Assembly: GCA_030040315.1 (NCBI GenBank)
Contig: JASHTY010000336.1
Span: 1 to 36,355 of the forward strand
Length of the DNA stretch: 36,355 nucleotides
Source: Terriglobia bacterium
GTDB taxonomy: Bacteria; Acidobacteriota; Terriglobia; UBA7540
Direction of reading: 5' to 3'
Under the pieces are notes generated by a model that was not told the origin of the DNA, ran no database searches, and was given only the letters and a program-made list of their open reading frames with translations. This document shows, one piece after another, positions 1 to 36,355 of this stretch. Each line of letters opens with the position of its first letter. The stretch's first letter is position 1. Both the position numbers and the translations under genes were made by a program.

Positions 1-247
1 CCTTGCCCACGGCAATGGAATTGACGTCTTTGGCCCTCTGGCCGTCTTGGAAAAAGATGGCGCCGTGGTCGATGTATTTCCCTGTCGGTATATAATAGGT
101 GACGAGGTGCAGATCTTCTTCACTTTTCGATTCACCCTTCTGTGCTCCGCTTTTTCCCACCACCCTCGCTCCGCGAGGACCAATTGGTCCGCCGGTCAGA
201 AAAAGCACTAAAACTTTCCCACGGTGGAGGCTCTCCAAGATATCCAT
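1..247 (-). CDS. Partial or decayed unknown protein running off the left edge
   Basis: An open frame of about 82 codons starts at ATG 247 and continues without a stop to the first base. It is not in the supplied ORF track because it runs off the window. The product reads like a folded protein, for example TYYIPTGKYIDHG followed by VNSIAVGK, which resembles one blade of a beta-propeller. The start is weak: I see no Shine-Dalgarno sequence, and an in-frame stop lies only 14 codons upstream. A protein-like stretch (RLMIADSVNWPSLKFDIYG) occupies another frame just upstream, so this may be the 3' part of a frameshifted gene. I do not recognise the family. Confidence 0.35.
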   Translation of the reverse strand, partial: MDILESLHRGKVLVLFLTGGPIGPRGARVVGKSGAQKGESKSEEDLHLVTYYIPTGKYIDHGAIFFQDGQRAKDVNSIAVGK

Positions 248-597
248 AGATGTCGAACTTGAGTGAAGGCCAGTTGACTGAATCTGCGATCATCAGCCTT
301 TTAGGTGCCAAATCCTGGCGCGTTGAGAGTAACGCCTGGATCGAGAAAACCGTCGCAATTCAGGGTACCGAAGTAATGAATCTACTCGGAACCGTAGTTT
401 GAAGCACTTGGATAGGTCAAATTCCCTGAGAAATCCGATGTCCTAAGAAAGAAGATCCAAACCGGTTGGGGCATCGTTGTCCACATCGCAGTAGGTTCCA
501 TTGGTGTTGAGGATGGAAGATGTGGGGTTTAGGGAATCAACTTACGGAGCAGCGATGCCGCGAGCGCCGACTCCAGCGCCAGTCCCAAAATCGTCGT
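248..597. other. Gap left of the GHL6-like gene; possible decayed coding
   Basis: No intact gene is supported here. On the minus strand, short protein-like stretches appear in different frames: NTNGTYCDVDNDAPTG within about 443-532, and IHYFGTLNCDGFLDPG followed by a stop around 300-360. They are separated by stops, which looks like a broken gene, but the stretches are short enough to be chance. The plus-strand ORF 520-1089 is a shadow of the gene to its right. Confidence 0.3.
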
Positions 598-2754
598 TTA
601 TTCCCATTGAATCTCCACCACGCTGTATGTGTTCAGCGAAGGGACTACAAATCCCAACTTCCCGTCCCTAGTGATCGGAGGCAGAGTTTGAACGCCATCG
701 TCATCAGGGGAAAACAGAGAGACCTGCATAACCTTTTTGTGCACCGGGGGTCGCAGCCACACCTCGATGTTTTCGACCTTGGGCGTCCTCTCCACGTCGT
801 AGTTCACAAGGTGGACCAGCACGGCTCCCGAAGATCGCTGGCTGACCAAATTCGTTGTCACGGCAGGCGGCGCTTTCACCTCCAGCGCCAGCTCCCCTCC
901 CCCAGCCCAGCGCACAGCGTCAACGAGCTCTGGGGCATTGAGAGGAAGCGCCCAATAGTGGTTGGCCATAGGGGTCATTGCGGGCTTAGCAACGGACGGT
1001 TTCACCTCGGGCAGATAGACCACCCGGCCTCCATCGGTTTGGTTGCGCACCGGCCCGGTGTCAGATTTGCTTTGATGGACCGGCAATGACACCGTAATTC
1101 CATTGTCGATAAACGCCGGGGGTTCAACTTGGAACAAGTCTCCCAGCCCAAAATTCGATTTAAGCGCACGCCATTCCGTGTATAAGGAGGTCCATTCCGT
1201 AGCAACAAGCCCACCGCCCTTCTTGACGTAGGCCCTGATCACATTGAGTTGTTCTTCGCTCAGGCATTCCACATCCGCCAGGATCAGAACACGATATTGC
1301 GAGAGGTCTTTCAAGTGTTGATCGAAGATAATGTCGAACGGAATCTTGGCTTGAATCAGCGTTTGCTCGAATAGCCAGGTGCTTTGATAGGGGCGATCAT
1401 TGTTGAAGGCCAGGGTTCCGAATGAATGAAAGACAGCCACATCTGCCGCGCTTTCGGTGCGGCGAAATAACCGGGCGTTCCGGCCGAAAAATTGGATGTA
1501 TTTCTTGGCGCCTTCCGTGAGCCGTTGTACGGTTTGAATGCCGCCCACCATACCCAGGCACTGCCGGTTGTAAGCCATCGCTTCTGCCAAATCCAACTTC
1601 ACTTGCGTTTCGCTTTGCGGCCGGCCACCGTAAAGCCCGGTCGATGAGGTGAAAATCCGGTTGTTCAGGTTTGCCGCCATTTGGTACGTTCGAATCTTTG
1701 AGACCAGAATGTCTCCGGCCATGGGATGAGGAAGCTTGCCTTCTTCCGCCCAGACCGCCTGCGTGTGCGCGAGCAGGCGCGGATAATCCACCCCCTCCTG
1801 CCAATAGGTGTTTGAGCCTGAAAGGCCCCGGGCAGGATTGTTTACAACGGCTACCTGTGGGTTGAGGCTGTGAATAAACGCGGCCATCTCCTGGTAGTAT
1901 CGGCTCAGCATCTCACAGCGGAAATCGGTCCATTCCTGGAAGAGCGGGTCGTCAATCGTGGCGAGCTCCCAATCGGGGCAGGGCGGAAGCACGTACCTGG
2001 GGTCGCGGATCCCCAGCCTCTTCTCCAGAGCGTCGGGCGTGTACTTGGAAGCGAGGAAAGCCCGGAAGTCTTTCGCCGCCAATGGATGCTGGAAGATTGC
2101 GGGCTCGGCCTGATTACTGGTGTTATCGAAGTGGATAAGGTCGGTCTGGACTTCCTCCACCGCCACCCGCAATACGCGCTTCATGTACTCCCGGTATCCA
2201 GGGTGCATGAAGTAGACTCGTTTCCGCCACTGTTGGCGGCTATAGGTTACGGGTCTTCCCTGGTAATCAGAAACAATCCAGTCCTCCGCTTTGGGGTTTT
2301 CCAGCAAGAATGCTTCGTAGCTAATCGTACTCCCTACGTACACACCCACCTTGATTCCGAACCTATGGCAAAGGGCCGCCATTTTCCTGGCATCGTTGAA
2401 GTATGGTCGCTCAGCTACCAAACCAAAACCCTTATAAAAACAAAGTACGGCCAAAGTCACGCCAAGTTCCTTAAGCTTTTTCACGGTGTCTTCGGTTTGT
2501 TGACTACGGTATTCCTCATCCTGCCAGGTCCATATATTTCCCCGTCGGCATATAAAAAGGGGCGCGTCATCCCAGTTTCCAACGATCACCAGTGGCCAAT
2601 CTTCGATCCAGGCCGCTCGTCGATTGGAGTTGATGGCAGGAATATTCCCCTGGCTCGCCCCGACTCCCGGTAACAATGGGCTTGCCGCGACCGAGGCCAT
2701 GAAGTCCCGCCGGCTGACTTTCTCGGAAGTCTTCAATTTTCTTGTTTGTCCCAA
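598..2754 (-). CDS. Tat-exported glycoside hydrolase-like protein (GHL6/GH42-type)
   Basis: This is probably a secreted glycosidase. The N-terminus carries a twin-arginine signal (SRRDFMAS at residues 14-21). Residues about 50-400 look like a TIM barrel, with strand-like motifs such as GVYVGS and LIHFDN (Asp210). Residues about 435-540 resemble the Rossmann-like beta-galactosidase trimerisation domain (VLILADVECLSEEQ, YVKKGGGLVATEW). This order is known from GH42 and hypothetical glycosyl hydrolase 6 proteins. The catalytic residues and substrate cannot be read with confidence. The start is TTG, supported by AAGGAAGGG seven bases upstream and by the position of the Tat motif. It lies 251 bp downstream of another exported glycosidase-like gene on the same strand, so the two may be co-transcribed. 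Confidence 0.75.
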   Translation of the reverse strand: MGQTRKLKTSEKVSRRDFMASVAASPLLPGVGASQGNIPAINSNRRAAWIEDWPLVIVGNWDDAPLFICRRGNIWTWQDEEYRSQQTEDTVKKLKELGVTLAVLCFYKGFGLVAERPYFNDARKMAALCHRFGIKVGVYVGSTISYEAFLLENPKAEDWIVSDYQGRPVTYSRQQWRKRVYFMHPGYREYMKRVLRVAVEEVQTDLIHFDNTSNQAEPAIFQHPLAAKDFRAFLASKYTPDALEKRLGIRDPRYVLPPCPDWELATIDDPLFQEWTDFRCEMLSRYYQEMAAFIHSLNPQVAVVNNPARGLSGSNTYWQEGVDYPRLLAHTQAVWAEEGKLPHPMAGDILVSKIRTYQMAANLNNRIFTSSTGLYGGRPQSETQVKLDLAEAMAYNRQCLGMVGGIQTVQRLTEGAKKYIQFFGRNARLFRRTESAADVAVFHSFGTLAFNNDRPYQSTWLFEQTLIQAKIPFDIIFDQHLKDLSQYRVLILADVECLSEEQLNVIRAYVKKGGGLVATEWTSLYTEWRALKSNFGLGDLFQVEPPAFIDNGITVSLPVHQSKSDTGPVRNQTDGGRVVYLPEVKPSVAKPAMTPMANHYWALPLNAPELVDAVRWAGGGELALEVKAPPAVTTNLVSQRSSGAVLVHLVNYDVERTPKVENIEVWLRPPVHKKVMQVSLFSPDDDGVQTLPPITRDGKLGFVVPSLNTYSVVEIQWE

Positions 2755-2761
2755 GTCAAAT

Positions 2762-2770
2762 CCCTTCCTT
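2762..2770 (-). promoter_or_regulatory. Shine-Dalgarno supporting a TTG start
   Basis: On the minus strand this reads AAGGAAGGG, seven bases before TTG 2754. It is the best support for a TTG start, because no ATG lies between it and the Tat motif. Confidence 0.6.
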
Positions 2771-3005
2771 GAAAGATGGTCTCAATGCCGATTCTCAGAT
2801 CATTCGCGATGTTATTGGAGCCAAACCCCGAGTCTCAGGCGGGGGTACTAATTCCCGAGATATAGCGTCCGCAACTCCCGGACGGCTGAATGATGTGTCG
2901 AAGCGCCGTGCACGAGGTACGGATAGTTGAACCTCGTGATGGCTAACGCGTCGGCGGGCAGGTGCACATCCGGCGAAACTTCAACAAACGTTGGAAGGCG
3001 CGGAT

Positions 3006-5705
3006 TCACTTGCTAGACACGACGTCCACATCCCGCGGGCCCAACGTCCGTTCTCGCCCCAAGAATTGAAATCGCGCCGTCCGATACGACGCGTTGAACA
3101 GTGTATAAACGGTTTCCCCACCCCCCCTGAAGCGATTGATGTAAACCTCCGGGTCGGGCGAGCTTACCAGTGGGTCCGCGGCGCCATTAAAAGCCGCCGC
3201 ATGCTGTTTCAAAAGCGTGTGGGCACGGCGAATAAAACTCAGCAGATTGTCTCCATACCAGGTATCCGAGCGGCCCTTCAACCAAAACCCGTCGCCGTGC
3301 CAGAGCGAGAGCCGGAAGTCCTCGGCGGACAGGGCTCGTGGCTCGACTCCGCTTGAAAGCATGTCCCAGAGCCTGACATCGGGAAAAGCGAACCTCGAAA
3401 GATTTAGTTTCAGTGGCGAGAGCACTGGGTCCGATAACGACATGCTGTAGGAAAATGCCGCGTCGTAATACGGTGTGGCGGCGTCCGGCGGCTCGTGTTC
3501 CAGGTACAGGATAGTATTCGGCATGCCCGCCGCATCCAATCCGTGGCGCACTGCTTTCGCCATGGCGATTTCACCGGGCAGAGTTTCCGCCCCCTGTGGA
3601 TGCCCATGCAATGTTGAGTAACACCGTTGGATCCCGGAGCCGTACTCATCCAGGTAGACGCCGGCAGCGCCAACTTCCTTTGCCACGGCAGCCATGCGGT
3701 TTGAAAGGTACTGTTGCCACTGGACTATAAAAGGGCACACGAACATTTCCGGACTGCCACCCGGCCACCACCGCCCCTTGCCGTTTTCACCAATGAGTTG
3801 CCACTGTTCTCCAAAGTCATGGCCGATCTTCGAGTTCTTGTCGATCAAATAGCCTTCGAAGTAGAGACCGGTGAAAGTATTCGATGTCTTTGCCTCGGCA
3901 ATGTTGCGCCGCAAGTCATCCGCCCCGCCTAACTCGATGGGGTAATCACCCACGCGCCCCACCGTATTGGAAAGGGCCCAGCCGGAGATATCGATGAAGT
4001 CGATGCCGCCGAAAGCTTGACCATCCCGAACAAGTTGCTCAAGCGTATAGCGGTTATGTTTTTCGTCGAACATCAGGTCCGACCCGCCCACAGGGTAGTC
4101 GCGCCGCGCCCAGAAAGCGGAGCGAAGCCAAGCGGGCCGCGGCCCCATGGGCTTGTACCAAGTCCCGAGCCAGTCCCGGTAAGCCTGGAACCCCTGATGC
4201 CAATCGCCACCATGTGATGTTATCTGCGCATCGGGGGCGCGAAAAGTCTCGCCGGGCGCCAGCCGCACGGTGTATTCGACGTCGATTTGGACCTTTGCCT
4301 GACTTTTGTTCAGGCGGAACTTCTTCGAACGGCCGTCCGAATCGCGCACAATGATACACGCCCCGCTGTTGGCACCGGGCGCGAACACATCCACAAATTG
4401 AAGCGGGAATCGATCGCTGTAGACTGCTTCCATGGGCTTCTCATAGCGCGAAATGACAGCGCCCGCGCGTGGGAACACATAATAGACATCGTTCGCGTTG
4501 GCTGCCGGGCTGATGGCCAGGGAAGGAAAATTGACCGTGAATTCCTGAACATCTCCGCTCACGTTGGTCAGAGCCAGCGAGAGAACGCGTCCCTCCCGCG
4601 CCTGATTGTCATGCAGGTCGGCGCGCACAGCATCGCCCGGCGCCTGCTTGCCCGGGGAAGCTGCCAACTCATACCACTTTGACCCGGTAAAATCCGGCTG
4701 GCGAACGGGTCCGCTTGAGGCCGACAACACCGGGACGATTTCCTCTTTGGAGGGCTCGATGACACTTCCCGCCGAGATTCCGGCGGCAAACAAAGCCAAT
4801 TGGGCATGCGGGCTCCGATCCATCAGTTCAATCGAGGCGAGGGGGCGTTGGGGGTCAATCTCAAGGGCGTACAATTCAGCCTTGCGGTTGATTAACACAT
4901 GGCGGTGTTCCGCCAACAAAAGAGGAAACTCCTCCTCTGTGGATCCGTCTTGGTACTTGATTTGGGCCAGCACGTCGGAGGTCTCGCTGTTTTCCCTGAT
5001 TTCCCAGCGCTGCGGGGGGCCGCTAGCTCTTGCTCCCCTGGCACCTGAAAAGTGCGCCATAAGGCTGAGATACACGGTGTCGCCCTTGCGTCCGCCCCCA
5101 TCGATGTGTATGGATTCGGCGCCACGCAGGGATGTGGCCGGCCATGCACCACACTGAGACGGCCCCTTTGCGGACAGTTGGTCCGCGCCTTCCGGCAAGG
5201 GTGGTCCGCCTGCCGCGCACGGGAACGAATCCGAGCCCCCAAGGAACTGAAGATCCTCGATGGCCAGACGCGCTCTCGCGGGCAACGAAAACTGCAACTG
5301 ATCTATCTCCGCCGTGCGCACCTTACCGTTTAATTCGATTTCAAGAGTGTGCAGGGCGTCATCCGGCACCAAGTCCTGCGCTCGGACCACGGGTACTGGG
5401 AGCCCTGCTGCGAACGGGTTCTCGGGGTTGCTGGCGCTTGGCGTAACCGGTCCAACGCTGCCCGGCCGCAGCGTAATGATGGGCGCATCGCTCGTCGCCA
5501 GACCTGAGGCGCGATAGCTTATACGAAGGGTGTGATATTCGTAGACCCAGATCGGTTCGGCCGAGATCTGCCACTCCCCAGGTCCCGAGTAGTTGAGGCC
5601 CCCCTGCTGGTAGCCGACAGCGGGGTCCTCGGCAAATGCCACGGAAGCTACAAAGAGAAAGGTGCTGGTGCCCACTAATAAGAGGACGGTTTTCATGCTT
5701 TTCAT
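3006..5705 (-). CDS. Sec-exported glycosidase-like protein, DUF6259-type
   Basis: This is a large exported protein, probably a retaining glycosidase, with substrate unknown. A Sec signal peptide (KTVLLLVGTSTFLFVASVAFA) precedes beta-rich N-terminal domains (about 40-480). A TIM-barrel region (about 530-850) and a short C-terminal beta domain follow. The likely active-site strand is GVYLDEYG (Asp692 in the ORF-track numbering), followed by HGHPQG (706) and an acidic cluster LYLEHE (742-744). The same VYxD, HGHP and acidic order occurs in the exported protein at 11914-14253, so the two are distant paralogues of the DUF6259 type. The ORF track starts at 5723, but AGGAG lies six bases before ATG 5705, which is also the better signal-peptide start. 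It is divergent from the GntR gene. Confidence 0.75.
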   Translation of the reverse strand: MKSMKTVLLLVGTSTFLFVASVAFAEDPAVGYQQGGLNYSGPGEWQISAEPIWVYEYHTLRISYRASGLATSDAPIITLRPGSVGPVTPSASNPENPFAAGLPVPVVRAQDLVPDDALHTLEIELNGKVRTAEIDQLQFSLPARARLAIEDLQFLGGSDSFPCAAGGPPLPEGADQLSAKGPSQCGAWPATSLRGAESIHIDGGGRKGDTVYLSLMAHFSGARGARASGPPQRWEIRENSETSDVLAQIKYQDGSTEEEFPLLLAEHRHVLINRKAELYALEIDPQRPLASIELMDRSPHAQLALFAAGISAGSVIEPSKEEIVPVLSASSGPVRQPDFTGSKWYELAASPGKQAPGDAVRADLHDNQAREGRVLSLALTNVSGDVQEFTVNFPSLAISPAANANDVYYVFPRAGAVISRYEKPMEAVYSDRFPLQFVDVFAPGANSGACIIVRDSDGRSKKFRLNKSQAKVQIDVEYTVRLAPGETFRAPDAQITSHGGDWHQGFQAYRDWLGTWYKPMGPRPAWLRSAFWARRDYPVGGSDLMFDEKHNRYTLEQLVRDGQAFGGIDFIDISGWALSNTVGRVGDYPIELGGADDLRRNIAEAKTSNTFTGLYFEGYLIDKNSKIGHDFGEQWQLIGENGKGRWWPGGSPEMFVCPFIVQWQQYLSNRMAAVAKEVGAAGVYLDEYGSGIQRCYSTLHGHPQGAETLPGEIAMAKAVRHGLDAAGMPNTILYLEHEPPDAATPYYDAAFSYSMSLSDPVLSPLKLNLSRFAFPDVRLWDMLSSGVEPRALSAEDFRLSLWHGDGFWLKGRSDTWYGDNLLSFIRRAHTLLKQHAAAFNGAADPLVSSPDPEVYINRFRGGGETVYTLFNASYRTARFQFLGRERTLGPRDVDVVSSK

Positions 5706-5710
5706 TTTCA

Positions 5711-5716
5711 GCTCCT
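5711..5716 (-). promoter_or_regulatory. Shine-Dalgarno that moves the start to 5705
   Basis: On the minus strand AGGAGC is followed by a six-base spacer and ATG 5705. The ORF-track ATG at 5723 lies upstream of this site, so initiation at 5705 is favoured and removes six residues. Confidence 0.65.
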
Positions 5717-5930
5717 GTACCATTGACTTGTCCTGTCAAGAACATTGCTTCCTTTCCACTCCTGCGTGCTAGATTCGTGGAGTTTGTCGAACCGTCTGCC
5801 CATTGGCAAGGTAAGACTCTTGCCTAATAAGGAAAAGTGGGGCTTTAATTAACCGAGGGATGCACGGCAGGCTAAAGTGCAATACAATCCTTCACAGGAA
5901 ATCCGAGGCTGCCATGTCCCGCCTTTGATT

Positions 5931-5959
5931 TTGAAAATACGACAAAAGCGCGTTATAAT
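5931..5959 (+). promoter_or_regulatory. Sigma70-type promoter of the GntR regulator
   Basis: TTGAAA (5931-5936), a 17-base spacer and TATAAT (5954-5959) match the housekeeping consensus closely. Transcription would begin near 5966, giving a leader of about 205 nt before the GTG start of gntR. Confidence 0.7.
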
Positions 5960-5973
5960 ATACATCTATATTA
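5956..5973. promoter_or_regulatory. Candidate GntR operator overlapping the -10
   Basis: TAATATA-CATC-TATATTA is a perfect 7 bp inverted repeat with a 4-base centre. It covers part of the -10 and the expected transcription start. GntR/HutC dimers bind short palindromes, often at their own promoters, so autorepression is a reasonable inference. I found no second copy in front of the minus-strand genes by eye. Confidence 0.5.
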
Positions 5974-6171
5974 CTGCCGTAGGGAGCTTTTTTGAGACAT
6001 CAGCCTTGCTCGCAGGAGATCCACAGGATTTCGAACAACTCTGCGCCCAAAGTCCCCAATCCTTAGTTACGGGCTGGAGGAGAAGAAAATCAAAGCTGCA
6101 ACGTAGAAGCGCGACAGAAGGCAAGTTTAACTGAATCAGTAAGTTATCGTAGGATAAAGGAGAGCATTAAA

Positions 6172-6993
6172 GTGGGCCAAACAAGCTTAACAATAACATC
6201 GGTTAGTAGCACTGCCCAGGAGGGGGCCGTACTTCCCGTCGACGCTGTTTCCGCTCGCATTGACAAGACCAGTGGGGTGCCAATCTATCTGCAGATTGCG
6301 CAGATTTTACGGGAGCTTATCAAAAGTAGGAGTGTTGTACCCGGCATGTTGCTCCCTACAGAGAAAGCAATGTGTGAGGCGTTGGCTGTAAGCAAGATGA
6401 CACTTCGACATGCCTATGGGCTCTTAGCCTGGGACGGGCTTATAGAAAGTAAACGTGGGGTGGGTACTTTTGTTTCGGCTCCTCGCTTGAACAAGAACCT
6501 ATACGAGATGCGCAGCTTCAGCGAAGAAATGGCCATCCGCGGCAAGATCGCTTCATCACGCTTGCTCCATTTCAATCTTTCGACCCCAAGCTTCATTGCT
6601 AAAATATTCTTCGGACTTCCCGAACACCAGATGGTTTACAACATCCAGCGATTGCGGCTTGCCGACAACATGCCCGTAGCCATCGAAACCGCCGAGCTTC
6701 CCACACATTTGTTCCCTAATCTCGAGAGATTTGACCTGCAGGCCAATTCGCTTTACAGAATAATTGAGGAGGATTATCACATCCAATTGAATAAATGCAC
6801 GGAGGAGATTTCATCGGCGGTGCCGGATCAGACACAGCAAAAGGTACTTGGAGTGGATTCGCGCGTAGGGCTGCTTTTGATAAGCAGGAAAAGCTACGCT
6901 GGCAACGCCACTCCCGTAGAATTATCCAGGACCGCGTATCGGGGGGATTTGTACGTGGCTAGTATCGATGCCATTAGGAGCAGATCCGAATGA
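6172..6993 (+). CDS. GntR/HutC-family transcriptional regulator
   Basis: This is a ligand-responsive DNA-binding regulator. Residues about 35-105 form the GntR winged helix-turn-helix (GVPIYLQIAQILRELI, LPTEKAMCEALAVSKMTLRHA, GLIESKRGVGTFV). Residues about 115-265 form a UTRA effector domain, as in HutC, NagR and DasR. UTRA members often bind sugar phosphates, such as GlcNAc-6-P in NagR, which suits the neighbouring MurQ and BadF-type kinase genes; the effector here is an inference. The start is GTG with AAAGGAGAG upstream (GGAG nine bases before GTG). The gene is divergent from the DUF6259-type gene and convergent with the catabolic operon. The length of 273 aa is slightly above the usual 240-250 because of a non-conserved N-terminal tail of about 30 residues. 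Confidence 0.9.
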   Translation: MGQTSLTITSVSSTAQEGAVLPVDAVSARIDKTSGVPIYLQIAQILRELIKSRSVVPGMLLPTEKAMCEALAVSKMTLRHAYGLLAWDGLIESKRGVGTFVSAPRLNKNLYEMRSFSEEMAIRGKIASSRLLHFNLSTPSFIAKIFFGLPEHQMVYNIQRLRLADNMPVAIETAELPTHLFPNLERFDLQANSLYRIIEEDYHIQLNKCTEEISSAVPDQTQQKVLGVDSRVGLLLISRKSYAGNATPVELSRTAYRGDLYVASIDAIRSRSE

Positions 6994-7381
6994 ATATCCG
7001 CATTAGCTGCTCGTAGGCGCACGGTCAAAACGATCCTCGGACTTATGTGACGGGCATCGTCTTGAGAATAAGTGGCGTGTGTTCAGGTGGCAGGAGAACG
7101 CTTTCACACAAACGAATTGCCTGAGCATGCCACGGGCGAGGGGGGCAACTTCAAGATGGCGGCTCCCATCAGTTTGCGTGTGACTGCACCCTGCACAACG
7201 GACATCTGCTAAGTGCCGCCCGCGAAGCTGGCGAACCAAAGCGGACTTGCCGGCCGACCTGGCCGAAGGGTAAAGTTTAGTCGCGGACGACGTCGCATCG
7301 ACCGGTATTGAGGTCATCATGGAGGTTCGTGAGTGACTTCTCAGACGGGTGATTCCATCCCAGGTCCTCGCAACATACTTG
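6994..7381. other. Convergent gap between gntR and the epimerase gene
   Basis: There is no intact gene in these 388 bases. A probable transposase remnant on the minus strand fills most of the gap (listed separately). No clear intrinsic terminator was seen for either convergent gene. Confidence 0.5.
7003..7320 (-). pseudogene. Possible ISL3-family transposase N-terminal remnant
   Basis: The translation has the layout of an ISL3 transposase N-terminus: a short beta stretch (SIPVDATSSATKL), then RGRHLADV, then RQFVC-x5-C and HLFSRRCP. In ISL3 proteins the equivalents are V-x-A-T, R-x-LADLP, RRFxC-x-NP-x-C and xFxERLP. Most zinc-ligand cysteines expected upstream of LADLP are missing here. The frame enters from the 3' end of the epimerase gene and stops at 7003, with no DDE catalytic domain. 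I read it as a degraded, truncated fragment. The match is by pattern only and could be coincidental. Confidence 0.35.
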
Positions 7382-8344
7382 TCAGGCTGGTCGAACCTCG
7401 ATCCTGCCATTCTGGATCAGCCAGGTCAGTGACTCCTTGACAGCTTCAAGGGAGCTATAGCGTGGGCAGTAGCCCAGAATCCGCCGTGCTTTTTCAATAC
7501 TGCAATTGGGGGAGTGGGCAATATGATCCCAGGTTGCCACGGCATCCTCAGGGGAGACTGTCTTTTGCCAGTCAGCCCAGGCCAGAAACGAAAGGCTTGC
7601 GGGACGCCCAAACCAGTTTGCGATTGCTTCCGAGTACCCACGCAGGGTCAGCGCAGAGGCAGATGTCACGTTGAAATTCTCCCCCACTGCACCGCTCCAG
7701 TTCGCCAGGGCCTGCATGAACGCCTGCGCCACATCGTTGGCGTGAACATGATGCAGCGTCTCCATCCCCAGATTTGGGAGGCACAATTCCTTTCCCTCTG
7801 CCAGATCACAATAAACCTTCGGATTGAAGTTGCCCACGGGGTTAACGGGAATCCAACCTTGGCCTACCATATGACCAGGGCGCAATACGGCGGCTGGAAA
7901 TCCAGTTCGCCGCGCCTCGTCAAGTAGGTAAGTCTCGATGGCAGCCTTTTGAATGCCGTACTCAGCAATCGGTCGCCTTGGCTGGTCCTCTGTGCTTGGT
8001 ACTTGCATGCTCGGCCCGTGCGTCCAAATCGTCCCACAGTGCAAGAGCATTTGAACACGGCCGCGCAATGCGTTTACCAACTGTCGTGCACTCTCCTCCT
8101 TGTAACAAATCATGTCGATCACGATATCAGGTTCGAGGCTAGCGATTCGGACGCCAAAACTGCCGGATGCTTCCTCCTTTGCGCGGTCGATTACGGCATT
8201 CACCACCCGATCCCAGGCTTTATTCCGCTGATACGGCACTCGTCTCTGACGACTTACAACCATTACGTCGTGACCCGCTTCAATTAATTTCGGGATCAGG
8301 TAAGTTCCCGTCCGACCTGTGCCGCCTATGACGACAACTCGCAT
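7382..8344 (-). CDS. NAD-dependent epimerase/dehydratase-like protein
   Basis: This is an extended short-chain dehydrogenase/reductase-type protein. It has an N-terminal Rossmann motif VVVIGGTGRTGTYLIPKL (GGTGRTG at 7-13) and a YxxxK pair at Tyr129 and Lys133, with a Thr near 105 in the usual Ser/Thr position. At 320 aa it fits nucleoside-diphosphate-sugar epimerase-like proteins. The exact reaction cannot be read; oxidation, reduction or epimerisation of a sugar derivative would fit the neighbours. The start is well supported by GGGAGG seven bases before ATG 8344. It lies 244 bp downstream of the kinase gene on the same strand, so it is probably the last gene of the catabolic operon or has its own promoter. 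Confidence 0.8.
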   Translation of the reverse strand: MRVVVIGGTGRTGTYLIPKLIEAGHDVMVVSRQRRVPYQRNKAWDRVVNAVIDRAKEEASGSFGVRIASLEPDIVIDMICYKEESARQLVNALRGRVQMLLHCGTIWTHGPSMQVPSTEDQPRRPIAEYGIQKAAIETYLLDEARRTGFPAAVLRPGHMVGQGWIPVNPVGNFNPKVYCDLAEGKELCLPNLGMETLHHVHANDVAQAFMQALANWSGAVGENFNVTSASALTLRGYSEAIANWFGRPASLSFLAWADWQKTVSPEDAVATWDHIAHSPNCSIEKARRILGYCPRYSSLEAVKESLTWLIQNGRIEVRPA

Positions 8345-8588
8345 AGCGTTCCCTCCCGCTGATTATCTAATCCTACGATCTCTCAATAAGCAGTCGAGAA
8401 TGTAGCCCATGTCCAGCGGCGCACTTTGGCTTCGTAGCTTGATGGTTGGACGCCAAGCTTGGGGTTAGGCGCCGTTTGCCCATTCGTGTGCCCACTCAGC
8501 CTAAATAATAGGTCACCTGCGATTGCAGTGGATTAGAGCTTTAGCGATGGGCAGTCGCCATGCCAGGAGCAAGTCGTCGTGAGGGTCA

Positions 8589-9539
8589 TTAGAGGTCAAA
8601 ACTTGGCAAGCCGGTCGGTTGCGTATTGAGGCCTGCAGATCTGTACGCCTCGATGAGAGCGCCCGTCGTGGGTCCGAAGACGGGCGGTTCGACTCGGTTT
8701 GCGCCCTCCGTCTCAACCAACGCACGGAAATGCCCAAGCACAAGAGAGCTCCGGAAGACGCCCCCAACGTAAGACACCCGAACCGTTTCGTCCGGCCGAA
8801 AAAGTCGTTTTCGAACTGCTTGGGTGATCAGGGCCAATTGCTGCGCTGCGTATTCCAGGATCTCGCATGCGACTCGGTCACCCTCCTGCCCAGCTGAGTT
8901 AACAAGTTGTGCGTAACTGGCAATCTGCGGGCGCGAAAATCGGGTCGTATAGAATTGTCGCACGACATCTTGCATGCTCGCGATACCAGTAGCGTCTTGG
9001 AGCACTTTGTGAAGAACGGTTCGCGTGCCCCAGCCCTCCTCGTACTGCAAAGCCGCACGCAGAGCACGGCGTGTGATATCGTACGCGCTGCCTTCATCGC
9101 CGAACACGTAGCCCCACCCTCCAACCCGGGCTATCACCCCATCGCCATTCCTCCCACAGGAAACGGAACCAGTGCCCGCCACTGTGACGATGCCGGGCGC
9201 ACCTCCTGTTGCACCTGAAAGAGCAGTGATTGAGTCGCTTGTGACGATAAGGTGTTTCGTGCACAACATCTCACGGAGGATCGGCTCTTTATCGGCCGGA
9301 CCGGCGCTGAATCCGAGGCAACTGGCCTCAAATCGTGCCTGTTCAGGTATGCCAGCTTCCTTTGCAGCTTGCGACAGGCATTCCCGCATCGCCACAATAA
9401 ATCTCTCGTGCCCTTCCGTTTCGCCCACGTGATTGCAAGGACCTCCCCGACCGCTGCCGAGAATGTGTCCCGCTTCGTCACCAATGAGGGCGTTGGTGCT
9501 GGACTTCCCTCCGTCGACTCCAAGAAAGATGCGACTCAT
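8589..9539 (-). CDS. BadF/BadG-type amino-sugar kinase (MurK/NagK-like)
   Basis: This is an ASKHA-fold sugar kinase. The phosphate-1 loop is GVDGGKSSTNALI (Asp9), the second phosphate loop is VTVAGTGSVS (118-127), and GGWGYVFGDEGSAYDI (140-155) is the signature of GlcNAc kinases of the BadF/BadG/BcrA/BcrD family. Clostridium MurK belongs to this family, phosphorylates MurNAc and GlcNAc, and is encoded next to murQ. The gene here follows murQ by 221 bp on the same strand, so MurNAc and/or GlcNAc kinase is the best inference. The product, MurNAc-6-phosphate, would feed MurQ. The start ATG 9539 has a purine-rich AGGAAGGAAATAGAAGG upstream. GlcNAc or glucosamine alone are possible alternatives. 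It is cytoplasmic, with no signal peptide. Confidence 0.85.
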   Translation of the reverse strand: MSRIFLGVDGGKSSTNALIGDEAGHILGSGRGGPCNHVGETEGHERFIVAMRECLSQAAKEAGIPEQARFEASCLGFSAGPADKEPILREMLCTKHLIVTSDSITALSGATGGAPGIVTVAGTGSVSCGRNGDGVIARVGGWGYVFGDEGSAYDITRRALRAALQYEEGWGTRTVLHKVLQDATGIASMQDVVRQFYTTRFSRPQIASYAQLVNSAGQEGDRVACEILEYAAQQLALITQAVRKRLFRPDETVRVSYVGGVFRSSLVLGHFRALVETEGANRVEPPVFGPTTGALIEAYRSAGLNTQPTGLPSFDL

Positions 9540-9760
9540 CCTTCTATTTCCTTCCTAAGGCAACGAACTTGGCAATTTCGTTAATCGATTGCTGCCGAGA
9601 CCCAGTTATGGATCGCTTGGGAATCTGGAATCCCGCGCGCATCGCAGGCGGCTCCGATTCCCTTTTTCAGCCAGCCACCAACTGGTGCCCCTGCCTAAAT
9701 AGCGTGCACCTTATGTGCAGACGATTTCTCCATCGCGCTTCGCGACGACCAAGATTGCGC

Positions 9761-10648
9761 TCAACTGATAATCTCGGAGATTCTGCCCCCACAAGCAGCC
9801 AAGCTCTGCTCCGCCTCCTGTCGCGATAACCCTTGGCGACCCATTACAATCGCAGTCTTGACAGAGTCGCCGGAGGCACAGAGGAGTTCAGCCGCCCGAG
9901 CCATGTCAACGCCAGCCAATTCACTGATCATGCGACAGGCACGCTCCCTCAATTTCCTGTTTGTCGGTCGCACATTTATCATCCAGTTGCCAAACACGTG
10001 CCCCAGCCGAATCATGGTGACCGTGGTAAGCATATTAAGGACAAGCTTAGTGGCCGTGGCCGCCTTTAGCCGCGTTGATCCAGTAATAATCTCTGGCCCG
10101 CTAACAGGGGTAATAGGAATATCCACCGCTTGTGCCAAGGAAGACCCAGGGGTACAACTAATCCCAATTGTGGCGGCAAGCATTTCGCGGGCTTGGCGAA
10201 CGGCACCCAACACATAAGGTGACTCGCCGCTGGCTGCGATACCCACGAGCACATCGTGGGAGTTGAAGCCACGCCCTGTAAGATCCTCCGCGCCGCGGCA
10301 GGCATCGTCCTCAACAGATTCTGAAGCGTGGCGCAATGATTCCTCTCCCCCTGCAATTATGGCTTGTACTTGCTCTGGGGCGACGCCGAAGGTGGGCGGG
10401 CATTCGATGGCGTCGAGCACCCCAAGCCGACCGCTGGTGCCCGCGCCAAGCAAAAAGAGGCGTCCCCCTTGGCTGAGCGCCTTGGCAATTCGCCCAACAG
10501 CCTCTACAATCCGTGGGATCTCAGCGCGGACCGCCCTCGGCACGCCACAGTCCTGATCGTTCATGATTTCAAGAATACGCTGGGTGTCCAGCCGGTCAAT
10601 CCCAGCCGACATCGGATTAGGTTGTTCGGTGATGACATGTTCCAGCAT
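9761..10648 (-). CDS. murQ: N-acetylmuramic acid 6-phosphate etherase
   Basis: MurQ cleaves the lactyl ether of MurNAc-6-phosphate to give GlcNAc-6-phosphate and D-lactate in the cytoplasm. The whole protein follows the E. coli sequence from memory: VITEQPNPMSAGIDRLDTQ at the N-terminus, the SIS-domain loop LGAGTSGRLG, the signature LDAIECPPTFGV, GIAASGESPYV and ATKLVLNMLTT. The two catalytic glutamates correspond to Glu82 (in ECPPT) and Glu113 (in SVEDD), matching E. coli Glu83 and Glu114. At 295 aa it is full length. The start at 10648 is preceded by GGGAGGGAG and lies inside the 3' end of the MFS gene (32-nt overlap), which suggests translational coupling. It is the clearest anchor for the function of this operon. 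Confidence 0.95.
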   Translation of the reverse strand: MLEHVITEQPNPMSAGIDRLDTQRILEIMNDQDCGVPRAVRAEIPRIVEAVGRIAKALSQGGRLFLLGAGTSGRLGVLDAIECPPTFGVAPEQVQAIIAGGEESLRHASESVEDDACRGAEDLTGRGFNSHDVLVGIAASGESPYVLGAVRQAREMLAATIGISCTPGSSLAQAVDIPITPVSGPEIITGSTRLKAATATKLVLNMLTTVTMIRLGHVFGNWMINVRPTNRKLRERACRMISELAGVDMARAAELLCASGDSVKTAIVMGRQGLSRQEAEQSLAACGGRISEIIS

Positions 10649-11864
10649 AAATGCTCACTCCCTCCCGATCTTTTTGGAAGAACCATTGCGCAGCAACAAA
10701 AATCGAGGTGCCGGCTATGAGGTATACCGGGGCGAGCCAAGCCAGTCCGGACCCCAGGCCGATCAGTTCCTTGGCGCCTCCGAGTGCCACAGGTGCGAAG
10801 GCTCCCGCCGTAAACGCGAAGACGATAATCACGGCCGCAGCCGACGCGTGAAAGCGGGGCTCAATGACCTCGTAGAGCGCGGCATAGATGTTCGCGTCAT
10901 AAATCCCGCGGAAGAATCCGAAGCCAGCCATCGCCATGTAAACCGCTGGCAGTCTCTGGTCGCGGCCGATCATGTAGATAAACGGCGATCCCATGAGCAA
11001 GGCAGCCGCCTGTAATTCCAGGCGAAACACAGGACGACCCCGTGCGAGTAGGTCCGAGAGGTGCCCTCCAGCCAACACTCCAAAGAAAGCTCCCAGATGG
11101 TGATAAAACATGCTTGAAAAGCCAGCGTTGGCAAGCGACAGTCCGAAGCGCTGATATAGGAACGTCGGCGCCCAAGTCAAGTATCCCACATTGACAAAGA
11201 CCATACAGGCAAAGCCAAGCGCCAACAACAGGACGGTCGGTCTTCTGACGAGAGTCATCAGCACGCTGAAAGGGTGGGAGCGGGCACGGGGCGGTACTGG
11301 AGGCTCAGGCTGCAAGCGACAGCCTATCGTTCCCCCTATCACAAGGCCAGCAGCACCGAACAGCCAAAAGGCGCTGCGCCAGCCAAACTGTTGCCCGAGG
11401 TAGCCTGCCAGCCAACCGCTCGCTATTATCCCCGCGTAGAGCGCTGTCTGGTGAATAGCCATGGCTTGGGCACGGGTTTCCAGGTGGTACTCGCTGATTA
11501 AGGCATTCGCAGAGGGCGCATAGAAAGCTTCGCCCCCGGCGGTTGCAATGCTGCGCACCACAACAAGGTAGAGGAGTCCAGTGCTGAACCCCGTTAGAAG
11601 AGTTGCTCCACTCCAAACGACCACGCTGCTGACAACGATCCATTTGCGGGAGAATATATCACCCAAGTAACCGGCAACCGGGACGCTTAGCCCGACGGTG
11701 GCAATGAATATCGAGGCGACAAGTCCAGCCTGCACGTCCGTTAGTCCCAAATTGGATTGCACCAAGGGCAGCACCACATTAAACACCTGCCGCGAAGCCT
11801 GGTTCAGAAAGAATGCCAACCATAGCCAAAAGAGCAACTCCCATCGATAAGGCATGTGGAACAT
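10617..11864 (-). CDS. MFS transporter, probably sugar or sugar-acid uptake
   Basis: This is a 415-residue inner-membrane permease with about 12 hydrophobic segments. The loop between helices 2 and 3 carries the MFS signature in the form GYLGDIFSRKW, and the matching half-repeat motif GGHLSDLLARGR lies near the middle of the protein. Charged residues otherwise sit in the loops. The substrate cannot be read from sequence. Because the gene lies between an exported DUF6259 protein (49 bp upstream) and murQ (overlapping), it most likely imports the sugar that is then phosphorylated and cleaved. Some MFS proteins import MurNAc or anhydro-muropeptides (AmpG), but this one does not obviously match AmpG. 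The start ATG 11864 has AGGA about ten bases upstream. Confidence 0.85.
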   Translation of the reverse strand: MFHMPYRWELLFWLWLAFFLNQASRQVFNVVLPLVQSNLGLTDVQAGLVASIFIATVGLSVPVAGYLGDIFSRKWIVVSSVVVWSGATLLTGFSTGLLYLVVVRSIATAGGEAFYAPSANALISEYHLETRAQAMAIHQTALYAGIIASGWLAGYLGQQFGWRSAFWLFGAAGLVIGGTIGCRLQPEPPVPPRARSHPFSVLMTLVRRPTVLLLALGFACMVFVNVGYLTWAPTFLYQRFGLSLANAGFSSMFYHHLGAFFGVLAGGHLSDLLARGRPVFRLELQAAALLMGSPFIYMIGRDQRLPAVYMAMAGFGFFRGIYDANIYAALYEVIEPRFHASAAAVIIVFAFTAGAFAPVALGGAKELIGLGSGLAWLAPVYLIAGTSIFVAAQWFFQKDREGVSIYAGTCHHRTT

Positions 11865-11913
11865 TGCGTTATGATCCTAGTGACCTGCGGCGAACTTGGG
11901 TTTTGTAACCACT

Positions 11914-14253
11914 TCAGGTCTGTGGGGCGACTTCAAGCAACATGATCGCTCCGGGGCCGAGAGATTGCTGCCGCCTCAGTACGCCAGCACCTTGGGTCAA
12001 TCTGATTGTTTCACTTGGCCTGATCTCATCAAGTGAATAACTGTCTGATTTCAACCCATACCTAGCAGGATCCAGACGAAAAGAGAAGGTAATCGGCTCG
12101 TCAACATAGTTTGCGAGAATGATCCCGAGATGGCCATCGTCCGACCTCCACAACCGTCCTTGTGCTGCTGGCACTGAGCCGCGATGGCGACTTTCTCCCC
12201 ATCCGAAACCATCATCCTCCATAGTGGGGATAGGGCGGTCAGGCTCGACAGGCCCCAGCAACTCGCCATATGTAAGGAATTTCTTGCCCGCAACTCGGTA
12301 CACTCCACACTTTTGGAAGTATTCAGATTTTGTCCGGTGTTGCGCCTGGAAGAGACCAATATCCATCCACCCATTTTGCCGACCGTCCATTAGTGCCTGA
12401 CCTTGCGCATAACGGAAATAACGAATGGATTTCGAATAGTCGCAGGGGCTGGCAAAAAATAAAGTAAAGCCAGAATAGACCACCCCCATAAGTGGGATCT
12501 CCAGATCCGTTGGGTCTGCCCACGTCAAATTCGCGTCCACGTTATCCAAGTACATCTCATTCATACTCTCGGAAGCGATTACCAGCGGTCGATTGGTCCC
12601 AGCGGGGATGCTCTTAAGCCCCTCAAGCAGTTGACGGTAGCCATCGGTCCAAGCCCGGCCACCGCCTACCGGGTGGCCATGCGCCGCATTGAAACATGGC
12701 CGAAACGCAACTGCAGAGACCTGATCGACGTAAACCCCATTGACACCGTAGGATTCATACAGACCACGCGCCTGCTGATAAATTGCCTCTTGCCAGATTC
12801 GTTGTGTAGGGCACATTTGAAGAAGGCGCCCTGCACTGTCTCCATAGAAACCCATGTCATAGCCGCCCCCTTGGTCTGTGAGGGCCGACGAGGCGAAGCG
12901 TTTGAAATCGGGCAAATCCAGGTCAACGCTCACCCCGTTGATGTAAGGCATGACGAGCCACCCCGCATCGACAAGCTGTCCAACTCGGTCTTTGAATTGA
13001 GGGCTCCTAGGAGGAAGAAAGCACGGGAAGTCGTGGTTGAACTTGCTGTGATGCCAGTTGTACCAATGCAGCGCCATGGGAACACCCATACTTCTCCCGA
13101 CCTCCAAATAACTTGCATTGCTGTCAGTAGGCATTTCGATGGCCCCGTGGTGAGTTATATATCCCAACCCTTCCGGTGCTTGTCCCGGCTCCGGGTGCCA
13201 AACAAACCCTTCCGTGAGCCAGAGTCCCACATTCTTGATAATGTCGGGGACATCCTCGCGTTGTGAGAGTCGCCCGCGCCGGAGCCATTTTTGGCCTATT
13301 GCCCATGTGCGGTAATATTTGGCAGCATCAACCCAGGTGCCCTGGAAAGTCCCCAGCTCAGTGCTGTAATAATCCGGATAATCAGAACCTGCCACACCCA
13401 TGTTTTCGGGGTAGTGGACCACACGCGTGCCGATTCCGGGCTCGAAAACAAATCTCTTCCCTCTCCCATCTGAATCGGTAGTTCCTACGTATACCCCGTT
13501 CTGATCTGCATTCAATGCTGCGAACTGCATTGACCAGCTGCCGGAGGGGTGCACTCCTGTAACGGGATCGGTACAACCTTTCCGAAGATGCCCACCACTG
13601 CCGAAAGTCGGATGAGCGATGTCATAGTGTCCGGATTGAGGGAAACCAGGCACCACAGGGAAGTCGACCGTCCATAGTCCCCAGTAATCGCTGAGGTTTT
13701 CCACCGCGATGTGCCAGCGAGCGATGCCGCTATCGACGGGTAGGTCAATTCGAACGGCGACGCTAAGGACCTTGTCTTCCAGCCACCAACGCATGTCCTT
13801 CCAGTGCATCGTGACGCGCTGCATGCCATCCGGAAGCGTCTGTATTGTGACCCTTTCACAAAGCTTGTAAGTGTTGGTTACCGGCTCAATCTGAGTCCCG
13901 CGGGCGAGCGCAAGCTGCCACAGCAAATGTTTGCCCTCGGTGGACTGAAGGTGGTTGAATCCGCTCTCACGGTCAACGATTGCGCAGAGGCCCATGTCAA
14001 TGGCGTCGAACTCAAACCGAACAACTTTGTTTTCGAGCACTAATCGCTTGGAGGCATCGACATCGCCGGAACGAGCCCCTCCCCCCGAAGGCACGGATTG
14101 CGCTCCTGATTCTGACGCTATGGCCGCTTCGGCCTGCCCACGCAGTGATCTATCTCCGGCCAATGACGCGGCACCGACGAATCCCATACTGGCATCCCGA
14201 AGAAAGTCACGTCGGGACCTTCCATATTGCTGTTTTGTTCGATCCTCAGACAT
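11914..14253 (-). CDS. Tat-exported DUF6259-type glycosidase-like protein
   Basis: This is an exported, probably retaining glycosidase with a TIM-barrel core. A twin-arginine motif (GRSRRDFLRDA, ORF-track residues 29-39) and a hydrophobic stretch give export. A beta-rich N-terminal domain spans about 85-330. The barrel (about 360-700) holds NGVYVDQ (Asp528), HGHPVGG (543) and VIASES (Glu580), in the same order as in the protein at 3006-5705. A C-terminal beta domain ends the protein. The ORF track uses GTG 14307, which overlaps the previous stop as GTGA. ATG 14253 has GAAGGGA seven bases upstream and places the Tat motif nearer the N-terminus, so I prefer it. Both starts are possible. Its position inside the murQ operon ties it to release of the imported sugar. 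Confidence 0.75.
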   Translation of the reverse strand: MSEDRTKQQYGRSRRDFLRDASMGFVGAASLAGDRSLRGQAEAAIASESGAQSVPSGGGARSGDVDASKRLVLENKVVRFEFDAIDMGLCAIVDRESGFNHLQSTEGKHLLWQLALARGTQIEPVTNTYKLCERVTIQTLPDGMQRVTMHWKDMRWWLEDKVLSVAVRIDLPVDSGIARWHIAVENLSDYWGLWTVDFPVVPGFPQSGHYDIAHPTFGSGGHLRKGCTDPVTGVHPSGSWSMQFAALNADQNGVYVGTTDSDGRGKRFVFEPGIGTRVVHYPENMGVAGSDYPDYYSTELGTFQGTWVDAAKYYRTWAIGQKWLRRGRLSQREDVPDIIKNVGLWLTEGFVWHPEPGQAPEGLGYITHHGAIEMPTDSNASYLEVGRSMGVPMALHWYNWHHSKFNHDFPCFLPPRSPQFKDRVGQLVDAGWLVMPYINGVSVDLDLPDFKRFASSALTDQGGGYDMGFYGDSAGRLLQMCPTQRIWQEAIYQQARGLYESYGVNGVYVDQVSAVAFRPCFNAAHGHPVGGGRAWTDGYRQLLEGLKSIPAGTNRPLVIASESMNEMYLDNVDANLTWADPTDLEIPLMGVVYSGFTLFFASPCDYSKSIRYFRYAQGQALMDGRQNGWMDIGLFQAQHRTKSEYFQKCGVYRVAGKKFLTYGELLGPVEPDRPIPTMEDDGFGWGESRHRGSVPAAQGRLWRSDDGHLGIILANYVDEPITFSFRLDPARYGLKSDSYSLDEIRPSETIRLTQGAGVLRRQQSLGPGAIMLLEVAPQT

Positions 14254-14260
14254 GGATGCT

Positions 14261-14267
14261 TCCCTTC
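14261..14267 (-). promoter_or_regulatory. Shine-Dalgarno favouring the 14253 start
   Basis: On the minus strand GAAGGGA lies seven bases before ATG 14253. It supports this internal start over the upstream GTG 14307, although the GTGA stop-start overlap at 14304-14307 also suits translational coupling. Confidence 0.5.
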
Positions 14268-14303
14268 GATCGGCATTTTCTAACAGGTTTGAGGTGTCCC
14301 GGC

Positions 14304-16496
14304 TCACCGAAAATCAGCGAGAATCGTCACCTGCTGTTTCAACTGAGACCCGGGGAATTGAATCTTCTCCCCGTATGCTGGAGTTTGCTCTTGTCCATTT
14401 ATAGTGACATGCGCGAGCCGCCCCCAGCTCTCCGGTGCTCGCAGCGAGATTTGAACGTAATCGGGATACCGCCCTTCATGCTCTCCGAGGGGCTCAATTA
14501 CACCCTTGACACCGTGTCCGGCTTCCGCCGGCGCAAGCGTGAAACTGACCAGTCCGAACTTTGTCGGCGCCCGGCCCACCTTGAGGGGTTTGCCATCGGC
14601 GAGCCAGGCGCGGGGAACTCCGGATGCAAGCTGGAGATTATTCCCGGCTTCGCGGACTAGCATCATGCGCAGCATCCTTAATTGCTGCGTGTTGGAGCGA
14701 GTATGGGGGAGGGTGAGCTCGTTAAGGCCTTGCGCAATGTGGGTGACCTCGACGGCCGAGTAAGTATCGCGCGACATGCCGTAAGCCAACATGCTGTAAA
14801 AGGTGAGAAGGAATCTATCGATGTGGCCCTGGTCCAGCTGAGTGAGCGCATAACCGTATGTGTAGGCGTGATCCACCCCGTCAAAGAATCTGTCCAGGCC
14901 GAGGAGCAACCCTCCCCAGTTTTCCATATACCGAGTAATCCACTGCGACCGATCATCCGCGGGAGAGAAAATGCCGGTTTCAAGAACCATCGACGCGAAC
15001 AAGCCGTAGTAGTCACCACCTCCCTGGTTCATGAGCCGATGAGTTATCGGCTCGACGGGAAGAACCTTCAACGAGCCAACGTTCACAACGGCTTTGTCCA
15101 TCGAAGCGAGTATGTCCTTGCGATAGTCCTCGGCTTCGGATGACCATCGGTCAGCTTCGGATTCCATGCCGGCTTCGCGGAAAGCTCGCGCGATCTCTTG
15201 CAGCCCCAACCAGTTATAGACGTCCGAATAATACGACTGAACGGGACTGGCGTAGTCTCCGCCGGATTGACCGGCAGGTAGCAACCCGTAAGTGAGCGAC
15301 TTCTGACCACCATCAAGCACCTTCGTTTGCGCCCGGGTGCGGGCGACCCACTCACAAGACCCGAGCAGTTGTGGCGCAAGGCTCTTGAACCAGGTGAGAT
15401 GACGGCTGAGCAAATAATGCTCGCCAACGGCAAACAATAGAGCTCCGTTGTCCGGCAGGCCCATCCCCGTCTTGAGGACGATAGCACCATCAGCGCGCTG
15501 GAAATGGAGTAGGCTGTCAAGGTATTTTTCCGCTTCGTCCCAGTAACCGTATAGGGAGAGAGCATTACAGTAGATCGCGGCGCTGTACCCCCAAACATCC
15601 TCATAAAAACCGGAGCCGTCATGGACCCTAAAAATGCCATTGACCTTATCAACGTTTAAAAAGTTGTAAGCCAGCCACGCGCGGTAAGCCTGGTTGATTC
15701 TTTCCTCCGGTGTCTCAATCTGCATACCTTGTGCGAGCAGCTTCGTCCAATAGTCCCTTGTCTGCTCGAGCGCCCGATCGAACTCGGCTTGACTTATCGT
15801 CTGAACCAAGTGCTGGAGATCGATTTGGTACGGAATCTTGTAGTAGAAATCATGATAGCCTTTCGGAGGGATCGAGGCTGTCAAAGGAGAGTCCGGGGCG
15901 CCAAAAGGAGTGGAATAGTAATATATTCGGATCGTCGCCTTTTTTTCACTCTCGGCGACGTTCTGGACACGCAACCGGACCAACGCAAACGGTTGCTCGT
16001 CCGCGCTCAAGTTGCGGGAATAGCCGAAAACTAGTTCTTCGTGAAGTAGCCCATCGTACTCCCACTGCGTCTCGACTATCGGGAGGAAGCCGTCCAGAAG
16101 GCGCCGCCTGACCGACCCTTCCAGTCCGTATGGGGAGGGCGGATTCCCCTCACGAAAAGAAACTCGGCGGCGGCGGACGACCTCGATGTCACCATCCCAC
16201 GTCACTCCAAAATCCTCGGGACTCTCCTTCACACCCACCACTTCGCGCGGTCGCTGCATGGGAGGGAAAAAGCCCGCAACCGAATTGAAGGAAGGCTCTC
16301 CCTCCAGTAGCACCCGTTCACCCAACACGTCAGTGTTTGAATTCAGGGCTCGCTCAGTCATAGCATCAAAGTGGCCCTGAAAGGGCTTTTCTTGTGCGAT
16401 CACAGGGCAGCACGCAAGTAGAAACACGAAGATTTCCAACGATGAGACTTTATTCATTTTCATGGGCGCCAGATCTCCCGCGCGAGAAGTATGCAT
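14304..16496 (-). CDS. Exported six-hairpin glycosidase-like protein
   Basis: A signal peptide (LEIFVFLLACCPVIA, with VIA before QE as a likely cleavage site) precedes an N-terminal beta domain (about 40-230) and an alpha-helical toroid (about 240-620). Helix and turn motifs such as AYRAWLAYNFL, GFYEDVWGYSAAIYCNAL, DGAIVLKTGMGLPDNGALL and GGDYYGLFASMVLETG resemble (alpha/alpha)6-barrel hydrolases of the GH15/GH63/GH78 kind. A C-terminal beta domain follows. The GH family and catalytic acids cannot be fixed. A lipoprotein reading at LLAC is possible but weaker. Starts at 16496 and 16463 both have a GGGAGAT sequence 10-11 bases upstream, so the start is unresolved. Its stop overlaps a possible GTG start of the next gene. 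Confidence 0.7.
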   Translation of the reverse strand: MHTSRAGDLAPMKMNKVSSLEIFVFLLACCPVIAQEKPFQGHFDAMTERALNSNTDVLGERVLLEGEPSFNSVAGFFPPMQRPREVVGVKESPEDFGVTWDGDIEVVRRRRVSFREGNPPSPYGLEGSVRRRLLDGFLPIVETQWEYDGLLHEELVFGYSRNLSADEQPFALVRLRVQNVAESEKKATIRIYYYSTPFGAPDSPLTASIPPKGYHDFYYKIPYQIDLQHLVQTISQAEFDRALEQTRDYWTKLLAQGMQIETPEERINQAYRAWLAYNFLNVDKVNGIFRVHDGSGFYEDVWGYSAAIYCNALSLYGYWDEAEKYLDSLLHFQRADGAIVLKTGMGLPDNGALLFAVGEHYLLSRHLTWFKSLAPQLLGSCEWVARTRAQTKVLDGGQKSLTYGLLPAGQSGGDYASPVQSYYSDVYNWLGLQEIARAFREAGMESEADRWSSEAEDYRKDILASMDKAVVNVGSLKVLPVEPITHRLMNQGGGDYYGLFASMVLETGIFSPADDRSQWITRYMENWGGLLLGLDRFFDGVDHAYTYGYALTQLDQGHIDRFLLTFYSMLAYGMSRDTYSAVEVTHIAQGLNELTLPHTRSNTQQLRMLRMMLVREAGNNLQLASGVPRAWLADGKPLKVGRAPTKFGLVSFTLAPAEAGHGVKGVIEPLGEHEGRYPDYVQISLRAPESWGRLAHVTINGQEQTPAYGEKIQFPGSQLKQQVTILADFR

Positions 16497-16783
16497 ATCA
16501 AGTAATCTCCCTTTCCCGACATCAGCGGTTCCTCATTTTTCCCTGCCTCGGCCCACCCGCCCCCTTCGGGAAAAAGCGCGAGGCCACTAATGAGAGCAAA
16601 TCCACAACTACTCCGAGGAAACCTGCACATGGCTTCTCCCCTGAGTCGAACCTGAATGTTCTCTCGGATGCTGACATTCTTGATGAAAATGCATTCCAGG
16701 TATTTTTGGCGCGCCCACGGACTTGGCTGATTCTTGAAGACGAACCTATCCAGTTATAGGCCAGTTGTTGACTGGAGGCTGTG
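16497..16783. other. Intergenic region upstream of the six-hairpin gene
   Basis: These 287 bases have no supported gene. They contain short inverted repeats, CCAGT/ACTGG at 16761-16775 and GAATGT/ACATTC at 16654-16679, with another GAATGC half-site close by. A TTGACA on the minus strand (16782-16787) lacks a well-spaced -10, the nearest TATAAC being 23 bases away. A promoter for the operon may be here but is not proven. Confidence 0.4.
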
Positions 16784-17220
16784 TCAAATGCACTTGCACC
16801 GAACCCGTCGGTGATGGTCGCTGTCCCGTAGGAAGGGCAATCTGCCTATTGGGTGCGGTAAGCAGGAAATCGCTGAAACCGAGCGCCGACGCCCCATGGT
16901 CCCGAGATACTCAAGCCACCTGCCAACGGCCGATAATGTAGCTCCCCATCCCCTGTTTATCCATTGCTTATTCAGCCCAGATGGCAGTTCGTAAATAGGA
17001 TCCGTGTTTAAGCTCTGCGTCTGATCATTCGTCGCTATGACCTTCTCCAAAAGCGAAAGCTGCCCATTGGGTCGAGTCAGCGCCGACATGAACTTCGACC
17101 AATTGTAGCTTGCTTGCATTGTCCCGCCGACATGCGGTTCGTATCTTCGCTTGGGAAAAGCCCCCTTCGGACTCTCCGCTTGACCTGCGTGTTGAGAGCC
17201 CTCCAGGTTCCACCCGCAGG
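16784..17220 (-). pseudogene. Truncated, frameshifted remnant of an Oar-like TonB receptor
   Basis: Pieces of an Oar-like barrel appear in order on the minus strand but in different frames. WRALNTQVKRRVRRG matches WYNALTARFQKRFGYG of the intact neighbour. QASYNWSKFMSALTRPNGQ and LEKVIATNDQTQSLNTDPIYELPSG match QINYTQSKLLQAQSRLNGQ and LERVVSADDRPYSLTMSGVYELPVG. NRQIALPTGQRPS matches LSGIALPVGQRTV. The remnant covers the region equivalent to about residues 955-1075 of the intact receptor, with at least two frame changes and an in-frame stop. It starts about 20 bp after the intact gene ends, so it looks like what is left of a tandem second receptor. The 205-aa ORF in the track is only one frame of it. 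Confidence 0.8.
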
Positions 17221-17237
17221 CCCGTGCCCTCTCCTGA

Positions 17238-20200
17238 TTACCAAGCCACTTGCGCGCCCAGTTGCACAGTGCGCGCATAGGCGGCCGAAGATGTGACTGT
17301 TCCGAAAGCGCTCGACGTGGGCGTGGTGTTGGGAACGGAGAAATTAGGGTGATTGAACATGTTGGCAACGTCGGCATCGACCATAATCCGAAAGCGCTCA
17401 TAAATTTTGATTGGCTTCCTCAGAGACCCGTTCCACATGTTAAGCCCTTGACCGCGGACGCCGCTCAACCTACTCGAAAGGGTCTCGTAGTTGTAAGCCA
17501 ACTGCTGGGTTGTGTTCGTGTTGAAGGCACTCGTATTAAACCAGTTTTGGACGGTCCGCTGACCTACAGGAAGTGCAATGCCGCTAAGGCTGCTTGTCAG
17601 CAGCGCGTCGCCGAAGGCGAGCGCGGGTCCGCCTTGGAAGGTTGGAATAATACCAATTCTCCAGTCCCCGACAATGGCATTCGCGAAGCGGTTGTTGATA
17701 GTGAATCTCTTCCCGGTCCCGACGGGAAGCTCGTAGACCCCGCTCATCGTCAGGCTGTAAGGGCGGTCGTCGGCGCTGACTACTCTCTCGAGCGGTGACC
17801 CCTGCCCATTCAACCGGCTTTGGGCCTGGAGCAGTTTGGACTGGGTGTAATTGATTTGCAGCGCGAATCCGTAGCCGAAGCGCTTCTGGAACCGGGCGGT
17901 CAGCGCGTTATACCAGGAGAGACCGACACTCTCCGTATCTGCGACACCGTCCGTCGCGGGAAATGTCGAACCTTCCGCGAATTGCGGGAAGTGCGCCATT
18001 TGGCCCTCCTGGTAGCGGGTGATCACCGAGCCTGCCAGACTGGTGCCGGGCAACAGGGGATAGAACGGATTCGGCACGTTGGTCGTCCAGTAGCTGTAGG
18101 CGGTCTGATCGCGAGTGGGCAAGGTACTCAAATCTTGTGCGGGGAAATACTGGGGGTACCGGGGTATTATGATGTGTTGACCTTCATTTCCGATATAGCC
18201 CAATTCAATGAACGACTGCCACGGTAGACTGCGCTGTACGGTCATTTGCCAGATCTGATTAAAAGGCGTCCTGGGGTTCGAATCGAAGAAACTCACCGTA
18301 TTTCCCATATAGGTATTTAGGCCGAGGCTAGAGCCCGTCGGCTGAAGCAATCCGCTTGGAAATGGGTTATCGAGAGTCGCGACGAACGAAAGCCCTCCGT
18401 TGAGCGTCGGCTCAAAGTTCGTCACTTGGCTGAACCCGGTCTGGATCACCGAAAGATTCCTCTGCTGCCCAACGAAACCGTAGAACACCCCGTAACCGCC
18501 CCGAATAACTGTGTCCTTCATAATCTGGTAGGCGAAGCCGACGCGCGGGGCGAAGTTGGCCTTCTGTGTATCGTAAAGGGTGTGCGGCTGCCCACTGACG
18601 CCCTCATACAGCAGCCCCCCTTGGACCGAAAACTGATTGGCCGGCAACTGGGTCAGCGGGTTCAACGCGTAGTTGGCGCTCACCTGCGCGTTCAGCGCGT
18701 TTACGGTTGTGGTATCGAAGCCGCGGACGCTGCGATTGAATCTCTCCGAATAAGCTCCCTCCAGCTCATAGCGCACTCCCAGGTTCAGCATGAGTTTCTT
18801 GGTGACCCGCCAGTTGTCCTGTACGAACGGGCCTAGGTCAGAAGACAACTGCGCGGCACTGGCGGTCTTTGTGATGGTGCCGCTGGTGGGAATGCCGAGC
18901 AGGAAGGCGGCCATTCCCTGACCGACGCTGTCCGGCGAGGCAGTGGAGTTGCTGGCGGCCTGAGTATATGCCGTGGTGAAGTCAAAGGTTGGCGCGGTAC
19001 CTAAATTGCTGTAAAAGTTAGCCCCGTACCATCGCTTGTCCACGCCGAATTCAATCGTGTGCTTCCCTCTCTCCCAGGTGAGCTCTCCCGCAACCTGGTT
19101 ATCGTTCGTAAATACCAGACTGTCAGTATTACTGCCAAGGTTGCTGAGACCGCCGATTTCGATTGTGGGGAACTGTGTGTTGGGGGAGTCGATCTCAGTC
19201 ATCAGCGATGCGGGGAATCCCAGCGTCGTTAGGTTCATCCCCTCGCTTTTCGCCTGGTCCGGAAAGAGGAACCGACAAAAAGCATAGCGCACGCTAAGCA
19301 GCATTCTCGGAGATATGGTGTAAACGTCATCGACCAGTGCGCCTCGATTGCCGAAGTTTGAATGAACGCCGGTGGCGAGGGTACCGTAGTAGTCGTACGC
19401 ATGGTCCGGTCGATTCCCGTAATAAGCGTGCACAAATAGCCGGTGGCGCTCGTTGAAGTCGTGGTCGACGCGCGCGGTATTGGTGGTCATCGTCAGTGTC
19501 GAGGGGGTGTTCGGCACCGGGTAATTGTTGGTGCCGTTCGCCGTCCCGGAGGTCAGTGGCGAGGGATAATAGGCGAGCATATTGGTGGCTGTCGGGCTGA
19601 ACATACTTGTTGGTATCACATTGTTCGCGAACGGTTGGCGAGTGATCACGCCGTTCGCCGAGGTTGCAGAGAAGGGATTGTAAATCTGGTAGGTCGGACT
19701 GATGTTGAGAAGTGCGCTGAAGTTGCCTTGCTTTTCCGCTGCGGTGGGCACCGTATCCACAACGCCCGACGGCGACGAACGATACTCGCGCTCAAATGCA
19801 TACATGAAAAATGTCTTGCTTCTGCCGTCATAGACCTTGGGTATGTACACAGGCCCCGAGGCGGAAGCTACCTGGTGGTTGCTTTCCAGGATCGCGCGAG
19901 GCTCATTGGCCTCGTTGGCAAAAAAGTCGTTGGCGTTCCAGCCGACGTTCGTTTGCCAATAGTCGACCGTGCCATGAAATGTATTGGTTCCTGACTTGAG
20001 ATTCGTGGCCATCCATCCTCCGGTGGAGAACCCACTACTGGCATCGAATACGGCCGTCTCCACCTTGAACTCGGCGATTGCGTCCGCCGGCGGGATGAAT
20101 GCGACTGTCCTCTTGCCCGCCCCAGCGCCCGCCGAAGTGGTCGTGTCCTCTCCCCCGTCGATGGTGACGTCCTGTGTCGACGAGGGGCTGCCAGCCAAGT

Positions 20201-20768
20201 TAAACAGGGTGTCGTCTGCATTCGCTCCAGCGGAAGTGGTCACCCATGTTATAGACGTGTTAGTGATGAGCACGGCGGGGGACTGCTGCGCCAGCAGAAA
20301 CACGTTGGCGTGGAGATCTGGTAGCTCGGTAATCGACCTTTGGTCGATCACCTGTCCCACCGAGGAGCTGGCGGTTTGCAGCAGCGGCGTCGTCGCCGTG
20401 ACGGTGACTCTTTGGGACTGCTGGCCAATCTCCATCGGAATATCGATCTGGATTTGATCGCCGATGTGAATGTCGATGCTCTGGCGGACGAAGGTCTTAA
20501 AGCCCGTGGCCCGCGCGCGGAGGTTGTAAGTGCCAGGAAGAATATAAGGAATCACATAATCCCCTTGTTCATTGGTCGTACAAGAGGCCGTGGTATTGGT
20601 AGCGACGTTGGTCGCTTCGACCACCACGTTGGGCATGGCAGATCCGGATGAATCCGTGACTCTGCCCGTAAGTGTTGCCCGAGTTTCTTGTGCTCTAAGA
20701 CTGCAGGTAGTCATCGCCAGGACAAGCCCGCAAATGAAGAGGGCTAGCAGGTTCGCTGTTTTGCTCAT
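17238..20768 (-). CDS. Oar-like TonB-dependent outer-membrane receptor
   Basis: This is a large outer-membrane transporter for energised uptake of a ligand, probably an oligosaccharide. A signal peptide (LLALFICGLVLAMTTCSLRAQ) precedes a carboxypeptidase-regulatory-like beta-sandwich (about 32-115: ATLTGRVTDSSGSAMPNVVV, YNLRARATGFKTF). A plug domain (about 125-240) and a long beta-barrel follow, ending in QVAW with the terminal aromatic residue needed for outer-membrane insertion. The architecture and length (about 1,176 aa) are characteristic of the Oar-like receptors that are abundant in Acidobacteriota. The ORF track uses GTG 20777, but that codon overlaps the Shine-Dalgarno; AAGGAG lies eight bases before ATG 20768, which I prefer. 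A strong promoter lies upstream. It heads the minus-strand block containing glycosidases, MFS and murQ. Confidence 0.93.
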   Translation of the reverse strand: MSKTANLLALFICGLVLAMTTCSLRAQETRATLTGRVTDSSGSAMPNVVVEATNVATNTTASCTTNEQGDYVIPYILPGTYNLRARATGFKTFVRQSIDIHIGDQIQIDIPMEIGQQSQRVTVTATTPLLQTASSSVGQVIDQRSITELPDLHANVFLLAQQSPAVLITNTSITWVTTSAGANADDTLFNLAGSPSSTQDVTIDGGEDTTTSAGAGAGKRTVAFIPPADAIAEFKVETAVFDASSGFSTGGWMATNLKSGTNTFHGTVDYWQTNVGWNANDFFANEANEPRAILESNHQVASASGPVYIPKVYDGRSKTFFMYAFEREYRSSPSGVVDTVPTAAEKQGNFSALLNISPTYQIYNPFSATSANGVITRQPFANNVIPTSMFSPTATNMLAYYPSPLTSGTANGTNNYPVPNTPSTLTMTTNTARVDHDFNERHRLFVHAYYGNRPDHAYDYYGTLATGVHSNFGNRGALVDDVYTISPRMLLSVRYAFCRFLFPDQAKSEGMNLTTLGFPASLMTEIDSPNTQFPTIEIGGLSNLGSNTDSLVFTNDNQVAGELTWERGKHTIEFGVDKRWYGANFYSNLGTAPTFDFTTAYTQAASNSTASPDSVGQGMAAFLLGIPTSGTITKTASAAQLSSDLGPFVQDNWRVTKKLMLNLGVRYELEGAYSERFNRSVRGFDTTTVNALNAQVSANYALNPLTQLPANQFSVQGGLLYEGVSGQPHTLYDTQKANFAPRVGFAYQIMKDTVIRGGYGVFYGFVGQQRNLSVIQTGFSQVTNFEPTLNGGLSFVATLDNPFPSGLLQPTGSSLGLNTYMGNTVSFFDSNPRTPFNQIWQMTVQRSLPWQSFIELGYIGNEGQHIIIPRYPQYFPAQDLSTLPTRDQTAYSYWTTNVPNPFYPLLPGTSLAGSVITRYQEGQMAHFPQFAEGSTFPATDGVADTESVGLSWYNALTARFQKRFGYGFALQINYTQSKLLQAQSRLNGQGSPLERVVSADDRPYSLTMSGVYELPVGTGKRFTINNRFANAIVGDWRIGIIPTFQGGPALAFGDALLTSSLSGIALPVGQRTVQNWFNTSAFNTNTTQQLAYNYETLSSRLSGVRGQGLNMWNGSLRKPIKIYERFRIMVDADVANMFNHPNFSVPNTTPTSSAFGTVTSSAAYARTVQLGAQVAW

Positions 20769-20776
20769 ATGCGACA

Positions 20777-20782
20777 CTCCTT
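20777..20782 (-). promoter_or_regulatory. Shine-Dalgarno that sets the TonB receptor start
   Basis: AAGGAG on the minus strand lies eight bases before ATG 20768. The annotated GTG 20777 shares a base with it and so is unlikely to be the start. Confidence 0.75.
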
Positions 20783-20827
20783 ATATGTTTCAGTGGGGTG
20801 GGTCGCCCGCTCTGCGCGTCCAGATGC

Positions 20828-20855
20828 TGTTCCCGGGAGCAATGCCCGGGAAACA
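20828..20855 (-). promoter_or_regulatory. Leader hairpin upstream of the TonB receptor
   Basis: An inverted repeat with arms TTCCCGGG and CCCGGGAA and a 7-base loop lies in the predicted 5' leader, about 60 bases before the start codon. No U-tract follows, so it is not a standard terminator. It may stabilise the mRNA or be a protein site. Confidence 0.5.
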
Positions 20856-20896
20856 GGAAAGGCCGGAGGCGATCACCGCTCCCAAAAGTATGGTTG

Positions 20897-20925
20897 TTTA
20901 TACTTATATGGAAATATGATGTCAA
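20897..20925 (-). promoter_or_regulatory. Strong sigma70-type promoter of the TonB receptor
   Basis: On the minus strand, a perfect TTGACA (20920-20925) is followed by a 17-base spacer and TATAAA (20897-20902), in an A+T-rich stretch that stands out from its surroundings. Transcription should begin near 20890, giving a leader of about 120 nt that contains the CCCGGG hairpin. Confidence 0.75.
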
Positions 20926-21744
20926 GTGTTTTCTTTTGCCGTTTTTCACTTCGAGGGGGTTTCAAATCGACCGTTCTCTATAAGTCGACAAATTGTCTAA
21001 AGCACTTCCATTATTGGTGGCTCGCATCCTGCGAAGATTTGCAGCAAGTGGGGTCACGCGAGCCATACCTGTTCCTGCTCCAAACCGCATTTTCGAACTA
21101 TACGGAGGGCGCAAGGACACGCGGGAAGTCGCGCATTTCTTCGGCTTCATCGTGGCGGCGTTGCGGCGCGTGCGGCAGCGGTCTCGGCGACGAGGCACGC
21201 CGGAACCTTGAACAGACCGGTGCGGGCGCAGGACCTTGCTCACAGATGGCCGGAAACAACGGCTATGCACGAAGTCTCTATCGTCAACTTAGGCGGTAAG
21301 TCTTCGAATGGCCGGAGCCCGGATAGATGAGCGTAGAACCAGATATTTTCCGTCCTGATAGGCCTCTGCCGGGCAGTCAGGCCAGAGGAGCCTGATCCTT
21401 CGCAGCCACCGATGAAGCGTCTGCCGAAAACGCTTGTTTCGGGATACCGAGCTTCGCCGACCTGGTAATGAACGTCGGATGAGAAGAAGATAAGGTAAGT
21501 TACAGTGTGGGTGATACGGAAAAATCCATTTCAAGGCGTGACGAGCAGCATGAGGAGAAATACCAAAGGCAAGAAGACAATTGAAGAAAGTAATGACCAG
21601 CGCGCCAAGCTCGGTAATCAGACCTGGTTTAATACCAAATAATTGAGGAAGTGAGGATCAGCCTTCGGACTCGACGCACCAGCGCAAAATTGTCGTCCTG
21701 AATTTGGAGGGGCCTTGATCAGCCGAGTCATCCGCACGCACAAG
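20926..21744. other. Long gap between the TonB receptor promoter and the TPR genes
   Basis: About 820 bases carry no gene I can support. ORFs at 20962-21270 (-), 20993-21211 (+) and 21289-21534 (-) lack Shine-Dalgarno sequences and recognisable domains. An inverted repeat GGCTCGC/GCGAGCC occurs around 21019-21065. The region could hold decayed genes or the end of the TPR operon, but no terminator with a T-tract was found. Confidence 0.45.
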
Positions 21745-22911
21745 TCATTGAGGCGTGCTCTGCGCACTCTGAAGAGTCTTCTCCTTCGCGCTCATTGACA
21801 GCCTTTGGAACTCGGTCGTTTCTCGGGCGCTGGCCTGTGCGTCACCGAGTTGGCGGTAAACCTTGGCAAGCAGGTAGTGGGTTTGAGCGTCGTTGGGATC
21901 GGCTTGAGCAGCAGCGAGCAGTTCGACCTTGGCGGTCTGCTGGTCGCCGAGATTCGCGTAGCACTCGCCCAGCAAAAAATGGGGGCGTGCCACATGAGGC
22001 TGGGCGGCGCTCGCCGCCTTCAGGAATTCGATTGCCCCCGCATAATCGCGCCGGCCAACGGCAAATTCACCAAGGTACTGATTTGCGCCAAAGTCGCTGG
22101 GATTCTCCGCACGGGCCGCCAGAAATTCCTTTTCCGCCTCGTCGATCCGCTTCAGATTGCGCAGAGCGGTTCCGATGTCGTAGTGAATCCCGGGGGCATC
22201 CGGACGCTTCGCCAATGCGGCGCGATATTCTTTAAGGGACTCTTCGTTGTGGCCTTCATTGGCGTACACGTCGCCCATCAGGGCATGGATCTGGAAGGAA
22301 TCGGGGTCGAGATCGGTGAGCTTTTGCATGGTCACAATCGAGGCGTTCATGTACAGATGTGCTAATTCGTACAACGCATCCAGGTCTTTGGGGTTTTGGG
22401 CCAGCGACTGGTTGAACTGTGTGACGGCTTCGTCGGTGCGGCCGAGGGACTGCAAGGCGATGGCGTCGTAATAGTGGGTCCGGGGATGTGGCTGAGGTGT
22501 GGCAAGTTCCGCTTGAAAGCAGGCTACTGCTTTCTCAAATTGATTCAGACCGATGTAGGATACCCCCTCGTAAAAGCTGACTTGCGGGTACTGGGCCTGG
22601 GCAGCGAGGGACCGTTCAAAGACTTCAATCGACTCCGTAAATTTAAGCTCAGTCTGGTACAGAATTCCCAGTCGCTTGAGGACTTCCGGATTCTCGGGAG
22701 CAGCCATCAACGCTTGCCGGTATACTTCCTCAGCTCCCCGATAATCCTGGGCTTTCTCGAACGCCCGTGCCTGCTCCAGGAGGGCGGCGACGTCGGCGGG
22801 CACTGCGGCAAAACTTCCTCCCGTCGCCAGCAAGATGCAGCCGGCCATGACCGGGCCGAGAAATAAACACGCCCGCCAGCGCTCGATGGAAGGCATTCCC
22901 CATCCCCTCAT
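21745..22911 (-). CDS. Secreted TPR protein (third of a tandem trio)
   Basis: This is a protein-interaction scaffold of tetratricopeptide repeats with an N-terminal signal or anchor (LFLGPVMAGCILLATGGSFA). About nine or ten 34-residue repeats follow, for example DYRGAEEVYRQALMAAPENPEVLKRLGILY and NEESLKEYRAALAKRPDAPGIHYDIGTAL. It lies in the periplasm or membrane, with partner unknown. The repeat order, including a shortened repeat before LDPDS and a PGIHY repeat after it, is shared with the other three TPR proteins here. Its ATG overlaps the stop of the upstream TPR gene by 4 bp (22908-22911), so translational coupling is likely. The TPR fold itself is certain; any function beyond binding is not readable. 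Confidence 0.85.
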   Translation of the reverse strand: MRGWGMPSIERWRACLFLGPVMAGCILLATGGSFAAVPADVAALLEQARAFEKAQDYRGAEEVYRQALMAAPENPEVLKRLGILYQTELKFTESIEVFERSLAAQAQYPQVSFYEGVSYIGLNQFEKAVACFQAELATPQPHPRTHYYDAIALQSLGRTDEAVTQFNQSLAQNPKDLDALYELAHLYMNASIVTMQKLTDLDPDSFQIHALMGDVYANEGHNEESLKEYRAALAKRPDAPGIHYDIGTALRNLKRIDEAEKEFLAARAENPSDFGANQYLGEFAVGRRDYAGAIEFLKAASAAQPHVARPHFLLGECYANLGDQQTAKVELLAAAQADPNDAQTHYLLAKVYRQLGDAQASARETTEFQRLSMSAKEKTLQSAQSTPQ

Positions 22912-24104
22912 GGCTTTTCGTTTGCCTCTTTCTGCTTCCTGAGCGCGTCCTGCAATCGCGCCTGGTCCTGTTCCTGGCCCTCGCGGGTGAGTCTTTCGGA
23001 TATCCGCAGGTGCTCCTGACTCTTTTCTTTGTCCCCCAGTCGGGCGTAAAGCTCGTAAAGCTGGTAGTGTACTTCCTTATAATTCTGATCGATCTTCAAG
23101 GCATCCTGAAATGCCTGAAGTGCGGCCTGGTTATCCCCCAGGCCGCGGTACGCTTTGCCGAGCAGAAACCTCGCCCGGGCAAGTTCGGGGTACACGCTAA
23201 CGGTTATTTTGAGATGATCAATGGCCTGCTGGAATTTTTGCTCGTCCACCAGCATGTCACCCATATAGTAATTGCCCAGGGGTTGGTTCGGCTCCTCTTG
23301 CAGGGCCAAGCTGAGTTGTTCCATGGCGTGCGCGTTGTCCTTCATTTTCCAGTAAACCTGTCCCAGGCCAAGGTGAATGCCCGGGAATTCGGGATTCTTG
23401 CGTAGCAGTTCCTCATACTCCAGTATGGCATCGTCCAAACGGCCCGCGTCAGACAAGGCTTCGGCTTTCATGGCGTGTGTGAATTCCGAGTCGGGAGCCA
23501 TTTTCGTCAGCCGCTCGGCGGCGGCGTTCATGGCCGCTTTGTAATCGACCACCAGTTCATACTGTACGACCAAATCGTGAGGGTCGTCGGCCGCCAGGCC
23601 TTCGAGTTGCTGAATGGCCTCATACGATTGTCCTTTGGCGCTGAATGCCAAAGCCAGATAGTAGCGCGCCTGCCGGTCCTTAGAATTGGCGGTGAGTTCC
23701 TGGCGAGCCACTTCCACTGTTTTATCAAACAGGTTCAGCGCATAATAGGAGACCGCCAACTGGGAATTGACGCCGGGGTAGAGCGGAGCGCGGCTGAGGA
23801 TCTGGTGGAAAACCGTGATGGCTTCTTCGTGTTTGCCTTGCTCCTGGAGAACCACGCCGAGCGCTTTCAGCAGGTTCGGGTCGTCGGGGCTGGAAACGAG
23901 AATCTGGCGGTAGATTTTTTCCGCCCCGGCATGGTCGCCGTGCATTTCCAATTCCGCAGCGCGAGCAAGCGGTGGTTTGGAATCCTGAGGGAAGACCCGC
24001 GCTGCAGGAAAGGATAACATCCCAACCGCAGCCACAAGTGTCCACGCTCGCCCGACGTTGAGCGTTTTCGGGGATTTCCAGTTCAAGGGTTTGCCGGCAA
24101 CCAC
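22908..24104 (-). CDS. Secreted TPR protein (second of a tandem trio)
   Basis: This is a TPR scaffold of 398 aa with an N-terminal hydrophobic export segment (WTLVAAVGMLSFPAARVFPQ) after a basic n-region. Repeats run from about residue 45 to 370, for example GDHAGAEKIYRQILVSSPDDPNLLKALGVVL and DNQAALQAFQDALKIDQNYKEVHYQLYELY. The C-terminus is charged and rich in Gln and Lys (QDQARLQDALRKQKEANEKP), suggesting a short coiled coil. The shortened central repeat before MAPDSEF and the following PGIHLGLG repeat match its neighbours. It follows the upstream TPR gene by 9 bp and overlaps the downstream one by 4 bp, so the three form one operon. Confidence 0.85.
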   Translation of the reverse strand: MVAGKPLNWKSPKTLNVGRAWTLVAAVGMLSFPAARVFPQDSKPPLARAAELEMHGDHAGAEKIYRQILVSSPDDPNLLKALGVVLQEQGKHEEAITVFHQILSRAPLYPGVNSQLAVSYYALNLFDKTVEVARQELTANSKDRQARYYLALAFSAKGQSYEAIQQLEGLAADDPHDLVVQYELVVDYKAAMNAAAERLTKMAPDSEFTHAMKAEALSDAGRLDDAILEYEELLRKNPEFPGIHLGLGQVYWKMKDNAHAMEQLSLALQEEPNQPLGNYYMGDMLVDEQKFQQAIDHLKITVSVYPELARARFLLGKAYRGLGDNQAALQAFQDALKIDQNYKEVHYQLYELYARLGDKEKSQEHLRISERLTREGQEQDQARLQDALRKQKEANEKP

Positions 24105-24113
24105 ACCCTCTCC

Positions 24114-25295
24114 TCACTGCTTGCTGTCTTCAGCTCGCTTCCGAAGCTCCTCATCCCTTTTTGCTTTATCCGCTCTTTCCTTCGCATAAATGGCCTCGAA
24201 GGCCTGCAATTGCGCTTGGGCCTTCTCCGGCTCCTTTAGCTTTTGGTAAAGCTGCGCAAGCTGGTAATGTACGTTTTTATCGTCTGGACTCTGCGCGGCC
24301 GCCTTTTCGAGAAGTTTCACCGCTTCGTCGAGCTTGCCCTGCTGCGTATAGCATTTTGCCAGGAGAAGGTTCGCCTGCAAGAAATCAGGGTCGCTGGACA
24401 CGACCAATGTCAGGTGCGGAATGGCTTCCTGCATCCGATCGCTTTTCAGTAAAATATCCGCCAGGTAGTAATTGGCCTTAAGGTGATTCGGATCTTCCTG
24501 GAGGGCGAGCCGGAGTTCCTGCTCGCCTTCCTTGTATTCTGCCTTGTTGTAGTAGATTTCGCCGAGAGCGAAATGAATTCCCGGAAACGAAGGATTCTTC
24601 TTGAGAGCTTCCTGGTAATCAACTATGGCCTCCGAATATTTTTGCTCTTCGGCATAGCCTTCCCCTTTGAGGACAAGCATGAAGTCAGAGTCAGGATCGA
24701 CATTCCCCAACTGATTGATGGCGGCAATCGTTCTGCCTCGGAGGAACCGGATCAGCTCGAACAGCGCCCGCTGGTCCTGGGGATTCTGATCCAGCAAGAT
24801 TTCGTATTGACGCAAGGCATCGGCATAACGGCCCAGTGATCGGTAAGCCTGAGCCTCATAAAACCGGGCCCGGCGGTATTTGGGATCGGCCTCCAACTCC
24901 TTATCAAACGACAGAATCGCCTGATCGGGGTTGTTCAAGCCGAAGTAAGAAAGCCCCAAATAAAAGTTCACCTCGGGGTATTGCGGCGCACCCTGCAATA
25001 CCTTCTGGAAGGTATCGATGGATTCCTGGAGCTTCAATTCAGTCTGGTAGACTATCCCCAACCTCTTAAGAATTTCGGGTTGGTTTGGAAATTTCGACGC
25101 CGCCTCCAGATAAACTTGCTCGGCGCCAGCAAAATCCTCCGCCTTCTCCATCTCACGCGTCCGCGTGAAATAATCGTCCAGCGTTAGGGATCCCGATTGG
25201 GCTGGAAGCCAGGCACAGCATAGGAGAAGAACAAGAATGAGCAGCCAGGCTTGACGGGAGGAAGTCAAAATCATCCTCCAAGGACTGTGATGCAT
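24114..25295 (-). CDS. Secreted TPR protein (first of a tandem trio)
   Basis: This is a TPR scaffold with a signal peptide (AWLLILVLLLCCAWLPAQ) and about ten repeats, for example DFAGAEQVYLEAASKFPNQPEILKRLGIVYQTELK. That last motif is nearly identical in the protein at 21745-22911 (PEVLKRLGILYQTELK), showing recent common ancestry. A Lys/Arg/Glu-rich tail (KERADKAKRDEELRKRAEDSKQ) may form a coiled coil. The start is uncertain. ATG 25295 has only a distant GGTGG and may be leaderless (see the promoter entry). ATG 25274 has GGAGG directly abutting the codon, which is too close. It is the first gene of the trio and is divergent from the fourth TPR gene. Confidence 0.85.
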   Translation of the reverse strand: MHHSPWRMILTSSRQAWLLILVLLLCCAWLPAQSGSLTLDDYFTRTREMEKAEDFAGAEQVYLEAASKFPNQPEILKRLGIVYQTELKLQESIDTFQKVLQGAPQYPEVNFYLGLSYFGLNNPDQAILSFDKELEADPKYRRARFYEAQAYRSLGRYADALRQYEILLDQNPQDQRALFELIRFLRGRTIAAINQLGNVDPDSDFMLVLKGEGYAEEQKYSEAIVDYQEALKKNPSFPGIHFALGEIYYNKAEYKEGEQELRLALQEDPNHLKANYYLADILLKSDRMQEAIPHLTLVVSSDPDFLQANLLLAKCYTQQGKLDEAVKLLEKAAAQSPDDKNVHYQLAQLYQKLKEPEKAQAQLQAFEAIYAKERADKAKRDEELRKRAEDSKQ

Positions 25296-25301
25296 GGTGC
25301 A

Positions 25302-25330
25302 ATTTTACCACCTTGCCTGAGCCATTACAA
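25302..25330 (-). promoter_or_regulatory. Candidate promoter of the TPR trio, possibly leaderless
   Basis: On the minus strand TTGTAA (25325-25330), a 17-base spacer and TAAAAT (25302-25307) give a fair sigma70-like match. Transcription would start close to ATG 25295, leaving no leader. The -35 is a weak match, so this is tentative. Confidence 0.35.
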
Positions 25331-25390
25331 AAACCATTTAGCCTTCGCCTTCCGAACTACACGATTGACCGACAGCATGGACGGGTACTG

Positions 25391-25396
25391 TATAAT
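25391..25396 (+). promoter_or_regulatory. -10 element of the plus-strand TPR gene
   Basis: A perfect TATAAT ends 15 bases before ATG 25412, so the transcript would have a leader of only about 8-10 nt. The nearest -35-like TTGACC (25365-25370) is 20 bases away, which is longer than ideal. Confidence 0.4.
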
Positions 25397-25411
25397 TGCT
25401 GGTGACTTACC

Positions 25412-26593
25412 ATGCGCCGAGCATTGTTCTTCCTCATTTTTTTCGTCTTCATTCCGGCGGTGGCCTGCCTTGCGGCACAGGACACTACGGAGACCCAGGC
25501 CCAACAGCACTTCCAGGCAGCTCAAGCGGCGGAGAAGAAGGGTGACTATGACCAAGCTATCGCGGAATACCAGGAGATTCTCAAGCTGTACCCGCACCTC
25601 CCGGAGGTCTATAACAACCTCGGACTTGTCTATTACGTTCAGGGGAAAAACGTCGACGCCATTGCGGCGTTTCAACAGGTATTGGCAGTCAAGCCCGATG
25701 CTTTAGGTGCCAACCTCTTCCTCGGCATGGCGTACCTGCGCACCAACCAGTACGAGAAGTCTCTGGCACCGCTTCAGAAAGCGATCGACCTGAATCCCAA
25801 GGATACCCGTCCTTATCTCAACTTGGCCGTCAGCTACTCTGAACTAGGCCGGGACGGGGAGGCCGCACAAGTTCTTGAGAAAGCTGCGGAGTACTCTCCT
25901 GAAGATGCTGAAGTGCAATATCAACTTGGAAGGATTTATACGAAGTTGATGACCAATTCCTATCGAAAGATGGCGACTCTCGGCCCGGACTCCGCGCGCT
26001 ACCACCAAGTCATGGGGAACTCTTTCGAGGCGCGCCGGGACATGCCACACGCCATCCAGGAATACGAAAAAGCCGTGGCCATAGGTCCAAGCATCCCTGG
26101 CGTACACTACTCGCTGGGGAGCGCTTATTGGAAAGAGAATGAACTCGACAGGGCTGAACACGAATTCAAAGAAGAGCTTAAACTTTCTCCGGAAAATTAC
26201 CTGGCGACCTGGAAATTGGGAAACATCTACCTGATGCGCCAACAATTCGATGAAGCTCTGACCTATTTTCAGAAGGCCCTCCAGCAAAAGCCGGACCTCG
26301 GGCAGGCGCATCGCGATCTGGCCAAGCTGTATCTTCGAGTCCACAAGCCTGATTTGGCGGTGAGCCAACTAAAAATCGTCGCTGAACTTGACCCCACAGA
26401 AGCATCCGCACACTATCTGTTAGCCCAAGCCTATCGTGACCTTGGACGCGCTTCCGATCAGAAAGCGGAGGTGGCCTTGTTCGAGAAGTTGAAGAAGGAC
26501 GAAGAGGAGCGCGCGAAGCCCCCGGAATTATTGGGGACCAGCGCGGCGGACGAGCCGAACGAAGAAAAGACCGAAACCCCTCCAAAGAGGTGA
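25412..26593 (+). CDS. Secreted TPR protein, divergent fourth paralogue
   Basis: This is a TPR scaffold of 393 aa with a signal peptide (ALFFLIFFVFIPAVACLAAQ) and about ten repeats, for example DYDQAIAEYQEILKLYPHLPEVYNNLGLVYYVQGK and LDRAEHEFKEELKLSPENYLATWKLGNIYL. It keeps the layout of the minus-strand trio: a shortened central repeat before LGPDSARYH, then PGVHYSLGSAYW, and a final AHYLLAQAYRDLGR repeat. It ends in an acidic, low-complexity tail. The start is firm because the signal peptide begins at once, although only a weak GGTGA precedes it. It shares a 116 bp divergent promoter region with the trio and is convergent with the receptor gene at 26802. The partner is unknown. Confidence 0.87.
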   Translation: MRRALFFLIFFVFIPAVACLAAQDTTETQAQQHFQAAQAAEKKGDYDQAIAEYQEILKLYPHLPEVYNNLGLVYYVQGKNVDAIAAFQQVLAVKPDALGANLFLGMAYLRTNQYEKSLAPLQKAIDLNPKDTRPYLNLAVSYSELGRDGEAAQVLEKAAEYSPEDAEVQYQLGRIYTKLMTNSYRKMATLGPDSARYHQVMGNSFEARRDMPHAIQEYEKAVAIGPSIPGVHYSLGSAYWKENELDRAEHEFKEELKLSPENYLATWKLGNIYLMRQQFDEALTYFQKALQQKPDLGQAHRDLAKLYLRVHKPDLAVSQLKIVAELDPTEASAHYLLAQAYRDLGRASDQKAEVALFEKLKKDEEERAKPPELLGTSAADEPNEEKTETPPKR

Positions 26594-26694
26594 ATTGTCA
26601 CCCTCGGCCACCGATGGTCCAAGCCCCAGCCAGATTCCATCCTTAACGAGTATAAGAGCTGAATCCTCCACTTTGCGTTAATCCCGGACGCCCA

Positions 26695-26750
26695 GAAAAC
26701 AAAAGGCGACAGAAGAGGTCGGAACTATCTTTCCGCACTCTTCTGTCGCC
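26695..26750 (-). terminator. Rho-independent terminator of the second TonB receptor
   Basis: A perfect 13 bp stem (GGCGACAGAAGAG at 26705-26717 and CTCTTCTGTCGCC at 26738-26750) encloses a loop that has its own CGGAA/TTCCG stem. On the minus strand the stem is followed by TTTTGTTTT, so it terminates the receptor gene ending at 26802. The stem may also slow plus-strand transcripts from the TPR gene. Confidence 0.9.
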
Positions 26751-26801
26751 CGGGAAGAACCACCGAGGAGCGCTCATGATGCGCGCCTCGGTTCTATATC
26801 G

Positions 26802-29800
26802 CTAGTACGTGATCTTCAAGCCAAACTGAATCTCCCGTGGGAAATTCTCCTGGGTTGTGATGTGGCCGAAACCGCCAAGACCGGAGGAAACCTCATTGCC
26901 CTGGAGAATCGAACCGTACTGGTCACCGCCCTGATCGAACCCGAAGACCGTCCGATTGAAGATGTTCAGGAAGTCGGTACGGAATTCGATGTTGACCCTC
27001 TCCTTGATCTGCGTTTTCTTGATGATCGAGATGTCCTCGTCAAGCCAGCCAAAGCCGCGGACGCTGCCGTCAGTGGCCGGTGCATTGCCGAGAGTCCACG
27101 GATCAAGATTGTTGGAGGAAGGATTGGTCCAAGCCGCAACGTTATTCACGGCCCCGTAGTCAACGCCGTTGACTACGCCACCATTCGGGTCCCATTTGCC
27201 TTCCCTGAACGCCTGTGACCGCTTGGGAACGCCGGGCACAATGTTGGGGCGCGTCAGAAAGCTATTGGGACCGGAATAAGGATTCAGGGGATTGTCGCCG
27301 CTGGCGATGATGCTGGGCGGGCCGCTTTGGTAAGTCTGGAACCCCGCAATTTCCCAGCCTCCAACAATCCTTCCGGCCGCGCCACCTTGATTGGCGTACC
27401 TCTTGCCAGGTCCGAAGGGCAATTGGTACTCGTACGACAGCGTCAGGGTTTGCGGATAATCGTTAAGGGCCAGCGACCTCTCTGCCTTGGCGTTATAGAA
27501 GTCCTGGGTAAAGCCGGAGAACTCATTAAATAAGCTTCCAGCATCGGTCATGGTCTTTTCCCAAGTATACGAGGCGAGGAAGGTCAGGCCTTCCGAAAAC
27601 TGCTTTCGAACCTGAACCTGCAGGGCGTTGTAGCTTGAGTTGCCAACGCCTTCGCCAAAATCCCGCATCTGGGAAAGACCCTCTGTGGTGTCAGTCGTGT
27701 ATTGTGGGAAGGGCCGCAAGGCCTGGCCAAGGGTCGCACTGCTTCCCCACACCGACTCAAACCCCTTGAAGGGGGAGTGGTTACCCGTTGTCGGATCGAT
27801 GGGCATGGCCTGCACGATGGGAAGCGCCTGCACGGCCGGGGTTCCTATCGTGCTAAAAAGGTAGTTACCCGGGGTATACGGCGACGTGCTCTGCGCATAC
27901 GTGAAGGCATTCGTGTACTCGGTCGGCATCACATTGGAATTCATCAGCCGGCTGGGAAGATGGGTTCCCTTGGTACCGACATAGGCCACGTCAACAAGAA
28001 TCTTGCCGGGAATCTCCCGCTGCACATCAAAAGTCCAATTCTGGATGGACGGAACCTTATTGTCACCAGGGAATCCTTCGAAGAACGGTCCCTGCCCCAC
28101 TTCATAGGACTGATTGATAAAGGGAGGCAACGGGAATTTGGAGGAGGGCCACCCGCTGCTGAGCTGGAAGACCGGAGTAAGGCCCGAATACCCGCTGACG
28201 ACGTTCTCAGGAAGGGCGTTGGAAGCATTGTAGCCGAGCCGGCCCGCGCCCGACGTGCCGGAAAGTGCGCGCTCAATACCGCCGGCCGTATAGAGGATTC
28301 CGTAGCCGCTCCGGATCACAGTTTTATCATTGAGCATATAGGCAAGACCGAAGCGCGGACCCAAATCCCCCAGTGACGCTGAAACCGGAGAGCGCTGGCC
28401 ACTGCTCGCAAACACCATCGCGCCCCGGATGTTGTACTGGGTATTCATCGCCGTGGGGTTCACCCAGGACAGGGCGTTGTGAGCATCCACATCCGGCCGG
28501 AAGATGTCATAGCGAAGGCCAACGTTGAGGGTCAGCTTGCGGCTGAACTTGTAATCGTCCTGGCCGAAAAAGCCGTAGTAGGCGTAGCGGTCAGCGGCAG
28601 TGACGCCCGTAATGCCCGCCGTGCCCGTACTCACGTCGCCCAACAGGAAGCCCGCCTCACCCATCCCGGTGCACTCGCCGCCGGCGGGGCACGAATCGTT
28701 GTACCACGTGGCCGGACCCGGCAAGGAGGTGGTTCCCTCATCGAAGGTTAGGAAGCTGGATTGGTAGCTGGCGGACCACGCGTTCACCTGGAATTTGGTG
28801 TAGCTCCCGCCAAATTTGAAAGAGTTCTTGCCTTTAATCCAATTCAGGTTGTCAGCAACGTTGAAAACGTTCGTCGAGCCATAACTCTGTCCCTGGGTTG
28901 CGTAGAGGTTGCCCAAGTCGCCGATACTGAGTTCAACGAAAACCGAACCGGGCCCGGTTTGAGGCACACCGTTATAACCGAGCTTCGCCGGCCATCCGGT
29001 TCCCGCCCCGGGGTAGCTCTGGGTTCCCAGGCGGTTAAATCCCACACCCAGATGATTCACCACCGCTGGACTGAAGATGAAGTCATCGCTGAAGCGCGCG
29101 ATATCCTGCTGTGTGTAACTGGTGCCGCCGTTGGTGATCGCGCCGGGCCACTTCGAGCCGGTGGGGTTGTATTCGTTGGACCAGGCGAATTCACCCATGA
29201 TGCGGTCGCGGTTGGAGATGTTATGGTCCATTTTGGCTCCCCACTCCGTGGTGTTTGTCAATGCAGTGTAGGAGGCCAGCCAGTTGTCGATGTATCCGAA
29301 TTCGGTGCCGGCACGCATGCCGCTTTGGGGAAAGTAAGTGAAGATCTTGGCCGCCAATGGGTCAATTCGGCCGGACGGAATGATGTTGGCGGAAGCAGTG
29401 GGTTTTCCCGTCATGGTGTTGTAGCCAAAGCCGTCGCGCAGGATCGCCGCAGCTCCGCTGGTGTTGGTGAGTCCGGTTTCCGGGTCGGCGGCGCCGGCAG
29501 CAACGGTCCGCGTCGTGGCCGGATCGTAGGCTTCGTTCTCATACATCGCACGGCCGATGGCATCGAAGCACTGCGAACTCCCGGTGCCGCAATCGGCAAT
29601 CGGGGTTTGACCCAGGTTGCTCAAATTACCTTGTTGCATGGACACGGTCGGAACTGTGTCTAGGGCGTTGCTCGGCTCGTTGCGAAGACGAAATGCGTGA
29701 TACCAGCCGAAGAAAAATGTCTTGTCACGGCCATTGTAGATGTGAGGAAGCACAACCGGGCCCCCCACGTTGGCGCCAAATTCGTTCTGCTTGTTCACGG

Positions 29801-30653
29801 GAGTTTTGCTGCCCACAGCCTCGCAGGCAAAGAACCCGCACGCATCCGTGGCGTTGTTGCGGACGTACTCGTAACCCTCGCCATGGATCTGGTTCGTCCC
29901 GGACTTCATGGCAAAGCTAACGACGCCCAGCGCCGTTTGACCCAGTTCCGCTTGCGGCAGCAGAGTCATTACTCTAAATTCGCCCACCGAGTCGGGAGGA
30001 AAAGGGAGATCGCCAAATTGCCCGGTCATCATGCCACCTTGGCCGATTTGCATGCCGTCCAGGAAGAATTCAACGGCGCCACTGGGGCTGCCATTGACGG
30101 TGGAGTCCAATTGCCGGCCGGAACCACTGGCCGTGGGTGTTACCGTGCCGCGGCTGACGACGCCCGGGGCGAGGTTGATGTAAAACCCAGGGTTGCGAAT
30201 TTCCGACTGCGATACGATGGGCAATTCCTCGACATCTTGTGAGGTCACCACGGTGTCCTTGGTGGAACTATCGCTGTCAAGAAGCGGCTGGGCTGTCACT
30301 TGGACGGTCTGATTTACGGATCCAAGCTGCATGTGAATATCCAAGGCCACAGTCTGTCCCACTTCCAGGACCAAGCCGCTTTGGAGATATTTTTTGAAGC
30401 CCTGCATCTCGGCCACTACGTCGTATTTGCCCAGATGCAAGAAGGGGATGGTGTATGCGCCTCCCGCGCCGGATGTGGTCTTGGTGGCAACACCAGTTTC
30501 TGTATTGGTGGCGGTCACGGTAACGCCTGCCATCACGGCTCCCGATTGGTCCAGCACGGTTCCCGTGATTGTTCCGCGATCACTTTGTGCCCAAAGCGGG
30601 CACGTAAGGGCTAAAACCACAACAATTACAAATGCAAAAGTACGCCGATTCAT
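26802..30653 (-). CDS. Second Oar-like TonB-dependent outer-membrane receptor
   Basis: This is a 1,283-aa outer-membrane receptor. A signal peptide (TFAFVIVVVLALTCPLWAQ) is followed by a carboxypeptidase-regulatory-like domain (about 25-110: GTITGTVLDQSGAVMAGVTV, YDVVAEMQGFKKYLQ). A plug domain follows (about 120-240, including SGSGRQLDSTVNGSPSGAVEFFLDGM). The long barrel contains typical Oar repeats (ALQVQVRKQFSEGLTFLASYTWEKTM, LSYEYQLPFGPGKRY) and ends FGLKITY with a terminal aromatic residue. It is only distantly similar to the receptor at 17238-20768, so the two probably recognise different ligands. Its ligand is unknown. The CRTAC1-type gene lies 256 bp upstream on the same strand, and a strong terminator lies downstream. 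The start ATG 30653 is consistent with the signal peptide, although the Shine-Dalgarno is not clear-cut. Confidence 0.93.
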   Translation of the reverse strand: MNRRTFAFVIVVVLALTCPLWAQSDRGTITGTVLDQSGAVMAGVTVTATNTETGVATKTTSGAGGAYTIPFLHLGKYDVVAEMQGFKKYLQSGLVLEVGQTVALDIHMQLGSVNQTVQVTAQPLLDSDSSTKDTVVTSQDVEELPIVSQSEIRNPGFYINLAPGVVSRGTVTPTASGSGRQLDSTVNGSPSGAVEFFLDGMQIGQGGMMTGQFGDLPFPPDSVGEFRVMTLLPQAELGQTALGVVSFAMKSGTNQIHGEGYEYVRNNATDACGFFACEAVGSKTPVNKQNEFGANVGGPVVLPHIYNGRDKTFFFGWYHAFRLRNEPSNALDTVPTVSMQQGNLSNLGQTPIADCGTGSSQCFDAIGRAMYENEAYDPATTRTVAAGAADPETGLTNTSGAAAILRDGFGYNTMTGKPTASANIIPSGRIDPLAAKIFTYFPQSGMRAGTEFGYIDNWLASYTALTNTTEWGAKMDHNISNRDRIMGEFAWSNEYNPTGSKWPGAITNGGTSYTQQDIARFSDDFIFSPAVVNHLGVGFNRLGTQSYPGAGTGWPAKLGYNGVPQTGPGSVFVELSIGDLGNLYATQGQSYGSTNVFNVADNLNWIKGKNSFKFGGSYTKFQVNAWSASYQSSFLTFDEGTTSLPGPATWYNDSCPAGGECTGMGEAGFLLGDVSTGTAGITGVTAADRYAYYGFFGQDDYKFSRKLTLNVGLRYDIFRPDVDAHNALSWVNPTAMNTQYNIRGAMVFASSGQRSPVSASLGDLGPRFGLAYMLNDKTVIRSGYGILYTAGGIERALSGTSGAGRLGYNASNALPENVVSGYSGLTPVFQLSSGWPSSKFPLPPFINQSYEVGQGPFFEGFPGDNKVPSIQNWTFDVQREIPGKILVDVAYVGTKGTHLPSRLMNSNVMPTEYTNAFTYAQSTSPYTPGNYLFSTIGTPAVQALPIVQAMPIDPTTGNHSPFKGFESVWGSSATLGQALRPFPQYTTDTTEGLSQMRDFGEGVGNSSYNALQVQVRKQFSEGLTFLASYTWEKTMTDAGSLFNEFSGFTQDFYNAKAERSLALNDYPQTLTLSYEYQLPFGPGKRYANQGGAAGRIVGGWEIAGFQTYQSGPPSIIASGDNPLNPYSGPNSFLTRPNIVPGVPKRSQAFREGKWDPNGGVVNGVDYGAVNNVAAWTNPSSNNLDPWTLGNAPATDGSVRGFGWLDEDISIIKKTQIKERVNIEFRTDFLNIFNRTVFGFDQGGDQYGSILQGNEVSSGLGGFGHITTQENFPREIQFGLKITY

Positions 30654-30797
30654 ACTCCAGATGCCCCCTTTTTCCGGAAATGACTCAATGACCCTTATGT
30701 CTACCCATACAGGCCAAATGCATATTTAAATTTGTACTTGCAATTGCCTTTGTGGCTGCGGCTGCCGTTACTCTTGCCAAAGAATTACGAAACTGGA

Positions 30798-30817
30798 TTT
30801 AGCTAGAAAAAGCTAAA
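30798..30817. promoter_or_regulatory. Inverted repeat in the receptor upstream region
   Basis: TTTAGCT-agaaaa-AGCTAAA is a perfect 7 bp inverted repeat between the CRTAC1-type gene and the receptor, in an A+T-rich stretch. No T-tract follows on the minus strand. It may be an operator or a processed hairpin. Confidence 0.4.
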
Positions 30818-30841
30818 CGATTCATTAAAATCTGGGCGAAC

Positions 30842-30865
30842 ACTAACATGAAGCTATTAGTTAGT
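30842..30865. promoter_or_regulatory. Second inverted repeat in the same gap
   Basis: ACTAAC and GTTAGT form 6 bp arms separated by 12 bases, 25 bases from the preceding repeat. The pair resembles a binding-site array for a dimeric regulator, but no such regulator is identified. Confidence 0.3.
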
Positions 30866-30909
30866 CAAGAAATATTTCCAAGGTCTAAAATGAAGTCCCC
30901 GCAGGAGGC

Positions 30910-32721
30910 TCAATGAGGGTTTTGCCGTTCGAGAGCGGGCATTGATGGATTCCGGTGGATAAGCGGATCCGGTTCGAGCCAGTTTCCCTCGCGGGCAAGA
31001 TAAAAGTTGTTTACGGGCACATTGCGATATCGATCAATTTGGCCGCTGCTCCAGCGAATTTCCACTTGGTCGGCCTGCCGCAAGTCGCCCATTCCCACAT
31101 GGACCCTTAAGTCATTGCCAGAAAGGAAGCTTTCGCTGCTTCTCACCTCGAAAATACGGCGCGCAGAGCCCGTAGTAACCGTTATCCGCGCGCCGATGCC
31201 GCTCCGATTGCTCTTGACGCCTTCGGTTCTGATCATTAGCCAGTTCTTTCGATTCCCTCCGTCGTTCCGCAGAAGCAAGGGGACGTTGTTTTTGTTGATC
31301 ACCAGGACGTCGATGTCGCCGTCGTTGTCGATATCCGCAAACGCCGCCCCTCGACCTGAATACTTGGGCAATTTCCTGAGCCCCGCGGCATCGGAAACAT
31401 CTTCGAATCTCTTACCTTGAATGTTCCGTAACATGTAGTTTGGCTCTGCGAAGCTCTCCTCGGGGTAGACTTTTTCAACCTGCTCGTTGGTATGGCCAAA
31501 GGTAATCCACAAGTCCAGCCAGCCGTCGTTATCAAAATCGAAGAATTTTGTCCCCCAGGCGCAATAATCATATCCGAGGTGGGACAGCCCGGCAGCCTCG
31601 GTAGTATCTTCAAATACGTGGCCGCCGCGGTTGGCGTACAAAGTGTTGCCCTGGCGAATCCAATTGGCAACAAACACGTCTAATAAGCCGTCGTTATTGT
31701 AGTCGCCAACTGTCACACCCATCGTCCCGTGATTGTTCCCGGAACCATCCACGGCAAGGCCCGAATCGAAGCTCGCATCCTTGAAGGTGCCGTCCCCGTT
31801 GTTGATGTAAAAGAAATTCGGTCCGACATCGTTGACCTGGTAAATGTCCTGCAATCCCCGATTGTCAAAGTCGCTGAAAACAACCCCGAATCCCCGGCCT
31901 GTCTCCTTGCGAATCAATCCTGCTTTCTGCGTAACGTCGGTGAATGTTCCATCGTGGTTGTTGTGATACAAGGTAGCCTGCTCGCCCTCATAAACATCCG
32001 GCGGGCACGCTATAGGAACCGTCTTGAATATGCAGGGATGCGGCTCATTGGGACGCGGACCGGGATGCAGTGGATCCATCTTGACGAAATTGGTCACATA
32101 CAGATCCAAATAGCCGTCGTTGTCATAATCACCGAATGCTGCGCCCATGCTCCACTTCGGGATATCCCATTTCGGGCCGGCCACTCCGGCCTTGTCCGTG
32201 ACATCCGTAAACGTGCCGTCGCCGTTGTTCCGGTATAGCTTATTCGGGCCCAAGCCGGTCACATAGAGATCAGGGTGACCATCGTTGTCGTAGTCGCCGA
32301 CCGCACAGCCACTATGCCAGCCCGACGCCCCTAAATGTGCTTGCCGGGTTACGTTCGTGAATGTCCCGTCACCGTTATTCCGCAGAAGGTAATCGTGCGG
32401 TGGAGTCCCCGCCGCCTCCAACTTTCTTGACGAACCATTGACCAGATAAATATCCTGGTAGCCGTCTTGGTTGTAGTCGAAAAAACAGGCTCCCTCTCCG
32501 TTCACCTCAGTGAGGTAATCGCTTGCCTCATCGCCGCAAATAATCTTCATGGTAAGGCCGGCTTGGCGCGTGATGTCCGTAAACGTGGGCAAAGGAATCG
32601 CGCCCGAGTCGAAGGCCTTTTCCTGGGAATTCGCAGGCATGCGGGCTTGGAGGGTGATGAACGCGATGGCCGCGAGCATGCATCCCCAGATAATCGATAG
32701 CCGTTTGTTACCGGTCTGCAT
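30910..32721 (-). CDS. CRTAC1-type FG-GAP/ASPIC-UnbV secreted protein
   Basis: This is an exported beta-propeller protein. An N-terminal hydrophobic segment (LSIIWGCMLAAIAFITLQA) is followed by seven FG-GAP/VCBS repeats with calcium-binding DxDxDGxxD loops: FDYNQDGYQDIYLV, GDYDNDGHPDLYV, GDYDNDGYLDLYV, SDFDNRGLQDIYQV, GDYNNDGLLDVFV, FDFDNDGWLDLWI and ADIDNDGDIDVLV. The fourth loop has Arg in place of Asp. The C-terminus (about 500-580: SARRIFEVRSSESFLSGNDLRVHVGMG, VEIRWSSGQIDRY) is the UnbV/ASPIC domain. The family's biochemical role is not established; in Acidobacteriota such genes often sit near TonB receptors and TPR genes, as here. The ORF track begins at TTG 32724; I prefer ATG 32721, the next codon. 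It lies 202 bp downstream of the GH127-like gene. Confidence 0.9.
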   Translation of the reverse strand: MQTGNKRLSIIWGCMLAAIAFITLQARMPANSQEKAFDSGAIPLPTFTDITRQAGLTMKIICGDEASDYLTEVNGEGACFFDYNQDGYQDIYLVNGSSRKLEAAGTPPHDYLLRNNGDGTFTNVTRQAHLGASGWHSGCAVGDYDNDGHPDLYVTGLGPNKLYRNNGDGTFTDVTDKAGVAGPKWDIPKWSMGAAFGDYDNDGYLDLYVTNFVKMDPLHPGPRPNEPHPCIFKTVPIACPPDVYEGEQATLYHNNHDGTFTDVTQKAGLIRKETGRGFGVVFSDFDNRGLQDIYQVNDVGPNFFYINNGDGTFKDASFDSGLAVDGSGNNHGTMGVTVGDYNNDGLLDVFVANWIRQGNTLYANRGGHVFEDTTEAAGLSHLGYDYCAWGTKFFDFDNDGWLDLWITFGHTNEQVEKVYPEESFAEPNYMLRNIQGKRFEDVSDAAGLRKLPKYSGRGAAFADIDNDGDIDVLVINKNNVPLLLRNDGGNRKNWLMIRTEGVKSNRSGIGARITVTTGSARRIFEVRSSESFLSGNDLRVHVGMGDLRQADQVEIRWSSGQIDRYRNVPVNNFYLAREGNWLEPDPLIHRNPSMPALERQNPH

Positions 32722-32923
32722 CAAAACCCGTAGATTGGAGGCTCAAAGATCCACGTCAGTATAGCCCAAGCGTCGGAGGTCGGAGGTGTGGCCTGCGAGG
32801 TTTCAGATCAGTGATGACGTAGCTTCAGGCGTGTCGCCAGCGACCAGCGAAAACGCGTGCATTACGGATGCCGCCGGGAATTCCTCTCGGTTTCAATAAA
32901 GCTCTTGGGGAACTGACCTGCAC

Positions 32924-34957
32924 TTACCATTCAATGGGCTCGTCGGGCACGAAGCGCTCAATTTCGCGGAACGGGGTATTTGAAGCAAGATAATGGCTGC
33001 GTTGATAGAGTGGCCCATTCTCTCCGCCCGGGCTCACACCGATGACCGTGTTGCCTTTGATATCCAGAGTGTACGGGAAATTGCCGATCGTCTCTTTTGT
33101 CCTGTGCCGCGAAATTGGAAATGCTACTGCAACCAGTTCGCCCGGTGCGGCGCTGCCCAAATTGAGGTAGCGGCCCTCCCATCGGAAGCTCCGCTGCTTC
33201 CCATTGGTCATGCCAACGACTTCAGAGCTGTTCGCAGGAATCCACTCCGGCACGCGCAGGCGGACAACGCTGAGCGGCTTTTTCACTTTTAGCTCCACCT
33301 TCCCTTCATACGGAATATAGCTGCAAACGTCTGCCCACTCGGAGGCACGGTTCAGAAGCAGGTTTACACGCAGGCCGCCTTCTTCATAGGCAAGCATGTG
33401 CTCCCACAGGTAGTACATCGTTCGCGCGGAGTTGCCGGTGCAGCAGTGCTGGATGGAGTGCGGATGATTGGGCGCCTCGACGCCGAAATCATTGCCCGTG
33501 GACCAGCCCGCGAAGGCGCCGACGCTGCGCTCGGGAACGTGGTCCGCCGTTTCATTCCACGCCACTGGCTTATGGGGGTAGCGTTCGGCCTGGCGATAAA
33601 CCCATTCCGCGCTGGTAAGCTGTGATTCGGCAAAGTGATTGCGCGTCCAGCGATCGGCGTCATCCCAATAGTCAGCCACGCCCGCGGAGCTTAGCTTGAG
33701 GGCCATCGCCAGCATGTCGGCAATCGTATCCGTTTCACACCGGTCGTACCGCGGCAGAAACCATTCCGGAAAAAATCCCGTCAGCGCGCAACTGTAATTC
33801 GACTTCGCCCACTCGTATGAAGCCCTGACGAATTCAATTGTCTCCTTGTCCCGGGCGGCGAGGCCGTATTCGAGCAACGACAATAAGCCGATGCAGTGGC
33901 TGTGCCCGTGGCCGCCATTAACGAGCGACTCGACGTTCCAGCTCTTCACCCACTGTTTCTCCATGGGACTGAAGAGCCAGGCACCGTCTGCCTGATAATA
34001 CTGAGCCTGGTGGCGAACGTAGTGCGCCAGCTTTCCGGCGAGGCGGAGGGCGGGCTCGTATCCGGTCGCGCGATAGTACTGGCTAAGCCCTTGAACGATG
34101 CGGCCGCTATTCTCCTCCGCCATAACACCCGTCGGCATGGGGGCATTGCGCCCAAACTTCCCGTTGGGAATCAAGCTGCCGTCAGGAAAATAGGCGAAAT
34201 CACCGCGGTCGACCGCAAGCTGGCTCAGGCGGTCGATCATCTTTTCGGCGGCGGACTTCCACAGGGGGTTCTTGTCCCGGAGGTAATAAACCGTGAGCGT
34301 GGAGATCGCCCTTTGGCATGACATGGGGTTCCCAATGTGCGCGACCGCGGGGTCGTTGATGGCAATCGTCTCCCCATCGGGAGCCCAACAGGGCCGGGCG
34401 TAGGTGATGGCGACGCTGACCGAGCTCCAGGGCCGGCCACCGAAAGGCACGTAGACCAATCCATCCGGCCCGATCATCTTCAACAGGACGCGCGTCCAGG
34501 TTGGATCCACCTGGTTGTTCTGAGTGCTTCCGGTGGCGATGCGGAGAAGTGGCAGCGCCTCCATCATGCCTTCGACGTTTTGAACCCAGTCGTTGAAGTT
34601 GTGCTCCATCACCGGAGGGTTCCGGTAGAACGTCGCCAGCCAATACACTTCCTCGTCGGCGTTGCTGTCAGTAATCGACGTCAGAGCATTGATGCAGAGC
34701 TTCGCGCGCTCGGCAACGTCCAGTGTGTCCGGAACTGCGTCGACATACCGCTGGCCACGTGCGGGTAGAGTTTCAAAGTGTGGAACATTCTCCCGAATAT
34801 ATTGAACATTGAGCTTTCCCGGTGGCAGGGAGTGCGGAACATTGAATGATGCAGAAAAGCCGGAGGGCGAAAGCAACAGGTCATGGTCTTGATCATCGGC
34901 CAGCAAAGTGCTGCTCATCGCGAGCAGTGACGTTTTTACAAAATCACGCCGGTCCAT
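32924..34957 (-). CDS. Tat-exported GH127/DUF1680-clan glycosidase-like protein
   Basis: This is a probable exported glycosidase of the (alpha/alpha)6-barrel clan that includes GH127 beta-L-arabinofuranosidases. The N-terminus is a short twin-arginine signal (MDRRDFVKTSLLAMS). The barrel spans about 80-530 and contains GHGHSHCIG (350-358), RCETDTIADMLAMALKLS (406-423) and HCCTGNSARTMYYLWEH (Cys505-Cys506). A C-terminal beta domain follows (VNLLLNRASEWADVCSYIPYEG, LRVPEWI). In characterised GH127 enzymes a Cys-Cys pair near this position binds zinc and supplies the nucleophile. The second region has Cys before Glu, unlike the usual Glu-x-Cys order, so activity and substrate are unsure. It lies between the fusion gene (about 120 bp upstream) and the CRTAC1-type gene. 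Confidence 0.8.
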   Translation of the reverse strand: MDRRDFVKTSLLAMSSTLLADDQDHDLLLSPSGFSASFNVPHSLPPGKLNVQYIRENVPHFETLPARGQRYVDAVPDTLDVAERAKLCINALTSITDSNADEEVYWLATFYRNPPVMEHNFNDWVQNVEGMMEALPLLRIATGSTQNNQVDPTWTRVLLKMIGPDGLVYVPFGGRPWSSVSVAITYARPCWAPDGETIAINDPAVAHIGNPMSCQRAISTLTVYYLRDKNPLWKSAAEKMIDRLSQLAVDRGDFAYFPDGSLIPNGKFGRNAPMPTGVMAEENSGRIVQGLSQYYRATGYEPALRLAGKLAHYVRHQAQYYQADGAWLFSPMEKQWVKSWNVESLVNGGHGHSHCIGLLSLLEYGLAARDKETIEFVRASYEWAKSNYSCALTGFFPEWFLPRYDRCETDTIADMLAMALKLSSAGVADYWDDADRWTRNHFAESQLTSAEWVYRQAERYPHKPVAWNETADHVPERSVGAFAGWSTGNDFGVEAPNHPHSIQHCCTGNSARTMYYLWEHMLAYEEGGLRVNLLLNRASEWADVCSYIPYEGKVELKVKKPLSVVRLRVPEWIPANSSEVVGMTNGKQRSFRWEGRYLNLGSAAPGELVAVAFPISRHRTKETIGNFPYTLDIKGNTVIGVSPGGENGPLYQRSHYLASNTPFREIERFVPDEPIEW

Positions 34958-35078
34958 TTAAGTTGATCCACAGAATGTTCAGTACTTGCCCTGGGGCGGG
35001 CATTCGTCCTGTCCGCATTTTGGAAGGATTTGTAATCTCGTTTGAGGTCTTCGGCATTGAAGGCCGTCAAGCGCTTCT

Positions 35079-36355
35079 TCAAGGTTCTGTTTTTCTGCGC
35101 ATCAGAGCAGCCCACGCCGGGGGCCCCGCCGCTCCCTGCCGGTTTGATTCCAGCCTGTATTCTCGCAGCCATTCTAGGTTAAAGAGCGGAAGGAAGTCAA
35201 AGTTCAGCTCTTCTTCCGTAACTCCCGTGGAACCATCTTCGGCGGGATGCGAGCCTCGCTTGGAAGCGAGCAGCAGAAGCTGCGTGCCCGGGTGCGAATA
35301 GCGCCGGATGGTTTCGAGGTAGGCGGACAAATTCTGATCGCGCACCACGTGGTAGCAGCCGCGATCATAGATGAAGTCAAAAGGTTCCAATGCGGGAGGC
35401 GCCAGCACATCCGCAAGGACCCATCGCACCGACGCGCCGGCTTTCTGAGCTTTTTCCTTGGCTTGCCCAAGCGCGGTCGGTGCCACGTCCATCGCCGTGA
35501 CATCGAATCCCTTACTCGCCAGATAAATCGCGTCGTTGCCGCTTCCACAGCAAAGATCGATTGCGCGGCATCGGCGGACTTCGCCGGAATCGACGACCCG
35601 GATTAGTTCATCGGCGGCATGGCCAATATCCCAAATGGGAGGGTGTGCGGCGCGGTAGTCTGAATCCCATAAATCGAGCAGGCGGCCGCCTTCCGGCCCG
35701 TGCGGCAGGATGCCACTCGCCAGCGGCCGGTCAGGGGTTAGAACTTTCCCGCTGCGGTCGTCGATGGCAACATTGCCGGAGCCTTCAGCCAAGGGGGGAA
35801 GGGTCAGATGAAAGACCTGGTCGCCCGCTGCCACCGTCAACTTCCATCGTCCGCCATCATGAGCCATTTCTGATTGCAAAATCGGCCCTTGGTCGCCCAA
35901 ACGGTGAATGTGAAACACTGAGAGAAACCGGCCCTGACTGGAACTTGCCGGTGCAACGGTTGCAAGAATATAAGTCGATGCCTTCGCACCGCCCGCTGCG
36001 CGATCTTCACTCTGGTAAGTAAAATTTTGAGGAAGCACGGACTGCCAGGAAATCGCGCGGTCTCCCGAGATCGTTTCCACGGTGTGCCCTTTGATGGCAA
36101 TCCGATCATGGCTGTAGACCAGCCACTTTCGACGGGATGAGGAGGGGCCGGCCGCCTGATCGTCGATGATGAAGGTGGCGGGACGTAAGACGATTACACG
36201 CCGTATGAGTTTCGTGCCCAATCCATCATCCGGATGATCGTGTTGCTCGTTACCACACGATGTGGCATTCCCAACAGCGGAAATGAAGAATCGATTCTCT
36301 TCAAACGCCGTCACACCATCCCTCGGCGAACCTGAAAAGAATTGTTTAAGCATGA
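35079..36355 (-). CDS. Heparinase II/III-like domain fused to a SAM methyltransferase (5' partial)
   Basis: The frame stays open to the window edge, so the N-terminus is missing; the ORF-track ATG at 36353 is probably internal. Residues 1 to about 220 look like the C-terminal beta-sandwich of heparinase II/III-type lyases (RRVIVLRPATFIIDDQ, KWLVYSHDRIAIKGHTVET). Residues about 225-424 form a complete class I methyltransferase of the thiopurine-methyltransferase-like group: LWDSDYRAAHPPIWDIG, SAM loop AIDLCCGSGNDAIYLA (264-279), VTAMDVAPTAL, and FDFIYDRGCYHVVR. The two parts are joined in one frame with no stop. Such a fusion is not known to me. A polysaccharide lyase acts outside the cytoplasm whereas SAM is cytoplasmic, so the arrangement is puzzling. 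Sequence error, or two genes joined by loss of a stop, are alternatives. Confidence 0.75.
   Translation of the reverse strand, partial: MLKQFFSGSPRDGVTAFEENRFFISAVGNATSCGNEQHDHPDDGLGTKLIRRVIVLRPATFIIDDQAAGPSSSRRKWLVYSHDRIAIKGHTVETISGDRAISWQSVLPQNFTYQSEDRAAGGAKASTYILATVAPASSSQGRFLSVFHIHRLGDQGPILQSEMAHDGGRWKLTVAAGDQVFHLTLPPLAEGSGNVAIDDRSGKVLTPDRPLASGILPHGPEGGRLLDLWDSDYRAAHPPIWDIGHAADELIRVVDSGEVRRCRAIDLCCGSGNDAIYLASKGFDVTAMDVAPTALGQAKEKAQKAGASVRWVLADVLAPPALEPFDFIYDRGCYHVVRDQNLSAYLETIRRYSHPGTQLLLLASKRGSHPAEDGSTGVTEEELNFDFLPLFNLEWLREYRLESNRQGAAGPPAWAALMRRKTEP

Follow-up and report, generated by a model that had tools for sequence, protein, structure and literature searches.

The window, a stretch of 36,355 nucleotides, constitutes the entire contig C505. 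This contig belongs to a metagenome-assembled genome of the Acidobacteriota that is 73% complete and 5.4 Mb in size. At its end lies a fusion gene (35079–36353, minus strand), read as a single uninterrupted frame of 424 codons and a stop running from 36353 to 35079, and truncated on its 5' side by the end of the contig. It corresponds to residues 60–486 of a complete, 486-aa copy found on contig C248 of the same genome (L003:12-1472, minus strand) with 92% nucleotide identity, in which a leader (MKKLCKLLLLAFVLVSAVALNSQ) is followed by a short linker, a beta-sandwich and a methyltransferase. Downstream of the fusion and on the same strand are successively a 677-aa exported-looking protein with a twin-arginine-like MDRRDFVKT leader (32924–34957), an FG-GAP/ASPIC-UnbV repeat protein (30910–32724) and a TonB-dependent outer-membrane receptor with a carboxypeptidase-regulatory domain (26802–30653). 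Four TPR proteins, three on the minus and one on the plus strand, occupy positions 21745–26593, the gene at 24114–25295 being assigned by Pfam and the other three by sequence resemblance. The 677-aa protein had no match in Pfam, NCBIfam or PDB sequences and possibly represents a new glycosidase-like family; genomes G003, G006 and G008 also have a similar gene directly after the fusion. FG-GAP/ASPIC-UnbV proteins also occur near the fusion elsewhere, TPR proteins lie beside or near it in several other genomes, and a GH28 glycosidase adjoins it in G011, with a similar gene in G027. The fusion neighbourhood is thus composed of exported or envelope carbohydrate-use genes (TonB receptor, TPR, ASPIC/UnbV, GH28).

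Positions 1–1297 of C248 align end to end with positions 35068–36355 of the window at 92% identity. Because of this clean dovetail, and since no near-identical (~90%) second copy was found in the genome for the searched C505 and C248 stretches beyond the overlap, the simplest reading is that C248 is probably the continuation of the window locus, from a related strain; the alternative is that the C505 and C248 copies are two tandem paralogues. Immediately upstream of the complete fusion gene, C248 carries two FG-GAP/ASPIC-like repeat proteins in tandem (L003:1525-5096, minus strand), the first of which matches part of contig C105 in this genome at 76% DNA identity. Beyond them comes a protein bearing two class II aldolase (Aldolase_II) stretches (L003:5334-6626, plus strand), adjoined by an FGGY carbohydrate kinase (L003:6642-7964, minus strand).

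A lyase-type sandwich joined to a class I methyltransferase

The first part of the window frame (35712–36353, minus strand) is a heparinase II/III-type C-terminal beta-sandwich, as indicated by profile searches against the PDB and genomes and by a structure model compared with Foldseek. This N-domain (residues 1–214 of the window frame) had no Pfam match, PF07940 (Hepar_II_III_C) remaining below threshold. Its profile reached heparinase II at E = 0.003 among PDB sequences, followed by PL35-type enzymes, with a similarity that is weak in sequence and located on heparinase II residues 520–594, and it also reached Hepar_II_III_C proteins of related genomes. All strong profile matches in the class-wide and phylum-wide genome samples were fusions, and the weak ones were mostly long proteins, five of the seven scanned carrying Hepar_II_III_C. 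The domain was modelled separately, the Foldseek matches of the full-length model being dominated by the methyltransferase, and was predicted to fold alone with a mean pLDDT of 83.7 and a pTM of 0.85. All PDB matches of this model (25/25; Foldseek, E <= 0.001) were lyase-type sandwich proteins of the heparinase/alginate/GAG group, from families PL15, PL39, PL21, PL12, PL17, PL35 and PL33, or dermatan sulfate epimerase 1. The antiparallel beta-sandwich characteristic of heparinase II/III-like lyases is therefore present in the N-domain.

The second part (35082–35711, minus strand) is a class I SAM-dependent methyltransferase domain bearing the motifs DLCCGSGNDAIYLA, VTAMDVAPTAL, ADVLAPP and FDFIYDRGCYH. 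Residues 227–398 of the window frame match class I families including Methyltransf_25 (8.7e-16; 58.8 bits for a curated cut-off of 27), TehB and TPMT, with scores below the TehB equivalog cut-offs (41.5 vs 219.5 bits for TIGR00477; 46.5 vs 303 bits for PRK12335), and PHROGs returned generic methyltransferase-like families, nothing more specific. The structure model displays a Rossmann-like fold matching 6mro (TM 0.91 by target), 4nec, 7bgg and TehB; 8GDU and halide/thiol methyltransferases are further matches of this half. In this domain the complete copy shares 57–79% identity with members from other genomes; SAM motif I (DLCCGSG.DA) and the beta-2 Asp are invariant or nearly so, and FDFIYDRGCYH is largely kept in the alignment. 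The domain looks intact, and SAM binding and methyl transfer are predicted from motifs and model.

The profile matches, the structure model and the Methyltransf_25 match thus bear out the original prediction of a heparinase II/III-type sandwich and a class I methyltransferase joined in one frame. The pairing had been described as unusual, and both domains are indeed of known kinds while neither Pfam nor NCBIfam yielded a family uniting them, and the fusion itself is not a named family there either; the systematic search covered the Acidobacteriota. Homologues with the same two-domain layout, which the prediction had proposed to look for, exist as full-length, stop-free fusions in 13 Acidobacteriota genomes besides that of the window. 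Alignments place the junction (35670–35740, minus strand) within a conserved motif, RPL.SGILPHGPEG, in which L, P, H and one following G never vary across the 15 sequences aligned. The in-frame fusion is genuine, and at least 14 genomes of soil Acidobacteriota retain it.

Two readings of the gene are decided by these results. The union of two separate genes by an assembly error, a missed stop or a frameshift could be suspected from the position of the window copy at a contig end and from the origin of the genome's two copies on two contigs. Since the same junction, with its invariant LPH motif, recurs without stops in 14 genomes, a local frameshift or missed stop is untenable, and we reject the chimera as practically refuted by its homologues, its probability being negligible. 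A bifunctional lyase-methyltransferase, as initially proposed, draws on the genuine lyase origin of the sandwich seen by profile and Foldseek. The C248 copy supplies a signal-peptide-like leader, but the alpha-toroid that was to be looked for upstream is absent from this copy and from every N-terminally complete homologue, in which only the leader and a short linker precede the sandwich. The catalytic triplet of these lyases consists of Tyr, His and Asn or equivalents, of which Asn and Tyr sit in the toroid (GAGase II numbering; PMC12088678). No conserved His column was found in the sandwich across 15 aligned sequences, which leaves this region devoid of lyase catalytic residues and the C248 copy devoid of the triplet. 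With the toroid missing and no sandwich His conserved, lyase activity is therefore not expected; this reading was rejected and we regard it as very improbable. The sandwich, derived from a heparinase/alginate-type lyase, is predicted to be non-catalytic and probably serves as a binding or scaffold module.

Distribution, descent and selection

The samples searched comprised 399 genomes class-wide and 396 genomes phylum-wide, and yielded just these fusions, in a patchy distribution; a single scan of all GTDB contigs relied on short exact patterns taken from one protein. Ten of the carrier genomes belong to the family of the window's genome (G001, G003, G006, G008, G011, G014, G016, G021, G023 and G027), two to one genus of another family in the same class (G085 and G105), and one, G567, to another class, where it is the sole carrier among 38 genomes. 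Assemblies of 'Terriglobia bacterium' and of 'Acidobacteria bacterium isolate gp13' supplied the named relatives, and the 11 aligned members from other genomes share 41–54% identity with the complete copy. In plasmid records no single match spanned 80% of the query; those listed concern the methyltransferase part alone.

The methyltransferase domains of all the fusions cluster in a single clade, separate from the sampled stand-alone relatives (support 84/96; 86% of bootstrap trees), which is consistent with a single fusion event having probably given rise to the family. In the tree, G567 groups with G085 and G105, nested within the range of sequences from the window's family, a placement that suggests horizontal transfer of the fusion. 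Across six pairs, one of them (L012/L015) with saturated synonymous sites, dN/dS reached 0.07–0.12 in the methyltransferase, 0.13–0.50 in the sandwich and 0.36–0.62 in the leader and linker. These ratios designate the methyltransferase as the constrained working part, under strong purifying selection, and the sandwich as a part that is kept but drifts faster.

Export and putative function

Each of the 13 members whose N-terminus is complete, a count that omits the window copy and L006, both cut by contig ends, carries a 15-residue core with a mean Kyte-Doolittle hydrophobicity of 1.7–2.9 preceded by one to five Lys/Arg, the start being uncertain in several genomes (GTG/TTG or otherwise). On this heuristic of hydrophobicity and charge, as distinct from a trained predictor, the fusion protein is apparently exported or anchored in the envelope, and the cytoplasmic location suggested for a lyase-methyltransferase becomes unlikely. 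An AxA-like site often comes after the core; several leaders end in signal-peptidase-like sequences (SASAQ in L010, AHAKG in L012, AHATG in L013) and that of L079 has a lipobox-like LSSC, while L009 and L011 have no obvious AxA cleavage site. Twin-arginine motifs are visible in just ~3 of the 13 leaders; this route could permit the export of a folded, SAM-loaded protein.

We propose, with about even confidence, an exported or envelope-anchored small-molecule methyltransferase equipped with a non-catalytic lyase-derived sandwich. A signal peptide or uncleaved anchor would take the protein across the inner membrane, the toroid-less sandwich would bind or present carbohydrate as a binding or scaffold module, and the methyltransferase, of the TehB/TPMT/thiol-halide/heterocyclic-toxin type, would act on a small acceptor in the envelope. 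Candidate acceptors include a sugar, a uronate or an S/N-nucleophile, the protein offering no residue-level pointers to a particular one. The main difficulty of the export reading is the supply of SAM outside the cytoplasm: we know of no established availability of SAM in the periplasm, nor, to our knowledge, does established SAM metabolism make provision for a methyl donor in the envelope. Our literature search found no description of exported or periplasmic methyltransferases or of heparinase-methyltransferase fusions.

Two other readings would lift this difficulty. The hydrophobic segment could be a membrane anchor that leaves the methyltransferase facing the cytoplasm, where ordinary SAM is available, with the sandwich as a membrane-proximal spacer, and the leaders devoid of an obvious AxA site would suit such an arrangement. 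Yet the basic residues before the core place the C-terminus outside by the positive-inside rule, the sandwich comes from a family of mostly exported enzymes, and several leaders end in signal-peptidase-like sequences, with a lipobox-like one in L079, so that we consider this topology unlikely. The methyltransferase domain could otherwise be a non-catalytic binding fold within an exported carbohydrate-binding protein, which would presumably remove the SAM-supply problem altogether; this is doubtful, as it is the half of the protein that evolves slowest (dN/dS ~0.1), and its SAM motif I, beta-2 Asp and DRGCYH are invariant or nearly so.

A more specific form of the proposed export reading, in which an active SAM-dependent methyltransferase outside the cytoplasm is guided by a lyase-derived, sugar-binding sandwich to methylate carbohydrate-linked molecules, is tentative and rather improbable in our estimation; if true, it would imply a SAM source in the envelope of Acidobacteriota. 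More generally, if the methyltransferase works in the compartment to which its leader would send it, the bacterial envelope would have to contain SAM or some other methyl donor, and the conserved family with its defined boundaries makes this question directly testable. The family also illustrates how a polysaccharide-lyase sandwich has apparently been recruited as a non-catalytic module.

Compared with known systems, the fusion shares with heparinase II/III-type lyases (PL12, PL15, PL17, PL21, PL35, PL39; PF07940) the beta-sandwich fold and a weak sequence similarity, but differs from them by the absence of the toroid and of the catalytic Tyr, Asn and His, by a sequence below Pfam detection and by its union with a methyltransferase. 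With small class I methyltransferases, namely 6MRO/8GDU of M. acetivorans, Ecm18 (4NEC), Rv0560c (7BGG), TehB and the thiol/halide methyltransferases, it shares the whole fold and the SAM motifs, at no more than 31% identity in the structural matches; whereas those enzymes stand alone, ~275 residues of leader and sandwich precede the domain in the fusion. Exported-looking methyltransferases also seem recurrent in the window's genome, where at least three class I methyltransferases with leader-like N-termini (L102, L108 and L109) were among the best Methyltransf_25 matches. A leader on a methyltransferase is consequently not unique to the fusion family, because these three carry one too; they resemble the fusion in the hydrophobic leader placed before a class I methyltransferase, and differ from it by belonging, on sequence, to other methyltransferase subfamilies and by having no lyase sandwich.
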